In this document: positions 1 to 64,000 of the stretch, one piece after another | Layout: the number at the start of each line of letters is the position of its first letter | How positions within the stretch are numbered: the first letter of the stretch is position 1 | NCBI GenBank assembly: GCA_002840785.1 | Contig: PHCH01000001.1 | Location: 62,001-126,000 of the forward strand | DNA length: 64,000 nucleotides | From: Betaproteobacteria bacterium HGW-Betaproteobacteria-4 | GTDB lineage: Bacteria > Pseudomonadota > Gammaproteobacteria > Burkholderiales > Rhodocyclaceae | Direction of reading: 5' to 3' | The notes under the pieces: generated by a model | The model's database searches: none | Told to the model about the DNA's origin: nothing | Seen by the model: the letters and a program-made list of their open reading frames with translations, nothing else | Made by a program: the position numbers and the translations under genes

Positions 1-1
1 G

Positions 2-115
2 GGCAGAGAGAGGCTGTTTTCAGGCGATCTCATCTTTAACGGCTGCGCTCAGACTAGGCCGCTGCACGCCGCCCTGCCGGTGGCCGAACAGGAAGCGCTC
101 GGGGAAAAACCGTGA
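2..115 (+). CDS. C-terminal end of an unidentified protein (cut by window edge)
   Basis: A reading frame open from the window edge ends in TGA at 113-115, giving a 37-residue tail that finishes EQEALGEKP. The GTG start of the following tonB gene overlaps this stop (GTGA), so the two are probably translated together in one operon. The tail is too short to assign a family. In TonB systems this place is often taken by ExbD, but nothing in the visible residues proves that. Confidence 0.45.
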   Translation, partial: GRERLFSGDLIFNGCAQTRPLHAALPVAEQEALGEKP

Positions 116-855
116 TAGTCGCCGCGCTGCGCGAATTTTCTTGCAGACTCCTCCCCCACGAAGACTTCCCTCTGGGTGCGGTTAACCAGAGATTTTGGGC
201 AATTCTCGGATTGTCCATCCTCTTCCGCGCTGTACTGTTCGCCCTTATCGCCTGGCAGCGCCAGAACGGCCCGCGCAGCCTGCTGCCCCTCTTGGCCTCT
301 ATCCGCCTCATCGCCGTTCACGAACCGGGAGCTGTTGCCGCCGCCGCCCCTGCGCCGGCCACGGTCCCCCAGAAGGTTCGGCAGGACGCAATTCGCATGG
401 AGTGGCCGGCTCCTCGCGTGACGCAACCTGCCGGGCCGGCCAATGTGCCGACCCAAACGCCAGCGCCGTCAGCCGAGATGGCGGCGGTAGATGCGGCGCC
501 GGTCGCCAAGGTGGTCCCGTCGGAACACGCCGTTTCCGCGCAGCGGCCTCAAGGCGAAGTGCTCGAAGCCTATCGCCGGCGCCTCGGCGAATTGCCGGCC
601 CGCCATCAGAAATACCCGCGCGTCGCCGCCCTGCGCGGCTGGGAGGGCGAAGTCCGTTTGCGCCTGAAGGTGGCGCGCAAGGGCAACCTGCGCGGCGTCG
701 CCCTCGACCGTTCGAGCGGCTTCGAGGTGCTCGACCAGCACGCCCTGGCCATGCTCGAGGCGCTGGCCGGCCTGCCGCCGCTGCCCGAGGCGCTCGACAG
801 GAACGAGATATTGGTCGTCGTGCCGATCAATTTCAAACTCAAGAAAGCAACATGA
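112..855 (+). CDS. tonB: Energy transducer TonB
   Basis: This 247-residue protein is expected to pass proton-motive energy from an ExbBD complex in the inner membrane to outer-membrane receptors. One membrane segment is visible near residues 28-45 (FWAILGLSILF region), followed by a proline/alanine-rich periplasmic spacer (about 70-140). The C-terminal TonB domain contains YPRVAALRGWEGEV and a SSGFEVLDQHAL stretch typical of the family. The start is GTG at 112, overlapping the upstream stop; the ATGA at 852 couples it to the next gene, which is a broken TonB-dependent receptor. Family assignment is firm; the transported substrate is unknown. Confidence 0.88.
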   Translation: MIVAALREFSCRLLPHEDFPLGAVNQRFWAILGLSILFRAVLFALIAWQRQNGPRSLLPLLASIRLIAVHEPGAVAAAAPAPATVPQKVRQDAIRMEWPAPRVTQPAGPANVPTQTPAPSAEMAAVDAAPVAKVVPSEHAVSAQRPQGEVLEAYRRRLGELPARHQKYPRVAALRGWEGEVRLRLKVARKGNLRGVALDRSSGFEVLDQHALAMLEALAGLPPLPEALDRNEILVVVPINFKLKKAT

Positions 856-1301
856 AGAGAGGAGCCTCGGCCTGCTCGCTGATCGCCGTCACCATTTTGG
901 TACGCCAACTACAGTTGGCTGTGCGCCAGCTTCCGGTCCGACGCCTTCATTCTGGCGGAAAACAACAGCACGCACGGCACGGCGGCGGAGTGCACCAGAG
1001 CGGCACCGTCACCGACGCCCTGGGCAGCACGCTCACCTTTGACGGCCCGGGCAAGATTCCCGGCTACGCCATCCTCAACCTCAACGCCGAGGCCAAACTG
1101 GGCGACGGCTGGCAGATGTTCGCCAAGGTCAACAACGTTTTCGACAAGCACTACGCCACGGCCGGCGCACTGGCCGAAAACCCCTTCGTCGGCGGCAGCT
1201 TCCAGGCCGATCCGGGCAACTGGTACCGTGAAACCTTTATAGCACCAGGCACCCCGCGCTCGGCCTGGCTCGGCGTGCGTTATGTGTTTGGTGGCAAATG
1301 A
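852..1301 (+). pseudogene. TonB-dependent outer-membrane receptor remnant
   Basis: Only a start and the last barrel strands of a receptor that would normally be about 650-750 residues survive. The ATG at 852 overlaps the tonB stop and begins a signal-like MKRGASACSLIAV. From 901 a different frame reads YANYSWLCASFRSDAF, a typical late-barrel strand. From about 1000 the first frame resumes with KVNNVFDKHYA and ends GVRYVFGGK, a normal receptor C-terminus. At least one large internal deletion and two frame changes are therefore needed, and the product cannot be functional. The ATGA at 1298 leads directly into the sensor kinase, so the operon context is preserved. Confidence 0.8.
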
Positions 1302-2734
1302 CATTTCATTTCTGGCCCTTTATTCCGGTTGACCGCGCCCCGAAGGAAGTCCCCTTGGGCGATGGGAATGCAAAACTCAGCCTGCACACCCGCGTCGGTG
1401 TCGTCCTCACCGCGCTGGCGGCCAGCCTGCTCATCGTACTTGCCGGGCTCTGGCTGCACGGCACGCGGAATGCCATCCACGAAGAAGTCGAGGCGGCGAG
1501 CCGGGTTTCCGAGCAATGGCTCAAGGCCGTGCTCGGCGAAATGCACGACGTGCCGGCGGCGACACGCGGTGAGCGCCTGCTCAGTGTCGCCCGCGCCATT
1601 GGCCGGGTGCGCGCCAACGAGCTCGAAATCCGCTCGCTGGCCGGTGAAACCATCTATCGCTCGCCGGCCCCGAGCTACAAGGCCGGGCGCACGGTGCCAG
1701 GCTGGTTTGGCGGGCTGCTGGCCAGCGAATTCCCGGCCCGCACCCTGGCCGTCGAGGGCTATACATTGACCCTGCATCCCGACGATTCCCGCGCCATCCT
1801 CGACGCCTGGGACGATCTGGCCGCCATGGCCGGTTGGGCGCTGGCCCTGCTTGCTCTGCTCTTCGTGGCGACGCGCACAGCGCTGGGCCGGGCCCTGCGC
1901 CCGCTCGCCCAGATCATGCGTGCCCTCGACCGTACCGGCCGCGGCCGTTTCGACACCCGCCTGCCGGTGTTCGCCACGCCGGAACTCGGCCGCATTTCGC
2001 GCGCCTTCAACGGCATGGCCGACCGGCTGGGCGAAGCGGTGGATGACAACGTCCGCCTCGAAAGCGCCCGCGAAGTCGACCGCCAGATGCATGACCGCCT
2101 CGAAGAAGAGCGCCGGATCATCGCCCGCGAACTGCACGACGAGCTGGCCCAGGGTATTACCGCCGTGCGCGCCCTGGCTGGCGCCATCGTCCAACGCACA
2201 ACGGATGCGCCGGCGCTGCACGTTCCGGCCCGGGGCATCGTTGCCGTGACCGGCGAAATGCAGGATGGCGTGCGCAATATTTTGCACCGCCTGCGTCCGG
2301 CTGCCGGCAACAGTCTGGCCGCGACGCTCGAGCGCCAGCTTGCCGGCTGGCAGGAGCAGCACCCGGAAATCATCGTGAACAGCAGTCTGGCCATTGGCAT
2401 GCAGCCCGTCGCCGACAATCTCGCCATGGCTGTCGTTCGCGTCATTCAGGAAGGCCTGACCAATGTCGTCCGCCACGCACACGCCACGCAGGTCGATCTG
2501 GCTATCAGCCGTGTCGCCGGCTGGCTGCAACTAACGCTGGCCGACAACGGCCGTGGCCGTTCCGGCCAGCCCTCGGCGCAGCCCGGTTGCGGCCTCGGTC
2601 TGGCCGGCATGGGCGAACGCATCGCCGCTTTGGGCGGCCATCTTCAATTCGAACAACCGGCCGGCGGCGGCTTTCGTATCTTCGCCCGCCTGCCGGACGC
2701 CGTAGCGCAACACTCCCCGGAGGAATTTGCATGA
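1298..2734 (+). CDS. NarX-type sensor histidine kinase (HisKA_3)
   Basis: A 478-residue membrane sensor kinase. There are membrane segments near 37-54 and 178-195 flanking a periplasmic sensing region of about 120 residues, then a HAMP linker, a HisKA_3 dimerisation domain with phospho-acceptor His280 in ARELHDELAQG, and an HATPase_c domain (N-box region about 380-400, DNGRG and GLGLAGMGERI later). This architecture belongs to the NarX/UhpB/MoxY group that phosphorylates LuxR-type regulators. Its stop region abuts the next gene, a NarL-type regulator, so the two form a pair. The start overlaps the receptor remnant's stop (ATGA). A copy of a short dispersed repeat lies in its first codons (1302-1335). 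The signal is unknown. Confidence 0.88.
   Translation: MTFHFWPFIPVDRAPKEVPLGDGNAKLSLHTRVGVVLTALAASLLIVLAGLWLHGTRNAIHEEVEAASRVSEQWLKAVLGEMHDVPAATRGERLLSVARAIGRVRANELEIRSLAGETIYRSPAPSYKAGRTVPGWFGGLLASEFPARTLAVEGYTLTLHPDDSRAILDAWDDLAAMAGWALALLALLFVATRTALGRALRPLAQIMRALDRTGRGRFDTRLPVFATPELGRISRAFNGMADRLGEAVDDNVRLESAREVDRQMHDRLEEERRIIARELHDELAQGITAVRALAGAIVQRTTDAPALHVPARGIVAVTGEMQDGVRNILHRLRPAAGNSLAATLERQLAGWQEQHPEIIVNSSLAIGMQPVADNLAMAVVRVIQEGLTNVVRHAHATQVDLAISRVAGWLQLTLADNGRGRSGQPSAQPGCGLGLAGMGERIAALGGHLQFEQPAGGGFRIFARLPDAVAQHSPEEFA
1302..1335 (-). repeat. Dispersed CGGTCAACCGG + A-rich tail repeat, copy 1
   Basis: Read on the minus strand, the core CGGTCAACCGG (1335-1325) is followed by an A-rich tail of about 22 nt. 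The same core plus a similar tail occurs at 56481, 60906 and 63081. Here it forms part of the first codons of the sensor kinase. Confidence 0.5.
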
Positions 2735-3378
2735 GCAACGCGCTGCACGGCAAACGCATCCTGCTCGCCGACGATCACGCGATGGTTCGCCTCGGCTTCC
2801 GTTGCCTGCTCGAAGGGGCCGGCGCCACGGTGGTGGGCGAGGCCGAGAACGGCGAAAACGCCGTCCGCCTCTACGCCGAAACCAACCCGGACGTCGTCGC
2901 GATGGACGTCTCGATGCCCGGCATCGGCGGTCTGGCGGCGCTCGAACGGCTGCTTGCCTGGGATGGCAAGACCAAAGTCCTGATGCTTTCGGCCCACAAC
3001 GACGACATCGTGCCGGTGCGCGCCCTGCGCCTCGGTGCTCGCGGTTACCTGTGCAAGCGGGCGGCGCCGGAGGAGTTCCTGCGCGCCGTCGGTCAGGTGG
3101 CGAGCGATCGTCGTTACCTCGACCCGGAACTGGCCCAGGCCGTCGCGCTGGCCCAGCTTTCCGGCTCGAGCAGCCCGGTCGACACGCTGACCGAGAAGGA
3201 GCTGGCCGTCTTCATGAAGCTGGCCGAAGGCCGTTCGGTCAACGACGTGGCCGAGGATTTCTGCCTGAGCCCGAGCACGGTCGGCACGCACCTTTATCAC
3301 ATCAAACAGAAGCTCAATGTGCACAACGCCGCCGAGTTGACGCTGGTCGCTGTGCGCAACGGTCTGATCGAGGCCTGA
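2731..3378 (+). CDS. NarL/LuxR-family response regulator
   Basis: A 215-residue two-component regulator partnered with the preceding kinase (its ATG overlaps the kinase stop; RBS GGAGG at 2718-2722). The receiver domain (about 8-125) carries the acidic pocket ADDH, phospho-acceptor Asp59 in AMDVSMPG, and a conserved Lys in YLCKRAA. The C-terminal LuxR helix-turn-helix (about 150-212) contains LTEKELAVFMKLAEGRSVNDVA and the recognition helix LSPSTVGTHLYHIKQKL. Its last 21 bases (from 3358) and the DNA behind it are duplicated at 5398, so the neighbouring catabolic genes were once tandemly copied from here. Target genes are unknown; the adjacent DUF1302 gene is a plausible candidate. Confidence 0.9.
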   Translation: MSNALHGKRILLADDHAMVRLGFRCLLEGAGATVVGEAENGENAVRLYAETNPDVVAMDVSMPGIGGLAALERLLAWDGKTKVLMLSAHNDDIVPVRALRLGARGYLCKRAAPEEFLRAVGQVASDRRYLDPELAQAVALAQLSGSSSPVDTLTEKELAVFMKLAEGRSVNDVAEDFCLSPSTVGTHLYHIKQKLNVHNAAELTLVAVRNGLIEA

Positions 3379-3533
3379 GTGTCAGCCGTGCTCCTGTGAA
3401 GCGTGTGCTGGCTGCGCTTCTCCAAGCTGACCGCGTGGCCGGCGTTCCGGGTGGTACGGCGATCAATCGCTGCCCCCTCCGCAGGGTAGAGCGTGTGCCC
3501 ACAACCTAAGGCGCGGCCGCTCATCCCCGGTGA

Positions 3534-3565
3534 GCAGAAGACGCGCGATCACACGCGTCTTCTGC
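3534..3565 (+). terminator. Perfect 12-bp hairpin after the response regulator gene
   Basis: GCAGAAGACGCG (3534-3545) and CGCGTCTTCTGC (3554-3565) pair perfectly around an 8-nt loop. An identical hairpin is kept in repeat copy 2 at 5575-5606 while surrounding bases have diverged. No T-run follows, so it may be a factor-dependent terminator, an mRNA-stabilising stem, or part of the downstream leader RNA. Confidence 0.45.
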
Positions 3566-3630
3566 CTGGCTGCCGATCAACGCGCAGCACGGGCGTGTCG
3601 TCCAAGGCTGATCAGGCTAGCAGCCCCGGG

Positions 3631-3706
3631 CTTTACCGAATTCGACATGGCGCCGCCGCAACTGTCGCTTTGAGTAAAGACGAAAAATCAAGGGGTGGGA
3701 TTTAAT
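3631..3706 (+). promoter_or_regulatory. Conserved two-hairpin leader motif, copy 1
   Basis: This copy carries CTTTAC, then CGACAT..CTGTCG (3643-3667), then CTTTGAGTAAAGACGAA and a purine-rich tail ending TTTAAT. The same order occurs at 5674-5749 and, with many substitutions, at 30250-30334. In this copy the first stem has one mismatch (CGACAT opposite CTGTCG). It stands upstream of a truncated DUF1302 fragment and is probably no longer functional. Confidence 0.55.
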
Positions 3707-3767
3707 ACTTCGCATAGATACCTTCAAAGAGCCGTATCAGATGACCAACAGCGAGAGGGGACACTTC

Positions 3768-4013
3768 ATGTTGAAAAACTTGAGAAGCAAACGTCAAATA
3801 ATGATTGCGCTGCTCGCACTGGCGAGCCCTTGGTATTCCACGCATACAATCGAATTCGACACGGGAAATCCGGATCTGGCAGTCCATTGGGACAGCACGG
3901 TCCGCTACGACCTCGGGGCGAGGGCGCAAAAGTGGGACGAGCGAATCGTCAATACAGCACTAGAGGCTTCACTCAGATCCTTTTCAGGTTCGACGGACAT
4001 CCCGGCAGCCTAG
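3768..4013 (+). pseudogene. DUF1302-family gene, 5' fragment
   Basis: The first about 65 codons match the start of the intact DUF1302 gene at 5811: signal peptide MLKNLRSKRQIM, then DTGNPDLAVHWDSTVRYDLGARAQ, the family's first strand. Homology stops at about 3962 and the frame runs into unrelated DNA, ending at TAG 4011-4013 after 81 residues, against about 551 in the full gene. The remaining downstream sequence is the 3' end of a decarboxylase-like gene, so this is a rearrangement joint. RBS GAGAGGGG precedes the ATG. Confidence 0.85.
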
Positions 4014-4123
4014 GTCCAACCGAGCTTATGCCCGTGCTCGGCATCAACCAGGCTTTGCATTATCAGATCAAGACGGACAAACCAGTCTTCACCGCGATGG
4101 AAGTGATCGAGCAGTTGACCTGA
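3980..4123 (+). pseudogene. Acetoacetate-decarboxylase-like gene, 3' fragment
   Basis: In frame 2 this encodes GPTELMPVLGINQALHYQ and FTAMEVIEQL, then TGA. This aligns with the C-terminus of the complete gene at 30491-31336 (NEMPVLGVAGGLCYQ, FTAMEVVEEL). About 48 of some 280 codons remain, with no start. It is diverged from the intact gene, so it comes from a paralogue rather than a recent copy. A complementary 5' fragment of a third family member lies at 20408. Confidence 0.8.
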
Positions 4124-4216
4124 AATAGTTATGTCGCATTGACGGGTAAGCCGCCTGCATGGTCTATGCTGACTTTGAATGAAATGGCTTGAAACGAGAC
4201 GCTGGCTGCCAAAGGA

Positions 4217-4530
4217 ATGCGCTTCCCAATCGACATCATTTTGGTGTGCATTCGCTGGTATGCCGCGTATCCGTTGAGCTGCCGCTACTTGGAAGAAGTA
4301 ATGCAGGAGCGCGGCGTATTTGTCGACCACTACTCGATCAACCGCTGGGCGATTCGGTTTCTGCCTTTGCTTGAGAAAGTGTTCCGCAGACACAAGCGTC
4401 CTCTAGGCACGAGTTGGCGGATAGATGAAGCTTATATCAAGGTCAAGGGTGTCTGGAATACATCTACCGCGCATTGGACAAGGAAGGCAAAACGGTCGAC
4501 TTCTTGCTGACGGCAAGGCGCGACTGAATC
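4217..4530 (+). pseudogene. IS6-family transposase, truncated and frameshifted
   Basis: RFPIDIILVCIRWYAAYPLS, QERGVFVDHYSINRW and WRIDEAYIKVKGVW are the N-terminal half of an IS6-family DDE transposase (first catalytic Asp in IDEAYIKVKG). A single-base loss near 4454 shifts the frame; the other frame continues EYIYRALDKEGKTVDFLLTA and then stops at about 4528. The C-terminal half with the other catalytic residues is missing. It abuts an IS3 fragment on the other strand. Confidence 0.85.
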
Positions 4531-4722
4531 GCCCCGGCTTTCCTAGACACTCTGTAGCGGTTGAAATAGTGGTTCTCGAACTCTACCGGGGAAACGTCGT
4601 TTGCATAGATGTGACGACGTTCGGGATTGTAGAACCTCTCGGCGAGCTTCCTCGCGGTCGAGATGGGTTTTGCGGCGGATACGCTCCCGCTTGAGCAACT
4701 GACACTCCTCTCTGCCAAAAAT
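4527..4722 (-). pseudogene. IS3-family orfB, 3' fragment with terminal repeat
   Basis: On the minus strand the frames encode LLKRERIRRKTHLDREEARRE and, after a small deletion and frame change, ERFYNPERRHIYANDVSPVEFENHYF, the standard C-terminus of IS3 OrfB. The outer edge TGAATCGCCCCGGC (about 4525) resembles the terminal repeat of the intact IS3 element at 25216, but the elements differ. It is a remnant without the catalytic core. Confidence 0.75.
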
Positions 4723-4779
4723 ACGTTCATCGGTTGTCAATGCGACACAACCTTTTTTCATCAATCGGAGAACCTCATC

Positions 4780-4902
4780 ATGATTCATCGCACCCTGCTC
4801 GCTGGTTTGACCTGCCTTGTCATGCTTACTTCGGTCTCTGCCATGGCAGACCAGGCTAACGATGAGAAAGCCAAAACACTCCGACTAATGCAACATCAAT
4901 AG
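4780..4902 (+). CDS. Short exported peptide or truncated periplasmic protein
   Basis: A 40-codon frame with a GGAG box nine bases upstream. MIHRTLLAGLTCLVMLTSVSAMADQA is a good Sec signal peptide with an AMA|DQ cleavage site; only about 17 mature residues follow before TAG. It could be the 5' end of a periplasmic protein whose body was deleted, which fits the surrounding debris, or a genuine small secreted peptide. No family is recognisable. Confidence 0.4.
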   Translation: MIHRTLLAGLTCLVMLTSVSAMADQANDEKAKTLRLMQHQ

Positions 4903-4974
4903 ACGTTTTTCAAGTGAAAGATTCAGCCAATCACCCGTTACCTTTTGTAATTTTATTTCAAAGAGGAATCCATC

Positions 4975-5388
4975 ATGGAAATTGAGAAGAACAAAGAAAT
5001 CGTCAGGCAGTTGTTTGCCCGGTTCACACTAACGGAAATTGATCAAGCAATGGATCTGCTCGCTGACGACGCCATATGGACAGTCATGGGCGAGCCACGA
5101 CGCTTCGCTTATGCAGGACCCAAGACCAAGGCGATCTTCACCGGCTTAATTAAAGGATTTCTGCGCTCCATGGTGAAGTTCAACTTCGTGCCGAACGCTA
5201 TGACGGCCGAACAAGATCGCGTGTCCGTCGAAGCCGAGTCATTTGGTGAATCAGCGGACGGGAACAAGTACCACAACTTTTACCATCTCCTATTCGTAGT
5301 CAGCGACGGGAAGATTCAGGCCGTTCGCGAATATTTGGACCCGCTTGAGGTCTGGGAATTCACAGGTGAGATGAAGTTCCCAACCTGA
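4975..5388 (+). CDS. SnoaL/NTF2-like fold protein (catabolic isomerase or hydratase type)
   Basis: A 137-residue protein with the cone-shaped alpha+beta fold pattern: helix ENKEIVRQLFARF, DLLADDAIWTVMG, a central SVEAESFGE strand and the HNFYHLLFVVSDGKIQAVREYLDP hairpin. In ketosteroid isomerase, limonene epoxide hydrolase and SnoaL this fold forms a hydrophobic pocket for cyclic substrates. RBS AAAGAGGAAT precedes the ATG at 4975. It is the first of three such genes in the window (also 16876 and 31540), all among steroid-like catabolic genes. A Delta-isomerase or hydratase role is an inference; the exact reaction is not readable. Confidence 0.75.
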   Translation: MEIEKNKEIVRQLFARFTLTEIDQAMDLLADDAIWTVMGEPRRFAYAGPKTKAIFTGLIKGFLRSMVKFNFVPNAMTAEQDRVSVEAESFGESADGNKYHNFYHLLFVVSDGKIQAVREYLDPLEVWEFTGEMKFPT

Positions 5389-5397
5389 TCATTGTTT

Positions 5398-6012
5398 AAC
5401 GGTCTGATCGAGGCCTGAGTGTCGGCAGTGCTCCTGTTTCTCGTGTGCCGGCCGCTCTTCTTCAAGCTAACCTCGTAACCGGCATGCCGGGTGGTTCGGC
5501 CATCAGTCGCTGCCCCCCTTTGCGGGGCAGCTCGGGTGCCCACAACCTAAGGCGCGGCCGCTCATCCCCGGTGAGCAGAAGACGCGCGATCACACGCGTC
5601 TTCTGCCTGGCTGCCGATCAACGCGCAGCATGGGCGTGTCGTCCACGGCTGATCAGGCTAGCACCCCCCGGGGCTTTACCGAATCCGACAGGGCGCCGCC
5701 GCAACTGTCGCTTTGAGTAAAGACGAAAAATAAAGGGATGGGATGTAATGCTCAACACAGATACCTTCAGTGAGGTCTATCTGATCACCAACAGCGAGAG
5801 GGGACACTTAATGCTGAAAAACTTAAGAAGCAAACGTCAAATAATGGTTCGCAGGCTTGCACTGCTCGCGCTGGCGGGCCCTTGCTATTCCGCGCATGCA
5901 TTCGAAATTAATACGGGAAATCCGGATGTGGTTGTCCGTTGGGACAATACGGTGCGGTACAACGTGGGGGTGAGAGCACAGGAGCGGGACAATCGTATTG
6001 TCAATACGGCAA
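5398..6012 (+). repeat. Direct repeat, copy 2
   Basis: The partner of 3358-3962. It starts with the same 23-bp 3' end of the response regulator (an orphan gene tail directly behind the SnoaL-like gene), keeps the perfect hairpin (5575-5606) and the leader motif (5674-5749), and enters the full DUF1302 gene. Divergence is moderate, so the duplication is not recent. Confidence 0.9.
5674..5749 (+). promoter_or_regulatory. Conserved two-hairpin leader motif, copy 2 (upstream of DUF1302 gene)
   Basis: CGACAG (5686-5691) pairs with CTGTCG (5705-5710) across 13 nt. The TCG of that second arm can instead start a hairpin TCG-CTTT-GAGT-AAAG-A-CGA just downstream, so the two stems are mutually exclusive. 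The motif ends about 60 nt before the ATG at 5811. Copy 3 (30250) conserves both stems despite substitutions. This suggests a cis-regulatory RNA or attenuator; the ligand is unknown. Confidence 0.6.
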
Positions 6013-7466
6013 CGGGCGCGAACTCTGATCTTAAATTTGATCGCGGAGATGTAATCACTAATCGAGTTGATGTGTTGTCTGAGTTCGATGCTGTATATCA
6101 AAATCGCCTGGGTTTCCGTGTCAGCGGGCAGGGGTGGTATGACAACGCTTATCAAGACGACAAGGAAGTGCTGAATCCTGCAAATCCGATTCCGGCGTAC
6201 CCGAATGGGCAGTACGACAGGTACACCAAGCGCTATAACGCCGGTCCGGCAGCTGAGTTCCTTGATTACTTTGTATTCGCCAAGTTCAATTTCGGTGACA
6301 TCGAAAATAACGTAAAACTGGGTAGCCATAACCTGTACTGGGGTGAGTCCCTGTTTAGCTTTATTCATGGCGTTTCCTACAGCCAAGGGCCTGTTGACAT
6401 TCGTAAAGCCGTGGCGACTCCGGGTATCGAGGCAAAGGAACTGTTCAAACCGCTGAAACAGTTTTCGTTCACCAGCCAGTTGGCGCCGACCCTTTCGGTT
6501 TCTGGTCAATACTTCTTTGATTGGAAGCCATCTCAATTTCCGGATGGTGGAACCTACTGGGGTATTTTCGATGCGGTGCATGGCGCAGGTGGCACCGTTC
6601 TTCCCAGTGGATATCCGTGGGTTGGTGCAAACCACGTGCCGAAGGACAAGTCGGGTGATTGGGGCTTGATGGCGAAGTGGTCTCCTGAGTTTCTGGGGGG
6701 GACTATGGGTTTCTACTACCGTGAATACACGGACAAGTTGCCGCTGTTTGCGAATGGTACCGCTGGTGTCGGCGGCTTCACCGGACTCGGTCATGACTAT
6801 ACCGATAAGCGTGCCAAGATTTACGGCGTGAGCTTAGCCAAGAACGTGGCGGGAGTCGCGGTGGGTGCGGAAGTTGTGTATCGACAGGGGACGAATTTGC
6901 TGATGTCGGATCTGTTGATGGTTGGTAAGGAGCCCGTCGGCAATACCTTTCATGCGCTCGTCAATGCGGTGGGCTATGCCGGCAAGACCGCGCTGTTCGA
7001 TTCCATGGTCTGGATGGGCGAGCTGACCTATAGCCGCTTGGATAAGGTGACAGCGAATGCGGACATGTATCGCTCGGTCGCGAATTGCAACTTGCCGGGC
7101 TTCTCCTCCGCAAGCTCCGGCGCGGGTACATTGGGTTGTTCGACCCGAGACAGCTTGGGTATCGCAGTTAAAGTTGAGCCTAAATGGTTCCAGGTACTTG
7201 ATGGGGTGGATCTCTCGATGCCGCTCTTCTATACCACGGGCCTCAAAGGAACCTCGCCTGTCCTCTTTGGTGGTTACGAAGGCAATGGTAGCTACAGCGC
7301 CGGTCTGAGTGCCGATTATTTGAATAAGTACAACTTCGCATTGGCCTACAACGGCGTCTTTGCGAAAAAGAAGGAAGGTCCTGGCAGCACGATCGCCGAT
7401 ACGGGTGGCATCGGCTATTGGTGGGATCGAGCAAACGTAACCTTTACATTCAAGACGACCTTCTAA
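5811..7466 (+). CDS. DUF1302-family outer-membrane/envelope protein
   Basis: A 551-residue exported protein. The signal peptide MLKNLRSKRQIMVRRLALLALAGPCYSAHA is followed by FEINTGNPDVVVRWDNTVRYNVGVRAQ, the hallmark first strand of DUF1302, and then many amphipathic strands ending in the aromatic WWDRANVTFTFKTTF, as in outer-membrane barrels. The ATG at 5811 is preferred over an upstream in-frame ATG at 5748 because GAGAGGGG lies just before it and the signal peptide starts there. It is followed 18 bp later by a DUF1329 gene. In steroid and hydrocarbon degraders this pair occurs with YCF48 and RND proteins, as here, and is thought to move hydrophobic substrate across the envelope. Confidence 0.85.
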   Translation: MLKNLRSKRQIMVRRLALLALAGPCYSAHAFEINTGNPDVVVRWDNTVRYNVGVRAQERDNRIVNTATGANSDLKFDRGDVITNRVDVLSEFDAVYQNRLGFRVSGQGWYDNAYQDDKEVLNPANPIPAYPNGQYDRYTKRYNAGPAAEFLDYFVFAKFNFGDIENNVKLGSHNLYWGESLFSFIHGVSYSQGPVDIRKAVATPGIEAKELFKPLKQFSFTSQLAPTLSVSGQYFFDWKPSQFPDGGTYWGIFDAVHGAGGTVLPSGYPWVGANHVPKDKSGDWGLMAKWSPEFLGGTMGFYYREYTDKLPLFANGTAGVGGFTGLGHDYTDKRAKIYGVSLAKNVAGVAVGAEVVYRQGTNLLMSDLLMVGKEPVGNTFHALVNAVGYAGKTALFDSMVWMGELTYSRLDKVTANADMYRSVANCNLPGFSSASSGAGTLGCSTRDSLGIAVKVEPKWFQVLDGVDLSMPLFYTTGLKGTSPVLFGGYEGNGSYSAGLSADYLNKYNFALAYNGVFAKKKEGPGSTIADTGGIGYWWDRANVTFTFKTTF

Positions 7467-7484
7467 ACAAAGAGGAAAATTCTT

Positions 7485-8858
7485 ATGCAACACACTTTTC
7501 GAATTGGACTGGGCGTAGCTGCAGTGCTTTGCGCATGCGGCACTGCATTGGCCGAGGTGACGCCCGAGGAAACTAAGGCACTGGGTACAACACTTACTCC
7601 GTGGGGTGCGACCAAGGCAGGCAATAAAGAGGGGACCATTCCAGAATGGACTGGCCGTCCGCCGGTTCCCAAGGGTTATGACCCTAAGAATCCCGGCATT
7701 GGTCCGGATCCCTTTGCGCACGAGAAGCCGTTATTCACGATCGATGCGAAGAACATGGACAAGTATGCAGATAAGTTGAGTGAGGGACAGAAGGAGATGC
7801 TTAGGAAATACCCAACTTATCGGTTGGATGTCTACCCGAGCCACCGTACGTATGCCTACCCGAAGAAAGTTCAGGATCTATCCATAAAGAACGCCACTTC
7901 TTGCAAGACCTCGGCTGATTTTTTGACATTGTCGGACTGCTACGGCGGTGTTCCATTCCCGATTCCGAAGAATGGCAACCAAGTCATGTGGAATCATGCG
8001 GTGAAGTACACCTCCTTGGAAGGGTGGTCGGCGAAATTTAAGTCTTTTGTGATCAACCCGACCGGCGCGCCAATTCTGCAAGGCGATAACGTAATCGACT
8101 ATGCATTCCCGTGGTTTCGAAATGACGGCAACTCGACGCTACCGATTGGTACCGATTACTATCAGTATCGTCAAGACACCACCGCTCCGGCTCGCATGGC
8201 GGGTCAAAAGCTGCTGATCCGCCACGGCACAAAAAAGAACTCGGATTTCGTCTGGCAGTATCTGCCCGGACAGCGTCGTGTGAAACTTTCCCCGGACTTG
8301 GCTTACGATACGCCGCAGCCGCAGAGTGGTGGCTCGTCCACCATGGATGATATCTGGGTGTTTTTCGGGCAGCAGGATCGATTCGACTTTAAGTTGATCG
8401 GCAAGAAGGAAATGTACATCCCGTACAACAACTACAAGTTGTCTGGCGGGGCAGGGGGGGCTTGTTCGGAAGCGAAATTGCTGACCCCCAATCATTTCAA
8501 CCCGGATTGCGTTCGTTGGGAATTGCATCGTGTTTGGGTGGTCGAGGGCACGAAGAAGCCGGAGTTCCGACACATCTATTCGAAGCGAACCTTCTACTTT
8601 GATGAGGATGGTCCTGGCCACGGATTGGGTGACAATTATGATGCGTCAGGAAAGCTCTATCGGAGTGCCATAACATACTTCCATCCGGCTTTTGCTGTGG
8701 ACGACAACATGATGGAATACGCTGCAAACAATGACTTCGTCACCGGTGTGTACAACACCTACGGTCTGGCGGGAGACCTGGGGGGGTGGTACCCCACTCC
8801 GGTCAAACCAGAGACTTACTACACACCTGACTCGTTGGGTGCCTCTGGTATTCGCTAA
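7485..8858 (+). CDS. DUF1329-family periplasmic lipoprotein-fold protein
   Basis: A 457-residue exported protein with signal peptide MQHTFRIGLGVAAVLCACGTALA and then the typical start EVTPEETKALGTTLTPWGATKAGNKEGTIPEW. DUF1329 proteins have a LolA/LolB-like fold and are partners of DUF1302 proteins; a carrier of hydrophobic molecules is the usual inference. RBS AGAGGAAA lies eight bases before the ATG. A strong hairpin at 8865 closes the two-gene unit. Length and start agree with the family. No catalytic motif is visible. Confidence 0.85.
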   Translation: MQHTFRIGLGVAAVLCACGTALAEVTPEETKALGTTLTPWGATKAGNKEGTIPEWTGRPPVPKGYDPKNPGIGPDPFAHEKPLFTIDAKNMDKYADKLSEGQKEMLRKYPTYRLDVYPSHRTYAYPKKVQDLSIKNATSCKTSADFLTLSDCYGGVPFPIPKNGNQVMWNHAVKYTSLEGWSAKFKSFVINPTGAPILQGDNVIDYAFPWFRNDGNSTLPIGTDYYQYRQDTTAPARMAGQKLLIRHGTKKNSDFVWQYLPGQRRVKLSPDLAYDTPQPQSGGSSTMDDIWVFFGQQDRFDFKLIGKKEMYIPYNNYKLSGGAGGACSEAKLLTPNHFNPDCVRWELHRVWVVEGTKKPEFRHIYSKRTFYFDEDGPGHGLGDNYDASGKLYRSAITYFHPAFAVDDNMMEYAANNDFVTGVYNTYGLAGDLGGWYPTPVKPETYYTPDSLGASGIR

Positions 8859-8864
8859 ATTGAA

Positions 8865-8899
8865 TCGGCCTTCGACAGAGATTTCCGGTCGAAGGCCGA
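8865..8899 (+). terminator. Hairpin terminator after the DUF1302-DUF1329 unit
   Basis: TCGGCCTTCGAC (8865-8876) pairs perfectly with GTCGAAGGCCGA (8888-8899) around an 11-nt loop, six bases after the DUF1329 stop. The T-run is weak, so termination may need Rho. Confidence 0.55.
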
Positions 8900-9138
8900 A
8901 TTCCGAACGAATTGACTGCGCCTCGGCGCAGGCTTATCCAGAGGTCGCCGCCAGCCTGTTCCAAACGGCAGCGAGCGACCCGGTAAGCGGCCCGGATGGC
9001 CGCGAACCATGAACCCAGCAAGAGAAAGGCAGAGTGAGAAAGTCATGAGTGAATATCAGCTTTTTGATCCTACTAGTCCGGTTCACGGGCGGGATGACGA
9101 ATACGGTCCAGGTAATGAGCATTGATAATTCATCTTGA

Positions 9139-9440
9139 TTGTACGGCAAGAGATGCGTCGTCACAGGCGGCGCAAAAGGGATTTGTGAAGCCGGGTGAGC
9201 TCGAAGCTTCCAGGAGTGACGACGAGCCATGGAACTCAAGGCGTGGATCGCTCTGCGATTCAGAAATGGGTTGATCGGACTCGCTTGAAGCGAGACGGAA
9301 GGCAAGATGATATTGCCGGTGCCGCTCTTTTTCTGGCTGGCTCGATGTCGAGTTTCATCAATGGCCATTCCCGTGTTGTGGACGGCAGTCTGACTATTGC
9401 GTCCGGAGTTGCTTTAGGTGGGTTAGGTATAGATGCTGGA
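9139..9440 (+). pseudogene. Short-chain dehydrogenase/reductase remnant
   Basis: LYGKRCVVTGGAKGI (9139-9183) is the NAD-binding start of an SDR (TGGxxGI motif) and is followed by a stop. From about 9270 another frame reads RQDDIAGAALFLAGSMSSFINGHSRVVDG, the C-terminal end of an SDR. The middle with the catalytic Ser-Tyr-Lys is missing, so an internal deletion destroyed it. Upstream, 8900-9138 holds only a 26-codon frame (MSEYQLFDPTSPVHG.., 9045-9125) of unknown meaning, possibly another gene start. Confidence 0.75.
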
Positions 9441-9506
9441 CAAACGAGTGATCAGCCGAGTCTGTTGGACCAGAGGTCGCTGTACCGCATTCATTGGAGA
9501 TAGGTT

Positions 9507-10586
9507 TTGTTAAAACGTTTATTTTTCTGGCTAACGGTTTTCACCAGCGGCATTGTCCCGGCTGCCGCTGCCCCTTTTGCAAATCCAATTGATACGCCAG
9601 CCCGTGCAAGCACGATGGCGGCGACAAGTCCTATGCTCGGCGTTGCAGTCGCGGGAGAAAGGGTCGTGGCTGTCGGTCAGCGAGGTCATATCCTTGTCTC
9701 CAAGGACGGTGGGAAGACCTGGCAACAAGCAAAGGTGCCGGTCAGTACCGATTTGGTCGCTGTTTACTTTCCTTCCGAAACGAATGGATGGGCCGTTGGA
9801 CACGGGGGGGTTGTGTTGCATAGCACCGACGGTGGTTTGACCTGGGTGCGTCAGTTGGAGGGGAAGCAGGCAGCCAAACTGGCGGCAGACTACATGGGCA
9901 AGCACAAGGATGATCCGGCATTTGCTCAGCTTGTAAGGCAGTCCGAAGGCCAGTTGGCCGACGCCGAGATGGGAGCGCTGCCACCCTTCCTGGATGTGTA
10001 TTTCGAAAGCGAAACCACTGGGTATGTCGTAGGAGCCTTCAATCGCATCTTCCGCACGGAAGATGCGGGAAAGACATGGCACCCCTGGATGGCGCGCGTC
10101 GACAATCCTGAAGAGTTGCATTTTTATGCGATCCGTCGATCCGGCAGCGATTTATATCTCACGGGCGAGCAAGGAATGGTTTGGCGACTGGACGCCAAGG
10201 AAAACAAGTTTGTTCGTGTTCCCACTGGTTATAAGGGGACGCTATTCGGATTGGTTGGTACTGAACGTGCCGTACTGGCATACGGCATGAATGGGACGAT
10301 ATTTCGTTCGCTTGATCAAGGTAAGCGCTGGGAGATTGTCGCGAATGGCTCGCGGGCCGGAATCAACGGCGGCTTGGTCCTTGGGGATAATCAATTCCTG
10401 CTGGTCAATTCGGCCGGCGAGTTGCTGCTGAGCAACGATCAAGGAGCATCGTTCAGGACGTTGCGGCTGCCAAATGCGATGCCAGCGTACTTCGGCATCA
10501 GTGCCGCCAAAGAGTCCGGGTTTGTGTTGAGTGGCAGCAACGGTGCCCAGGTCATTGGCATGAGTGCCATTGACGCTAAAAATTGA
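9507..10586 (+). CDS. YCF48/BNR-repeat periplasmic protein
   Basis: A 359-residue exported beta-propeller protein. After the signal peptide (to PAAAAP, about residue 22) come repeated blades of the form VGQRGHILVSKDGGKTW, VGHGGVVLHSTDGGLTW, VVGAFNRIFRTEDAGKTW and MNGTIFRSLDQGKRW, the Ycf48/photosystem-stability-factor-like pattern. The start is TTG at 9507 with GGAGA seven bases upstream; no better start is in frame. The next gene, an RND transporter, begins within 20 bases. The YCF48-RND pair next to DUF1302/DUF1329 is a recurrent set in hydrocarbon and steroid degraders, where it may act as a periplasmic adaptor. Its function has not been shown. Confidence 0.82.
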   Translation: MLKRLFFWLTVFTSGIVPAAAAPFANPIDTPARASTMAATSPMLGVAVAGERVVAVGQRGHILVSKDGGKTWQQAKVPVSTDLVAVYFPSETNGWAVGHGGVVLHSTDGGLTWVRQLEGKQAAKLAADYMGKHKDDPAFAQLVRQSEGQLADAEMGALPPFLDVYFESETTGYVVGAFNRIFRTEDAGKTWHPWMARVDNPEELHFYAIRRSGSDLYLTGEQGMVWRLDAKENKFVRVPTGYKGTLFGLVGTERAVLAYGMNGTIFRSLDQGKRWEIVANGSRAGINGGLVLGDNQFLLVNSAGELLLSNDQGASFRTLRLPNAMPAYFGISAAKESGFVLSGSNGAQVIGMSAIDAKN

Positions 10587-10604
10587 GTGGAAGTCGGCAA
10601 AATC

Positions 10605-13079
10605 ATGCAAAACCATAATAGTGAATTGGACGAAATGCCGGTCGTGGCCGACTCCAAACATTTCGACCGCTCTTCCGGAAACTGGCTTGAACGCCTGGTT
10701 TTCAACCACAGGGTGTGGATGCTGGCTATCTGTACAATGCTGACGGTCGGGCTTGGCTATCAGGTTGTGATGAAATTACAGGTGAGCGCGAGTTTCGACA
10801 AATTGCTCCCGATCAGCCATCCCTACATCAAGAACTACCAGGAGAATCGCGGCGATCTGCGCGGATTGGGTGATTCGATTCGCATCGTTGTAGAGACAAC
10901 GCAAGGTGATATCTTCGATGCCGATTATTTGGCCGACATGGCCAAGATCAATGATCGCATCTTCCTTCTCCCCGGCGTTGACCGCGCTTGGTTGAAATCT
11001 ATCTGGACGCCGATTGTCCGATGGACCGAGTCAACGGAGCAAGGCTTTTCGGGCGGCCCTGTGATGCCGCCTGACTATGACGGATCTCAGAACTCCATCG
11101 ACGCGCTCCGACTGAACATCAATCGTTCCGGCATCGTCGGAAACATCGTCGCGAATGACTACAAATCGGCGATGATCGTGGTTCCGCTTCTGGCCAAGGA
11201 CGCCAGTGGAAATGCGATTGACTACCATGTCATGTCGACGCAGTTGGAGGAGATCCGCAGGGAATACGAGCAAGATGCACCTGTGGCCGGCGAAGGCAAT
11301 GCAAAGCCGCATCACATCAAGATGCGCATAGTAGGTTTCGCCAAGTTGGTGGGCGACTTGATCGATGGGCTGATCAAGGTGATGACCTTCTTCGGCATAT
11401 CGGCATTCATCGCGGCGGCTATTATTTATTCCTATACGCGTTGTGTTCGCAGCACGGTCGTCGTGGTTCTTTGTTCCGTTGTCGCGGTCACATGGCAGTT
11501 GGGTCTTGTGGTCTTGCTGGGGTATGCGCTGGACCCATTTTCTGCGCTGGTTCCGTTCCTGATCTTCGCGATCGGCGTGAGCCACGGTGCGCAGAAGATG
11601 AACGGCATTATGCAGGACGTCGGGCGTGGGACTGCCACATTGGTTGCTGCACGCTATACCTTCCGTCGCCTTTTTATGGCGGGTGTCACCGCGTTGTTGG
11701 CGGATGCGGTGGGTTTTGCTGTCCTGATGCTAATCGATATTCCCGCGATTCGTGATCTTGCTCTCACCGCCAGCATTGGCGTTGGGGTGCTGATTTTCAC
11801 CAATCTGCTCTTGCTGCCGGTCGTGCTCTCCTTTACCGGCGTAAGTCCTGTGGCAGCAAAGCGGAGCCTTCAGGAGGAGCAACAAGAGCGCACCGGGCGG
11901 GGTTTGGGTTCCTTCTGGCAATTGCTTGATCGATTCACTGAACGCCGCTGGGCTTCGTCAGCCTTGGCAGTTTCTCTCGTTGTTGCCGTGGTGGGATATC
12001 TCGTTTCGCTTAACCTGCAAACGGGCGATCTCGATTCTGGCGCTCCTGAATTGAGGAAGGATGCCAGGTACAACATTGATGATGCGTATATCAATGCCCA
12101 TTACGGATTGTCCAGCGACGTCTTCGCGGTCATGGTCAAGACGGCTCCTGATCAGTGCCGAACCTACGAGACGCTGGTTGAACTGGATCGACTAGCCTGG
12201 GCCCTTTCCGAGGTGCCCGGTGTTCAAAGAACAGAGTCGCTTGCTGACACGATTCGCAACTACACTGCCGGGAGCTTTGAGGGCAGCCCGAAGTGGCTGA
12301 CGATCAGTTCCAACCAAGGTGTTATCGACCCGCAAATCAGCACGGCGGTGGGGTGGAATTCTGAGTTTCTCACGCCGGCATGTTCACTTACCCCGGTACT
12401 CGCCTACTTAAAGGATCACAAGGCCGAGACCTTGAGCCGAGTGGTGAGTGCTGCAGAGGCCTTTGCAGCGGAGCACGATACAGCCGACCGAAAATTCTTG
12501 CTGGCCGCAGGCAATGCCGGAATACAGGCGGCGACCAATATCGTCGTCAAAGAAGCTAACGTCTCCATGCTGCTTTACGTGTACGCGGCCGTGATCGTTC
12601 TTTGCGGAATCGCGTTCCGTGACTGGCGGGCCATACTCGTGGCCGTATTGCCCCTCATGCTGACCTCTATTCTTGCCGAAGCATTGATGGTGATGCTGGG
12701 CATCGGCGTCAAGGTCGCCACCCTGCCGGTGATCGCCTTGGGCGTGGGGATTGGTGTCGACTATTCGCTATACCTGCTCAGCGTGCAGCTGGCGCTGATG
12801 CGAAGTGGGAAGTCCCTGCCCGAAGCCTACCGTGAAGCTGTCGGGTTCACCGGAAAAGTCGTCGCGCTGGTTGGCATAACTCTCGGCGCCGGAGTGGTGA
12901 CGTGGGCATGGTCACCGATTCAGTTTCAAGCCGACATGGGAATACTGCTGACCTTCATGTTCCTGTTCAACATGCTGGGTTGTTTGATCCTGGTGCCTGC
13001 GTTGTCGTACTTCCTCTTGCGCGACAGCTATGCGAAAAAGTCGCGCTATGGCACGGCAACTCGCGCGACGGCAGGTTAG
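10605..13079 (+). CDS. RND/MMPL-type transporter
   Basis: An 824-residue inner-membrane protein with one segment near the N-terminus (VWMLAICTMLTVGLGYQV), a large periplasmic loop, a block of five or six segments (about 250-430), a second loop, and a second block (about 650-815). This is the two-fold RND pattern of the MMPL/HpnN kind, without AcrB length. GVGIGVDYSLYLLSVQ carries the acidic residue in TM4-like position that usually moves protons. The ATG at 10605 (GGAAG upstream) is chosen; GTG at 10587 right after the YCF48 stop is an in-frame alternative. It is likely to move a hydrophobic molecule with the YCF48 protein; direction and substrate are not known. Confidence 0.82.
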   Translation: MQNHNSELDEMPVVADSKHFDRSSGNWLERLVFNHRVWMLAICTMLTVGLGYQVVMKLQVSASFDKLLPISHPYIKNYQENRGDLRGLGDSIRIVVETTQGDIFDADYLADMAKINDRIFLLPGVDRAWLKSIWTPIVRWTESTEQGFSGGPVMPPDYDGSQNSIDALRLNINRSGIVGNIVANDYKSAMIVVPLLAKDASGNAIDYHVMSTQLEEIRREYEQDAPVAGEGNAKPHHIKMRIVGFAKLVGDLIDGLIKVMTFFGISAFIAAAIIYSYTRCVRSTVVVVLCSVVAVTWQLGLVVLLGYALDPFSALVPFLIFAIGVSHGAQKMNGIMQDVGRGTATLVAARYTFRRLFMAGVTALLADAVGFAVLMLIDIPAIRDLALTASIGVGVLIFTNLLLLPVVLSFTGVSPVAAKRSLQEEQQERTGRGLGSFWQLLDRFTERRWASSALAVSLVVAVVGYLVSLNLQTGDLDSGAPELRKDARYNIDDAYINAHYGLSSDVFAVMVKTAPDQCRTYETLVELDRLAWALSEVPGVQRTESLADTIRNYTAGSFEGSPKWLTISSNQGVIDPQISTAVGWNSEFLTPACSLTPVLAYLKDHKAETLSRVVSAAEAFAAEHDTADRKFLLAAGNAGIQAATNIVVKEANVSMLLYVYAAVIVLCGIAFRDWRAILVAVLPLMLTSILAEALMVMLGIGVKVATLPVIALGVGIGVDYSLYLLSVQLALMRSGKSLPEAYREAVGFTGKVVALVGITLGAGVVTWAWSPIQFQADMGILLTFMFLFNMLGCLILVPALSYFLLRDSYAKKSRYGTATRATAG

Positions 13080-13096
13080 GTGCGCAGGAACGAGAG

Positions 13097-13129
13097 CGCG
13101 TGCTTTGCGGTATGAAGCGCAAGCACGCG
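13097..13129 (+). terminator. Imperfect hairpin after the RND gene
   Basis: CGCGTGCTTTGCG and GCGCAAGCACGCG pair with one bulged T around a short loop, followed by AAAAATCGTTT. It may terminate or attenuate transcription between the transporter gene and the dehydrogenase gene at 13216. Confidence 0.4.
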
Positions 13130-13215
13130 AAAAATCGTTTGGGCTGGCTGATAGATGCTAAACAGCAAAAGAGCCTACAAGAACTGTTTGACAAAATTTT
13201 AATGGAGACTGGTTG

Positions 13216-14880
13216 ATGTCCCAACAATCTAGCCAGCAATGGGATATAACGACCGATCTGTTAATTGCAGGGACCGGTGTTTCCGGACTTGGCGCGGCAA
13301 TCGCCGGAGTTGACTCGGGTGCGGAGGTGCTTGTTGTTGAGAGCACTGACAAGTGGGGAGGGACGACCTTCCTCTCGGGGGGAGCCTTGTGGTTGCCCGA
13401 CAACCCCGTGATGAAGCGCGACAAGGCTGGAGACTCGGAAAAGTCAGCCCTCGAATACCTGAACGCCGTGGTGGATGATGTCGGTCCAGCATCGTCTCCT
13501 GCGCGCAAACTGGCATTCCTGAGGGGCGTTGGCGATTCGGTTTCGACACTTGAGAAATATGGCGTCAAGTGGTTGCGCAGCAAAGACTATCCGGACTACT
13601 TCTCCCACAAGCCGGGTGGCCGCCTCGGGCGGTGCCTGGAGGTCAAGCCTTTCGACGTCAACAAGCTGGGCGATTGGTATTCGAAAACCCGAGCGGAGGC
13701 TGTCATGCAGCTGCCACTGTGCCTCGGCGATTTCTCGGATCTGGCGCGAGGTTTTCGCAACGCCAGGGCGCTGATCCGCCTGACGAGACTGATGTTTCGC
13801 AAGCTATCTGGTGATCTCACGGGCCGCAAGCTGCGCGGCATGGGCGTTTCGCTCGCGTGCGCTCTCATGCACATCGTGCGCAGCAAGAACATCCCCGTCT
13901 GGCTGAACTCCCCGATCGTTGACCTGATCTTTGAGGGTAACGAGGTCGTTGGCGCCATCATCAACAAGGAAGGCCGAACGCAGCGAGTACGCGCGCGACG
14001 AGGTGTCATTCTTGGTACGGGCGGCTTCGCGCACAACCGGGAGTGGCGCGAAAAGCATCATGGTTTTTCGGGATGGTCTTCCACCGCGCCTGGCGACGAT
14101 GGCAGCGGTATTCAGATCGGGCTGAATGCCGGGGCCGATTCTGCGTTGCTTGATCTTGGCTGGTGGGTTCCGGTGATTCCCTTCCCCGGCGATCCAACGA
14201 AAGGAATGCTGCTCATTTGGGAGCGCTCAATGCCACACGCCATCGTTATCGATCAGAACGGGAAACGCTTCGTTAACGAGTCACTTCCCTATGTGGAATT
14301 CATTCAGGCGATCATCGATCACCGCCAGAACACCCCTTGCTTTCCGTCGTGGATCGTTACCGATCATTCCCACGAAAGGTACCTGAATCTCGCCTATATG
14401 GTCGGCGTAGACAACTTGAAGGCAGAAGGCACCATTGTCGAAGCGGCGACGCTCTCGGAGCTTGCTGCAAAGATCGGAGTGCCCGCAGCCAATCTGGCGG
14501 CCACGGTCGAACGTTTCAACCGCTTCGCGCAGACAGGTGTTGACGAGGATTTCCATCGTGGCGAAAACGAGTACGAGAACTACTACGGTGATCCGAGTGG
14601 CCGGCGCAATCCGAATTTGGGCGAACTCAAGACTGGGCCGTTCCGCGCTATGAAACTGATGCCAGGCGACATCGGGACGAAGGGTGGCTTGCTGACCGAC
14701 GAGTATGCCCGTGTGCTTGACAAACACGGGTCGGCGATCGCTGGTCTTTATGCCGCGGGGAACACGACGGCAACCGTGATGGGACAGACCTACCCTGGAG
14801 CCGGTGGGACACTTGGGCCTGCTTTGGTCTTTGGTTTCATCGGTGCCCGTCATGCGGCAAAACGCACACCATCGCAATGA
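13216..14880 (+). CDS. 3-ketosteroid Delta1-dehydrogenase-like FAD enzyme (KstD type)
   Basis: A 554-residue flavoprotein that should remove two hydrogens from a ring ketone and pass them to FAD. The FAD-binding GTGVSGLG motif lies at 19-26, followed by WGGTTFLSGGALWLP. The C-terminal FAD segment GLYAAGNTTATVMG runs into TYPGAGGTLGPALVFG, which keeps the Tyr (about 526) and Gly that activate the substrate carbonyl in 3-ketosteroid Delta1-dehydrogenases. The ATG at 13216 has GGAG eight bases upstream; the TTG just before it is less likely. A second FAD dehydrogenase follows at 15024. A steroid is the best-known substrate of this fold, but other cyclic enones are possible. Confidence 0.8.
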   Translation: MSQQSSQQWDITTDLLIAGTGVSGLGAAIAGVDSGAEVLVVESTDKWGGTTFLSGGALWLPDNPVMKRDKAGDSEKSALEYLNAVVDDVGPASSPARKLAFLRGVGDSVSTLEKYGVKWLRSKDYPDYFSHKPGGRLGRCLEVKPFDVNKLGDWYSKTRAEAVMQLPLCLGDFSDLARGFRNARALIRLTRLMFRKLSGDLTGRKLRGMGVSLACALMHIVRSKNIPVWLNSPIVDLIFEGNEVVGAIINKEGRTQRVRARRGVILGTGGFAHNREWREKHHGFSGWSSTAPGDDGSGIQIGLNAGADSALLDLGWWVPVIPFPGDPTKGMLLIWERSMPHAIVIDQNGKRFVNESLPYVEFIQAIIDHRQNTPCFPSWIVTDHSHERYLNLAYMVGVDNLKAEGTIVEAATLSELAAKIGVPAANLAATVERFNRFAQTGVDEDFHRGENEYENYYGDPSGRRNPNLGELKTGPFRAMKLMPGDIGTKGGLLTDEYARVLDKHGSAIAGLYAAGNTTATVMGQTYPGAGGTLGPALVFGFIGARHAAKRTPSQ

Positions 14881-15023
14881 TGGGCAAAAGGCTGTAGAGG
14901 CGATTTTCCCTGAGTAGTTTGAGAGGATGCGGCTGACCGCTCACTTATTGGCCTGTGTTTCGCGCACGGTGTCGAGACCGGCGGGTCGCCCTTTTACAAG
15001 ACAGAGATTTGGAGGAGTGAGAT

Positions 15024-16694
15024 ATGACAAACACGGAGAACGTATTGCTGGAGACGACACAGGTTCAGTCTGCCCTGACGGTACGCTCCGCAGCGGATGT
15101 CGAGTGGGCTGAAGAAGCCGACTTGGTCGTTGTAGGGTTTGGTGGCGCCGGTGTCTCGGCCGCGCTGCAAGGTGCCGAATCGGGTGGCCATGTAATCGCA
15201 ATCGACCGGTTCGATGGGGGGGGGGCCACTGCCTATTGCGGCGGTGTGTTTTACGCTTCCGATACCTCGATTCAACGCGAGGCCGGTGTTACGGATTCCG
15301 CGGATGAGATGGAAAAATATCTCGCGGCGGAGTCGGCGCCTGTTCAGGCAGATACCTTGAAGCGCTTTTGCCAGGGAAGTTCCGCCGATTTCGACTGGGT
15401 CAATCGGTACGTGCCTTTCAGCGGCGCACTATATACCGGTAAGGCGCAATATCCTCCGGAAGGCAAGTTTCTCTATTACAGCGGAAATGAGAAGGTGCCG
15501 AAGTACGCAGAGGTAGCCAAGCCAGCCCCCCGCGGCCATCGCGCTTTGGGCGCTGGCTATACGGGCAACGTCTTCTTTGAAGGTTTGCGCAAGGCGGCCA
15601 TGGAGGCAGGGGTCAAGCTGATCACACACGCTCCCGTCCGTCGGTTGGTCATGGACACGGAGGGACAAATTCTTGGTGTCGAAGTTCACAGGATCAGACC
15701 CGATGCCATTGATGAGCACCAGAAACTTTATAGCGAAGTCAATCCGCAGATGCCGTTCAAGGGGCTGCAATATCAGGTCGCAATCGAGAAATGCCAGAAA
15801 TTCGAGGCAGAGAATAGCGAGCCGGCGTTCATCAGGGCGCATCGCGGCGTAGTCCTGTCTACGGGGGGCTTTGTATACAATCTGGAATTGCTACGGCAGC
15901 ATCGGCCCGAGATGGCCAGTGCCTACGGTGAAATTCTTCGGCTCGGCTCGCCGGGCTGCGATGGAAGTGGCATGGCCTTGGGCGCAACCGCGGGCGGCTA
16001 TGTTGATCTGATGAAAAACATGTTCATCGGCAAAACGACCTCACCACCGGAGTCGTTGCTTCATGGCCTCTTGATCAATGCTGAGGGCAAACGCTTCATC
16101 AGCGAAGACGCTTATGTCTCAGTGGTTGGCGGCGCGGTCGCTGAACAGCCGAATAACGGAACGGCCTATCTTGTATTGGATGCCAAGTCATTTTGGTCAG
16201 CATTCTGGAACGCGCTGACAATCGGTCGCTCGATGTTTCTGTTCTTTGGCCTGCCTACACTGCTGAATATTCTCAAAGGGGGAACGCGTCGGAGTGGCTC
16301 GCTGCAAGGCCTTGCGAAAAAGCTTGGCCTGCCGGGAAAGACGCTCCAAGACACCGTTCAGCGATATAACGAATTCATCATCACCGGAAAGTCGGATCCG
16401 TTCGGTAAACAGCCTGCGAACATCGCACCTATTGGTAAAGGGCCTTACTACGCGCTCAATATGTCCATCCGAAACAAGTTCAGCCTGACTCCGGTCTTTA
16501 CGCTGGGCGGACTTCGTGTAAATGAAGAGACAGGTGGTGTTCTGCGCAGAGACGGCAGCACCGTCAGCGGTCTCTACGCCGCCGGGCGGACAGCCGTCGG
16601 ACTATGCTCTGCGGGTTACATGAGCGGCATGTCGTTGGCAGACCTCGTCTTTTCCGGGCGACGAGCCGCCATGCATGCCTTGGGGCAACAATAG
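15024..16694 (+). CDS. FAD-dependent dehydrogenase, 3-oxosteroid 4-dehydrogenase/fumarate-reductase-like
   Basis: A 556-residue flavoprotein with FAD motif GFGGAG (38-43), FDGGGATAYCGGV, an internal RGVVLSTGGFVYN and the C-terminal GLYAAGRTAVGLCSAGYMSGMSLADLVFSGRRA. This last block resembles 3-oxo-5alpha-steroid 4-dehydrogenases rather than KstD, because YPGxGG is replaced by SAGYMSG. RBS GGAGGAG precedes the ATG at 15024. Together with the upstream KstD-like enzyme it could desaturate both sides of a ring-A ketone. A run of ten G (15216-15225) lies in the codons for GGG at about residues 65-67, a potential slippage site that would knock the gene out of frame. Confidence 0.78.
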   Translation: MTNTENVLLETTQVQSALTVRSAADVEWAEEADLVVVGFGGAGVSAALQGAESGGHVIAIDRFDGGGATAYCGGVFYASDTSIQREAGVTDSADEMEKYLAAESAPVQADTLKRFCQGSSADFDWVNRYVPFSGALYTGKAQYPPEGKFLYYSGNEKVPKYAEVAKPAPRGHRALGAGYTGNVFFEGLRKAAMEAGVKLITHAPVRRLVMDTEGQILGVEVHRIRPDAIDEHQKLYSEVNPQMPFKGLQYQVAIEKCQKFEAENSEPAFIRAHRGVVLSTGGFVYNLELLRQHRPEMASAYGEILRLGSPGCDGSGMALGATAGGYVDLMKNMFIGKTTSPPESLLHGLLINAEGKRFISEDAYVSVVGGAVAEQPNNGTAYLVLDAKSFWSAFWNALTIGRSMFLFFGLPTLLNILKGGTRRSGSLQGLAKKLGLPGKTLQDTVQRYNEFIITGKSDPFGKQPANIAPIGKGPYYALNMSIRNKFSLTPVFTLGGLRVNEETGGVLRRDGSTVSGLYAAGRTAVGLCSAGYMSGMSLADLVFSGRRAAMHALGQQ

Positions 16695-16875
16695 ATGCAT
16701 GTGAGGCCATTGATTGGGCCTGCCAGTATGGACTCAGTTTTGAGTTGGCCTCGTTTTCCGTAAGCTGCGTCCCTATTGAGCAGGGTCATGGACATACTCG
16801 TCGTGTGCTGCTCTGTGGGTGCGGACTACGGCATTTTCAACATTCTCAGGTGCTGAGTATCCAAAGGAGAGGACT

Positions 16876-17280
16876 ATGAACCTCCTGGAAAGCCAAGCTA
16901 GCAAGCAAACAGTTCTCGATATGTACTGCGCAGCCAGCAATGGGGATTTCGCCAAGGCCTTGTCGTTTATGTCTGACGACATCGCCATTGTTGAACCACC
17001 CTATTTGCCCTACGGCGGCACCTATCGCGGCAAGGCTGAATTCCTGCAACTGTTGGAGAAAATCGAGGAACACCTTGTCCTGGCTACGACGAAGATGGAA
17101 AGCATCGTTGCCGAGGGTGACACTGTATTTGTTTGCCTTGAGATTGGCGACCGCAAGACGGGCAAGCTGCTGCAACTCGTCGAACGTTCCATCGTACACG
17201 ACGGCAAGATCGTCGAGATAAAGCTCTTCTATTTCGACGCGGGCGCGATGATCGAGGCCGGGCTGAAGGCCAGGGCGTGA
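16876..17280 (+). CDS. SnoaL/NTF2-like fold protein
   Basis: A 134-residue protein with the SnoaL-like pattern: helix ASKQTVLDMYCAASNGDFAKALSFMSDDI, the PYGGTYRGKAEFLQLLEKI segment, and C-terminal strands VCLEIGDRKTGKLLQLVERSIVHDGKIVEIKLFYFD. AAAGGAGAGG precedes the ATG. This fold gives small isomerases, hydratases and epoxide hydrolases for cyclic compounds. It lies between the two FAD dehydrogenases and an SMP-30-like lactonase, so a role on a ring intermediate is likely; the reaction cannot be read from sequence. The 180 bp before it show nothing beyond the RBS. Confidence 0.75.
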   Translation: MNLLESQASKQTVLDMYCAASNGDFAKALSFMSDDIAIVEPPYLPYGGTYRGKAEFLQLLEKIEEHLVLATTKMESIVAEGDTVFVCLEIGDRKTGKLLQLVERSIVHDGKIVEIKLFYFDAGAMIEAGLKARA

Positions 17281-17424
17281 TCTTCGCGCTGCACCGGACG
17301 TCAAGCCGCGTCGCCTCCAACGGTTCTTCCCTGCGGCCGTATCTGGTGGACGGTCACAAACCGTTTTCCAGGGCTCGAATCCACCTAAACATGTAGCAGC
17401 ACTGCAGTAAAGGAGATATGGATC

Positions 17425-18270
17425 ATGAACAAAATCAATACGCTGGTTACCGGACTTAATCTAGCTGAAGGCCCGCGGCCCGATGGCAAAGGAAATATCT
17501 ATTTCACCGACGTGTTCGGTCGCGGGCTGTATCGGTATAACGCAGATGGCAGTTTCGATACGCTCGGGCCGAAACGGCTATCACCGGGCGGATGCGTAAT
17601 GCACCGCGATGGTCGCGTGATCTATTCCGCGCGTGATGGCTTGGCCCTGCTCGATCCGGCAACGGGCGACATCACCCCGATCACGGCCGCCCTCGATGGC
17701 AAACCGATCCTTGACATCAACGATATCGAGGCTGACCCTGAAGGCAATCTGTGGGGGGGTACGATCGACCATGATGCGCTGCAGAGTGGGAAACCAGTCA
17801 GCCCCGGTATGATCTTCCGCCTCTCCGGCGATGGCACTGCGAGACAGATGGATGTCTCCACGATCGCCAACGGCATGGAGTTTTCCCGGGATGGCAAGGT
17901 GCTGTATTTTTCCGACACTGGCGAAGGCGTATTTGCCTATGACGTGGGCCAGGACGGCACCTTATCGCACCGACGTTTGGTGGTTGGTCCCTTGGCGGAT
18001 AGCGATGGCATCGTGCTGGATGTAGCTGGTGGCATCTGGGTAGCGCGCTATCTGGGTAATACGCTGGTGCGTTATACCGCGAATGGCATGGTCGATGCCA
18101 TAGTGGAAACCCCTTTTGCCTGTGTGACCAGTGCGGCCTTTGGTGGGGATGATCTCCGCACACTCTACATAACGGGTGGCAGCCTTTCCGAAACCGGCAC
18201 CGGTGGGTTGATCAGTCTGCGCGTGGATGTGCCGGGTCACCCGCCGCACCGGGCGAATATTCCACTTTAA
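17425..18270 (+). CDS. SMP-30/gluconolactonase-like protein
   Basis: A 281-residue six-bladed propeller of the SMP-30/LRE family with characteristic AEGPRPDGKGNIYFTDV, DINDIEADPEGNLWGGT, IANGMEFSRDGKVLYFSDT and DSDGIVLDVAGGIWVA. The acidic and Asn residues in EGP, NDI, NGM and DG positions match the metal site of the family's lactonases. AAAGGAGAT precedes the start. In catabolic clusters such proteins often open a lactone or sugar-acid ring; here a lactone formed by ring oxidation (for example by a P450 or an absent Baeyer-Villiger enzyme) is possible. 17281-17424 shows only the promoter/RBS region. Confidence 0.8.
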   Translation: MNKINTLVTGLNLAEGPRPDGKGNIYFTDVFGRGLYRYNADGSFDTLGPKRLSPGGCVMHRDGRVIYSARDGLALLDPATGDITPITAALDGKPILDINDIEADPEGNLWGGTIDHDALQSGKPVSPGMIFRLSGDGTARQMDVSTIANGMEFSRDGKVLYFSDTGEGVFAYDVGQDGTLSHRRLVVGPLADSDGIVLDVAGGIWVARYLGNTLVRYTANGMVDAIVETPFACVTSAAFGGDDLRTLYITGGSLSETGTGGLISLRVDVPGHPPHRANIPL

Positions 18271-18408
18271 GTTGAAGTACCCAATTGCGGTATTGCCTTG
18301 TTGCAGAATCGTAACGAGTGGTATCACTACCTCGAATATCACGCCTACGAAGACAAGCTCGACCAGCCCAAGGCAGTTCCACTCGACTCTATCTCCACCT
18401 GCGAGTAG
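18271..18408 (+). other. In-frame open stretch after the lactonase stop, probable gene remnant
   Basis: After TAA at 18268-18270 the same frame stays open for 45 codons (ending TAG at 18406-18408) and encodes NRNEWYHYLEYHAYEDKLDQ. The composition is protein-like, but there is no start codon with an RBS and I recognise no family. It may be the tail of a lost gene or a C-terminal extension cut off by a nonsense mutation. Confidence 0.3.
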
Positions 18409-18415
18409 CAAAATC

Positions 18416-20050
18416 ATGCATCAACGTGAATCGATGGGCTTCGACGTGGTCATCGTCGGCGGGGGACCGGCAGGCTTGGCTGCAGCCATTCGCCTGAAAC
18501 AAATCAACCATGAGATCAGCGTTTGTTTGATCGAAAAGGGAGCTGAGATCGGTGCCCATATTCTTTCCGGCGCTGTAATGGATCCCCGCGCCCTGGATGA
18601 GTTGATACCTGACTGGCGGACACTCGGCGCACCGTTGGTGACGCCGGTTAGCGAGGACCGCTTTCTGCTGCTGACTCGTTCTGCTAGCAGCAAGATACCC
18701 AACTTCCTCTTGCCAAAATGTTTCCAGAATCATGGCAACTACGTGGTCAGTCTTGGTCAGGTGACGCGCTGGATGGGGGAGCAGGCGGAGTTACTTGGTG
18801 TCGAAATCTATCCCGGATTTGCAGGTGCTGAAGTGCTCTATGATGAGAATGGTGCTGTACGTGGCGTGGCCACCGGTGACATGGGGGTCGGCCGCGACGG
18901 CAATCCAACCGATGCGTACCAGTCTGGCATGGAACTTTGTGGCAAATATGTCCTTTTCGCTGAGGGTTGCCGAGGACATCTGGGCAAGCAACTGGAGGCA
19001 CGGTTCAATCTGCGGGAAAACTCCGACCCGCAGACATATGGACTGGGCATAAAGGAGTTGTGGGAGATTTCTCCCGAGCAGTTTCAGTCCGGCTTGGTCT
19101 TGCATAGCGCAGGTTGGCCCCTGTCATCGGATACCTACGGCGGCGCCTTTCTTTATCACTGGGGAGATAACTTAGTTTCCGTAGGCTTCGTTGTTGGGCT
19201 GGGCTACAGCAATCCATATCTTTCACCCTTTGAAGAGTTCCAGCGCTTCAAGACTCATCCCGCCATCCGAGAATTTTTTGTTGGTGGCAAGCGAATTACC
19301 TATGGGGCACGGGCTATTGCTGCCGGAGGACTTCAGTCGCTGCCCAAGCTGGTTTTTCCTGGTGGGGCTTTGCTTGGTGACGATGCAGGCTTTCTCAATG
19401 CCTCGCGCATCAAAGGATCGCACGCGGCTATCAAGAGCGGTGCTCTAGCCGCCGAAGCCTTGGCTGAAGCTCTGGTTGAGGGGCGAGCCAGGGATGAACT
19501 GATTAGTTATCCCGAAAAATTCCGCAAAAGCTGGCTTTATGAAGAGCTGTATCGAGCACGCAATTTCAAACCATATCTGAGCAAAGGTACCTATACCGGT
19601 GCACTGCTGGTGGGTATCGATCAACTGCTGTTTCGCGGAAAGGCGCCATGGACGCTGCATAACACAGCTGATTTCAGCAAATTACGGACTGCCGCTGAAT
19701 GTGTGCCAATTGCCTACCCGAAGCCTGATGGCGTGCTGACTTTTGACAGGTTGTCGTCGGTCTTTCTGTCTAATACCAATCACGAGGAAGACCAGCCCTG
19801 CCATCTACAGTTGAAGGATCCTGCACTGCCAATTCAGGTAAATCTCGCCAGATACGATGCTCCTGAGCAGCGTTACTGCCCGGCCGGGGTCTACGAGATC
19901 GTGCGCAACGACAAGGGTGAGAATCCTCGGTTGCAGATCAATAGCCAGAACTGCGTCCACTGCAAGACCTGTGATATCAAAGATCCGACTCAGAACATTA
20001 ATTGGGTTGCCCCGCAGGGTGGACAAGGCCCAATCTATCAGTCTATGTAG
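18416..20050 (+). CDS. Electron-transfer flavoprotein-ubiquinone oxidoreductase
   Basis: A 544-residue membrane-associated iron-sulfur flavoprotein that takes electrons from reduced ETF and passes them to ubiquinone. Visible features are FAD motif VIVGGGPAGLAAAIRLKQ, EKGAEIGAHILSGAVMDPRAL, a second FAD segment LLGDDAGFLNASRIKGSHAA, and a C-terminal 4Fe-4S segment with RYCPAGVYE and NCVHCKTCDIKDP. The length is normal. With EtfB and EtfA encoded at 20843-22537 it makes a complete route from FAD dehydrogenases to the quinone pool. Whether the KstD-like enzymes or acyl-CoA dehydrogenases elsewhere feed it is an inference. The RBS before 18416 is weak. Confidence 0.92.
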   Translation: MHQRESMGFDVVIVGGGPAGLAAAIRLKQINHEISVCLIEKGAEIGAHILSGAVMDPRALDELIPDWRTLGAPLVTPVSEDRFLLLTRSASSKIPNFLLPKCFQNHGNYVVSLGQVTRWMGEQAELLGVEIYPGFAGAEVLYDENGAVRGVATGDMGVGRDGNPTDAYQSGMELCGKYVLFAEGCRGHLGKQLEARFNLRENSDPQTYGLGIKELWEISPEQFQSGLVLHSAGWPLSSDTYGGAFLYHWGDNLVSVGFVVGLGYSNPYLSPFEEFQRFKTHPAIREFFVGGKRITYGARAIAAGGLQSLPKLVFPGGALLGDDAGFLNASRIKGSHAAIKSGALAAEALAEALVEGRARDELISYPEKFRKSWLYEELYRARNFKPYLSKGTYTGALLVGIDQLLFRGKAPWTLHNTADFSKLRTAAECVPIAYPKPDGVLTFDRLSSVFLSNTNHEEDQPCHLQLKDPALPIQVNLARYDAPEQRYCPAGVYEIVRNDKGENPRLQINSQNCVHCKTCDIKDPTQNINWVAPQGGQGPIYQSM

Positions 20051-20059
20051 TATCACTAC

Positions 20060-20187
20060 CAAAAACTGGAGCCTTGGCGACTCGGGAGGCCATTCTGGAC
20101 GCGGCGGAGTTGGTGTTTGAGAATTATGGCGTGAGCCACTCTTCTCTTGAGGATATTGCTGCTCTCCCTGGCGTCATCCTTGGATGA
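20060..20187 (+). pseudogene. TetR-family regulator, 5' fragment
   Basis: The frame TREAILDAAELVFENYGVSHSSLEDIA is the first two helices of a TetR DNA-binding domain, but it stops at TGA 20185-20187 before the recognition helix. No ligand domain follows. It is not a copy of the intact TetR genes at 23095 or 33414, because the residues differ. 20188-20407 holds only an imperfect GCTCATTCCA/TGGAAATGAGC hairpin and no gene. Confidence 0.7.
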
Positions 20188-20407
20188 TCAAGTCATCAGC
20201 TCACCTCCCAATTCCCCAGCTCAGGCTCATTCCAGGGTGGAAATGAGCAAACCTTTCAGGCTCACACCACATTGGACAAGGCTTGAAGTTGACATGGAAA
20301 TTCAACGACCGTAGAATTAAATTCACGGGCAGCAACGCTGCTCAGCCCAACATTGCTCGCCAGTGAGCGGGTGGACTTCTTTTAATGAGACAAGATGACG
20401 GAAAACC

Positions 20408-20545
20408 ATGGCGAGCGGTAAGTATGGAGGCGGCATCTTGAACATCACCGGTGCTCGCCCGGGCGAGGGGTACAAGTTCAGCGGTCCGGCGATCCCGCTG
20501 CAGACTAACTATGTGATGAGGTTCACGGGCACCTTCAAAGTCATC
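20408..20545 (+). pseudogene. Acetoacetate-decarboxylase-like gene, 5' fragment
   Basis: MASGKYGGGILNITGARPGEGYKFSGPAI aligns with the N-terminus of the complete gene at 30491 (YVGGIFNMMGARPGEAFRYDGAV). After about 46 codons the DNA becomes an IS5-type transposase fragment on the other strand, so the gene was cut by that insertion or a later deletion. This fragment and the 3' fragment at 3980 cover opposite ends of the family and could be halves of one lost gene. Confidence 0.75.
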
Positions 20546-20729
20546 GTATTCGGCCTGCCCGGCCTTCCACAGCCTTCTCCCTCTCCAGGAGTCGGGCATA
20601 GATTGCACTGGCGCTGCCGAAATTGTTCCACTGACCTCCTGTTCTCAAAACATAGACGATGGCTTCAATGACAAGCCGAGGGTCATTGGGTTTACGCCCA
20701 TCTCCGATTTTGCGCGCCCCAAAACTCAT
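20541..20729 (-). pseudogene. IS5-type transposase, N-terminal fragment
   Basis: On the minus strand RKPNDPRLVIEAIVYVLRTGGQWNNFG and SAIYARLLE form the helix-turn-helix start of IS5-like transposases (usual pattern VLEAILYVLRTGCQW). The catalytic DDE domain is absent and the fragment ends in the decarboxylase remnant. 20730-20842 shows no gene. Confidence 0.7.
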
Positions 20730-20842
20730 CGGTGACTTCCCATGATTTCGCCTTTGTCATCATTGCTCGTTACGCGGTCGTCGCGCATTGAACACAATTG
20801 TCATTTATTTGCGGATAGGTTCTTAAATAGGAAATGCAGCAC

Positions 20843-21592
20843 ATGAAAATCATTGTCCCCGTCAAGCGCGTGGTGGACTACAACGTCAAGGTCCGCGTCA
20901 GGTCGGACAACAGCGGTGTAGATATCGCCAACGTCAAAATGAGCATGAACCCGTTTGACGAAATCGCCATCGAAGAAGCTGTACGCCTGAAAGAAAAAGG
21001 TGTGGCTACTGAAATCATTGCCGTCTCCTGCGGTGTCACCCTGTGCCAGGAAACCCTGCGCACCGCCATGGCCATCGGTGCCGACCGCGCCATCCTGGTC
21101 GAAAGTAATGAAGACCTGCAGCCTTTGGCGGTAGCCAAACTGCTCAAGGCCTTGGTCGACAAGGAACAGCCCGGTCTCATCATCCTGGGCAAACAGGCCA
21201 TCGACGACGACTGCAACCAGACAGGCCAGATGTTGGCGGCCCTGGCCGACCTGCCGCAAGTCGCCTTTGCCAGCAAAGTTGAGATCACGGACGGCAAAGC
21301 CAGCGTCACTCGTGAAGTTGATGGTGGCCTGGAAACCCTTTTGGTCACGCTGCCAGCCGTCATCACGGCAGACCTTCGCCTGAACGAGCCGCGCTATGCC
21401 ACCCTGCCGAACATCATGAAGGCCAAGAAAAAGCCTCTGGAAATTGTCAAACCCGAAGACCTCGGTGTCGACGTGAGTCCTCGTCTGAAGACGATCAAGG
21501 TCAGCGAGCCGCCCAAACGCAGCGCCGGTATCATGGTGCCCGATGTCGCCACGCTCGTGGCCAAACTCAAGAATGAAGCCAAGGTGATCTAA
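20843..21592 (+). CDS. etfB: Electron-transfer flavoprotein beta subunit
   Basis: A 249-residue ETF beta subunit, the AMP-binding half of the heterodimer that collects electrons from FAD dehydrogenases. It starts [19 protein letters not shown] and contains [38 protein letters not shown] and the recognition-loop segment [25 protein letters not shown]. The ATG at 20843 is chosen over an in-frame ATG at 20834 because MKIIVPVKR is the family start. etfA follows with no gap. The RBS is weak (AGGA). Confidence 0.93.
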
Positions 21593-22537
21593 ATGACAGT
21601 ATTAGTAATTGCTGAGCACGACAACGTCAGCCTCAAAAGTGCCACATTGAACGTCGTCATGGCCGCGACACAGACCAGCAAGTTCACCGACGGGCTGGTG
21701 CACGTTCTGATCATGGGGCACAAGGCCGAGTCGGTTGTGCTGGCGGCAGCACAGATCACGGGCGTCGCCAAAGTCATCTATGTCGACGGCACTCAGTTTG
21801 CCCATGGTTTAGCCGAGAACGTGGCGGCTCAGGTGCTGACCATCGCCGGCCAATATTCCCACGTCATGTTTCCCTCGACTGCCAGCGGTAAAAACGTCGC
21901 ACCGCGCTTGGCCGCCAAGCTTGACGTTGCTCAGATTTCTGATGTCACCAAGATCGAAAGCAGTGACACCTTTGAGCGCCCGATCTACGCCGGGAACGCA
22001 ATTGCAACGGTACAAAGCACCGATGCGATCAAGGTCCTGACCGTGCGCACCACCGGTTTCGATGCGGCCATCGCCACTGGTGGCGCCGCCACGGTGGACA
22101 GCGTAGCGGCCGTCGCTGGCAGCAGGAACACCACCTTTGTCGGCAGTGAGATCGCCAGGAACGACCGTCCCGAATTGACTGCCGCCAAGGTAATCGTCTC
22201 GGGCGGTCGTGCGCTGGGATCCAACGAGAAGTTCATGGAAATCATGACGCCGCTGGCCGACAAGCTCGCTGCCGCCATGGGGGCATCGCGCGCGGCAGTG
22301 GACGCTGGTTATGCGCCCAACGACTGGCAGGTGGGTCAGACCGGCAAGATCGTCGCACCCCAGTTGTACATCGCGGTCGGCATTTCGGGGGCCATTCAAC
22401 ATTTAGCCGGTATGAAGGATTCCAAGGTAATCGTGGCCATCAACATGGACGCCGATGCGCCGATTTTCTCGGTCGCTGACTACGGACTGGTTGCGGACCT
22501 GTTCGTGGCCGTGCCGGAACTGGTGTCCGCGCTGTAG
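21593..22537 (+). CDS. etfA: Electron-transfer flavoprotein alpha subunit
   Basis: A 314-residue ETF alpha subunit carrying the FAD. The C-terminal half has VSGGRALGSNEKF, SRAAVDAGYAPNDWQVGQTGKIVAPQLYIAVGISGAIQHLAGMKDSKVIVAINMDADAPIF, the strongly conserved FAD-binding block. It begins one base after the etfB stop and is translationally linked. The product should pair with EtfB and feed the ETF-quinone oxidoreductase encoded just upstream. The DNA after its stop (22540) is an unrelated fragment. Confidence 0.93.
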   Translation: MTVLVIAEHDNVSLKSATLNVVMAATQTSKFTDGLVHVLIMGHKAESVVLAAAQITGVAKVIYVDGTQFAHGLAENVAAQVLTIAGQYSHVMFPSTASGKNVAPRLAAKLDVAQISDVTKIESSDTFERPIYAGNAIATVQSTDAIKVLTVRTTGFDAAIATGGAATVDSVAAVAGSRNTTFVGSEIARNDRPELTAAKVIVSGGRALGSNEKFMEIMTPLADKLAAAMGASRAAVDAGYAPNDWQVGQTGKIVAPQLYIAVGISGAIQHLAGMKDSKVIVAINMDADAPIFSVADYGLVADLFVAVPELVSAL

Positions 22538-22539
22538 TT

Positions 22540-23076
22540 CCCTTTATCCAGACCTACCTGGTACGCGAAAAGCTTGATGCGGTGAGCGGCGCGGCGGCGG
22601 TATCGTACGCCTCCTCGCAATTGGCCAAATCACTGACCGTCGCATCGCTGACCAAGGTCGGCAGTTTCGCCTTGAAGCAGGTGGCCTACCGCCAGGAACG
22701 CAATCTCAAGGAGGCGAACCGCGAGGTGATTACTATCGATAGCCTCGATGCGCTGATCGAGCAATTGCCGCTGGCACAGAAGGGCAACGTACGCGAGTTG
22801 GGCAAGCGGCTGCTCGCCGCTGTTCATGCCGCTGTCGAATCGAGCCGCAGCGGTGAACACAGCACGGCCGCCTTCGAACATATGGAAGCGAATAATGGCG
22901 AACTGATCGCGGCAATCGATCGGGCCATCGCCGAAGTCAAGGCCAGCGGGGATGACGGTGCGAGGCAAGGTTATCGAAGTCTGCTGAGTAGCCTCTGCTC
23001 TGGATCGTCTCATATAGCTTTGTGTAGAAGCCGACTGGATTTGTTCGCTTACGGTGATTTTTCAACTACCTGTTAG
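22540..23076 (+). pseudogene. Unidentified protein, probable internal fragment
   Basis: The frame is open from three bases after etfA: FIQTYLVREKLDAVSGAAAVSYASSQLAK, then VGSFALKQVAYRQERNLKEANREVITIDS and a helical RELGKRLLAAVHAAVESSRSGE region. There is no plausible start; the earliest usable codon is GTG at 22582. The last about 25 codons (SLLSSLCSGSSHIALCRS) do not look like part of the same protein. Codon use is like the high-GC backbone. I do not recognise the family; it is probably an interior piece brought in by rearrangement. Confidence 0.4.
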
Positions 23077-23094
23077 GGGAGCTTAGGGAAATTG

Positions 23095-23712
23095 ATGGTA
23101 AGAAAATCAAAAGAGGAAGCGGCAAAGACTCGCAAAGAAATTATCGACGCGGCACGCCGAGTCTTCCACAAAAACGGTGTCGTTCGATCAACCCTAGAGA
23201 AAATTGCCAAGGATGCAGGCGTGACCCGGGGAGCGGTGTATTGGCACTTCAAGAACAAAGCGGAACTCTTTTTTGCGATGCGCGAGGAGGTATTCGACAC
23301 CATGCTTGCCGGAGTAGATGAACTGCTACTTTTTAATCAGTTCGCCGATCCGTTAGACGCCATCGAAGCCGCTCTCAATGAATTTTTCCGAGTGTTTCAG
23401 ACTTCCCCTCTGGTGCGGGAGATGTTTGAGATCATGATTTCCCGCTGCGAATATGTTGATGAGTTTGCCTGCATTCAGGAGGAGGTGGCTCGTCCTGCTC
23501 GGGAATTTCTCGACAAAATGGTACATGTCTATCAACAAGCGGCCTCATTAGGAAAGCTACGGAAGGAATTAGATCCCTTCGTTACAGCTTGCGATACATG
23601 GGCATTTACCACCGGTCTGCTGCATCTTTTGGTTGGAGGGAAAATAGGCCGAGGCCTGTCCATGCAGATCCGCGAAATGATCCAGGTCCATATGACACTG
23701 CGAAGAGCCTAA
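23095..23712 (+). CDS. TetR/AcrR-family repressor
   Basis: A 205-residue regulator. The N-terminal DNA-binding domain TRKEIIDAARRVFHKNGVVRSTLEKIAKDAGVTRGAVYWHFKNKAELFFAM is of the AcrR/TtgR kind; the C-terminal ligand domain (about 80-205) resembles the same subfamily, whose members control RND pumps. The ATG at 23095 is preferred over TTG at 23092. The promoter and first codons (23060-23122) reappear as an orphan copy at 33248-33311, so the gene was once duplicated. Its target could be the nearby RND operon, but no matching operator was identified. Confidence 0.85.
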   Translation: MVRKSKEEAAKTRKEIIDAARRVFHKNGVVRSTLEKIAKDAGVTRGAVYWHFKNKAELFFAMREEVFDTMLAGVDELLLFNQFADPLDAIEAALNEFFRVFQTSPLVREMFEIMISRCEYVDEFACIQEEVARPAREFLDKMVHVYQQAASLGKLRKELDPFVTACDTWAFTTGLLHLLVGGKIGRGLSMQIREMIQVHMTLRRA

Positions 23713-23888
23713 TTTCGCCGACGCGGACGAGGTTGAAGAGGGCTGGAGGTCATATCGGCGGATAAACCTCGTTGGACTGGACCACCGGACGGGCGATGGC
23801 TATGGGGATTGCGGTTCCACGCAGGTCATCGTGATCGAGCACTGGCGGCAGTAGTTGTCGATGACGTGGGTCGACGTCGTTGTCGAAG

Positions 23889-24020
23889 TTACCGATCCAT
23901 CGACGCCAGGACAGCATCGACCAGCTCGTGCAGTGGACGTAGCGGGTGATCGTTCGGGATGCGCTGCTCCAGTGTCGTATAACTGAACAGCTCGTTTCGT
24001 TTGAGGTTGAGTCCACGCAT
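23889..24020 (-). pseudogene. IS1182-like transposase, N-terminal fragment
   Basis: The minus strand encodes MRGLNLKRNELFSYTTLEQ and RIPNDHPLRPLHELVDAVL, then a stop after 43 residues. This is the start of IS1182/IS4-type transposases (pattern LFSYVSLEDRVPxDHPLR). The catalytic domain is missing. The neighbouring 23713-23888 shows no gene; 24064-24084 is a CCAGAGCC/GGCTCTGG hairpin that may serve as a weak terminator. Confidence 0.7.
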
Positions 24021-24119
24021 CGGCTTGGGCTGGCTTCAGCAGAGAAAGATGGCCGCCATTTTGCCAGAGCCACGCGGGCTCTGGCCATTTTCAACGGACT
24101 GTTAAGCAACACTTTAGTA

Positions 24120-25013
24120 CTAAGTGTTCGAACTGGGTGGTGAGGATTCGAATCGAGACCGATAGTCACTTGGCGATTCGCCGACTGCCTTCTTAAACGC
24201 TGACGCAAAGGCGCTAGGTTGTGCATATCCGAGCCGGTATGCGATAGCCTTGAGTTGTAACGTAGGTTCCCTAAGCAATTGCTGAGCGCGCTCCATACGA
24301 ATTTCTTCAATGAATTCGTACAATGTTTTTCCCACTGTATTCTTGAAGATGCGCCGGAGGTGCGCGACACTGAAACCGCACTCATTGGCGACATCTGCAA
24401 GGTTGGGGGAGCCGTCTTGGTAAGACAGGATGAAATCCTGTATGAAGTGCAGCTTCGCCTTATTCAATGTGCCCTTTATATCGCTGGTGCAGCTAGCCTT
24501 GCTTTGGCATGTGAGGGTGCGAGATATGTCGATGCCAATAGATTCAGCTAGTGCCGAAATCATTGAGTCACTATCTCTTTGCGGGTGAGATATCTCTTCA
24601 CTGATTCGGCGCAAAGAGTGCTCAATGTTGAGGTTTTTCAAGTCCAGTAATGCATTTGGATCGGCCGTCGACCAGTCAGCGGAGTCGATGGGCAATTCTC
24701 TGAGCCAATGGTGGTCCAGCGTAAATTCAAGCGTACGTGCCATCTCTGTTTCTACGTCGCCACAACCGCGTCCGCGAATTACGACGCTTGGCGGGATGAG
24801 CATGAGTTGCCCAAACGAACGTTCGTGTCCTGGGTCTATCCGGCCGCGCACCGCCAGTCTCGATGGCCATAGCCTAAACCGAACCATCGGTTCGGATGAG
24901 TAATCCTCGATTTCGGCGCCAGAATCCCAACGATGGTCAACAAGCTGAAGAACCCCAGCAGGAGTCTTCGCACTATAAAGCAAGGTCGAAATTACTGATG
25001 CTGCCATCTTCAA
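24120..25013 (-). CDS. AraC-family transcriptional regulator
   Basis: A 297-residue activator. The C-terminal pair of helix-turn-helix motifs is clear: NLADVANECGFSVAHLRRIFKNTVGKTLYEFIEEIRMERAQQLL and LQLKAIAYRLGYAQPSAFASAFKKAVGESPSDYRSRF. The N-terminal part (about 1-180) is a sensing domain without recognisable ligand residues. It is transcribed away from the P450 operon that starts at 26729, so it was probably that operon's divergent regulator before an IS3 element inserted between them. A perfect palindrome lies nine bases upstream (25022-25037). Confidence 0.85.
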   Translation of the reverse strand: MKMAASVISTLLYSAKTPAGVLQLVDHRWDSGAEIEDYSSEPMVRFRLWPSRLAVRGRIDPGHERSFGQLMLIPPSVVIRGRGCGDVETEMARTLEFTLDHHWLRELPIDSADWSTADPNALLDLKNLNIEHSLRRISEEISHPQRDSDSMISALAESIGIDISRTLTCQSKASCTSDIKGTLNKAKLHFIQDFILSYQDGSPNLADVANECGFSVAHLRRIFKNTVGKTLYEFIEEIRMERAQQLLREPTLQLKAIAYRLGYAQPSAFASAFKKAVGESPSDYRSRFESSPPSSNT

Positions 25014-25021
25014 TGTCTCCG

Positions 25022-25037
25022 TACTTCGTATGAAGTA
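25022..25037. promoter_or_regulatory. Palindromic operator candidate upstream of the araC-type gene
   Basis: TACTTCGTATGAAGTA is a perfect 16-bp palindrome nine bases before the regulator's start codon. It suits an autoregulatory operator or a small hairpin in the 5' leader. 25038-25215 shows no gene. Confidence 0.35.
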
Positions 25038-25308
25038 TCTTGATATTTATTTGCTGCTAGTGCCACAGCCCCTCAATGTTACTTGCAAAAGGTGCCGGGC
25101 TCAACCGTGCGAATCCGAGCCATACGGGGAAGAGCTGCAATCGCTTTAACTGCCGCATCGTACTGATCTAAAGGGGCGTCACTGCAAGCAAGGGAGCAGG
25201 GGCCGCATGCGGATGTGAATCGCCCCGGGTTTCGTGGAGGCCGGTTGGTTTAAGTCAGGCCACGACGGCGGCCTGATTGGCAAGTTGCCTGTAGTAGTTT
25301 GCCTCAGC

Positions 25309-26103
25309 TTATGCCGGCGGGATATAGCCAATCGGTTCAAGTAGTCTGTGGTGGTTAAACCAAGACACCCATTCCAGGGTTGCCAGCTCTACGGATTCCT
25401 TGGTTTTCCAGGGGGCACGACGGTGGATCATCTCGGCCTTGTACAAGCCATTAATCGTCTCAGCCAAGGCGTTGTCGTAGCTGTCGCCCTTGCTGCCGAC
25501 AGATGGCTCAATCCCGGCTTCGGCCAGCCGCTCGCTGTAGCGGATCGAGACGTACTGCGAGCCCCTGTCAGAATGGTGGATCAACGCCTCCTCCGGACTC
25601 GGCTGGCGTGCGTACAGCGCCTGCTCCAGGGCATCGAGGACGAAGTCTGTATGCATGGAACTGCTCACCCTCCACCCCACGATACGTCGGGCAAAAACGT
25701 CGATAACGAAGGCAACGTACAGCCAGCCTTGCCAGGTCGAGACATAGGTGAAGTCCGAAACCCACAACTGATTGGGACGTTCGGCCTTGAATTGCCGATT
25801 GACCCGATCCAGCGGGCAAGGCGCTTTGCTGTCACTGATCGTGGTGCGCACCACCTTACCGCGCATGACACCCCGCAAGCCTTGCCGCCGCATGAGTCGC
25901 TCGACCGTACAACGGGCCACCACAATGCCTTCGCGGTTCAGTTGCCGCCAGACCTTGTCGGCACCATAGACCTGCAGGTTGGCCTGCCAGACACGCTCAA
26001 TCTCAGGCACCAACACCTCATCGCGCCTTACTCTCTGGCTACGCTGTTCAGGATTGCGCCGCAGGGCAACGTGGCGCCGGTAGCCGGACGGGGCAATCTG
26101 CAA
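25309..26103 (-). CDS. IS3-family transposase OrfB
   Basis: The catalytic protein of the element: HTH_21 region QVYGADKVWRQLNREGIVVARCTVERLMRRQGL, then an rve domain with first Asp in WVSDFTYVSTWQGWLYVAFVIDVFARRIVGW, second Asp in HHSDRGSQYVS, and Glu in DSYDNALAETINGLYKAE. The visible ATG start is internal; the frame is open upstream (VDEHRDAFGVEPICRQLQ), so the active protein is made as an OrfAB fusion by frameshifting from orfA, as usual in IS3. It appears intact. Confidence 0.9.
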   Translation of the reverse strand: MQIAPSGYRRHVALRRNPEQRSQRVRRDEVLVPEIERVWQANLQVYGADKVWRQLNREGIVVARCTVERLMRRQGLRGVMRGKVVRTTISDSKAPCPLDRVNRQFKAERPNQLWVSDFTYVSTWQGWLYVAFVIDVFARRIVGWRVSSSMHTDFVLDALEQALYARQPSPEEALIHHSDRGSQYVSIRYSERLAEAGIEPSVGSKGDSYDNALAETINGLYKAEMIHRRAPWKTKESVELATLEWVSWFNHHRLLEPIGYIPPA

Positions 26104-26159
26104 TTGCCTGCAGATTGGCTCGACCCCGAAGGCATCACGGTGCTCATCGACGAACGACC

Positions 26160-26483
26160 TCAGGACTTGAATCGGCGGTCGAGCTCCGCCTGGGCGAAAA
26201 ACGCGCTGGCAAGCTTGAGTATCTCGTTGGCTTTGCGCAGTTCCTTGACCTCGCGCTCCAGTTCCTTGACACGCTTCTGGTCTGCCGTGTTTGGCCCTTC
26301 GCGCTGGCCGTTATCTCTTTCGTGCTGACGCACCCAGATCAGCAGCGTCTGCGCCGTACAACCAATCTTCGCAGCAATGGATTCAACAGCTGACCATAGC
26401 GATGGGTGATCGGCTCGGCTTTCGGTAACCATGCGCACGGCGCGCTCACGAAATTCGGGGGAGAACTTAACTGGTTTCTTCAT
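26160..26483 (-). CDS. IS3-family transposase OrfA
   Basis: A 107-residue HTH protein starting [19 protein letters not shown], with [18 protein letters not shown] as the recognition motif and a leucine-zipper-like [21 protein letters not shown] that mediates OrfA-OrfAB assembly. Its 3' end overlaps the open N-terminal extension of orfB in another frame, which supports programmed frameshifting. Confidence 0.9.
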
Positions 26484-26671
26484 GGCTCTATCTTCTCAAG
26501 AGTTAGAGCCTCCATCAAACCCGGGGCGATTCAGATGGGGCTTATCGCCCCATGTGGATCGAGCAATTCCCCAAGTTGGCTGTCGGGAGTGGCGTGTGCT
26601 CGCAATACAACAGTGATGCGCGCTTTACGTAATCGGATCCACGCAACGCTATAGATCATGTGACACATAAT

Positions 26672-26693
26672 TTGTCAGTGTTTTTACTGACAA
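26672..26693. promoter_or_regulatory. Palindromic operator candidate upstream of the P450 operon
   Basis: TTGTCAGT (26672-26679) and ACTGACAA (26686-26693) form a perfect inverted repeat with a 6-nt spacer, about 35 bp before the P450 start. Spacing and symmetry suit a dimeric repressor such as a TetR-type protein; it could also be a leader hairpin. Nothing else is visible between 26534 and the gene. Confidence 0.4.
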
Positions 26694-26728
26694 TAACTGA
26701 AGCTTGGCGACAGGCAAAGGAGATAACG

Positions 26729-27955
26729 ATGACAAGTGCCCAGATTAGTTTTGCCGATCCCGAGGTCCAGAAGTGCCCTTTCGGAGCGTATGCGAAGGTG
26801 CGCGCCCAAGAGCCAGTGTACCTGGATCCGAAGACCGGATTCTACGTGGTGACTGACTATGCACTGCTGCGCAAGTGTGCGGAGGATGCGGCGACTTTCT
26901 CTAATCATTCCGGTTTGATCCTAGTGAAGGAATATTCGCCAATCAAGGCGCAACTGGACGAAATCTGGAAAGACGAAGGTGTGATGCCCGTTTCGGTGCT
27001 GGCAGTGGCCGACGCTCCTGACCATACCTTCCATCGCTCCTTCGTAGACAAGGCGTTCACGCCGGTGCGGGTACGCCAGCTTGAAGGCTTTATCGAAGGC
27101 ATGGTCAACAGCATCATCGACGAGTTCATCGACCGCGGCGAGGTGGAATTTCTGTCCGAAATGGCGATGAAGATGACGATGTCCGTGTTCGCCGACATGC
27201 TGGGAGTGCCGCGCTCGAACTGGGAGCAGTTCAAGATGTGGGCCGATACCACAGTTGCCCAAGGCCGCCAGGACAACTCCGAAGAGGAGCAGATCCGCAT
27301 CACCCACGTGCTTGCGGAGTGCCAACGTTACATGTTGGCGCGTGCCGAGGAATACCGTGCTGCGCCTAAGGAATGCATCCTCAGCGATTTGGCCAACGTC
27401 GACGTTGATGGACGCAGGATTACCGACGAGGAGCTGGCGGCGATCTGCATCCAGTTGCTGGTCGGTGGCTATGAGACGACCTCCGCAACGTTGGCTGCCG
27501 GGATGTTGAGGGTCATTCGCATGCCGGGTCTGGAGGACAAACTACGGGCCGAGCCCGCGCTGATTCCCGGCTTTTTCGAGGAAGTGCTGCGCCAGGACGC
27601 ACCGATCCAGAGCTTGTTCCGCCGCGCCACGCGCGACACTGAGCTGGGCGGCGTCAAGCTGCCGGCTGGTTCGATCATTCAACTGGCGTTTGGTGGTGCC
27701 AACCGTGATCCGGCTATGTTCGAGAATCCGGACAGCTTCGACCCGGCACGGCAAAATGCACGCCGCCATCTCTCCTTCTCCTTCGGCCCCCATGTCTGCG
27801 TCGGCAATCAGTTGGCGCGCGGAGAGTTGCGCATTGCCTTTAACCTGTTGTTGCAGCGAATGAAGAATTTCCGTCTGCAGAAAGAACCGGAATACTTCGC
27901 CCACCCCTTCGCCTATGGTGTGACCGCGCTGAACATCGCTTTCGATCGAGTGTGA
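26729..27955 (+). CDS. Cytochrome P450 (bacterial class I)
   Basis: A 408-residue soluble monooxygenase. The haem-binding loop FSFGPHVCVGNQLA has its thiolate Cys at about 357; the oxygen-activating I-helix LLVGGYETTSA lies near 245-255; the K-helix ExxR is in FEEVLRQD. The ATG at 26729 follows AAAGGAGATAA. The operon continues with a ferredoxin reductase (the stop overlaps the next start), a putidaredoxin-type ferredoxin and a rubredoxin, so a complete electron-supply chain is present. Hydroxylation of a terpenoid or steroid-like ring is likely from context; the CYP family cannot be fixed by eye. Confidence 0.92.
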   Translation: MTSAQISFADPEVQKCPFGAYAKVRAQEPVYLDPKTGFYVVTDYALLRKCAEDAATFSNHSGLILVKEYSPIKAQLDEIWKDEGVMPVSVLAVADAPDHTFHRSFVDKAFTPVRVRQLEGFIEGMVNSIIDEFIDRGEVEFLSEMAMKMTMSVFADMLGVPRSNWEQFKMWADTTVAQGRQDNSEEEQIRITHVLAECQRYMLARAEEYRAAPKECILSDLANVDVDGRRITDEELAAICIQLLVGGYETTSATLAAGMLRVIRMPGLEDKLRAEPALIPGFFEEVLRQDAPIQSLFRRATRDTELGGVKLPAGSIIQLAFGGANRDPAMFENPDSFDPARQNARRHLSFSFGPHVCVGNQLARGELRIAFNLLLQRMKNFRLQKEPEYFAHPFAYGVTALNIAFDRV

Positions 27956-27957
27956 GC

Positions 27958-29238
27958 ATGAAGGACGCACAAGACATCATCCCGGATCAGGCTGTTGGCA
28001 CGGTCGTTATCGTCGGCGGCGGCCATGCCGCCGGCGAACTTGCTACCGGCCTGCGAGAGCAGGGCTGGGGAGGGCAGATTGTAGTGGTCGGCGACGAAGC
28101 CCATCTGCCTTACCAGCGCCCGCCGTTGTCGAAGGCTTTCCTCGACGGCAAGGTCGCCATTGAGGGACTCTTGCTCAAGCCGCTGGCAACCTACGAGAAG
28201 GCCCATGTCGAATTCATCCGCGGCGTGCGGGTGGATGTCATTGATCGCGAGGCACGTGCGGTGCATCTGTCGGATGGCCGCTCGTTGAGCTATACCAAAC
28301 TCGCTATCGCCACCGGCGGGCGTGTGCGCGCACTGCCTGGGGAGGATGCGGAGCGGGCAGTGGCGGCACCCAACTTCCACTACCTGCGCACCGTGGATGA
28401 CGCGCTGCGCATCCGTGAAAGCCTAATTGCGGGTGCGCGGTTGGTGGTGGTCGGCGGGGGCTACGTTGGGCTGGAGGTGGCCGCCACCGCGGTCGCCCAC
28501 GGATTGCAGGTGACGGTGGTCGAGGCTGCGCCGCGCCTGCTGGCGCGGGTGACATCGCCGGAGATGTCGGCCTTTTTCGAGGAGACTCATCGTCGGGCCG
28601 GCGTGGATGTGCGCACTGGCACGCTGGTGCGTGGCTTCGAGTTCGATGGCGAGCGGATCTCGGCGGTGCTCTGCGGCGATGGCGCAAGCATTCCGGCCGA
28701 CTTTGTCGTCGTCGGCGTCGGGCTGCTACCGAACGTCGAACTGGCTGCCGCTGCCGGTCTGGAGGTGGACAACGGCATCATCGTCGATGAACTGTGTCGT
28801 ACCTCCGATCCCGATATCGTCGCACTCGGCGACTGTTGCAATCATCCCAATCCGGTGGTCGGCAGGCGCATCCGGCTGGAGTCTGTACCCAACGCGGTGG
28901 AGCAGGCGCGCACCGCGGCAGCCACACTGTGCGGGCGCGAGCGGCCTTATCACATGGTTCCGTGGTTCTGGTCCGATCAGTACGGTATTAAGCTCAAGTC
29001 GGTCGGCCTGTGTGAAGGCTATGACCGCGTGGTCGTGCGCGGGGTAATCGGAGCACCTGCGTTTTCGGTGTTCTATATGAACGGGGAGTACGTGGTGGCG
29101 GCTGACATCGTCAATCGGCCGCCCGAGTTGCTGATCGCGAAGCGCTTGGTAGGCGAGAGGCCGGTGGTCGACCCCGCAACGCTCGCTGACGAATCTGTAC
29201 CACTGATTAAGTTGCTGCCGGCCGCTAAAAGCGGCTGA
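27958..29238 (+). CDS. Putidaredoxin reductase-like NAD(P)H-ferredoxin reductase
   Basis: A 426-residue FAD/NAD(P) oxidoreductase. The FAD motif VIVGGGHAAGELATGLREQGW is followed by LPYQRPPLSKAFL, an NAD-binding motif VVVGGGYVGLEVAATA near 165, and the second FAD motif DPDIVALGDCCNH. These match the reductases of class I P450 systems. It transfers electrons from NAD(P)H to the ferredoxin encoded next. The ATG at 27958 is used; GTG at 27952, overlapping the P450 stop, is an alternative. Confidence 0.9.
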   Translation: MKDAQDIIPDQAVGTVVIVGGGHAAGELATGLREQGWGGQIVVVGDEAHLPYQRPPLSKAFLDGKVAIEGLLLKPLATYEKAHVEFIRGVRVDVIDREARAVHLSDGRSLSYTKLAIATGGRVRALPGEDAERAVAAPNFHYLRTVDDALRIRESLIAGARLVVVGGGYVGLEVAATAVAHGLQVTVVEAAPRLLARVTSPEMSAFFEETHRRAGVDVRTGTLVRGFEFDGERISAVLCGDGASIPADFVVVGVGLLPNVELAAAAGLEVDNGIIVDELCRTSDPDIVALGDCCNHPNPVVGRRIRLESVPNAVEQARTAAATLCGRERPYHMVPWFWSDQYGIKLKSVGLCEGYDRVVVRGVIGAPAFSVFYMNGEYVVAADIVNRPPELLIAKRLVGERPVVDPATLADESVPLIKLLPAAKSG

Positions 29239-29253
29239 TTTCAAGGAGAAAAA

Positions 29254-29574
29254 ATGCCGATCGTGAAGTTCATCGATCTCGAAGGGGCCGAACATACTGT
29301 GGAAGCTGAAATCGGCCAGTCGGTCATGCAGGTGGGCATTGCCAACCTGGTGCCGGACCTGGTGTCCGAGTGTGGCGGGAATTGCGCGTGTGCCAGTTGT
29401 CACGCTCTGGTGGACGAAGGCTGGCTGGATCGCCTCGAACCGCCGCAACAGCTTGAAGCCGACATGCTGACCTGCGTACAGGATTACCGGTCCAATAGCC
29501 GGCTAACCTGCCAGATCAAGATGAGGCCCGAGTTGGATGGGCTGATCGTACGCGTGGTGAACAATGGGTATTAG
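29254..29574 (+). CDS. Putidaredoxin-type [2Fe-2S] ferredoxin
   Basis: A 106-residue ferredoxin with cluster ligands Cys40, Cys46, Cys49 (ECGGNCACASC) and Cys86 in LTCQIK, the C-x5-C-x2-C-x36-C spacing of P450 and Isc-type ferredoxins. AAGGAGAA precedes the ATG. It should carry electrons from the reductase to the P450. Two additional cysteines (44, 74) are not ligands in the family. Confidence 0.92.
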   Translation: MPIVKFIDLEGAEHTVEAEIGQSVMQVGIANLVPDLVSECGGNCACASCHALVDEGWLDRLEPPQQLEADMLTCVQDYRSNSRLTCQIKMRPELDGLIVRVVNNGY

Positions 29575-29601
29575 GTGCGGCTCGGAAAGGAGAAAGCGGT
29601 A

Positions 29602-29769
29602 ATGTTTCGCAAATGGAAATGCCAGAGTTGCGGTTTCGTGTATGACGAGGAATTGGGAGTCCCCGATGAGGGTATCGCCCCCGGTACGCGCTGGGAGGAC
29701 GTCTCGGAGGATTGGTACTGTCCCCAATGCGGTACCGGTAAGGCAGATTTTGATATGGTTTGTCTGTAA
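29602..29769 (+). CDS. Rubredoxin
   Basis: A 55-residue one-iron protein with ligand pairs CQSC (7-10) and CPQC (40-43) and the usual YDEELGVPDEGIAPGTRWEDVSEDW core. AAAGGAG precedes the ATG. Rubredoxins of this size usually serve alkane hydroxylases; finding one behind a P450-ferredoxin set is less common and could supply electrons to another oxygenase, for example a membrane desaturase/hydroxylase such as the truncated one at 34431. Family assignment is certain; the partner is an inference. Confidence 0.92.
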   Translation: MFRKWKCQSCGFVYDEELGVPDEGIAPGTRWEDVSEDWYCPQCGTGKADFDMVCL

Positions 29770-29999
29770 AGAAAAGTATGGTTGCCCCAGGTCTGCAGTA
29801 CCGTCCAAAGGCGGTGAATTCCACCTTGGCATACAATTCGTACATGGAGAAAAGCTATTTTGCAGCCTGACAAGTTGGCACCAAAAGCCAATTGGTAGCA
29901 TTAAGCATCTCCTCCACCCGAAAATGCCGGGTGTGTCGGGGCCTGCTTTTATCTTCGAGAAGCGATTTTCCAAAAAACGCTTTGCGGGCGTGTCTCGCG

Positions 30000-30043
30000 A
30001 TTGTAACTGTTGGGGGCTACTACATAGTTCCATGACTATATCC
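30000..30043 (+). repeat. 44-bp element shared with 33316-33359, copy A
   Basis: It aligns without gaps to 33316-33359 at 35 of 44 positions; both contain ATTGTAACTG, CTACATA and ATGACTATA. Copy A lies in the long untranslated stretch 29770-30490 behind rubredoxin and before the leader motif; copy B lies just before a tetR gene. It may be a shared promoter or regulator site, or the edge of a mobile repeat. The rest of 29770-30249 shows no gene. Confidence 0.5.
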
Positions 30044-30249
30044 ATTGCGGAAATCCAAACCGTAATTTAGGAATTCTCCTCGTCCACCCAGTTCTAAGTA
30101 GGCGCCTTCCGCGGGTACTGAGGCCGCGCTGGGGAAAGTACTGGCCGCCTGCGGATTTGCGCATAACTAGAGACTTGGCAGGACGCTCTGCTCCGGCCCC
30201 GCTGGTGGATCAGTGGTTGGTCTGGCTAAGACCACGCCCTGAGTCCTCC

Positions 30250-30334
30250 CTTTACAGGCTTCGCCGAGCTCGACAGGGCTCTGCCGCGGCTGTCGTTTTA
30301 AGTCAAGACGAAGGGTTAGGGAGCGAGCTTTAAT
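30250..30334 (+). promoter_or_regulatory. Conserved two-hairpin leader motif, copy 3 (upstream of decarboxylase-like gene)
   Basis: It carries CTTTAC, the hairpin CGACAGGGCTCTGCCGCGGCTGTCG in parts (stem CGACAG 30271-30276 with CTGTCG 30290-30295), then TTTAAGTCAAGACGAA and a purine-rich tail ending TTTAAT. The CGACAG/CTGTCG stem is unchanged relative to copy 2 while the loop differs, and TCGTTTT can pair with AAGACGA around AAGTC, giving the same alternative stem by different bases. It lies about 155 nt before the start codon at 30491. Confidence 0.6.
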
Positions 30335-30490
30335 CCAGCTTGTTCGTGCTGGCGAAGGCATGACAAGTGGCCGCAACAAGCGGGAATTAGGACGACAGAC
30401 GGTAGCGGAGAAACTTGGCATTTTAATGAGTTGCGCTAAATAGATGCCATGTCAGCATCTGAAGCTCTGTGAATTATTTAGGGAGGCACC

Positions 30491-31336
30491 ATGGATAAGA
30501 TGGGAAGTAGTGAGAACGCTTATGTTGGCGGGATCTTCAATATGATGGGCGCTCGCCCTGGCGAAGCTTTCCGTTACGATGGGGCCGTCATGGCTGACAT
30601 GATCTGGTATTCGCTCACCCTTACGACGACTTACGAATCGATCGAAAAGCTGATCTTGCCGCCGCCGCTCAAAGTTGACCGCAATCTTCCGCCGGAAGTC
30701 CGGGTAATGTACTTCGTCAACCGGAACTGCCGTGCGTTCGATGGACAACTGACCCCCTATCAGGGGCTGATGTTCATGGCGAACGCCGAGCATCGCGGGC
30801 AGCAGGGTAGTGCGGGTTGGGAGTACGTGGACGCGCTCCATGGTGACAAGTCCGATATGGATATCATGGGGCCCTGGAGCGTCTATTTCGGAATGTTGAA
30901 GAAGATGGCCAATATCAACTTCCTCCCGGTTTCCGCCAAAGAGTTTGAGGTCACTGTTGATCGCCGCGGCAGCCGACTGCTAACAATGCGGTTGCGTGTG
31001 GGCGATGAAATGTCGGCCGACGCGGTTGCACAGATCAACCAGGCCAACGTCAACGGCACCTTCACGGTGCGCGAGATCCCCGATCCAAGTTATTCGGGTT
31101 TCGTTGACCGCGCGATTTGTTGGACACCGACAAACGAGAATCAAGTGCTGCGTGCTTGGCAGGCTGATGGAGGTTTCATTGAATTCGGTGGGATTCCTGG
31201 AGATCCGTTGAACGAGATGCCAGTCCTTGGCGTGGCTGGCGGACTCTGCTATCAGACCGATACTGGCAAGCGTATCTTCACCGCCATGGAAGTAGTCGAG
31301 GAACTTCCTCGTGATGTTTCTGTGCTTCATCCCTGA
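30491..31336 (+). CDS. Acetoacetate-decarboxylase-superfamily protein
   Basis: A 281-residue protein with the ADC-like layout: N-terminal VGGIFNMMGARPGEAFRYDG, the LILPPPLKVDRNLPPEVRVMYFVNR segment, then WSVYFGMLKKMANINF, where Lys137/Lys138 take the place of the Schiff-base lysine pair of acetoacetate decarboxylase, and a C-terminal MPVLGVAGGLCYQTDTGKRIFTAMEVVEEL. GGGAGG lies four bases before the ATG. Two broken relatives lie at 3980 and 20408, so this family was amplified in the region. ADC homologues also include hydratases, aldolases and cyclases, so the reaction is open. A SnoaL-like gene follows. Confidence 0.65.
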   Translation: MDKMGSSENAYVGGIFNMMGARPGEAFRYDGAVMADMIWYSLTLTTTYESIEKLILPPPLKVDRNLPPEVRVMYFVNRNCRAFDGQLTPYQGLMFMANAEHRGQQGSAGWEYVDALHGDKSDMDIMGPWSVYFGMLKKMANINFLPVSAKEFEVTVDRRGSRLLTMRLRVGDEMSADAVAQINQANVNGTFTVREIPDPSYSGFVDRAICWTPTNENQVLRAWQADGGFIEFGGIPGDPLNEMPVLGVAGGLCYQTDTGKRIFTAMEVVEELPRDVSVLHP

Positions 31337-31539
31337 GGGTGGCGGTAGAGGAGCGAAGCGGGCACGGCGCTTTATGAAGAGGGCGGAGTGATTTGCGCTT
31401 GATCCAGTAGCGTAGGTTCCTATATGACATATCAGTCTTCGCCGCAGTTATACGTTTGTCGTGTCTGTGCAGCTGCCACCGCGGTGCCCAGTTGCGATTA
31501 AATTAGTCAAACAGAACAGAGAGCTTGAGAGGAGATTCA

Positions 31540-32070
31540 ATGATGGACATCGAACAGGCTGCGATTCTTCGCGAATTGAAGGCGCGCGTGGACATCCAGG
31601 ATACTTTGGTCCGCTTTTGCCGTGGCGTGGATCGGGGTGATCGGGCTCTGACGCTGTCGGCGTACCATTCTGATGGCTGGGATGATCACGGCAGCTTTGC
31701 CGGCCCTGCGGCCGAATTTGTTGACTGGGTTCTCCCCATGCTTGACGGTTTCGTCTGGGTTCACCACTACATCACCAACAGCTACATTGAACTGGATGGT
31801 GACAAGGCGAAGGTCGAGACCGCCGTGCAAGTGAACATGCGCTACGAGCAGGATGGAAAGCTGTTTGATCTCCTTGGGTGCGGCAGATATCTTGATCGGT
31901 TCGAATGTCGAGAGGGCGCGTGGAAAATCGTTCATCGAGTGACCACAGGCGACTGGGATCGCATCGATGAGGTTAAGGCGCGCATGGAGGGAGATCTAGT
32001 CCAGAAGCTGAAGCACGGCACGCGGGACAGAAATGATCCTTCCTACGCCTATTTTCCCGCTACCGATTGA
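31540..32070 (+). CDS. SnoaL_4/NTF2-like protein (scytalone dehydratase/LinA-like fold)
   Basis: A 176-residue protein matching the SnoaL_4 type: helix LKARVDIQDTLVRFCRGVDRGD, SAYHSDGWDDHGSFAGPAAEFVDWVL, VWVHHYITNSYIELDGDKAKVET and GRYLDRFECREGAWKIVHRVTTGDW. The Asp in GVDRGD and the His in HHYITN correspond to the catalytic dyad of LinA and scytalone dehydratase, so a dehydratase or dehydrohalogenase-like elimination is plausible. GAGAGGAGA precedes the ATG at 31540. It is in the same direction as the decarboxylase-like gene and possibly in one transcript ending at the terminator at 32312. Confidence 0.8.
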   Translation: MMDIEQAAILRELKARVDIQDTLVRFCRGVDRGDRALTLSAYHSDGWDDHGSFAGPAAEFVDWVLPMLDGFVWVHHYITNSYIELDGDKAKVETAVQVNMRYEQDGKLFDLLGCGRYLDRFECREGAWKIVHRVTTGDWDRIDEVKARMEGDLVQKLKHGTRDRNDPSYAYFPATD

Positions 32071-32311
32071 GAGGCCCTTGCCCGGAATTATCATTTTTAT
32101 TCGTTAAGTACTTGGGAGTGCCTCTGCGTCATTCCCCACGTACCCCCGCTAACTGTTTGGCATCGGTGCGAGACGTGTCTTACGGTTAGATGGGGGCTAG
32201 TGAGAATGAATGGCATGGGGTGTCATGTAGGTAAATTGCCTACATCGATACACGTCATAAGTGAGTTGAATTTAGAAAACCTCTGCGGGGATGTCTCTCC
32301 TCCGCTTTTAG

Positions 32312-32340
32312 TGGGGGGTGGATACACCCCCCATTTTTTT
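32312..32340 (+). terminator. Strong Rho-independent terminator
   Basis: TGGGGGGTG (32312-32320) pairs perfectly with CACCCCCCA (32325-32333) around GATA, followed by seven T. It is the strongest terminator in the window and closes the decarboxylase-like/SnoaL unit. 32071-32311 contains no gene. Confidence 0.9.
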
Positions 32341-32467
32341 CAGATCAAGTATGAGTTGTCTGAATTTCGCTTGCCGCAAATAAATATCCGACCATAGAAA
32401 CGGAGAACAGCAAATTTTCCCGTAAGCGAATTTTTGGCTCTTCGTCGTTTGACGACGGTAAAAAGGG

Positions 32468-32796
32468 ATGACTGACATCCCTGAAACCGAGTATCTACCG
32501 GTGTTCTCTGAGGACGCAGATAGGCAAACGATATGGGAGCAGTCATCCCGGCTGGGATTTTGGGGTACGAGGGGCAAGTGATCAAGGAAGTTCGACATGA
32601 CGAGGCGACAGGGAAGGTAACGGTGATATGCCGGAGCGACCGTCGGCATCGGCCTGTCGATTCCATGTTCGGACGTGGCGGTTCGGTCAATCGCTGGTTG
32701 CGGCGAACGGTGCGCGATGTCCCACTGGGCGGTCGCCCCTGCGAGGTTGATGTTGCACGACATCGGAGAGTTGATCCTGCTGACAGCACTCGGTGA
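32468..32796 (+). pseudogene. ISL3-type transposase, N-terminal remnant
   Basis: MTDIPETEYLPVFSEDADRQ starts at 32468, and after a frame change YEGQVIKEVRHDEATGKVTVICRSD and WLRRTVRDVPLGGRPCEVDV follow. RDVPLGGRPxEV is the usual end of the zinc-binding head of ISL3 transposases, but the Cys pairs are lost and the DDE domain is absent. It runs directly into a PAS/GGDEF gene fragment. Confidence 0.5.
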
Positions 32797-33190
32797 CCCA
32801 TATGCCCCGGACGAGTTGGTCGGACAAAACTACATGAGTGTCGTGGTTCCGCGTGACCACGAGCATGTGCAATATGCCTTCAACGAAAGACGAGTCGGAG
32901 AACGCGCCACGAGTAACCTTGAAGTGCGCTTCAAACGCAAACCCTCCATACCGCGCATGGGAGGGAACTCGGTCATGACGGCAATTTTGAGTTCGCAGGG
33001 TGTCTACGAATCGCGCCCTAGCGAATCTTCGGAAACCTTCCTTGGCACCTCGGGCGTGGCTAGGGATATTTCGGAACGCAAGAAAGCTGAAGAAACGATC
33101 ACCTTTCAGGCATTTCATGACCTTCTCACCAAGCTGCCCAATCGAATACTGTTCGTTGACCGCTTGGAGATGGCGATTGCGCACGCTAAG
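32795..33190 (+). pseudogene. PAS-GGDEF signalling protein, internal fragment
   Basis: VVVPRDHEHVQYAFNERRVGERATSNLEVRFKRK is the second half of a PAS domain, FLGTSGVARDISERKKAEE is the PAC linker, and FQAFHDLLTKLPNRILFVDRLEMAIAHAK is the start of a GGDEF domain. No start, no GGDEF motif and no EAL domain are present. It is a passenger fragment, probably captured with the neighbouring IS debris. Confidence 0.8.
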
Positions 33191-33247
33191 CCGTACTTCT
33201 TGATGGCTTCTTCCAAAGCATCCACACAGGGATCTGCAGTCAGGCTG

Positions 33248-33311
33248 TTCAACAACCTGTTAGGGAAATTTAGGGTGATCGATGGTAAGAAAATCAAAAG
33301 AGGAAGCGGCA
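33248..33311 (+). repeat. Orphan copy of the promoter and first codons of the tetR gene at 23095
   Basis: TTCAACAACCTGTTAGGG..GATGGTAAGAAAATCAAAAGAGG matches 23060-23122 closely, including the start codon and nine to ten codons, then breaks off at GGCAGCGTATTG. It shows that a second copy of that regulator gene existed here and was lost. Confidence 0.75.
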
Positions 33312-33315
33312 GCGT

Positions 33316-33359
33316 ATTGTAACTGGCGTGGACTCCTACATAACTCAATGACTATAACC
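33316..33359 (+). repeat. 44-bp element shared with 30000-30043, copy B
   Basis: The partner of copy A, 35 of 44 positions identical without gaps. It lies between the orphan tetR start and the NemR-like gene and ends 54 bp before that gene's start, so it could be part of its promoter. Confidence 0.5.
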
Positions 33360-33388
33360 GCCAATAACCGACTCCTTTATTCTTTGTA

Positions 33389-33403
33389 TAGACAATCGGT
33401 CTG
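33389..33403. promoter_or_regulatory. NemR/AcuR-like operator candidate
   Basis: TAGACAATCGGTCTG resembles the TAGACC-N-GGTCTA palindrome bound by NemR/AcuR repressors. It lies 11 bp before the start of a regulator of that subfamily, as expected for autoregulation. Confidence 0.45.
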
Positions 33404-33413
33404 GTATTGAGTC

Positions 33414-34052
33414 GTGGAAACGAAATTCATTATCTCTCGTTGCCGTGGCAGGAGACCAAAACAGAGTGAAGACCTAATCGGGACACGTGAGTTGTTGTTG
33501 CGTGCTGGGCAGGAGTTTCTAACTGAAAAGGGATTTTCCTCAACAGGCATCGAAGAAATCCTCAAGCGAGTTGGCGTACCCAAAGGCTCGTTCTATCACT
33601 ACTTCTCAAGCAAGGAAGCCTTTGCTCTCGAACTCATTGAGCAATATGCCGAAAATGTCGCGAGAAAACTGGACCACCATTTTTGCAATCAAAAACTTTC
33701 TCCGCTTAATCGTTTGCGAGCGTTTATTGATGATGCGAAGGGGGAACTGGCTCGTTATGAATTCAGCCGTGGCTGCTTGATTGGAATTTTAGGTCAGGAA
33801 ATCGGGGGGCTTCCTGAAAGCTTCCGTTTCAGACTTAAAGATACATTTGAAGATTGGCAGTCCCGATTTTCTGTGTGCTTGCTCGAAGCCAAGAAGACGG
33901 GAGAATTGTCATCGAAGGCCGATACAAAACAGCTTGCTGCCTTTTTCTGGATAGGTTGGGAGGGGGCTATTCTACGGGCCAAGCTTGAACGAACTGCGAT
34001 CCCGCTTGAAGTATTTGCAGAGCTTTTCTTTGCTTTGTTACCGACCGATTGA
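33414..34052 (+). CDS. TetR-family repressor, NemR/AcuR subfamily
   Basis: A 212-residue regulator whose DNA-binding domain TRELLLRAGQEFLTEKGFSSTGIEEILKRVGVPKGSFYHYFSSKEAFALELIEQY and ligand-domain signature SRGCLIGILGQE match the NemR/AcuR group, which senses electrophiles, aldehydes or acrylate-like compounds. The only good start is GTG at 33414; the RBS is weak. A matching operator lies just upstream. It is AT-richer than the backbone. No obvious target operon is adjacent, because the following 400 bp are debris. Confidence 0.82.
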   Translation: METKFIISRCRGRRPKQSEDLIGTRELLLRAGQEFLTEKGFSSTGIEEILKRVGVPKGSFYHYFSSKEAFALELIEQYAENVARKLDHHFCNQKLSPLNRLRAFIDDAKGELARYEFSRGCLIGILGQEIGGLPESFRFRLKDTFEDWQSRFSVCLLEAKKTGELSSKADTKQLAAFFWIGWEGAILRAKLERTAIPLEVFAELFFALLPTD

Positions 34053-34122
34053 TTTCTGCAATTAATTCGCAAATCAGTCCCATTTAGAGGTTGTTCGGGA
34101 CCGGTCCCCGTTCGGGATGCTC

Positions 34123-34178
34123 GGCCGTCAGGTAGAGCTACTTAGCATTTGCCGGCGGGCAAATGCGGGATGACGGCC
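34123..34178. repeat. Nested double palindrome
   Basis: An outer perfect stem GGCCGTCA (34123-34130)/TGACGGCC (34171-34178) encloses an inner perfect stem GCATTTGCC (34145-34153)/GGCAAATGC (34158-34166) with loop GGCG. No T-run follows, so it is more like a structural end of an element, or a REP-like unit, than a terminator. 34179-34430 contains no convincing gene. Confidence 0.5.
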
Positions 34179-34430
34179 CATGGTTCTAGCCAACGGGCCT
34201 GCGTTTGATGCCGAAGCTCAGAAGACCGAGCATCGGAAAATATCATTCAGCCATGACGATGGCCGATCCGACCAGAGTCGGGCACTCGAAAGACAGGTAA
34301 GCCGACAGCATCATTGATGATCCAGCGCTGGAGCGACTCGCGCCACGTGTGTACCTGTGTCGTTTCTGAAATGGCGCTCTCGTTTAAGAGGCTTGGTGCG
34401 GGGCCTGCGAAAGGAATCACTCAGGTCGGG

Positions 34431-34772
34431 TTAACGAAACACGCCGAGCGACACATGGGGTGCAAAGGCCAGCAGGCCTAGGCTGCCTATCCAGTCGTTC
34501 AGCGTTATATTGGAGGATGCCGCGCGGTGCATCGAGTCATGAACTACGTGGAAAATGGGCCATAGGAACACGATGTTCATTAGCGCGCCGGCCCACAGCG
34601 GGATTAGACCCTTTATGGCGGCGATGTCCGTGCCCGCCACGCCCAGCACGATGTAGAACATCAGTACCACTGTGGGCCAGGCCACCAAGGGCGGGTTGGT
34701 GAGGCGGTACAACTCGGACTTCTTGTGGGCCGGTTCCTGGACGGGGTTTTTGGAGGATGCGTTAGCGGACAT
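34431..34772 (-). pseudogene. Membrane fatty-acid-desaturase/hydroxylase-family gene, 5' fragment
   Basis: The minus strand encodes 113 residues with two membrane segments (LVAWPTVVLMFYIVLGVAG and LWAGALMNIVFLWPIFHVV), the first histidine box HDSMHRA, and NDWIGSLGLLAFAPHVSLGVFR. The desaturase family continues at this point with WxxMHHxxTN and further His boxes; here TAA follows, so the di-iron site is incomplete. The promoter and first codons are copied inverted at 36010-36262. Confidence 0.75.
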
Positions 34773-34970
34773 ACAGGTTCCTTAGGGATGATGGCAAGCA
34801 CCTTGACGGAGTGACTGCAAAGGCCTTGATTCTTACTGTCCACACCCGATAAGACCATTGTCAGAAGCGCCAGAAATTTGGCATATAGTGCCAACATGAA
34901 GGCGCTATCTTTATCCACGCCGCCAGTACGGCGCAGGAGATGGAGCAGGCGGCGACTGGTTCGAAGTGCA
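34735..34970. repeat. Inverted repeat of a divergent promoter region, copy A
   Basis: It matches the reverse complement of 36010-36262 closely, with short indels. It spans the first codons of the desaturase-like gene, its 5' leader, a perfect palindrome TTGGCATATAGTGCCAA (34878-34894) and the first codons (ATGAAGGC at 34895) of a lost divergent gene. The palindrome two to three bases before that ATG is a strong operator candidate. Confidence 0.8.
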
Positions 34971-34999
34971 TCGCTACAAAGCGCGGGGGGCTTTCATTC

Positions 35000-35605
35000 A
35001 AGAGTGGAGGTGATGCGGTTCCGTCGCGGTAGTGGGGTCGGGCCGGAAAAGTTGCTCGGTTGGTCTTACGACCCGGCGGCAAGGCGGCAAGGCTGTAGAA
35101 CTGGTTTTGCAGCCGGGACAATTCATCTGCCCCTTTTTGATCATGTGCATGGTTTCGATTCCGGCGATGTGATCCTGGTGCTGCAAAATAATTTGAACCC
35201 AAGCATTAGTCGCGCAATACGCTTGATGGCTCGTTGGTCCTACTCGATGATGTTGTTCAGATATTTATTCTGGCGCATCAGGGTATCGACGCAGGCATCA
35301 GCTTTGACGCTTTCAATGGCGGCCGTGTTAGCGCCGCACTTGTCGATGGTGATCTTCTGCGGCACATCGTGCAGGTTAATGGCGCGCTCCAGAAAGCGAC
35401 GCGCCGCGGCCAGATCTCGCCTGGTAGTGAGGAGGAAGTTCGCCGTGTCGCCATAACGGTCAACAGTGAGGTAGAGGTACTTCTACTGACCAGCTACTTT
35501 GATATAGGTCTCGTCAAACCGCCAACTCTGTCCAACTGGTCGTTTGCGTCGCCGAAAGACTGACGTCAACACCGGTAGTAACTTGATAGCCCATCCGCTA
35601 GGTCG
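35000..35605 (-). pseudogene. IS6-family transposase with nonsense mutations
   Basis: The minus strand encodes SGWAIKLLPVLTSVFRRRKRPVG, WRFDETYIKVAG, YLTVDRYGDTANFLLTTRRDLAAARRFL, PQKITIDKCGANTAAI and MRQNKYLNNIIE. This is most of an IS6 DDE transposase, from before the first Asp to beyond the second Asp. Two in-frame stops (GQ*KY and IIE*DQ) and a degenerate end make it dead. It sits between the two inverted promoter copies and may have mediated their inversion. It is distinct from the IS6 fragment at 4217. Confidence 0.85.
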
Positions 35606-35801
35606 CTGCACACAGTAATTGCCATGTTGTGGTTCCAGCGCCACTGCACAGGTTCATCGACGGTCGATTCGATGCGGGCGACGGGACCTGCCACCGCAGC
35701 ACTGAACCTTGATAAGCCTACGCACGAACATGAAGCAAAAGCACTCCTGTTGAGTTTGGGGTTATGTCAGCGATTATTTATTATTTTGATTTACTTGTTC
35801 T

Positions 35802-36009
35802 TCAACCCATAGCCCGGCGCGCGGCTTTAGCTGACTCACCTGCTGAGTTATTTTTTACAGCTAGGGCTTTTAATGCAGAGCGCTGATCACACAGCGAATT
35901 TATTTCAGCACCAAGCTTGTTCTTGTGCTCGGCCAGATCAGCAATATTTGCAGTCAGCTTTTCAATGGCCTTACCAGCATGGAGACGATCTGGTAGTAGG
36001 TCGAGGGCA
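35802..36009 (-). other. Open stretch encoding a coiled-coil-like peptide, remnant
   Basis: The minus strand is open and encodes LDLLPDRLHAGKAIEKLTANIADL, AEHKNKLGAEINSLCDQRSALKALA and then a stop. The heptad-like pattern suggests a coiled coil. There is no start or RBS and the family is unknown. 35606-35801 shows nothing. Confidence 0.3.
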
Positions 36010-36262
36010 CGCTGGGCTCGAACCAGTCGCCGCCTAGTCCCATCTCCTAGGCCATGCTGGCGGCGTGCGTGGTCGATGCTAGGAGTGCCTTCATGTTGGC
36101 ACTATATGCCAAATTTGTGGCGCTTCTGACAATTGTCCTATCGGGTTTGGACAACAAGAATCAAGGCCTGCACAGTCACCCCGCCAAGGTGCTTGCCGCC
36201 ATCCCTAAGAAACCTGTATGTCCGCAACGCATCCTCCAAAAATCCCGCCTCGGGAACCACCG
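36010..36262. repeat. Inverted repeat of a divergent promoter region, copy B
   Basis: The partner of copy A, in opposite orientation. It keeps the palindrome TTGGCACTATATGCCAA (36096-36112) and the desaturase start ATGTCCGC (36218), but lacks one base so the frame differs. The divergent gene start reads MKALLASTTHAASMA, then a stop, then EMGLGGDWFEPSVPSTYYQIVSML. Confidence 0.8.
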
Positions 36263-36295
36263 CCGTCGGCTCGAAATAAGAAAGTGACAAGAACT

Positions 36296-36724
36296 ATGAA
36301 GAAATCAAGGAAAACCAAGCCCCTTTTAAAAACGCTGATGGAAATACCGCAGACTTTGTCCAAGGCATCGCGATACACGTCGATGAATGGCGTCATCTAT
36401 ATGGCATTCGGTGCCTTGATGTTGATCATGCCTGATGTAGTGCGAAACATTTACATGGAGCCTGCATTTGTGGGGAGAGAAGAAGGACTGGTGCGTCTTG
36501 TTGGAATGATGCTTGCCATAGTCGGTTGTTTTTACTTCTTTGGAGGCCGCTCTGGTGCAAAACAGATTGTGGCTGCCGCCATCCTTGATCGTATTATCAT
36601 CGTGCCGGCAGTCTTGGTTCCCCTCGGTGTGTTGGGCGTGTTCCCGCATCTACTGTTTTCGTTTGCAGTGCTAGACCCCGCGCTTGCAATTGGTGCATGG
36701 TTTTTTTTGCAAAACGAGAATTGA
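36296..36724 (+). CDS. Small multi-pass membrane protein, unknown family
   Basis: A 142-residue protein with four predicted membrane segments: MNGVIYMAFGALMLIMP, LVRLVGMMLAIVGCFYFFGG, IVAAAILDRIIIVPAVLVPLGVLGVF and LLFSFAVLDPALAIGAWFFL. The ATG at 36296 (MKKSRKTKP) is preferred; an in-frame ATG at 36218 would add 26 residues that come from the frame-shifted start of the copied desaturase gene. The gene may therefore be driven by that captured promoter. I do not recognise the family. Confidence 0.6.
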   Translation: MKKSRKTKPLLKTLMEIPQTLSKASRYTSMNGVIYMAFGALMLIMPDVVRNIYMEPAFVGREEGLVRLVGMMLAIVGCFYFFGGRSGAKQIVAAAILDRIIIVPAVLVPLGVLGVFPHLLFSFAVLDPALAIGAWFFLQNEN

Positions 36725-36979
36725 GGGTTCTGTCGCGGTAATCTGCAGGCTGCGCAGCTCGCCAGAGCGGAAGAACTTCGCACCACGTCTGGAAGTTTGA
36801 AGGCCCTCATCGACGGATTTTAACTTTATCGAGCCTAAAAGGCTTTTGGTCGCCTGACATTACGTACGAAGAGAAACGGGCGTCTCCGATATTTTGTGTG
36901 TACGGCGTATGCGTTAAATATTTTTTGGCTTACAGCAAAGAGCAGAATGCCCGCAATATTTTGACGCCTACTATCGCGA

Positions 36980-37027
36980 TAGCGATGGCCAATATTTTCC
37001 CATATCGCGGAGAACTGGCCATCGCTA
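36980..37027. repeat. 12-bp perfect inverted repeat at the left side of the AT-rich block
   Basis: TAGCGATGGCCA (36980-36991) and TGGCCATCGCTA (37016-37027) flank a 24-nt spacer and directly follow an overlapping TATCGCGATA palindrome (36972-36981). The repeat stands 16 bp beyond the stop of the minus-strand gene 37043-37912, without a T-run. It may be a terminator, a regulator site, or a recombination site. 36725-36971 contains no gene. Confidence 0.45.
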
Positions 37028-37042
37028 AGTCAGCACATTTGT

Positions 37043-37912
37043 TCACTTGCACTGATTTTTTTGGTCAAGGTCGGTTAGCAAATCCCGTTCAGTCTGTGTT
37101 TCATCATTATGTGAATCAATTGTTTCAAAATCGATAAGTGTAAATTCAAAACTACCCCCGCCAGTATGTTTTTTATCGATTAAAAAAATATATTTTTTGT
37201 TGTCACACGCAGAATTTTTTAGTGACGGTAGGTCCTTGTCGACATCAAATTTTAAAGTTATTGATTTCCTCTTTTTGCCCACTAAAATCTTTGTAACTCT
37301 TGGCTGGCGCAAGAAGCCATCAATTTCACCTATTAAGCTTATTTTTTCAGTTAATCCGATGGCCTCAATTGGCTTTTCCTTTAGTCGACCTGACAAAGAA
37401 AAGCTCTTGCCTTGGAAGTGGACTGAAAAACACGAAATCAAATCTTTTCCGCCGTCAGCGGTTAGTCTCGATTTTGTAAAAATATCTACCTTATCTTTAA
37501 TGTCATCTGAGAAATTTGCGGATGAAACGTAACTGCCAACCGAACGCTGATTAACTAGGTTGTCTAAATAATTAAATGCTAAATCAGCAGCCTCACTAGG
37601 CCAAGTAGAACTGGATTTAATTACATGTCCATACTCTAAACCGGAGCGATCTGTGCAATGCTCAATAAATCTATAGGTTGTAACAGAGTCAGGATTTATA
37701 GACAAACAATCCACCAATAGATTAACTATATCGCTTGCATATTTCTCAGTCTGTTCAAAAAACAGAGGCTGCTCGAAAATTAAATGCGAGCCATTGTTAT
37801 TTAGAACAGGAACAAAATCACCGCGAACAATAATTGAATCGCTCGATTTTAGAAAGTTGCCGGAAATTGAATTGTCGGGGCGTGGCAAAGTCACATTTTT
37901 TTGCTTTTTCAT
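37043..37912 (-). CDS. Unknown protein encoded beside the giant recombinase
   Basis: A 289-residue soluble protein, Lys/Asp/Ser-rich, without signal peptide or membrane segment. It starts MKKQKNVTLPRPDNSISGNFLKSSD; later parts alternate short strands (SFSLSGRLKEKPIEAIG, KSITLKFDVDK, FEFTLIDFETIDS) that suggest a beta-rich C-terminal half. TGAGGGC precedes the ATG at the right distance. The gene is clearly AT-richer than the window average. It is the last of three minus-strand genes with the giant recombinase. I recognise no family; a recombination accessory, immunity or defence role is only a guess from position. Confidence 0.65.
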   Translation of the reverse strand: MKKQKNVTLPRPDNSISGNFLKSSDSIIVRGDFVPVLNNNGSHLIFEQPLFFEQTEKYASDIVNLLVDCLSINPDSVTTYRFIEHCTDRSGLEYGHVIKSSSTWPSEAADLAFNYLDNLVNQRSVGSYVSSANFSDDIKDKVDIFTKSRLTADGGKDLISCFSVHFQGKSFSLSGRLKEKPIEAIGLTEKISLIGEIDGFLRQPRVTKILVGKKRKSITLKFDVDKDLPSLKNSACDNKKYIFLIDKKHTGGGSFEFTLIDFETIDSHNDETQTERDLLTDLDQKNQCK

Positions 37913-37965
37913 AATGCCCTCATGAAAAAATTGTCGCGAATAGATAAAACAGATTGAGTTTTGAT

Positions 37966-38490
37966 CTATCGCTGAGGAGGACGTGCCGGGGGGGGCGGGA
38001 AAAAGCTAAAAGGCAAATAAAATTGTGATTTGAATTTTGTACAAATCGGGACGTATATAGAAAAATTCTCGATTATTTTTTCGAGAAGGTATTTTCCCCA
38101 ACCAAAGAGAAAGTAAAAAAATAAAGTTGAAACGGTTATTGAGAACAGTAGAATTATATCGACTGGCCCATTAAAAATAATGGAATTTATAAAAATAATA
38201 ATCGGGTAGGAGGCAATGGCCAGAATAAATCTTGGGCTGCAGGCAAATTCTGCCTTCCGGCGAAAATAGCTGACTAGTTTAACTGCATGCTGTTTTTCAA
38301 CGGGATTTAACCCGTTTGTTCTTAATAGAGATACAGTGTAGAAGAAAATTAAAAATCCTACCGACCGAAAAAGACTGGAGAAATCATCGGTGAATATATT
38401 TCCGTTATTATTCTCTCGCGAAGTCACTGCTGTTTTCTCCTTCGGCGAGAAAATTGCTTTTAAAAACGAGATAAAGTCAGTGCTGTTCAA
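37966..38490 (-). CDS. Unknown membrane protein encoded beside the giant recombinase
   Basis: A frame of 174 codons with a cytoplasmic N-terminal part and hydrophobic segments SVGFLIFFYTVSLL, FILAIASYPIIIFINSIIF and VDIILLFSITVSTLFFYFLFGW, ending in a proline-rich PFSFFPPPPARPPQR. The first codon is TTG (38490) without a clear RBS and no ATG follows in the N-terminal part, so the start is uncertain. An eight-G run lies at its 3' end (37987 region). It is AT-rich and 53 bp upstream of the 289-residue gene, on the same strand. No family recognised. Confidence 0.55.
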   Translation of the reverse strand: MNSTDFISFLKAIFSPKEKTAVTSRENNNGNIFTDDFSSLFRSVGFLIFFYTVSLLRTNGLNPVEKQHAVKLVSYFRRKAEFACSPRFILAIASYPIIIFINSIIFNGPVDIILLFSITVSTLFFYFLFGWGKYLLEKIIENFSIYVPICTKFKSQFYLPFSFFPPPPARPPQR

Positions 38491-38657
38491 TTGAAATGGT
38501 CAGAGTTGTTTTGGCTAAAATATCTTATCTGCCAAGAATTTTCAACCCCCTGTTTTTCCACGCTGTGTGTAGCGGGTTGTAACCATTTGAAATGTGTATT
38601 GTGCAAACTAAGCCAGACACTTTGCTTCATGAGGGTGGTTTGCCAAGCGCTTAAGTC

Positions 38658-41600
38658 CTAAGGCTGAGTTTTCTGAACGTTTGCCGCAGTCAATGATGCT
38701 AAAAATGCAACAACAAGCTCAAACCGATTTCGAATAACTCCGTCTGAACTCTCAGTAAGTAATAATCCGCATCTGCTCTGCACGAGCGGTGCGAACGGTT
38801 CGTCGTTGAATAGCATCTTGTCTACTTGTACGCCGCGAGCACGGCCACCAATTTCCTTGAACGACCTCGGGGAAAAATCGAACTCCCGCGCATTTTCTAT
38901 CAGAGTCGGATCCTCGATTGACCTCGCAATATCAAATCGATTCGAATCTATACCCCAACTTTTCAAGAATATTTGAAGCGTTGAAAATTGCTCGCGGTTG
39001 CAGGCCAGTAGCTGACGACTACTCCCAATCATTCGTGCTCCTTCTCTAAGTGGGAGGAGTGCTCCCAGGTCATTTTTATTTTCGTTACCCGAAGCTATCA
39101 ACCTGTTCCAAGACTCTTCGTAAATTTTTCCCAGCCAGTTCATGCCATCCACGCCAGATTTATTACTTGCTGGCGGAGCTTCGTGCTCAGGTTCGACAGC
39201 TTTTCCGTTCCAATACATTCGCTCCCCGACCGTGGTTATTGCCCGCTCTAAATCAAATATCGATTCGCGAGCAAATCCCAGACATTGCGCTACCTCAGCC
39301 GCAGGCAATCCTCTCCCCAAGAGACGCATTGCGCGAAGCACATCGGCTAATCTGTTCTTCTTGTCTTGCGTATTATTTGTGTGAAAGTCGGTGTTGTGGC
39401 GGGGATGCTGCAGCGGATAGTTCTCTAGCTCGACCCCGAACTGCAATTCGGCGACTATTTTTCTTCCGCTGGTATAGGTCAGCAGCTCTGTCCAGTCAGA
39501 CAGAAAGTGTAGGTAATTGCCGAACTGCGTTGTTATGCCCGCGTGCCCTAAATAGCGCGCCACGGCCCATGGAATCCGGCGAGATATTTCCTGCCTATCC
39601 ATCAATACCATTGCCGTTTTTTGATGATCTCCACCTTGTGCGCTCACAGGTTTCCAATTTTTCAGATCAAGGCCCAAGAGATTTAGCGTAATTCGATTGC
39701 CTACCCCATGGCGTCCGCGATGAAGATTCTGACGGGGATTCCCTGTGACAAATTTGATCGCGCTCAATGCTAAAGAGCTAATCGCGTTGAGGTTTAGAAA
39801 TGTTCCGCTACCTAACGAAAAGAGAGGACTAGAAACGCCCTCGGCAACGCTCGCCTGCGCCCGTTTGACGATTTGCCCAACTAGCCGTTTTTCTCTATCT
39901 GTGAATTCATTCAGTAGTGGAACAGCTCGCCTTGCTGCTTGTGTTTTCAACTTTCGATGAGGCCGGGATTTCACGAAGACCACAATCCAATCTTCTGTCT
40001 CTATCCAGTCCGTTGTCGTCAAACCCAACGTCTCGGAGCGCCGAAGCCCAAAATGATAAATACAAAGAATCAGGAACGCTGCGTAATTTCCTTCTTCTGA
40101 CTCCAGCTGCAGAAGTAGTTGGAGTGCATTGCCATAGTCTGTATCAGTCCATACCCCTGGATCGACAGAAACCCCGTTACTCATTACGGGCAACTCGCCC
40201 CAGTCCGGCTCGGGAATTTCCGTGCGCAGTTTTGCCCAACGATGAAATTCTCGGAGCCGATTCAATACAGTTCTACAATCCTGAGCGGTGGCGGCCTCCA
40301 AAATGTCACAATACAACTCCGTAATGCCGTCATCATCGAGCATCGTTAAATTCGCGTCGTAGGCTGTACGTTCGAACACGCCGGACAGTGTCGTGAAATA
40401 AGTTCGAACTGTTCCAATTGCCAGTAACCCGCCTCGGTAGGGTCTCAAAAGCAACCAAGCAAGCCAATCTCCCAGTAGAAGTGCAGCCTCTTCTACTTGG
40501 CCGTTATAGGCGCGAATGATGGTCCGGATTTTTTTTTGCCATTCCCTTCGACTGCCTTTGGTTTGCTGTGTCGGTAATGGCGACGGACCTTCATCGCCTA
40601 TCGCTCCGCGCAGTTTAGAAAAGAAGGTGCGCGTGTTGTTTTGTAGGCGCTCTGAGTTTTTGTCTTTTAACTGCAGCAAGCGCCGGACAGACAACTCTCC
40701 GTCCTCCTCTTTCGGCGCATTCAAATCTTCAATCAAACGACTTTCTCGCCAGCGCACCCTTAGCCATTCTTGAGTCTCCAGCGAATATGTCTTCAGACGC
40801 CCAGACAGGTAGCCACCAACTACGCCGGGCAACTGTTGGAAATTTGCTTGATCAACTATTTCTGCCAAGCTGTTTAATAGCTCGGACGTTGTAATCAACT
40901 GGTGGCCGACATGCGCCGAGATAATTTCTTTCGTACCACCGACCCAATCTGGCGCTACCTTGGCTACCCAATCCTTTTTTCTGTTTGACCTGCCTAAGGC
41001 TCGATCCAAGAGCTTTGCCGTAATTGGATGAATTCGAAAGCGCTGAACAGGCGCGGTTAAATCTTTCTCATTTAGTTCCGGAGCGTGTTCGAGAAATGGC
41101 AACCCACCTTTAGTGATCAAACGGAAGTTCTTCCCGACAATCACGTCACGCAATAATTCTGTGTTCGAGATCCTCGATAGAACAGCCAACTGAATCACTG
41201 CATGCAGCGCCGCATCGTCTTTTCCTGTGCGGGAAGGTTGAAGTGAATCTGCCAATTCGGTAACCACTGATGTCAATCGACTCAGTGTCTGAACTGCTCC
41301 GGGGGCAAATTGAGTAACTACCGTTGGCTCCTCTACTAGTGCCCCGTAACGCTTCTTTAACTTGATCCTTTTGCCCAGCTTGCGCCATCGCATCTCGACG
41401 AATCTAAGAAATACCGAGTAGCGAAGAAGTCCATGGGGATGGGGCAATCCCTTTCGATTACAGAGCAATCTTCGACATAATTTTTCTATGTCGTCGGCAG
41501 ATAACTCATCGAGTGTGCGACCTCCAAGGAATTCAACAGTGATCCTGCGAACACTTCGCAGAGCCTCGATGCGCTGCTTTTTTTGGTACTCAAGGCGAAG

Positions 41601-44081
41601 CTCCGAGCCAAATTTCGTTGGTGACTTACCAACTGGCAAGTCCTGTAGGTCTTGCGGTTCACCACGCCAGTGAGGGGTCAGTGAGAAAGCTAACGATTGA
41701 TAGAGCTCCGCCAAGGGAACGCGTATGGTATCCATGTCTTCGCGCCATGTGCGATATGACATATCCCCATGTGTGGATGCCCCGCGTTCCGCATGACCAA
41801 GGAACGCATCGACAATTTCGGCTGAAATTCTCCTCTCTCTTAAGCCTGATGCGAGACGGTGGCGAAATAGATTCAGCGGCAATGGGCATCTAAATAAATT
41901 CAGACCATAAAGATTTGATTGAGAAGCATGCTTCCAATGCAAGCCGCCTTCAGCCCCCAGCAGAAAGAAGAACGGAAGTTGTGTGCGTTTCTTTTTAGAT
42001 AGGTTTTTGATGGCCTCCGACAGCTCACTTGAAACGTCAGAAATCACGTTGGCTAAAACTCCCAAATAGCTCAAATAGCCGGTTTGGAGTTCGTTAAGAA
42101 GTTCATCAACAACAGCTATCAGGCGCCCATTTCGGGCCTTCCCAGAAATTTTGTCATTGAGAAATAGATTCGACTGTATCCAGTCAAAATGGCTCGGTGA
42201 CCAAAATGGATCTTGAAGAACTCTTGCCCCTGTTGCGGCATAGAGCTTGAGTAAATAGTGAAGGGTCAGTGCATTGTGGAAGTCGATGATTGACTCTCCA
42301 CGACTCAACGCATTCAGTCGTGACTCCAGCGAATGAATTTCCTGAATCAGGCGGGGTTCGGCTACAGCAAGCAAGCTACCCAAGCCGTTAAACTGATCGG
42401 AGGCTTCTGCCACAAAAGGGATACGCAACGATGCCTCTGTCGCTGCTTTTACAATTGCCATTGGCCAGCTGGAATATGCCGTTGCCCCCGGCAACGAAGT
42501 TCGCGGATGAGCCCCGATCAAATTGGCAAGTACATGGTCGCCCGAGCGCGCGAACACGTCTTGCTGCAAAAGCTTAGCGATCGTCTGTGAGGTGATATTT
42601 GGAAAACTATCGAGCTTAAACACCTCACGAAACACTTTTTCCGGCGGCTCCAAGCCTGCGTGTTCCCATACCTGCCCGAGGGTAGAGGTAGATTCCCCTT
42701 CTATAGGTTTTTCGCTCAGAAGAGATATAAATCGGACAACTGGCTCAATAAGTGGGATTGACTGCTGTGCCGAATGTGGCTTGATCCATTCCTGCTCCTC
42801 CTTGGTCTTTGGATGCCAACCGGAGGCTCGCCTTGAGGGGAGACGAATCAACGCCTTCAAGGTCAGTGAAACCTTCCATTCGGGCCCAGGTACATCGCCA
42901 AACTCTAGCTGCTCCACCTGATTGATCGATCTGGCTGCAGCAACCCCAATCCAAGTTATGCAGGAAACTGCCCAAACGCTGAAATCGGTGGCCGCCAAGC
43001 ATTGTTCTAGCTGGCCCCAGAATCTTTGTTTTTGAAACGGGAGTACCTGAGGTAAAGACCAAGGTAGAAACTGGATGTCCTCTTGGCGTTGCAGAAGCAG
43101 GCGTCCCAAGCCGATTTTGTGAAATGCGTAGGAGTCGTCAGGATTTACTTTGGCCTTGACAATCGCATTGAGGTTACCTTCTGTTTCGGTATCTCTATCC
43201 GACCCTCGACTGGTTTCGTTTTCATCAACCTCGCGGTCATCAAATTCATCCTGAGGGGTGGTGTCGAGGGCAATCGGAGTTGGGAGTCCTATGTCTCCTT
43301 TGCTCTTCAGGTTTTCAAATCTGGTAACTCGTTCGAGTGCGAGTAGCAGACCTCGCTCCTGGCTGTCCGTCTGAATGTGACGCTCGTGTTCCAAGGCGCC
43401 TTTGAGCTGAAAAATCAGCTGACTCTCTCGACGATGATGTGGCAAAAGTCGACAAAAGAAATCTGGCCATACACCGATCCCATCATGAGCGAGTCTGAGC
43501 GAAGCACACAGTGTTGAGAGATGCTCTTCCCTCCGGTATCCCCTATCCGCGATATTCAATGCGCGGACGAATATCCACAGCCTAAAAGTCTCGAACCTGG
43601 CAACATCCTCGTGCTTACCAATAAAAGGGCGGGCCACGAGTAGTGCCAATAAATAGTATTGTTCGACCACGCCCGGAAAATGGTGACTGGCTTTTTTGTT
43701 GAAACCCAAGGCCCGAATTTCTGAAAGGTTACTCAGGTCTTTAGTGCGCAAAGCGTTGGAAATTCGATAGAGCACTCCTGCGTGCCGAGAGCCATCTCTG
43801 TACCATCGCTGTAAAACCTGCAGAGCTAGTTCTGACCCAATTACGTCTAGCATATTCCGAATCGCGTTCGGCTTTTGGAGTAAAAGCGTTACATCAACGA
43901 CCTTCTTCCAGTCGTTTTCTACCCCTGAGTTCCGCATCCAATCTAGAACGCGATAAAACTCCATTTGGTCAGCAGTAGTCGGCTTTTCGCTGGGTGAGGA
44001 GGCCTCTTGCAGGGGCTCATCTGGATCAGATAATAGGGGTTGGTCGAGTTGGTTTGATTTCGGTCGTAAATTCGATGCCAT
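38658..44081 (-). CDS. Giant multi-module tyrosine recombinase (1807 residues)
   Basis: An exceptionally long site-specific integrase. Its C-terminal module has a full catalytic set: Arg1347 in FGLRRSETLGL, Lys1379 before AARRAVPL, His1454-x2-Arg1457 in LHRGRHG, His1513 in RYLGHAG and Tyr1523 in FGNYLHF; a core-binding region lies at about 1170-1300. A second module is visible at 384-776: Arg384 in AAARSINQVEQLE, NLFRHRLASGL (Asn where His is usual, Arg740), LGHAE (His763) and Tyr776 in GDMSYRTW, probably impaired. A third Arg-box-like LSRISNTELLRD lies at 970. An HTH-like segment (LPAAEVAQCLGFARESIFDLE) follows at about 1592. Usual integrases have 300-450 residues. The gene starts about 100 bp from a tRNA-Pro 3' end copy. 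The RBS is weak. Confidence 0.85.
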   Translation of the reverse strand: MASNLRPKSNQLDQPLLSDPDEPLQEASSPSEKPTTADQMEFYRVLDWMRNSGVENDWKKVVDVTLLLQKPNAIRNMLDVIGSELALQVLQRWYRDGSRHAGVLYRISNALRTKDLSNLSEIRALGFNKKASHHFPGVVEQYYLLALLVARPFIGKHEDVARFETFRLWIFVRALNIADRGYRREEHLSTLCASLRLAHDGIGVWPDFFCRLLPHHRRESQLIFQLKGALEHERHIQTDSQERGLLLALERVTRFENLKSKGDIGLPTPIALDTTPQDEFDDREVDENETSRGSDRDTETEGNLNAIVKAKVNPDDSYAFHKIGLGRLLLQRQEDIQFLPWSLPQVLPFQKQRFWGQLEQCLAATDFSVWAVSCITWIGVAAARSINQVEQLEFGDVPGPEWKVSLTLKALIRLPSRRASGWHPKTKEEQEWIKPHSAQQSIPLIEPVVRFISLLSEKPIEGESTSTLGQVWEHAGLEPPEKVFREVFKLDSFPNITSQTIAKLLQQDVFARSGDHVLANLIGAHPRTSLPGATAYSSWPMAIVKAATEASLRIPFVAEASDQFNGLGSLLAVAEPRLIQEIHSLESRLNALSRGESIIDFHNALTLHYLLKLYAATGARVLQDPFWSPSHFDWIQSNLFLNDKISGKARNGRLIAVVDELLNELQTGYLSYLGVLANVISDVSSELSEAIKNLSKKKRTQLPFFFLLGAEGGLHWKHASQSNLYGLNLFRCPLPLNLFRHRLASGLRERRISAEIVDAFLGHAERGASTHGDMSYRTWREDMDTIRVPLAELYQSLAFSLTPHWRGEPQDLQDLPVGKSPTKFGSELRLEYQKKQRIEALRSVRRITVEFLGGRTLDELSADDIEKLCRRLLCNRKGLPHPHGLLRYSVFLRFVEMRWRKLGKRIKLKKRYGALVEEPTVVTQFAPGAVQTLSRLTSVVTELADSLQPSRTGKDDAALHAVIQLAVLSRISNTELLRDVIVGKNFRLITKGGLPFLEHAPELNEKDLTAPVQRFRIHPITAKLLDRALGRSNRKKDWVAKVAPDWVGGTKEIISAHVGHQLITTSELLNSLAEIVDQANFQQLPGVVGGYLSGRLKTYSLETQEWLRVRWRESRLIEDLNAPKEEDGELSVRRLLQLKDKNSERLQNNTRTFFSKLRGAIGDEGPSPLPTQQTKGSRREWQKKIRTIIRAYNGQVEEAALLLGDWLAWLLLRPYRGGLLAIGTVRTYFTTLSGVFERTAYDANLTMLDDDGITELYCDILEAATAQDCRTVLNRLREFHRWAKLRTEIPEPDWGELPVMSNGVSVDPGVWTDTDYGNALQLLLQLESEEGNYAAFLILCIYHFGLRRSETLGLTTTDWIETEDWIVVFVKSRPHRKLKTQAARRAVPLLNEFTDREKRLVGQIVKRAQASVAEGVSSPLFSLGSGTFLNLNAISSLALSAIKFVTGNPRQNLHRGRHGVGNRITLNLLGLDLKNWKPVSAQGGDHQKTAMVLMDRQEISRRIPWAVARYLGHAGITTQFGNYLHFLSDWTELLTYTSGRKIVAELQFGVELENYPLQHPRHNTDFHTNNTQDKKNRLADVLRAMRLLGRGLPAAEVAQCLGFARESIFDLERAITTVGERMYWNGKAVEPEHEAPPASNKSGVDGMNWLGKIYEESWNRLIASGNENKNDLGALLPLREGARMIGSSRQLLACNREQFSTLQIFLKSWGIDSNRFDIARSIEDPTLIENAREFDFSPRSFKEIGGRARGVQVDKMLFNDEPFAPLVQSRCGLLLTESSDGVIRNRFELVVAFLASLTAANVQKTQP

Positions 44082-44179
44082 GATGAAAAACCGTGAAATG
44101 CTTGATTCTCATCATTTTCCGCCAAATTATGTCTACAGTAAACGTTCAATACGTCTATATTGGACTGCATTCGGGACGC

Positions 44180-44203
44180 GTTCGAATCCTGTCACTCCGA
44201 CCA
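44180..44203 (+). other. Attachment-site copy: tRNA-Pro 3' end (T-loop to CCA)
   Basis: GTTCGAATCCTGTCACTCCGACCA in order: T-loop, 3' half of the T-stem, acceptor strand CACTCCG, discriminator A and CCA. The implied 5' CGGAGTG with C1:G72 and A73 is typical of tRNA-Pro. The 5' part of the tRNA is absent (the T-stem's first half reads GACGC instead of GACAG), so this is the part recreated by integration. The intact tRNA should lie at the other end of the island, outside this window. Confidence 0.8.
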
Positions 44204-44228
44204 AAACACTGCAAAGAAAAAAGCACCT

Positions 44229-44252
44229 AGCCATCCTTCGGGGTGGCTTTTT
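44229..44252 (+). terminator. Terminator of the (now separated) tRNA-Pro gene
   Basis: AGCCATCC, loop TTCG and GGGTGGCT pair with one G-U, followed by TTTT. It lies 26 bp behind the tRNA 3' end, where the backbone tRNA transcript would stop. Confidence 0.75.
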
Positions 44253-44343
44253 GCTTTCTGGGGTCATAATGGCCGAGGTATTGAAGTGTGGTAAAAATAC
44301 AAGCTTGCGGATTTTTCGTGAGCTTTTTTTGTGCCCGGGGTAA

Positions 44344-44577
44344 ATGATGAAATACCTGCTTTTGCTTGCTTTCCTGGCTGTGGTTTGGTTGTTGTGGTCC
44401 AAGCGTCAGTCGAACGGAGGTGCAGATGCCTCGCCTCGACAGGATGTCGCTCCCGAAAAGATGGTTGCCTGCGCGTATTGTGGTGTGCACCTGCCGGAGA
44501 GCGAGGGCATCTGTGTCGATGGCCAGGTCTATTGCAGTGAAGCTCACCGCTTGGCAGGTGGTGCCAAGGAGCACTGA
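44344..44577 (+). CDS. PP0621-family small membrane-anchored Zn-ribbon protein
   Basis: A 77-residue protein with an N-terminal membrane anchor (KYLLLLAFLAVVWLLW) and a cytoplasmic metal-site-like part with CAYCGVHLPESEGICVDGQVYCSEAHR (CxxC ... YCS..H). PP0621-like proteins sit directly before pilS in many Betaproteobacteria, as here: its TGA overlaps the pilS ATG. The function is unknown; the location suggests a link to pilus signalling. Two adjacent ATGs (44344, 44347) are equally possible. Confidence 0.8.
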   Translation: MMKYLLLLAFLAVVWLLWSKRQSNGGADASPRQDVAPEKMVACAYCGVHLPESEGICVDGQVYCSEAHRLAGGAKEH

Positions 44578-46190
44578 TGCAGAATTGGCTTTCGTCGACC
44601 TGGGAGGCTAATTGGCGTTCATTCCAGTATTTCAATCTGTATAGGTTGGTGCTGGCAGCCTTGTTTTTTCTGGCGATTGTTTTTCCCCTGGAGTGGACAT
44701 CGCGACTGAAATTGGTGCCGTCGCCACTGATGTTCGGGCTGACTGGCGGTTATATGGCGGGAACGGTTGCCGGCCTGTTGCTGGCAATGCATTGGCAACA
44801 TCGATTCAACCGGCAATTGTCGTTTCAGATGATGGTCGATGTGGGCGTTATCAGTTCTGTGATGTATCTGGCTGGTGGCGTAGGCAGCGGATTGAGTGTG
44901 CTGTTGCTGGTTTCTTTGGCGGCGGCCAGTCTGGTCGGGCGTGGGCGTCTGGTGCTGTTCTATGCCGCGCTGGCTACCTTGGCAATTTTGTTGAGTCAGA
45001 GTTTGGGGATTGCCGCCCGGGGATTTGAAGAGTCGTCGATTGTTCAGGCTGGCTTTATTTCTGCCGGCTTCTTTGCGACAGCAATTCTTGCCCGAATGCT
45101 TGGTCAGCGGGTCATGGTCAACGAGGACTTGGCGCGGCGACGTGGGGTGGCGCTGGAGAACCAGATGCTGATCAGTCAGCGCGTCGTCGAGCGGATGCAG
45201 GATGGGGTGTTGATTGTTGCCCCCGGTGGGGTGGTCAGTCACTGTAATCCCGTGGCCAGATCGATGCTCGGTTTCTCCGATGGCAACGCGGCGGGCGAAT
45301 TGCTTGGCCAGGCTCCCGCTCTGGCGAGTGCATTGGCGGCCTGGGATAAGAGTGATGGCGATAGCAGTTTCAGTTTTGCTGGCGCCGATGGTAGTGAATT
45401 GTGGGCGCGTTTCGAGCGGACGGCGAGTTCGGATGGAGAGGTGCTGGTTTTTCTGGATGACGTTGGACGGATCAAGGAGCGTGCCCAGCAGTTGAAATTG
45501 GCTTCTTTGGGCCGGTTGACCGCAAGCATCGCGCATGAAATCCGCAATCCGCTCTCCGCCATAGGTCATGCCGGGGAATTGTTGCGAGAGGAGCGGCGTG
45601 GCGAGATGCAGGATCGTTTGCTACGCATCCTCAACGACAACGTGCTGCGACTCGACCGGATTGTCGGCGATATTCTCGAACTTGGGCGGCAGAGCCGGGC
45701 TGAGCCCGAGTTGTTGCGTGTCGATGAGTTTTGCGTTGCATTTGTCGAGAATTTCACGACAACAGAATGCCTGTCGCCGGGGATCGTTGTCCTTGAGCAC
45801 GTGTTGCCGCTCACGCTTTGCTTTGATCGTTCCCATTTGCATCAGGTGCTGTGGAATCTGGTGAGCAATGCGTTGCGCCATTCGAGCCGTGGTCCTCGGG
45901 CGGTCTGCATTGAACTGGACGGCGGCCGGGGCGATGGCCGGGTAGAATTGCATGTGGTCGATGATGGTCCGGGGGTTCCGGAATCCGTGCGTGAGCAGAT
46001 TTTTGAGCCGTTCTTCACGACGCATACGCAGGGAACGGGGCTGGGCCTTTTTATCGCCCGTGAATTGTGTGCGACCAACGGGGCCAGCCTGGAGCTGGCG
46101 GCTTCCACGTCCGGGGCGCATTTCATTGTTGCAGGGAGAAACGACACGTGTCTGTTGCCAGAACCGAACGGCGCCCGCGCGGCGAAATGA
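44577..46190 (+). CDS. pilS: Type IV pilus sensor kinase PilS
   Basis: A 537-residue histidine kinase with six membrane segments in the first about 190 residues, a PAS domain (about 200-300), a HisKA box SIAHEIRNPLSAIGHAGELL, an N-box QVLWNLVSNALRHSSRG, and DDGPGVPESVREQIFEPFFTT/GTGLGLFIARELC in the ATPase part. It phosphorylates PilR, encoded next with an ATGA overlap, and controls pilin expression with sigma-54. Order and length match PilS in related bacteria. Confidence 0.92.
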   Translation: MQNWLSSTWEANWRSFQYFNLYRLVLAALFFLAIVFPLEWTSRLKLVPSPLMFGLTGGYMAGTVAGLLLAMHWQHRFNRQLSFQMMVDVGVISSVMYLAGGVGSGLSVLLLVSLAAASLVGRGRLVLFYAALATLAILLSQSLGIAARGFEESSIVQAGFISAGFFATAILARMLGQRVMVNEDLARRRGVALENQMLISQRVVERMQDGVLIVAPGGVVSHCNPVARSMLGFSDGNAAGELLGQAPALASALAAWDKSDGDSSFSFAGADGSELWARFERTASSDGEVLVFLDDVGRIKERAQQLKLASLGRLTASIAHEIRNPLSAIGHAGELLREERRGEMQDRLLRILNDNVLRLDRIVGDILELGRQSRAEPELLRVDEFCVAFVENFTTTECLSPGIVVLEHVLPLTLCFDRSHLHQVLWNLVSNALRHSSRGPRAVCIELDGGRGDGRVELHVVDDGPGVPESVREQIFEPFFTTHTQGTGLGLFIARELCATNGASLELAASTSGAHFIVAGRNDTCLLPEPNGARAAK

Positions 46191-47503
46191 GCCGGGTCCT
46201 CGTCATTGACGACGAGGCCGATATTCGCGAACTGATCGATCTGACGCTGGTCCGCATGGGGCTGGCGACGGAGTGTGTCGGCTCGGTGGCCGAGGCGCGG
46301 GCAGCGCTCGATAGCGCCGTCTTTCAGCTTTGCCTGACCGATATGCGCCTGCCCGATGGCGATGGTCTGGAGATCGTTCGTTACATTACCGAGCACCATC
46401 CGCAAACGCCGATTGCCGTGATCACCGCCTATGGCAGCGCTGAAAATGCCGTGGCCGCGTTGAAGGCCGGGGCCTTTGATTACCTGGCCAAGCCGGTCGG
46501 CCTTGAGCAGTTGCGTTCCCTTATCAAGTCGGCCCTGCGCTTGCCGGGTGGCGGGCAGGATAGCGAGAATCCGCTGCAGTCGTTGATCGGCGATTCGCCG
46601 AGCATGCAGCAGGTGCGGGCGATGATCGAGAAGCTGGCGCGCAGCCAGGCGCCGATTTACATCTCCGGCGAGTCGGGCAGCGGCAAGGAATTGGCGGCAA
46701 GGCTGATCCATGGTCGCAGCGCGCGAGCTGCTGCCACCTTCGTGCCGGTCAACTGCGGGGCGATCCCCGAAAACCTCATGGAGAGTGAGTTCTTCGGTTA
46801 CCGGAAGGGGGCTTTTACCGGCGCCGATAGTGAGCGCGAAGGCTTTTTCCAGGCGGCCCACGGTGGCACCTTGTTTCTCGACGAAGTGGCCGATCTGCCG
46901 CTGGCCATGCAGGTCAAGCTGTTGCGCGCGATTCAGGAAAAGCGCGTGCGCAAGGTGGGGAGCGTTGCCGAGGAGCCGGTCGATGTCCGGATCATCTGCG
47001 CCACCCACAAAAATCTGCGTGAACTGGTCGATCGAGGCGCCTTCCGCCAGGACTTGTATTACCGCCTCAATGTCATCGAACTGCGTATGCCGCCGCTGCG
47101 CGAGCGGATGGAGGATATTGCGCCGCTGGTCGAGGCCATCCTGCGCCGGGTCTTTGGCGATTCGCCGCCCAAGTTGTCGAGCGGAGCAGTCAAGGCGCTG
47201 TCGTTTTACTCGTTCCCGGGCAACGTCCGCGAACTGGAAAACATTCTCGAGCGGGCGACGGCGCTATGCTCCGGCGACTTGATCGAGGTCGAGGATCTGC
47301 ATCTCGGTCCGGAAGAAATGTCGGGGAGCGAGGAGCAGGGGCGCGGCAGCGAAACGCTCGACGAGTATCTCAACCGTCTCGAGCGCCAGGCCATACTTGA
47401 AGCCCTGCAAAAATCCGAAGGCAACCGGACGGCGGCGGCCCGCCTGCTGGGCGTCACCTTCCGCTCGATGCGCTACCGTCTCGAGCGCCTGGGCATCGAG
47501 TGA
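46187..47503 (+). CDS. pilR: Sigma-54-dependent response regulator PilR
   Basis: A 438-residue NtrC-type activator. The receiver domain begins [13 protein letters not shown] with phospho-Asp in [11 protein letters not shown]; the AAA+ domain has Walker A GESGSGKE, the sigma-54 contact loop GAFTGA, and Walker [13 protein letters not shown]; a Fis-type HTH ([25 protein letters not shown]) ends it. The ATG overlaps the pilS stop, and the next gene, ampD, overlaps its own stop. Expected role: activation of pilA transcription in response to PilS. Confidence 0.93.
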
Positions 47504-48069
47504 TGGCGTGGCAGCCTGACGGTTGGCTGGAGGGCGTGCGCTGGCTGCCTTCGCCCAACTTTGGCGAGCGCCCGGCCGGCGAAAAGGTGTCGTTGGTGGT
47601 CATCCACAACATCAGTCTGCCGCCTGAGGAGTTCGCCGGCGACTGGGTCGAGGATTTTTTCCTCAATCGGCTGGATCCTACGGTCAACCCGTATTTTTCG
47701 ACAATTTTCGAATTGCAGGTCTCGGCCCATTTTTATATTCGGCGCGACGGCCGGGTCATCCAGTTCGTCGGCTGCGACCAGCGGGCCTGGCATGCTGGCC
47801 AGTCGTGCTGGTGCGAGCGCGACAACTGCAACGACTACTCGGTGGGGATAGAACTGGAGGGCTCGGACACGCAGCCGTTCACTGCCGAACAGTATGCCGC
47901 CCTGTGGGAATTGCTCGACGCCTTGCGCGCCCGCTATCCGATTGCCGCCATTGCTGGCCACTGCCACATCGCCCCGGGGCGCAAGACCGATCCCGGGCCG
48001 TGTTTCGACTGGCCGGCGCTGCAGGCGCGCTATCCGGGTCTGGACTTACCGGCCGAAATAACGGCTTAG
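47503..48069 (+). CDS. ampD: 1,6-anhydro-N-acetylmuramyl-L-alanine amidase AmpD
   Basis: A 188-residue cytoplasmic amidase that cleaves the peptide from anhydro-muropeptides during cell-wall recycling and so keeps AmpR-type induction low. The zinc ligands are visible as His in VVIHNIS, His in GHCHIAPGRK and Asp in KTDPGPCFDW; SVGIELEGSD is also typical. The start ATG at 47503 overlaps the pilR stop. Its end overlaps, by 24 bp and tail to tail, the aminotransferase gene on the other strand. Confidence 0.93.
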   Translation: MAWQPDGWLEGVRWLPSPNFGERPAGEKVSLVVIHNISLPPEEFAGDWVEDFFLNRLDPTVNPYFSTIFELQVSAHFYIRRDGRVIQFVGCDQRAWHAGQSCWCERDNCNDYSVGIELEGSDTQPFTAEQYAALWELLDALRARYPIAAIAGHCHIAPGRKTDPGPCFDWPALQARYPGLDLPAEITA

Positions 48070-49206
48070 TCGCTCGACCGCCTCGGCCAGGCGTTCGACA
48101 CCGGTCGTGTAGGCGAAGCGGATGTGACGTTGCGGCTGGTTGCACCCAAAATCGAGGCCCGGCGTTGCCGCGACGCCGGTCTTCTCGAGCAAATCCCCGG
48201 CCAGCGCAAAGCTGTCATCGGCCAGTGTCGAGCAGTCGCAATAAAGGTAGAACGCACCCTCCGGGCGGGCGGTAACGCGAAAGCCGATTTGCTCGAGGGC
48301 TGGGGCGAGGAAATCGCGGCGACGACGAAACTCGGCACGCCGGGCTTCGAGGATGGCAATGGTTGCCGGCTCGAACGCTGCCAGCGCGCCGTACTGGGCC
48401 GGCGTCGACGGGCACAGCGTGAGGTTCTGGGCCAGCTTTTCGACATCGCGCACATAGGGTTCTGGAATGACCATCCAGCCCAGTCGCCAACCCGTCATCT
48501 GAAAATACTTTGAAAAACTGTTGATGACCCAGATGTCGTCGCCCGCCGCGCAGGCCGTTGGTGCTTCGCTTTCATACGTTAGCCCGTGGTAAATCTCGTC
48601 GACCAGAAAGTGACCTTCGTGCTCGCGGCACACCTTGGCCAGGGCTTCGATCTCGGTCAGCGTCAGCAGCGTACCGGTCGGGTTGGCCGGTGAGGCGACG
48701 AGCAGGCCGGCGGTGCTCGACTTCCAGTATTGGCGTAGCAATGCCGGGGTCGGCTGGAAATTGGTTTCGGGGCCGACAGGGATGTTCAGCGGTCGACCAT
48801 CAAAAGCACGCAAAATGTGACGATTGCACGGGTAGCCCGGATCGGTCAGCAACCAGCTGCTGCCGGGGTCGGCCAGGCAGGCGAAAGCCAGGTTGAGGGC
48901 GCCGGAGGCGCCGTTGGTGATGGCGATCCGGCTGGCCGGTACGCTGGCACCATAGCGCTGGCGGTAGAAGGCGCTGATCGCTTCGCGCAATTCCGGCAAA
49001 CCGAGTGCTTCGGTGTATTTCGTTTTTCCGCTTTTTATCGCGTTGACCGCAGCATTCGCGATCGGCTCCGGCGTCGGGAAGTCTGGTTCGCCGACTTCCA
49101 TGTGAATGATGTCGCGGCCCTCGGCTTCGAGCTGGCGGGCGCGGGTCAGCAGTTCGACAACGTGGAAAGGCTCGATGTCGGCGAGGCGTTGGGCGGGGCG
49201 GTACAT
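48046..49206 (-). CDS. Pyridoxal-phosphate aminotransferase, class I/II
   Basis: A 386-residue aspartate/tyrosine/valine-pyruvate-type aminotransferase. It starts MYRPAQRLADIEPFHVVEL and contains EVGEPDFPTPEPI, a phosphate-site TNGASGALNLAF, ASPANPTGTLL, DEIYHGL, the PLP-lysine motif NSFSKYFQMTGWRLGW and C-terminal RPEGAFYLY/IRFAY with the substrate carboxylate Arg. The ATG at 49206 fits the family; upstream in-frame codons come from the pckG 3' region. The amino donor cannot be read from sequence. Confidence 0.88.
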   Translation of the reverse strand: MYRPAQRLADIEPFHVVELLTRARQLEAEGRDIIHMEVGEPDFPTPEPIANAAVNAIKSGKTKYTEALGLPELREAISAFYRQRYGASVPASRIAITNGASGALNLAFACLADPGSSWLLTDPGYPCNRHILRAFDGRPLNIPVGPETNFQPTPALLRQYWKSSTAGLLVASPANPTGTLLTLTEIEALAKVCREHEGHFLVDEIYHGLTYESEAPTACAAGDDIWVINSFSKYFQMTGWRLGWMVIPEPYVRDVEKLAQNLTLCPSTPAQYGALAAFEPATIAILEARRAEFRRRRDFLAPALEQIGFRVTARPEGAFYLYCDCSTLADDSFALAGDLLEKTGVAATPGLDFGCNQPQRHIRFAYTTGVERLAEAVERLSRYFGR

Positions 49207-49214
49207 GCGGTTCT

Positions 49215-49247
49215 CCAAAACAAAACGGCCACCCGCAGGTGGCCGTT
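49215..49247 (-). terminator. Terminator of pckG
   Basis: On the minus strand AACGGCCACC, loop TGCG and GGTGGCCGTT form a perfect 10-bp stem followed by TTGTTTTGG, 20 bp after the pckG stop. Confidence 0.85.
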
Positions 49248-49267
49248 CATCATAGCGGAAGCGGCTA

Positions 49268-51075
49268 TCAGGCAGCGTTCTTGAACAGCGCCATTTCGAA
49301 CAGCTCGCGCTTGAGTGTGAATTCGCGCGGCAGCTTTTCGCCCATCTTGTCGAACCACTCCTTGTGGCCGGCCAGTTCGGACTTCCAGGCATCGGCATCA
49401 ATGTTGGTCAGACCCTCGAACTCGACCTTGGTGATTTCCAGGCCGGTCCAGTCGATGTCTTCGAACTTCGGCATCCAGCCCAGCGCGGTTTCCTTGGCGG
49501 CGACGGTGCCCTTGCAACGCTGGACGATCCACTTCAGGACGCGCATGTTGTCGCCGAAGCCCGGCCACATGAATTCGCCCTTTTCGTTCATGCGGAACCA
49601 GTTCACGCAGAAGATCTTCGGCGCGGCGTCGACGGTCTTGCCCATCTTCAACCAGTGGTTGAAGTAGTCGCCCATGTGGTAGCCGCAGAACGGCAGCATG
49701 GCGAACGGGTCACGGCGGACGACACCCTGCTGGCCGAAGGCGGCAGCAGTCGTTTCGGAGCCGAGGGTAGCAGCCATGTAGACGCCGTAGTTCCAGTTGA
49801 AGGCTTCGTACACCAGCGGCACGGTGGTGGCGCGACGGCCGCCGAAAATGAAGGCGGAAATCGGCACGCCAGCCGGGTCTTCCCAGGCGCTATCGACGGA
49901 CGGGCACTGGCTGGCCGGCGCGGTAAAGCGGGAGTTGGCGTGGGCGGCCTTCTTGCCGGCCTTGCCGTCTTCCGGCGTCCAGTCCTTGCCCTGCCAGTCG
50001 ATCAGGTGATCCGGGGCCTGCTTGGTCAGGCCTTCCCACCACACATCGCCGTCGTCGGTCAGAGCGACGTTGGTGAAGATGATGTTTTCCTTGAGCGTGG
50101 CCAGCGCGTTGTAGTTGGTCTTTTCGCTGGTGCCCGGGGCGACGCCGAAGAAACCGGCTTCCGGGTTGATGGCGTAGAAACGGGTGACGCCGTCCTTGTC
50201 GACGCGCGGCTTGATCCAGGCGATGTCGTCGCCGATGGTGGTGATCTTCCAGCCGTCGAGGGTCTTCGGCGGGATCAGCATGGCGAAGTTGGTCTTGCCG
50301 CAGCTTCCGGCGATTCGACGCCGAGGATGAGCATGTGTTCGGCCAGCCAGCCCTGATCACGCGCCATGTTCGAGGCGATGCGCAGCGCGAAGCACTTCTT
50401 GCCGAGCAGGGCGTTGCCGCCGTAGCCGGAACCGTAGGACCAGATTTCGCGGGTTTCGGGGTAGTGAACGATGTACTTGACGGTCGGATTGCACGGCCAC
50501 TTGGCATCCTGCTGGCCCGGCTCGAGCGGCGCACCGACGGTGTGGATGCAGGGGACGAACTCGCCATCGCTGCCGAGCACGTTGAAGACGGCCTTGCCCA
50601 TGCGGGTCATCGTCTTCATGTTGGTGACGACGTAGGCCGAGTCGGTGATCTCGAAACCGATATGGGCGATCGGCGAACCAAGCGGACCCATGCTGAACGG
50701 GATCACATACATGGTGCGACCCTTCATGCAGCCCTTGAAGATACCGTTCAGCTTTTCGCGCATGACGGCAGGCTCTTCCCAATTGTTGGTCGGGCCGGCG
50801 TCTTCCTTCTTGGCGGAGCAGATGTAGGTGCGGTCTTCGACGCGAGCGACGTCGGATGGATCGGAGAAGGCCAGGTAGGAATTCGGGCGCTTGGCTTCGT
50901 TGAGCTTGATCAGGGTGCCGGCCTCTACCATTTCGGCACACAGGCGGTCATACTCTTCTTGCGAGCCGTCACACCAGTGGATGCGGTCGGGTTGGGTCAG
51001 GGCGGCGATTTCGGCGACCCATTTCTTCAGGCCTTCGTGTTTAACGTAATCGGGCGCGTTCAGCGGTGCGGTCAT
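49268..51075 (-). pseudogene. pckG: GTP-type phosphoenolpyruvate carboxykinase, frame broken at the P-loop
   Basis: The two halves of one PEPCK gene lie in different frames. The N-terminal part (51075 to about 50300) encodes [38 protein letters not shown] and [22 protein letters not shown] through ILGVESPE. The C-terminal part (about 50300 to 49268) encodes [29 protein letters not shown] and the remaining about 330 residues. Between ESPE and CGKTNF the family has about 10-13 residues (KTYVAAAFPS-like, the start of the kinase-1a loop) that are missing, and the frame shifts. Oxaloacetate-PEP conversion would be lost, unless this is a sequencing error. The terminator and RBS are intact. Start MTAPLNAP at 51075. 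Confidence 0.85.
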
Positions 51076-51319
51076 GGCGATGTCTCTCTCCAAGTTACTG
51101 AAATAGATGAACTGTTCGCCAGTCGCCGGGAGCTGCCACCGAGACTTCGAGCGGCGAGGGGCCGTCGGCTGGGAAGCCCGTAATTATGCATCAACTCAGG
51201 GTAAACATCTACTTGACTTATCGGGTCTAAGTGATTTCCACGGGTGAAAGCGCTGACGTTGCATGGTATTATGTTCCGCGATTCGAAAATGCGTTTCACA
51301 ATACAAAATGGAGACAAAC

Positions 51320-53599
51320 ATGGATTCCCGTCAATTACGTGAAGCAGCGCTCTACTATCACCGCGAGCCCAAGCCGGGCAAGATTGCGGTTACCCCGATC
51401 AAACAGCTGACCAATCAGTACGACCTGTCGCTGGCCTACTCGCCTGGCGTCGCCTTCGCCTGCGAGGAAATTGTCGCCGATCCGCGCGAAGCCAGTACGC
51501 TGACCTCCCGCGCCAATCTGGTCGGCGTCATCACCAATGGCACGGCCGTTCTCGGCCTTGGCGCCATCGGCCCGCTGGCTGCCAAGCCGGTCATGGAAGG
51601 CAAGGGCGTCCTGTTCAAGAAATTCGCCAACATCGATGTCTTCGATATCGAAATCGAAGAGCGCGACCCGGACAAGCTGATCGATACCATTGCTTCGCTG
51701 GAGCCGACATTCGGCGGCATCAACCTCGAAGACATCAAGGCGCCGGAGTGCTTCTATATCGAAAAGAAGCTGCGCGAACGCATGAAGATTCCAGTCTTCC
51801 ATGACGACCAGCATGGCACGGCCATTGTCGTCGGTGCCGCCATCCTCAATGGCCTGCACCTGATCGGCAAGGATCTCACCAAGGTCAAGATCGTCACTTC
51901 CGGCGCTGGCGCCGCGGCGCTGGCCTGCCTCGATCTGCTGGTCATGCTCGGCGCCCCGCCCAGCAACATCTGGGTGACTGACATCAAGGGCCTGGTTTAT
52001 GAAGGCCGCGTCGAAGAGATGGACGAAATCAAGGCGCGCTACGCCAAGGTGACCGATGCCCGGACGCTCGGCGAAGTGATCGCCGACGCCGATGTCTTCC
52101 TCGGCCTGTCGGCCGGCGGCGTCCTGAAGCCGGAGATGGTCGCCAAGATGGCGGCCAATCCGCTGATCATGGCGCTGGCCAACCCGACGCCGGAAATCAC
52201 TCCGGAACTGGTCAAGAGCGTCCGCAATGACGCGATTATCTGCACCGGCCGCTCGGACTATCCGAACCAGGTCAATAACGTGCTGTGTTTCCCCTTCATT
52301 TTCCGTGGCGCCCTTGATGTCGGGGCAACGACAATTACCGAGGAAATGAAGATGGCTGCCGTCAAGGCCATCGCCGAACTGGCCCGCGCCGAACAGTCGG
52401 AAGTCGCCGCCCGGGCCTATGGTGAAAAGGTCGCCAGCTTCGGCCCCGAGTACCTGATCCCGAATCCGTTCGATCCGCGCCTGATCGTCAAGATTGCCCC
52501 GGCGGTGGCCAGGGCGGGTATGGATTCAGGTGTCGCGACGCGGCCGATCAAGGATTGGGACGCCTACCTCCAGGGCCTGAACGAATTCGTTTACCACTCC
52601 GGCATGATCATGAAGCCGGTCTTCTCGCAGGCCAAGATGGCACCCAAGCGCATTGTCTTTGCCGAGGGTGAGGATGAGCGGGTGTTGCGTGCCATCCAGG
52701 TGATTCGCGATGAAGGGATCGCCAAGCCCATCCTGATCGGGCGGACCAGCGAAATCAATCGGCAGATCGAAGCCGCCGGTCTGCGTATCCGCCAGGGTGA
52801 CGATTTCGAGGTTATTCATGCCGACAACTGTGCCTTCTTCGATGCACACTTCGACGAGTTCTCGGCGACCTATCACAGCTTGATGGAACGCAAGGGCGTG
52901 TCGCCCGATTACGCCCGCCGCGAAGTGCGTCGTCGCGCCACGCTGTACGGTGCGCTGATGGTCCGCCTGGGCTACGCCGACGGCCTTATTTGCGGCACCT
53001 TCGGTCGCCATGAAACGCATCGCGACTATGTCGAGAGTGTCATCGGCAAACAGGCTGGCCTGGATCGTTGTTATGCCATGAACCTGCTGATGTTGCCCGG
53101 CCGCACGGTGTTCATCGGTGACACCTACGTCAATTACGATCCAACAGCCGAGCAACTGGCCGACATGACGCTGCTTGCCGCGCAGGAAATCCGCAATTTC
53201 GGTATCCAGCCCAAGGTGGCGCTGCTCTCGCATTCGACCTTCGGCACCGAAGACACGCCGACCTCGCTGAAAATGCGCGAGGTGCTGGCCATCCTCAATC
53301 AGCGGGCGCCGGAGCTTGAAGTCGAAGGTGAAATGCACGGTGACGCAGCACTGGATGAACGCATTCGCCAAAGCGCCTTCCCGAATTCGCGCCTCAAGGG
53401 CCAGGCCAACCTGTTGGTCATGCCGACGCTGGACGCCGCCAATATCTCGTTCAATCTGCTCAAAGTGGCGGCTGGCGACAATTTGACCATCGGCCCCATC
53501 CTGCTCGGTGCGGCCAAGCCGGTCAATATTTTGACGCCGACGGCGACCGTGCGGCGTATCGTCAACATGACGGCGCTGACAGTGGTCGATGCGGTCTAG
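51320..53599 (+). CDS. maeB: NADP-dependent malic enzyme with phosphotransacetylase-like domain
   Basis: A 759-residue bifunctional-type malic enzyme (MaeB). The N-terminal malic domain shows [45 protein letters not shown] and the NADP fold [14 protein letters not shown]; the C-terminal domain (about 430-759) is phosphotransacetylase-like ([26 protein letters not shown]), usually regulatory. It oxidatively decarboxylates malate to pyruvate. GGAG lies six bases before the ATG at 51320. It is divergent from pckG, together the C4-C3 node of central metabolism. Confidence 0.93.
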
Positions 53600-53702
53600 T
53601 TTTTTCTTTAAGTTGTTGTTGTATCTATATATTTCAATTGATATTTCATGGTCTCCTGCTAAACTGGGGTAACATTTGCCGGATATTGGCAGGAGATTGT
53701 GA

Positions 53703-54770
53703 ATGAAGCGTAAATTGAAGGCCGCCTTGTTGGCCGTCGCCTTGCTGGGCTTTGGTGTCCAGACGCCTCTGTCGGCGGCTTCGGCCAAGCAGGCAGAGCC
53801 GTCGGCGAGCAAAAAAAGTCAGGTCAAGGCAAGCAACAAGAAGCCTGTGCGGAGCACGGTGGCGAGTGGAAAATCGTCCCGGTCCGTGGCCGGAAAGGCG
53901 CAGCGGAACAAAACGGCCTCAGCCGGCGTGGCAAAGAAGGCGCACGTTGCCCGTCAATCGTCGAAAAAGCTGGCTCGCCATGCCGCCTTGACCGATATGG
54001 ACCCAGGGCGTTTGGCGCTCTACTCCGCTTCGGTTCTGGTGATTGATCAAAGTAACGGTCATGTGATGGTTGAAAAGCAACCGGACATGGTCGTCCCCAT
54101 CGCCTCGATTTCCAAGCTCATGACGGCGATGGTGGTGCTCGATGCCAGGCTCGATCTGCAGGAAGTCATCGCCATTGGCGACGAAGACGTAGACGGCCTG
54201 AAAGGCACGCGTTCCCGTTTGCCGGTGGGGACGACGATGACGCGTGAAGCGGCAATGTTGCTTGCCCTCATGTCGTCCGAGAACCGCGCCGCCCATGCGC
54301 TGGGTCGGCACTATCCGGGCGGTATGCCGGCCTTCGTCCAGGCCATGAACCGGAAGGCCCAGGCCTTGGGCATGTACAACAGCCGTTTCGAGGAGCCGAC
54401 CGGCTTGTCGAGCAACAATGTGTCGACGGCGCACGATCTGGCACGCATGGTGGCCGCCGCCGCGCGCTATCCGGAGATCCGCCATTTCTCGACGACGGCG
54501 GAAGCGAAGATCGAATTGAAAGGGCGCATCCGCGAGTTTCGCAATACCAATGCCCTGGTACGTAACGACAACTGGGAAATCGGTGTTTCCAAGACCGGTT
54601 ACATCTCCGAAGCGGGTCGTTGCCTGGTCATGCAAGCCAGGGTCGCCGACAAGCCGGTTGTCATCGTATTGCTCGACTCGCAGGGCAAGATGACGCGGGT
54701 TGGCGATGCCAACCGGATCAAGCGCTGGATGGAAAGCGCCAGCCTGGCGGCGGAGCGTAGCCCGGCGTAA
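53703..54770 (+). CDS. pbpG: D-alanyl-D-alanine endopeptidase (PBP7/PbpG type)
   Basis: A 355-residue periplasmic serine peptidase that trims peptidoglycan cross-links. After the signal peptide (to about 26) comes a Lys/Ser-rich basic linker (about 30-95), longer than in E. coli PbpG. Catalytic motifs are SISKLM (SxxK), SSEN (SxN) and SKTGYISEAG (KTG). GCAGGAGA precedes the ATG at 53703. A perfect bidirectional terminator follows at 54794. It is monocistronic. DacA is an alternative name, but the short length without the C-terminal amphipathic anchor favours PbpG. Confidence 0.88.
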   Translation: MKRKLKAALLAVALLGFGVQTPLSAASAKQAEPSASKKSQVKASNKKPVRSTVASGKSSRSVAGKAQRNKTASAGVAKKAHVARQSSKKLARHAALTDMDPGRLALYSASVLVIDQSNGHVMVEKQPDMVVPIASISKLMTAMVVLDARLDLQEVIAIGDEDVDGLKGTRSRLPVGTTMTREAAMLLALMSSENRAAHALGRHYPGGMPAFVQAMNRKAQALGMYNSRFEEPTGLSSNNVSTAHDLARMVAAAARYPEIRHFSTTAEAKIELKGRIREFRNTNALVRNDNWEIGVSKTGYISEAGRCLVMQARVADKPVVIVLLDSQGKMTRVGDANRIKRWMESASLAAERSPA

Positions 54771-54793
54771 TTTGCCTGAACCCGCTTACCCAA

Positions 54794-54816
54794 AAAGGCC
54801 GCCGTGTGCGGCCTTT
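54794..54816. terminator. Bidirectional terminator between pbpG and the iclR-type gene
   Basis: AAAGGCCGC and GCGGCCTTT form a perfect 9-bp stem around CGTGT, with A- and T-rich flanks on both sides; it serves the two converging genes. Confidence 0.85.
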
Positions 54817-55603
54817 ACTTTTTGGGGCCGGTGTAACCGAGGGTTTTCGAGACGGCGTCGGCGGTCTGCTTGACCTGGCGCGCCCAGTCGGGGTCGTGGC
54901 GGTCGGCCGGGGCGGAAACCGAGAGGGCGGCGACGACATTGCCTTCATCGTCGTGGATGGGGGCGGCGACGCACTTGAGGCCGAGTTCGGCTTCTTCGTC
55001 GTCGTAGGCGATGCCGTGACGACGCACCTTGTCGAGTTCCTTTTCCAGCGCAACCAGGCTGGTCAGCGAATGCGGCGTCTTGCCGGGCAGGCCGGTGCGC
55101 TTGGCGTAGTCGCGCACGTTCTGGGCGCTTTCGGCGGCGAGGAAGAGCTTGCCGAGCGAGGTCAGGTGGAGCGGGGCGCGGCCACCGACGAGATAGACGA
55201 CGCGGACCAGCGAACGGCCCGACGAGGTGCGCTCAAGGTAGACGATTTCGTCTTCGTGGCGGGCGCCGAGATTGATCGCTTCGCCGATTTTCTCGTGCAG
55301 TTCCTGCATGAAGGGCAGGGCGACTTCGCGCATGTTGATGCGGGATTTGACGATGCCGCCGAGTTCAAGCAGGCGGATGCCGAGACGGTAGCTGCCGGCA
55401 TCGTCGCGTTCGACGAAGCGGGCGGCGCTCATGGCGGCCAGGATGCGGTGTGCTGTCGAGGGATGGAGTTCGGTCGTCTGGGCCAGTTGCTTGAGACTTG
55501 CCGAATCGGAGGACGCGGCGAGAGCATCGAGCAGCGACATCATGCGCTCGATGACCTGGATGGTGCCGGGCGCTTTGGCCGGACCGCTGGCAGCTTCAGA
55601 CAA
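54815..55603 (-). CDS. IclR-family regulator of the adjacent lactate operon
   Basis: A 262-residue regulator with an N-terminal winged helix (TIQVIERMMSLLDALA, SLKQLAQTTELHPSTAHRILAAMSAARFVERDD) and the IclR effector domain (GRSLVRVVYLVGGRAPLHLTSLGKLFLA, CVAAPIHDDEGNVVAALSVSAP). It is divergent from the lutA-like gene with only 23 bp between start codons, suspiciously little for two promoters. It probably represses or activates the lut operon in response to lactate or a related acid. Confidence 0.88.
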   Translation of the reverse strand: MSEAASGPAKAPGTIQVIERMMSLLDALAASSDSASLKQLAQTTELHPSTAHRILAAMSAARFVERDDAGSYRLGIRLLELGGIVKSRINMREVALPFMQELHEKIGEAINLGARHEDEIVYLERTSSGRSLVRVVYLVGGRAPLHLTSLGKLFLAAESAQNVRDYAKRTGLPGKTPHSLTSLVALEKELDKVRRHGIAYDDEEAELGLKCVAAPIHDDEGNVVAALSVSAPADRHDPDWARQVKQTADAVSKTLGYTGPKK

Positions 55604-55626
55604 CTGGATTCCTTTATTGGTGTGCT

Positions 55627-56310
55627 TTGAGTAGCATTGGCGCCACTTCTCTGCTCGAAGCGACGGGGGGCGAGGTGGTCGTGCCGGAAGGCCAGACTTG
55701 CTGCGGTCAACCGGCCTGGAGTGCGGGAAATCGACCGCTTGCTGTCGACCTGGCGAAGAAGGCGATTGCCGAGCTGGAGGGCTACGATCATGTGGTCATC
55801 CCGTCCGGTTCGTGCGCCGACCAGATCCGCAATGTCTATCCGCAGCTGCTGGCCGATGATCCGCACTGGGCGCCGAGGGCGCGGGCGCTGGCCGGGCGCA
55901 GCCATGAGCTGACGAGCTTTCTGGTCGATGTCGCCAGGATGGAATCGGCCGCGCCCGAGTTCGCCGGCAGCGTCACCTACCACGATTCCTGCAAGGGCCT
56001 GCGCGGCCTCGGCATCAAGCGCCAGCCGCGCGAGTTGCTGGCCAAGGTGCGTGGCCTGAGCCTCGAGGAAATGGCCGATTGTGAGGAATGCTGCGGTTTT
56101 GGTGGCGCCTTTTCGGTGAAATTCGGCGCGGTGTCGACGCAGATTGTCGACCGCAAGTGCGAGGCGATTGCGGCGGTTGGGGCCGATGCGGTGGTCGGTG
56201 GCGACCTCGGTTGCCTGATCAACATCGAAGGCCGTTTGCGCCGGCGCGGCGACGAGACGACGCGCGTTCTGCACATCGCCGAAGTGCTGGCCGGCGGGGA
56301 CGATTGCTGA
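55627..56310 (+). CDS. lutA: LutA-like (Fe-S)-binding CCG-domain protein, N-terminus missing
   Basis: A 227-residue subunit of the LutABC lactate-oxidising complex, with two CCG domains (QTCCGQPAW near residue 25 and CEECCGFGGAF near 155) that ligate iron-sulfur clusters or bind quinone-like partners. Normal LutA begins about 20 residues earlier with a beta-strand like MRVALFVTCL; here the only start is TTG at 55627 without an RBS, directly in the first helix. Either the 5' end plus promoter has been deleted or the sequence is incomplete. lutB follows with ATGA overlap. Confidence 0.8.
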   Translation: MSSIGATSLLEATGGEVVVPEGQTCCGQPAWSAGNRPLAVDLAKKAIAELEGYDHVVIPSGSCADQIRNVYPQLLADDPHWAPRARALAGRSHELTSFLVDVARMESAAPEFAGSVTYHDSCKGLRGLGIKRQPRELLAKVRGLSLEEMADCEECCGFGGAFSVKFGAVSTQIVDRKCEAIAAVGADAVVGGDLGCLINIEGRLRRRGDETTRVLHIAEVLAGGDDC

Positions 56311-57752
56311 TGACGGCAGCCGGTCGTTCGCATGCCATGCATTTCCACGCCCGGGCCGGGGAAAAGGTGCGGAATGCGGTGCTGCAACGCGCCCTGCAGA
56401 AGGCCAAGCCCTTGTTTGTCGGCAAGCGGGCCAAGGGCATCGCTTCGCTGGCCGAGGATGGCCTCGATTTCGAAATGCTACGGTCAACCGGAAAAAACAT
56501 CAGAAATCGAAATCTGGCTGACCTCGATGTCTGGCTCGATATCTTCGAGGAACGGGCCACGGCGACCGGCGCCGAAGTCCTCTGGGCGCGCGACGGCGCC
56601 GAAGTCAGCCGGCTGGTCGTCGACATCGCCCGCCGCCATGGCGTGAGCAAGGCGGTCAAGTCGAAGTCCATGCTTTCCGAGGAAGCGCAGCTCAACGAGG
56701 CGCTGGCCGCCGCCGGCATCCGTCCGGTCGAAACCGATCTCGGCGAATACATCGTGCAACTGGCTGGCGAAACGCCGTCGCACATCATCGCGCCGGCCGT
56801 GCATAAAACCATCGGTGAGGTCGAAGCGCTGTTCGCCAAAGAGCATGGGCGGCCGCCCGAAACGCGGACCTCGGCGGATATTCCGGCGATGGCGCAAGAG
56901 GCCCGCGCCGTTCTGCGCGAGCATTTCCTGAGCGCCGAAATGGGCATCTCGGGCGCCAATTTCCTCATCGCCGAGACCGGCAGCGCGGCGCTCGTCACCA
57001 ACGAAGGCAACGGCCGCATGGTGACAACGCTGCCGAAAGTGCATGTCGTCATCACCGGCATCGAGAAAATCGTCCCGACGCTCGAAGATTTCGCGACGCT
57101 CATGCGCCTGCTGCCGCGCTCGGCCACCGGTCAGGCCATCTCCAACTACGTCTCGCTGCTCACCGGCACGAAGCGCGACGGTGACCACGACGGCCCGGAG
57201 AAAACTGTCTTCATCCTCGTCGATAACGGCCGGGCCAACCTGCTCGGCTCCGATTACCAGGACATGCTGCGCTGCATCCGTTGCGGCGCCTGCATGAATC
57301 ACTGCCCGGTCTATTTTTCGCTCGGCGGCCATGCCTACGGCTGGGTCTATCCCGGTCCGATGGGCTCGGTGCTGACGCCGTTATTCACCGGCATCGAGAA
57401 CGCGCTCGACCTGCCGCACGCCTCCACCGGCTGCAACCAGTGCGGCGCCGTTTGCCCGGTCGCCATTCCGCTGCCAACCCTCATGCACCGCCTGCGCGAG
57501 GAGCAGAACGAGCGCGGCCTGCGCCCGTGGTCCGAGCGCCTGGCGCTCAAGACCTGGGCCTGGCTGGCCGGCAAGCCGGTGCTCTATCGCTGGTTCGCCC
57601 GGCGCGTGGCGCGCTATTTGCACTGGCTGGCCGACGGCTCAGGCCGCATCCGCATTTTCGGCCTGGCACCGGAGTGGACCGCAGGACGCGATCTGCCGGT
57701 ATCCTCCGGCAAGACATTTCACGAACTTTACTCAGCAAGAAAGAAAGCCTGA
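56310..57752 (+). CDS. lutB: LutB-like iron-sulfur protein
   Basis: A 480-residue protein of the lactate utilisation complex. The N-terminal LUD domain (about 60-300) shows GISGANFLIAETGSAALVTNEGNGRM; the 2x4Fe-4S ferredoxin part has CIRCGACMNHCPVY and CNQCGAVCPVAIPL; the C-terminal tail is DUF3390-like (LRPWSERLALKTWAWLAGKP). Together with LutA and LutC it oxidises L-lactate to pyruvate. A copy of the dispersed CGGTCAACCGG repeat is embedded at 56481 (residues about 58-68, RSTGKNIRNRN) without breaking the frame. Confidence 0.9.
   Translation: MTAAGRSHAMHFHARAGEKVRNAVLQRALQKAKPLFVGKRAKGIASLAEDGLDFEMLRSTGKNIRNRNLADLDVWLDIFEERATATGAEVLWARDGAEVSRLVVDIARRHGVSKAVKSKSMLSEEAQLNEALAAAGIRPVETDLGEYIVQLAGETPSHIIAPAVHKTIGEVEALFAKEHGRPPETRTSADIPAMAQEARAVLREHFLSAEMGISGANFLIAETGSAALVTNEGNGRMVTTLPKVHVVITGIEKIVPTLEDFATLMRLLPRSATGQAISNYVSLLTGTKRDGDHDGPEKTVFILVDNGRANLLGSDYQDMLRCIRCGACMNHCPVYFSLGGHAYGWVYPGPMGSVLTPLFTGIENALDLPHASTGCNQCGAVCPVAIPLPTLMHRLREEQNERGLRPWSERLALKTWAWLAGKPVLYRWFARRVARYLHWLADGSGRIRIFGLAPEWTAGRDLPVSSGKTFHELYSARKKA
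56481..56513 (+). repeat. Dispersed CGGTCAACCGG + A-rich tail repeat, copy 2
   Basis: The core at 56481-56491 is followed by AAAAAACATCAGAAATCG, closely similar to the tails of the copies at 1302 (minus) and 60906 (minus). It lies inside lutB, in frame. Confidence 0.5.
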
Positions 57753-57754
57753 AC

Positions 57755-58453
57755 ATGGAATTTGCTCCCGAAGGCCCGAAAGCCATCCCCTTGTGGATCA
57801 ACGGTCATGCCTATTTGACCGTGACCGACGCTTTTTTCGACGTGACCAACCCGGCCACCGGCGAGGCCGTTCGCCGCGTCCCGTTGTGCGGGGCGAGTGA
57901 GGCGGCCGAAGCCGTCGGCGCGGCGCAAGTGGCCCAGTCCGCCTGGGCGATGATGGGCATGCCGGCGCGGCGAGTCTGCCTGGCCAGCCTGGGCGACGCG
58001 CTCGACAACTACAGCGGGCACTTCGCCAAACTGCTCATGCAGGATTGCGGCTTCGACGAAGCGCGGGCCAGCGCCGAAGTCGCCGCCGCGGTTGCCGCGC
58101 TGCATGACTCCGCCGTCGGCCAGACCGGCGTTTTTGCCCTGGTTCTCGATGCCTCGCGGCCGCTCGCCGGCCTGGCCGAAGCCATCGCCCCGGCCCTCAT
58201 GGCCGGCGCCACGGTCGTCGTCAAGCCCAGCCCGAAGGCGCCCTCGGCCGCCTACGCCCTGTGCGAACTGTCCGCCCGCAGCGAGTGGCCGGCCGGCGTG
58301 CTCAACCTCATGCAGGGCGACACGGCGGCCATCGAAGGCTTGTGTGCGGCCGGCGTCGACCGGCTGGTGTATAGCGGCCAGCCGGCACTTGGCGTCCAGG
58401 TCGGCGCCATCGCCGAAACGGCCGGCATCCCGTTCGAGATGAAAGCCGCCTGA
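57755..58453 (+). CDS. Aldehyde-dehydrogenase-like N-terminal half, catalytic Cys absent
   Basis: A 232-residue protein matching only the first half of an aldehyde dehydrogenase: WINGHAY, FFDVTNPATGEAVRRVPLC, and the cofactor region ALMAGATVVVKPSPKAPSAAYALCELS. The glutamate and cysteine of the active site lie beyond the point where it stops (a full ALDH has about 480-500 residues). It is coupled to the next gene by TGATG. It could be a truncated remnant or a retained NAD-domain-like subunit; conserved frame, good codon use and tight coupling suggest it is still translated. Confidence 0.7.
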   Translation: MEFAPEGPKAIPLWINGHAYLTVTDAFFDVTNPATGEAVRRVPLCGASEAAEAVGAAQVAQSAWAMMGMPARRVCLASLGDALDNYSGHFAKLLMQDCGFDEARASAEVAAAVAALHDSAVGQTGVFALVLDASRPLAGLAEAIAPALMAGATVVVKPSPKAPSAAYALCELSARSEWPAGVLNLMQGDTAAIEGLCAAGVDRLVYSGQPALGVQVGAIAETAGIPFEMKAA

Positions 58454-59409
58454 TGCTGCGCATCGTCCAGCTCGAAGGCGAATCGCTGATCGCCGAAGTG
58501 CGGCGGCCGGCCTTTGCGCACGACTGGGTCGAGCATGCCAAAACGGCGCCGGCCCAGGTCGTCGAGCGCCTGGCCGGGGCGACGATTGCCATCACCAACA
58601 AGGTGGCCATCGATGCCGCCGCCGTCGCCGCGCTGCCTGATCTCAAGATGATCGCCGTCTCGGCGACCGGCACCAACAACGTCGATCTCGACGCCTGCCG
58701 GGCGCGCGGCATCGTCGTTTCGAACATTCAGGGCTACGCCGTGCACACCGTGCCCGAGCACGTCATGGCCCTGTTGCTCGCCCTCTCGCGCAACCTCGTC
58801 GCCTGGCGCGAAACCCTGCTGGCCGGCGGCTGGCAGCGTTCCGAGCAATTCTGCCTGTTCGATCACCCGATCCGCGACCTGCACGGCGCGACACTCGGCC
58901 TGATCGGCAGCGGCACGCTGGGCAACGGCGTGGCGCGGCTGGCCGAGGCTTTCGGCATGCGCGTGCTGCGCGCCGAGCACAAGGGGGCGACGGTCGTTCG
59001 CCCGGGCTACACGGCGTTCGCCGAAGTCCTCGCCACGGCCGACGCGATCAGCCTGCATTGCCCGCTGACGGCCGAAACGAAAGACCTGATCAGCGAGGCC
59101 GAGTTGCGTGCGATGAAACCGTCGGCCCTGCTTATCAACACGGCGCGTGGCGGCATCGTCAATGAGCCGGCCCTGATCCGCGCCCTCAAGGAAGGCTGGA
59201 TCGCCGGGGCTGGGTTCGACGCCATCACCGCCGAGCCGCCGCCGGCCGATCATCCGATGGTCGATCCCGCCTTGCTCGCCCTGCCCAATTTCCTGCTCAC
59301 GCCGCATGTTGCCTGGTCCAGCCGGCCGGCCATGCAGACGCTGGCCGATCAGCTCATCGACAACATCGAAGCCTTCGTCGCCGGGGCGCCCAAGAACCGC
59401 GTGGCATGA
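58453..59409 (+). CDS. D-2-hydroxyacid dehydrogenase
   Basis: A 318-residue NAD-dependent dehydrogenase of the glycerate/lactate type. The NAD motif LGLIGSGTLGNGVARLAEAFG is followed by catalytic Arg in LINTARGGIVNE, Glu in AGFDAITAEPPP and His in LLTPHVAWSS. In the lut operon it could interconvert D-lactate, glycerate or hydroxypyruvate and their keto acids. ATGA overlap with lutC downstream. Confidence 0.9.
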   Translation: MLRIVQLEGESLIAEVRRPAFAHDWVEHAKTAPAQVVERLAGATIAITNKVAIDAAAVAALPDLKMIAVSATGTNNVDLDACRARGIVVSNIQGYAVHTVPEHVMALLLALSRNLVAWRETLLAGGWQRSEQFCLFDHPIRDLHGATLGLIGSGTLGNGVARLAEAFGMRVLRAEHKGATVVRPGYTAFAEVLATADAISLHCPLTAETKDLISEAELRAMKPSALLINTARGGIVNEPALIRALKEGWIAGAGFDAITAEPPPADHPMVDPALLALPNFLLTPHVAWSSRPAMQTLADQLIDNIEAFVAGAPKNRVA

Positions 59410-60056
59410 GCGCCCGCGACGACATCCTCGGGCGCGTCCGACGCGGCGTTGGCAAGGACGATTTTGCCGGGCGCCGGGCCGCCGCCGTCGCCTCGTTGAC
59501 AACAGCCGAGCGCGGGCCGCAGCCGGTCATCGGCGCCGATCTCGTCGGCCGCTTCCGGGCCAAGGCCGAATACCTGGCAAGCACCGTCGCGGCTGTGTCC
59601 TCTCCGGCCCAGGTGCCGGTAACCGTGGCCGCCTACCTGGTGGCGAACGGGCTGGCTGCCGAGGCGGTGGCGACGGCCGATGTCGGCGGCCTTGACTGGG
59701 CGGCCAGCGGCCTCACCGTCGCCGCGCGTCCTGCGGTCGACGCCGATAAAACTGGCATTTCCGGCTGCTTCTGCGCCATCGCCGAAACCGGCACGCTCAT
59801 GCTGCTCTCCGGCCCGCAAACCCCGGCCACCGTCAGCCTGCTGCCGGAAACCCACATCGCGCTGGTCGAGGTGTCGCGCATCGTCGCCACCATGGAAGAC
59901 GCCTTCGCACTCCTTCGGGCCGAACGCGGCAGCCTGCCGCGCGCCGTCAATTTCATCTCCGGTCCTTCGCGCACCGGCGACATCGAACAAACCATCGTCC
60001 TCGGCGCCCACGGGCCGTGCCGGGTGCATCTGATCCTGATCGGAGAAACATCATGA
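59406..60056 (+). CDS. lutC: LutC-like LUD-domain protein
   Basis: A 216-residue protein with the LUD domain: SARDDILGRVRRGV at the start, then KTGISGCFCAIAETGTLMLLSGPQTPATVSLLPETHIALVEVSRIV and RAVNFISGPSRTGDIEQTIVLGAHGPCRVHLILIGE. It completes the LutABC set, although an ALDH-like and a hydroxyacid dehydrogenase gene separate it from lutB. Starts and stops overlap on both sides, so the operon is transcribed as a unit. Confidence 0.9.
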   Translation: MSARDDILGRVRRGVGKDDFAGRRAAAVASLTTAERGPQPVIGADLVGRFRAKAEYLASTVAAVSSPAQVPVTVAAYLVANGLAAEAVATADVGGLDWAASGLTVAARPAVDADKTGISGCFCAIAETGTLMLLSGPQTPATVSLLPETHIALVEVSRIVATMEDAFALLRAERGSLPRAVNFISGPSRTGDIEQTIVLGAHGPCRVHLILIGETS

Positions 60057-60268
60057 GCATCACCTTTGCCATCCGCGGCGAATACATCCAACTCGACCAA
60101 CTGCTCAAGGCCACCGGCCTGTGCGAATCGGGCGGCGCAGCGCATGCCGCCATCGCCGAAGGGCGGGTGAAAGTCGATGCTACGGTCGACACGAGAAAAC
60201 GGGCAAAAATGAAACCCGGTCAGGTCGTCAGTTTTGCTGGTGAAGAAGTGGTGCTGGTCGCCGAATAG
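60053..60268 (+). CDS. S4-domain RNA-binding protein (YbcJ-like)
   Basis: A 71-residue protein consisting of a single S4 fold: IQLDQLLKATGLCESGGAAHAAIAEGRVKVDATVDTRKRAKMKPGQVVSFAGEEVVLV. Such YbcJ/YaaA-like proteins bind structured RNA; the client is unknown. Its ATG overlaps the lutC stop, so it is the last gene of the operon, probably by chance of position. Confidence 0.88.
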   Translation: MSITFAIRGEYIQLDQLLKATGLCESGGAAHAAIAEGRVKVDATVDTRKRAKMKPGQVVSFAGEEVVLVAE

Positions 60269-60292
60269 CGCTGTTACGGCGAGCCTTCACCG

Positions 60293-60637
60293 CTACAGTC
60301 GGATTCCCTCGCGGGCGATGTTTTCCAGCAGGCGAGGGTTTGAATAGGCCTCGGGGTGCGCCCACTCGGCGAGCCACACCGGTAGCGGCGAAACATTGAT
60401 GCCGGTGTCCAGCAGCACATCGTAGGCGATATCCGACATTTCCAGTTTGGTCGGCAGCAACTTGCCCGGTTCGCCGCGTAGCAGCACGGCCACGTCGGCG
60501 TCGCTGTCCGGCGAAAAGTCTCCACGCGCCCGGCTGCCGAAAAGAATGGCTTCGGCGACGTCGAACTGCGCTCGCACGCGCTCAAGAAAAGCGTGTGCGG
60601 CAAAGTCGGTGGCGGGGTCGAGTTGGCGCGTGTTCAT
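60293..60637 (-). CDS. MNT-type nucleotidyltransferase
   Basis: A 114-residue minimal nucleotidyltransferase with the GSRARGDFSPDSDADVAV motif (GS and DxD metal ligands). Such proteins are usually the antitoxin or modifying half of HEPN-MNT pairs, which AMPylate the HEPN RNase. No HEPN gene is adjacent: upstream on the same strand is the restriction enzyme gene, downstream the converging S4 gene. The ATG at 60637 (MNTRQLDPATDF) is chosen. Confidence 0.82.
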   Translation of the reverse strand: MNTRQLDPATDFAAHAFLERVRAQFDVAEAILFGSRARGDFSPDSDADVAVLLRGEPGKLLPTKLEMSDIAYDVLLDTGINVSPLPVWLAEWAHPEAYSNPRLLENIAREGIRL

Positions 60638-60905
60638 GTTGCAACACATGGCACAAATCATCCCACCCAACCGCCGTCCGACTGCTTGGCGCGGCCGAGG
60701 GCGGCGAGCATGGCGAGGATTTCGGGGAGGCGTTTTTTCCAGGGGCCTTTGCCGGTGAAGCGGGCGGCGAGGGCGGGTTCGTCCTGGGGTGTGGGGGTGA
60801 GTGCGTCGGCGATGGCGCGGACTTGTTCGGGCAGGGTGGGCGGCCAGGGGCGTTTTTCGGTGGGTTTGGGGGGGATTGCTGCGGTCGACGGGGAATTGTC
60901 GGGCA

Positions 60906-60938
60906 ATTCCATTTTTGCCTGTTTTTCCCGGTTGACCG
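60906..60938 (-). repeat. Dispersed CGGTCAACCGG + A-rich tail repeat, copy 3
   Basis: On the minus strand the core (60938-60928) is followed by GAAAAACAGGCAAAAATGGAAT. It is in frame inside the restriction-modification gene (STVNREKQAKMEL). Confidence 0.5.
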
Positions 60939-63080
60939 TGGAAGACGGGTTCTGGAAGTCGGGGCGGAGCCAGCGGATGTGGCCGGTGGCTTCTTCGCGG
61001 CTGCGTTCGGCGTTGAGGGCGACGAGGCGGTCGAGGAGGGCGTCGGTGGCGGTTGGCGCGAGGTCTGGCCAGCCGTAGGCGGCGAGGACGGCGGTGTCGA
61101 GTTCGTCGTGGAGTTGGCGGAGGACGGCGACGAGGCCGGTTTCGTGGATGGTCTTGTCCTTGGCGGTGAGCGGTTCGCCGCTGCGCAGTTTGGCCAGCAC
61201 GTTGTACATGCCGGTCAGCGTCAGGTCCGGGTGGGCGGCTTGCTGGCGCTTGCGGTGGGTGTCGAGTTGCTCGGCGAGGGCGGCGATGCGGGCTTGTTGC
61301 TCGGGGCTGGCGGCAGGGAAGGGGAACGTGTCAAAGCAGCGAGAATTGTTGTAGCGTGGCCGATCTTCTAGGGTGCCGCCTTGGGCGAGAGCCCAGACTT
61401 GATGCACGTGACTCGATAGCACACCCAAAGAATAGGCTTTGTCACTTGCTAAACAAACAATCTCGCTTTCTGCGCAACAAGGGGTTGTCAGGAATGTGAA
61501 TACGCGATGCTTGGCAGTGCGCGGAGTAGCTATAAAGCGTTGCAGGCCTGCAAGAGCTACACGAAGGTCTTTTCTTGGCTCGCCGAAAATCCACCAATTT
61601 TCACGGTAGGTCGACCGATTGTTTTGGTCCCGCTCTGGTTTGACACGCTCTAGAACCCACTGGTAAGCCGCCGGAAACGTTTGACGGGCTTCTTCTGCGG
61701 TTAGGCCGAAAAAGTCTATTACATAGTCACCCAGCCCTCCTTGGGCCAAGCCGCGTGATGTTACAAACGGAACAAGGTGCTTGCAGCGGTCTGTACCAAA
61801 GCCGAGACTAGCTGCCTTTTCAATTGTTACTACAAATCCTTGTCCATGCAGTTTCACTCCCATGCTGCTCAGACCGCCGTTAGCAGCAAGCTTGGTCGCG
61901 GAAGCTACATTGGCACCGATCCTTAAGTCCGCGTGAATGCAGCCGGTTTTTGCCGTTAATTCGACATGTACCGCGTCATCGTCATTGCCGCCTTCGACAA
62001 CGACCGTTTCCAGCACACCCGGGGCGTCGCCGGGTTGGCCGACGGTCATCGCGATGCGCACGGCGGCGCCGCTGGCGGCGTCGACCCACGGGTGGTCGGG
62101 GATGGCCCAGGCGATCGCCAGGGGCGGCTGGGCGTTGAGGTGGTGTTCGAGGACGCGGCGGTTGAAGGTTTGCTTGAGGCTGTTGGTGGTGATGAAGCCG
62201 AAGCGCTGGACTTGGCCGCGGCGGGTGAGGTCGGCGGCGTGGTGCCACCAGAACATGACGAAATCGGCGGATTCGGGGACGGCCGGCCAGGCGGCGCGCA
62301 GGGCTTCGGTGTAGCCGTCGCCGAGGGCCTGGCGCATGGCGGCGGCGCCGATGAAGGGGGGGTTGCCGACGATGTAGTCGGCCTGCGGCCAGGTGGCGGG
62401 GCGCGGGTTGGTGTAGCGTTCGCGCGGGATTTGGGCGGCTTCGTCGGGCACGAGTTCGCCGGTGACGGGGTGGGGTTTGGTGCTGCGGCCGTCCCAGCGG
62501 GTGAGCGGCTTGCCGCTGTCGTCGGTGGCGAAGGCGATGGCGTCGGCGCTGAGCACGGCGTCGCGGCATTCGATGTTCTTGAAGTCGCGCAGGATGGGGC
62601 TGGGCGGCAGGCCGCTGCCCTGGGTGCGGAAGTTGGTGCGGGTCGACGGTGAGGCCTTCGACTTCGAGGCGTTGTTGCGTGTCGCCAAGCTGGGCGAGGG
62701 TGTCGAGGACTTCGCCTTCGAGCCGCTTCATGTGTTCGAGCGTGACGTAGAGGAAGTTGCCGGAGCCGCAGGCGGGGTCGAGGACGCGGGTGGTGCACAG
62801 CTTGTGGTGCCAGGCGCGGACGAGGTCAGCGGCGTCTTTGAGTTTGCCTTCGTTGGCGAGCAGCAGGGCGGCGGCCTGGGTGTCGTGCCAGTTGGCGCGC
62901 AGTGGCTCGATGACGGTGGGCAGGACGAGGCGGTCGACGTAGGCGCGCGGGGTATAGTGGGCGCCGAGGTCGTGGCGTTCGAGCGGGTTGAGGGCGCTTT
63001 CGAGCAGGGTGCCGAAGATGGCGGGTTCGACTTCGGCCCAGTCGGCTTGGGCGGCTTCGAGCATAAGTTCGATTTGCCCA

Positions 63081-63113
63081 CGGTCAACCGGTAAAACTTC
63101 GGGATTTTTAAAG
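63081..63113 (+). repeat. Dispersed CGGTCAACCGG + A-rich tail repeat, copy 4
   Basis: The core at 63081-63091 is followed by TAAAACTTCGGGATTTTTAAAG. It lies on the plus strand inside the minus-strand restriction-modification gene (EVLPVDRGQ). Confidence 0.45.
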
Positions 63114-64000
63114 AGCTTGCCGTTGAAGCGCGGCAGCTGGGCGCGGATGGCGACGGAGAATTTGCCTTCATCCATGGCTTTCCACAACTCGGCGACGAGG
63201 GGAACGAATTGTTCCGGCGCTTTTTGCAGAGTTTTGAGCAGGCCGGTGAAGGCGCCTTCGTTGTCGACCTTGGGCAGCAGGCCGACGTCTTCGGCGAACA
63301 TGGAAAACAGGCAGCGGGAGAGGAAGGCGGCGACGCGTTCGGGCTGGTATCTGCCTTCGAGGGACTGGGCGACGCGGGCGAGGCGGACGGCGATTTCGCG
63401 CGTGGCGCGGGCGGTGCGGCGGGCCGGGTCGAGGCTGTGCGGGTCGTGCCAGACGGCCTGGAGGCGGGCGCGGATTTCCGGCTTGCTGAGGTCGTCGAGC
63501 CGGATGCGGTGGCTGCGCGGGTCGGGGAAGGGCGTGTAGCTGCCGCCGGTGCAGGTGAATTCGGCGTAGAGCTCGATGACGTTGCCGACGTCGAGGACGA
63601 CGAGGAAGGGCGGCCGGCCTTCGTCGGCGGGCAGGTGGCGGGCGTAGTTTTCAGCCTGGCCACGGGCCCGGAGCAGGGCGTCGTCGAACTGGCGGGTTTC
63701 AGAGCCGGCGCGGATTTTCTTGGCTTCGCCGATGAAGCTGCCGCGTTTGTAGCAGTCGATGAAGCCGTTGCTGGTGCTGCCGTCGCCGTGATGGAAGATG
63801 ACGCGGCGCTCGAAAACGTACGGGTTGTCGCGGGTGTCTTCGTTGGCGGGCTGGGGGCTGTCGACGTCAAGCAAGGCGCAGAGGTCGGCGATGAAAAGCT
63901 GGTAATTGGCGCGCTCGGAGCCGCCGGCCGCCCGCCAGCGGGCAAGGAAGGTGTCGATTTGCATGATGGCGGGATTTTAGCCGGGCATTTGGCGGCTGGG

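Follow-up and report, generated by a model that had tools for sequence, protein, structure and literature searches.

A family of very long tyrosine recombinases, fused or in two adjacent genes, with a canonical C half and a putatively split active site in the N half

Among described mobile elements, GInts and strand-biased circularizing integrative elements (SEs) appear nearest in layout to the locus reported here, judging from the portions of the cited papers that were available. In GInts (ginABCD), several recombinase genes share a single operon at the island's 5' end, followed by variable cargo; one partner is degenerate and frequently labelled as hypothetical, an additional small gene is present, and the elements are site-specific (PMC5385486). 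They comprise three separate recombinases plus GinD and have repeats of 10-17 nt, and the available text of that paper holds no mention of 'tRNA' (PMC5385486). SEs carry the four coupled genes intA-tfp-intB-srap, with one ordinary recombinase, one large recombinase and a partner that shares the fold only; they occur on chromosomes and plasmids and have inverted-repeat ends and 6-bp footprints (PMC10214605). Several tyrosine recombinases also act together, as separate proteins, in RIT elements and Tn554 (PMC10214605, PMC8138268). In Flp the tyrosine helix swaps into the pocket of a neighbour, and trans cleavage had, as of 2013, been demonstrated for Flp and the SSV1 integrase only (PMC3646895).

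The window, which is the whole stretch of 64,000 nucleotides analysed here, carries a single open reading frame of 1807 codons, P0001, that begins with ATG and encodes 1807 amino acids. The unbroken minus-strand frame proposed from the DNA letters was thereby confirmed. The features of P0001 and its immediate surroundings are listed below.

38658..44081, minus strand: P0001, fused N-C recombinase (one open reading frame plus family evidence)
43131..43976, minus strand: N-terminal helical region, residues 36-317 (AlphaFold2 secondary structure; no integrase profile match with hhalign)
42402..43130, minus strand: M1, degenerate recombinase-like domain, residues 318-560 (hhalign and AlphaFold2 helix/strand order)
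42474..42476, minus strand: codon of Y536, the sole invariant Tyr of the N half (alignments)
41682..42395, minus strand: M2, recombinase catalytic domain, residues 563-800 (R620, K644, N737, R740, H763; hhalign)
40722..41594, minus strand: M3, region lying between the halves, residues 830-1120 (AlphaFold2; no integrase match by profile)
40152..40664, minus strand: core-binding-like helical domain of the C half, residues 1140-1310 (hhalign and AlphaFold2)
39447..40160, minus strand: M4, canonical catalytic domain, residues 1308-1545 (hhalign 98.9%)
38661..39404, minus strand: C-terminal tail, mainly helical, residues 1560-1807 (AlphaFold2, partly low confidence)
37966..38490, minus strand: 174-aa open reading frame after the recombinase, also present in L009
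37043..37912, minus strand: 289-aa open reading frame after the recombinase, also present in L009
36894..36895, no strand: end of DNA similarity with L009
44164..44203, plus strand: tRNA-Pro(CGG) 3' fragment at the island end, spanning the anticodon arm through 16 nt beyond CCA

The C-terminal bound of M1 lies at about 560 or 562, AlphaFold2 confidence was low at residues 256-309 of the N-terminal helical region, and the hhalign profile of the C-terminal tail gave no integrase match. A frame of this length, in a draft genome of 174 contigs, might be read as an assembly or annotation artefact or as a decaying pseudogene. That reading, to which we assign practically no probability, is refuted by nine stop-free frames of 1623-1827 amino acids in eight other genomes of the same family (28-33%, or about 30%, identity), by a second copy that is 97% identical, and by the conservation of the catalytic residues.

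P0001 belongs to a widespread family for which no name was found. Matches to it were present in 22 of 297 genomes of the same taxonomic family, and a profile built from eight full-length proteins matched 13 of 399 genomes in a sample of the order and 19 of 398 in a sample of the phylum at E 1e-10, the genome of P0001 being counted each time. Searches of Pfam, NCBIfam and PADLOC with the family returned weak generic integrase matches or none, and nothing from PADLOC. The NCBIfam matches on P0001 were weak XerC/XerD matches, and those on the C halves were mostly to Xer models, far below cut-off; a PHROGs integrase family matched residues 1257-1526 of P0001 at E 8.3e-8. The GMT gene set is a trio of GmtX, GmtY and GmtZ with a tyrosine recombinase. 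GMT islands are described, in the available part of PMC12715929, as rich in defence genes. Membership in this group was rejected on the basis of GmtY, whose model (441 positions) exceeded its cut-off in none of the 14 genomes or records that hold the family. No GMT model was among the NCBIfam matches listed for P0001 and 12 family proteins. The Pfam, NCBIfam, PADLOC and GmtY searches agree with the statement, made in the sequence-only reading, that no described integrase of such size and layout was known to it. No fused N-C form appears in the available portions of a tyrosine recombinase survey (PMC8138268) or of PMC10214605, and literature searches for a fused or split-site tyrosine recombinase found none among the papers listed, which leaves absence unproven.

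Forty-five loci were fetched, and both halves were found in 41. The gene was of the fused type in 23 of the 41, three of these (L094, L095 and L096) being truncated at a contig edge or broken by an insertion. In the other 18 an N gene (738-901 aa) and a C gene (1004-1206 aa) stood side by side. When the longest frames were taken, N stood directly before C with overlapping frames in all 18 split loci. A further gene, X, of 163-228 aa (with a longest frame of 178 aa in L011, which is included in the count), was present in 11 of the 18 and ended at most 60 bp from the start of N or overlapped it; a small same-strand frame before the fused gene was seen in L089 and L102 only. A tree of the 41 C catalytic domains required two changes between fused and split. 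In this tree L096, a fused gene carrying an insertion, was labelled split and grouped with the fused L093 at 100/100, and the remaining 19 split rows formed one group at 94/90. With L096 so labelled, an AU test rejected a single clade of 21 fused rows (p 1.8e-61), a rejection that we read as an effect of the label. The tree fits one fusion or one fission, its direction being unrooted, with long branches, L103 and L105 among them, that make parts of it unsure. Rows L094 and L125 were dropped from the N alignments A2 and A4, and L011 and L012 also from A4; the truncated C parts of L095 and L096 were dropped from A3 and A5, and L011 also from A5; L009 was dropped from both the N and the C alignments. 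The insertion in L096 carries a 429-aa frame on the opposite strand.

The sequence-only reading of a fused chain of several recombinase modules, one complete and the others degenerate, is supported by these comparisons, and the length of the chain is conserved in relatives. A fusion artefact of two normal-sized genes is contradicted by the recurrence of the fused form and by the one-event tree; two genes do occur at the split loci, yet the separate partners are themselves very long.

By alignment and structure prediction, the C half is a canonical tyrosine recombinase, with R-K-H-R-H/W-Y in one catalytic fold. The full Arg-Lys-His-Arg-His-Tyr set recognized earlier at 1347-1523 is conserved in the rows of the family. 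Among ungapped rows, R1347, R1457 and Y1523 were each kept in 41 of 41 and K1379 in 42 of 42, while H1458 and H1513 were kept in 40 of 41 and H1454 in 37 of 41, with Tyr in the other four. Eleven new C proteins, five of them close Acinetobacter copies, all keep R, K, R, H, H and Y at 1347, 1379, 1457, 1458, 1513 and 1523, and nine of them keep H1454. The AlphaFold2 model of the C half had a pLDDT of 82.2, and in a Foldseek search the best 50 of its 126 PDB matches were all tyrosine recombinases, eight at E <=0.001; XerH, XerA, Cre, an integron integrase, Tn1549 Int and lambda Int were matched. The core-binding-like domain gave an hhalign probability of 64% against integrases, obtained with an earlier profile in which one row, L001, was in the wrong frame.

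The N half differs in that its residue set is split over two domains. M2 matched integrases with an hhalign probability of 96.8% and keeps R620 in 42 of 42 ungapped rows and K644, R653, R740 and H763 each in 43 of 43. The R, K, R and H of a tyrosine recombinase are thus retained within M2, and the first His is mostly replaced, position N737 being Asn in 32 of 43 rows and His in one. At the usual nucleophile position (H771 in P0001) the 43 rows have F in 13, Y in 11, W in 9, H in 4, L in 4, T in 1 and Q in 1. The block at 737-776 described earlier, with Asn for the first His, is present, and the assignment of MSYRTW (Y776) within it did not stand: the nucleophile position is H771, and a single row of the 43 has Tyr at 776. 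Within the close clade of the window the M2 nucleophile position is Tyr in six of nine rows, so M2 there could use a Tyr of its own; the window itself has His.

The Tyr that is kept lies in M1. All 41 ungapped rows have Tyr at 536, as do, in a larger alignment of 49 rows, all 47 that are ungapped; the next most kept Tyr of the N half, at 669, is found in 41 of 49. In a 39-row N alignment, at 13-31% identity to P0001, the invariant positions are Met1, Y536, R620, K644, R653, R740 and H763. Ten new plasmid N proteins, five of which are close Acinetobacter copies, all keep Y536, R620, K644, R653, N737, R740 and H763, and have F (7), Y (1), W (1) or A (1) at the usual nucleophile position. M1 gave hhalign probabilities of 43% against integrases and 75% against M2 over 63 columns, the former having risen from 17% after removal of the wrong-frame row L001 and addition of six more N rows; its kinship with recombinases appears only moderate. 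It looks like a worn recombinase domain. The Arg-box-like block pointed out earlier at 384 falls inside it as a remnant (R384 in 20 of 42 ungapped rows), and the family alignment shows no conserved box II in M1. In the first profile alignment, which included the L001 row, the M1 Tyr coincides with the integrase Tyr; in the M1-M2 alignment Y536 is three columns off the M2 nucleophile position.

Structure prediction, proposed at the outset as a check on the integrase fold, returned tyrosine recombinases as the best PDB matches of both halves, the N half less firmly: its model (pLDDT 82.2), searched as a whole half with Foldseek, had tyrosine recombinases as its 27 best PDB matches, the best at E 0.026 and none at E 0.001. 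Against a viral library, the named rows were mostly integrases, none at E 0.001. Because Y536 and the M2 pocket residues are invariant, also in the 10 new N proteins, we infer a composite active site in the N half, made of Y536 of M1 and R620/K644/R740/H763 of M2. The earlier proposal that one module cleaves and the others bind or bridge DNA holds as to a multi-recombinase chain and is probably too little for the N half, since that half keeps the full set except the first His, split over two domains.

A different explanation is that only the C half cleaves and that N is a dead DNA-binding partner with a structural Y536, comparable to Tfp of SEs. M2 does lack a conserved nucleophile and M1 is degenerate, and Tfp is reported, in the available part of the source, to lack catalytic residues and has been suggested to be a DNA-binding protein (PMC10214605); a dead partner would, however, have no obvious reason to keep R620, K644, R740 and H763 in all ungapped rows of the 43 and in 10 of 10 new proteins when its other positions diverge strongly, and we regard this explanation as unlikely. 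The composite site would amount to a novel class of split-site recombinase, in which the Tyr comes from a degenerate copy, the Arg-Lys-Arg-His from a second copy, and a canonical enzyme is the partner; in the clade of the window one chain would hold two sites and form half a synapse. We put this forward tentatively, as a serious candidate that falls a little short of being probable. On a Sphingobium plasmid (L208:3523-4542), a 339-aa N protein starts shortly before the Y536 segment with all catalytic positions kept, and no upstream remnant was present in the stretch searched.

Between the halves, M3 was modelled by AlphaFold2 as helices and few strands, and it may hold a very worn recombinase fold. 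A separate recombinase module near 970, proposed earlier from an Arg-box-like block, was not supported: this block matched integrases with an hhalign probability of 1.2% (4% with an earlier profile), and R970 is Arg in seven of the nine rows shown.

P0001 starts 82 bp from the tRNA-Pro fragment listed above, which has one mismatch and an 11-nt deletion relative to an intact tRNA-Pro at contig position 3139-3215, 103 kb away; within the 64-kb window no intact tRNA gene was found. The right flank was matched in 54 of 60 genomes of the genus, own genome included, and the loci of the 11 best relatives were compared for an empty site. An intact tRNA-Pro stands at the site in six of the 11, and the island flanks adjoin in five (L164, L165, L169, L170 and L174), with 91-94% flank identity and a 43-bp overlap in L164 and L165. 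The sixth relative with an intact tRNA-Pro, L172, has about 1.3 kb between the flanks, and L167 and L168 have the 3' part of the tRNA only. Since the flanks adjoin in relatives, the window lies in a 103-kb island with P0001 at its far end, and the locus shows an intact tRNA, a 3' fragment and adjacent flanks in relatives, as a tRNA-integrated island does.

Tandem accretion in this island was considered and rejected: no copy of at least 11 nt of the 24-nt core was found elsewhere on the contig, and anticodon-arm look-alikes elsewhere had four mismatches. A tRNA 3'-half profile, applied to the 600 bp upstream of the operon, matched at 8 bits in 11 of 43 loci, in every case on the other strand from the operon; in L091 and L112 an intact tRNA gene scored best, with a fragment present as well, the L107 match is edge-cut and 570 bp away, and some upstream pieces were shorter than 600 bp. 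Control pieces matched in 13 of 1158 cases, six on the strand opposite to the operon and some of them intact tRNA genes. This profile supersedes an earlier blastn search with an incomplete tRNA library (7 of 43). Five further loci (L088, L093, L095, L096 and L098) have tRNA 3' parts by eye, and the remaining 27 of 43 have none upstream of the operon. Three of seven extended loci have an intact tRNA at the far end (tRNA-Thr at 74 kb, tRNA-Pro at 39 kb and tRNA-Gly at 66 kb), the tRNA and fragment of each pair sharing 44-46 columns at 98-100% identity. The check proposed at the outset, whether length and neighbours are conserved at tRNA genes in other genomes, came out positive for length; in the window and in several of the relatives the gene lies at an island end that derives from a tRNA. 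The 3' fragments near the recombinase in the window, L097, L088, L093, L095, L096 and L098 seem to lack a stretch between the anticodon arm and the acceptor end, with both fragment ends retained; the loss was measured as 11 nt in the window and seen by eye in the others.

The position at a tRNA is insufficient on its own to show that P0001 acts there, because conventional integrases are found at tRNA ends too. At the opposite end of the island a conventional 450-aa integrase (C40:3938-5290) lies beside the intact tRNA-Pro, where the island integrase would be expected, and it alone could have made the insertion, P0001 being cargo or a second element. In G549, too, the intact tRNA has a conventional integrase next to it, and in G913 a truncated one, and conventional integrases occur in the fetched stretch of 13 of 44 loci; nine are downstream of the operon and six of the nine are convergent with it. 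Near some plasmid copies of the family there are conventional integrases as well. The P0001 block is itself modular, because DNA similarity with L009, a 95% identical counterpart of the window copy with the same two open reading frames after the recombinase, stops at 36894; no long direct repeat shared by this boundary and the other end was found. Insertion by the conventional integrase is in our estimate a genuine possibility, though on balance the improbable one: the operon lies beside tRNA-derived ends in one orientation in several lineages, the X-N-C genes have a left end of their own on plasmids, and in G553 no conventional integrase was found closer than 18.8 kb to the intact tRNA.

In islands of this family a conventional integrase is commonly seen on the other side. 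Near the unrelated copies L092, L101, L105, L110, L113, L115, L116, L118 and L089, the integrase stretches share about 64-81% DNA identity with one another, and the N-C genes of those loci are mostly unalignable at the DNA level.

The plasmid copies come from the split clade, to which the observation of a mobile left boundary is confined. Relatives of the C gene are carried by 208 and 223 Acinetobacter plasmid records, and the annotation of these plasmids calls both X and N hypothetical and C a site-specific integrase. The left end of X-N-C lies 164-168 bp before X and is constant within about 4 bp over five unrelated left contexts, for which reason the module seems to be mobile itself, acting independently as a mobile-element end. 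On the right, similarity stops within about 25 bp of the C stop codon in six of eight pairs and the cargo varies; no convincing repeat of the left end was found at the right end of the plasmid element. Several X proteins (for example L120:13101-13769 and L116:4384-5070) contain a 'GFRRF'-like stretch that is ParB-like by eye. Pfam gave weak helix-turn-helix hints for X proteins, and the X proteins of L198 and L210 are without the 'GFRRF' stretch. A stretch of about 9 kb in L113, and likewise in L115, contains X, N, C, two small genes and an integrase.

From the order and overlap of N and C in the 18 split loci and the one-event tree, and from the island end, the left X-N-C boundary and the tRNA halves at 11 of 43 loci against 13 of 1158 controls, we judge it rather probable that P0001, a natural fusion of the partner recombinases N and C, works as a heterotypic, Xer-like pair that serves an integrative element. 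The C half would cleave via Y1523. The N half would cleave via Y536 of M1 placed in the M2 pocket R620/K644/R740/H763 of the same or a neighbouring chain, a placement that would resemble the Tyr swap between Flp subunits. The core site would be asymmetric, with N on one half-site and C on the other; in this island it would lie in the anticodon arm of tRNA-Pro at the gene-proximal end, and fusion would let two P0001 chains suffice for a synapse. If true, this would be one natural protein in which the Tyr of one domain serves the next pocket, and the cis-versus-trans question of tyrosine recombinases could be tested inside a single chain. A mobile-element module is also brought to light whose genes, in the records examined, carry just the labels 'hypothetical protein' and 'site-specific integrase'.

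Viral relatives were considered as well. The viral family phrog_33072 (1066 positions), of the same length class as the L109 C gene, matched that gene at 434-708 (E 2.6e-13) and the L118 C gene at E 6.8e-9, with P0001 matching at E 0.034; by this similarity the family may have phage relatives. A viral origin was tried and rejected, since none of 75 places found with two peptide patterns in viral contigs was a relative, and no phage record matched P0001 by tblastn.

Two other arrays of tyrosine recombinase matches, each in a row on one strand and RIT-like by count, were seen in the same genome: three at C57:31414-33840 and five at C160:7243-14778. In the window, at 49268-51093 on the minus strand, a PEP carboxykinase (GTP) match falls in a 337-aa frame whose upstream neighbour, a 272-aa frame, overlaps it; the two may be a single gene split by a frameshift or an assembly error.

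Compared with described systems, the family shares with GInts an operon at the island end, a degenerate partner that is often 'hypothetical', an extra small gene and cargo; it is set apart from them, by description, through two very long partners or their fusion, the split residue set and the tRNA fragments. With SEs it shares an ordinary recombinase beside a large one, a degenerate partner, gene coupling and an occurrence on chromosomes and plasmids, and it is again set apart by description, with two large recombinases and X in place of four genes. RIT elements have three adjacent recombinase genes, whereas one fused gene or two genes are found here. XerC and XerD, about 300 aa each and both canonical, are two related recombinases that act on one asymmetric core in host housekeeping. 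The likeness to them is that of paired recombinases on an asymmetric core; the difference is that the Xer proteins are short, canonical and housekeeping. In Flp and the SSV1 integrase the Tyr comes from a neighbouring identical subunit, whereas here a different domain, within the chain or on its neighbour, is proposed to supply it.
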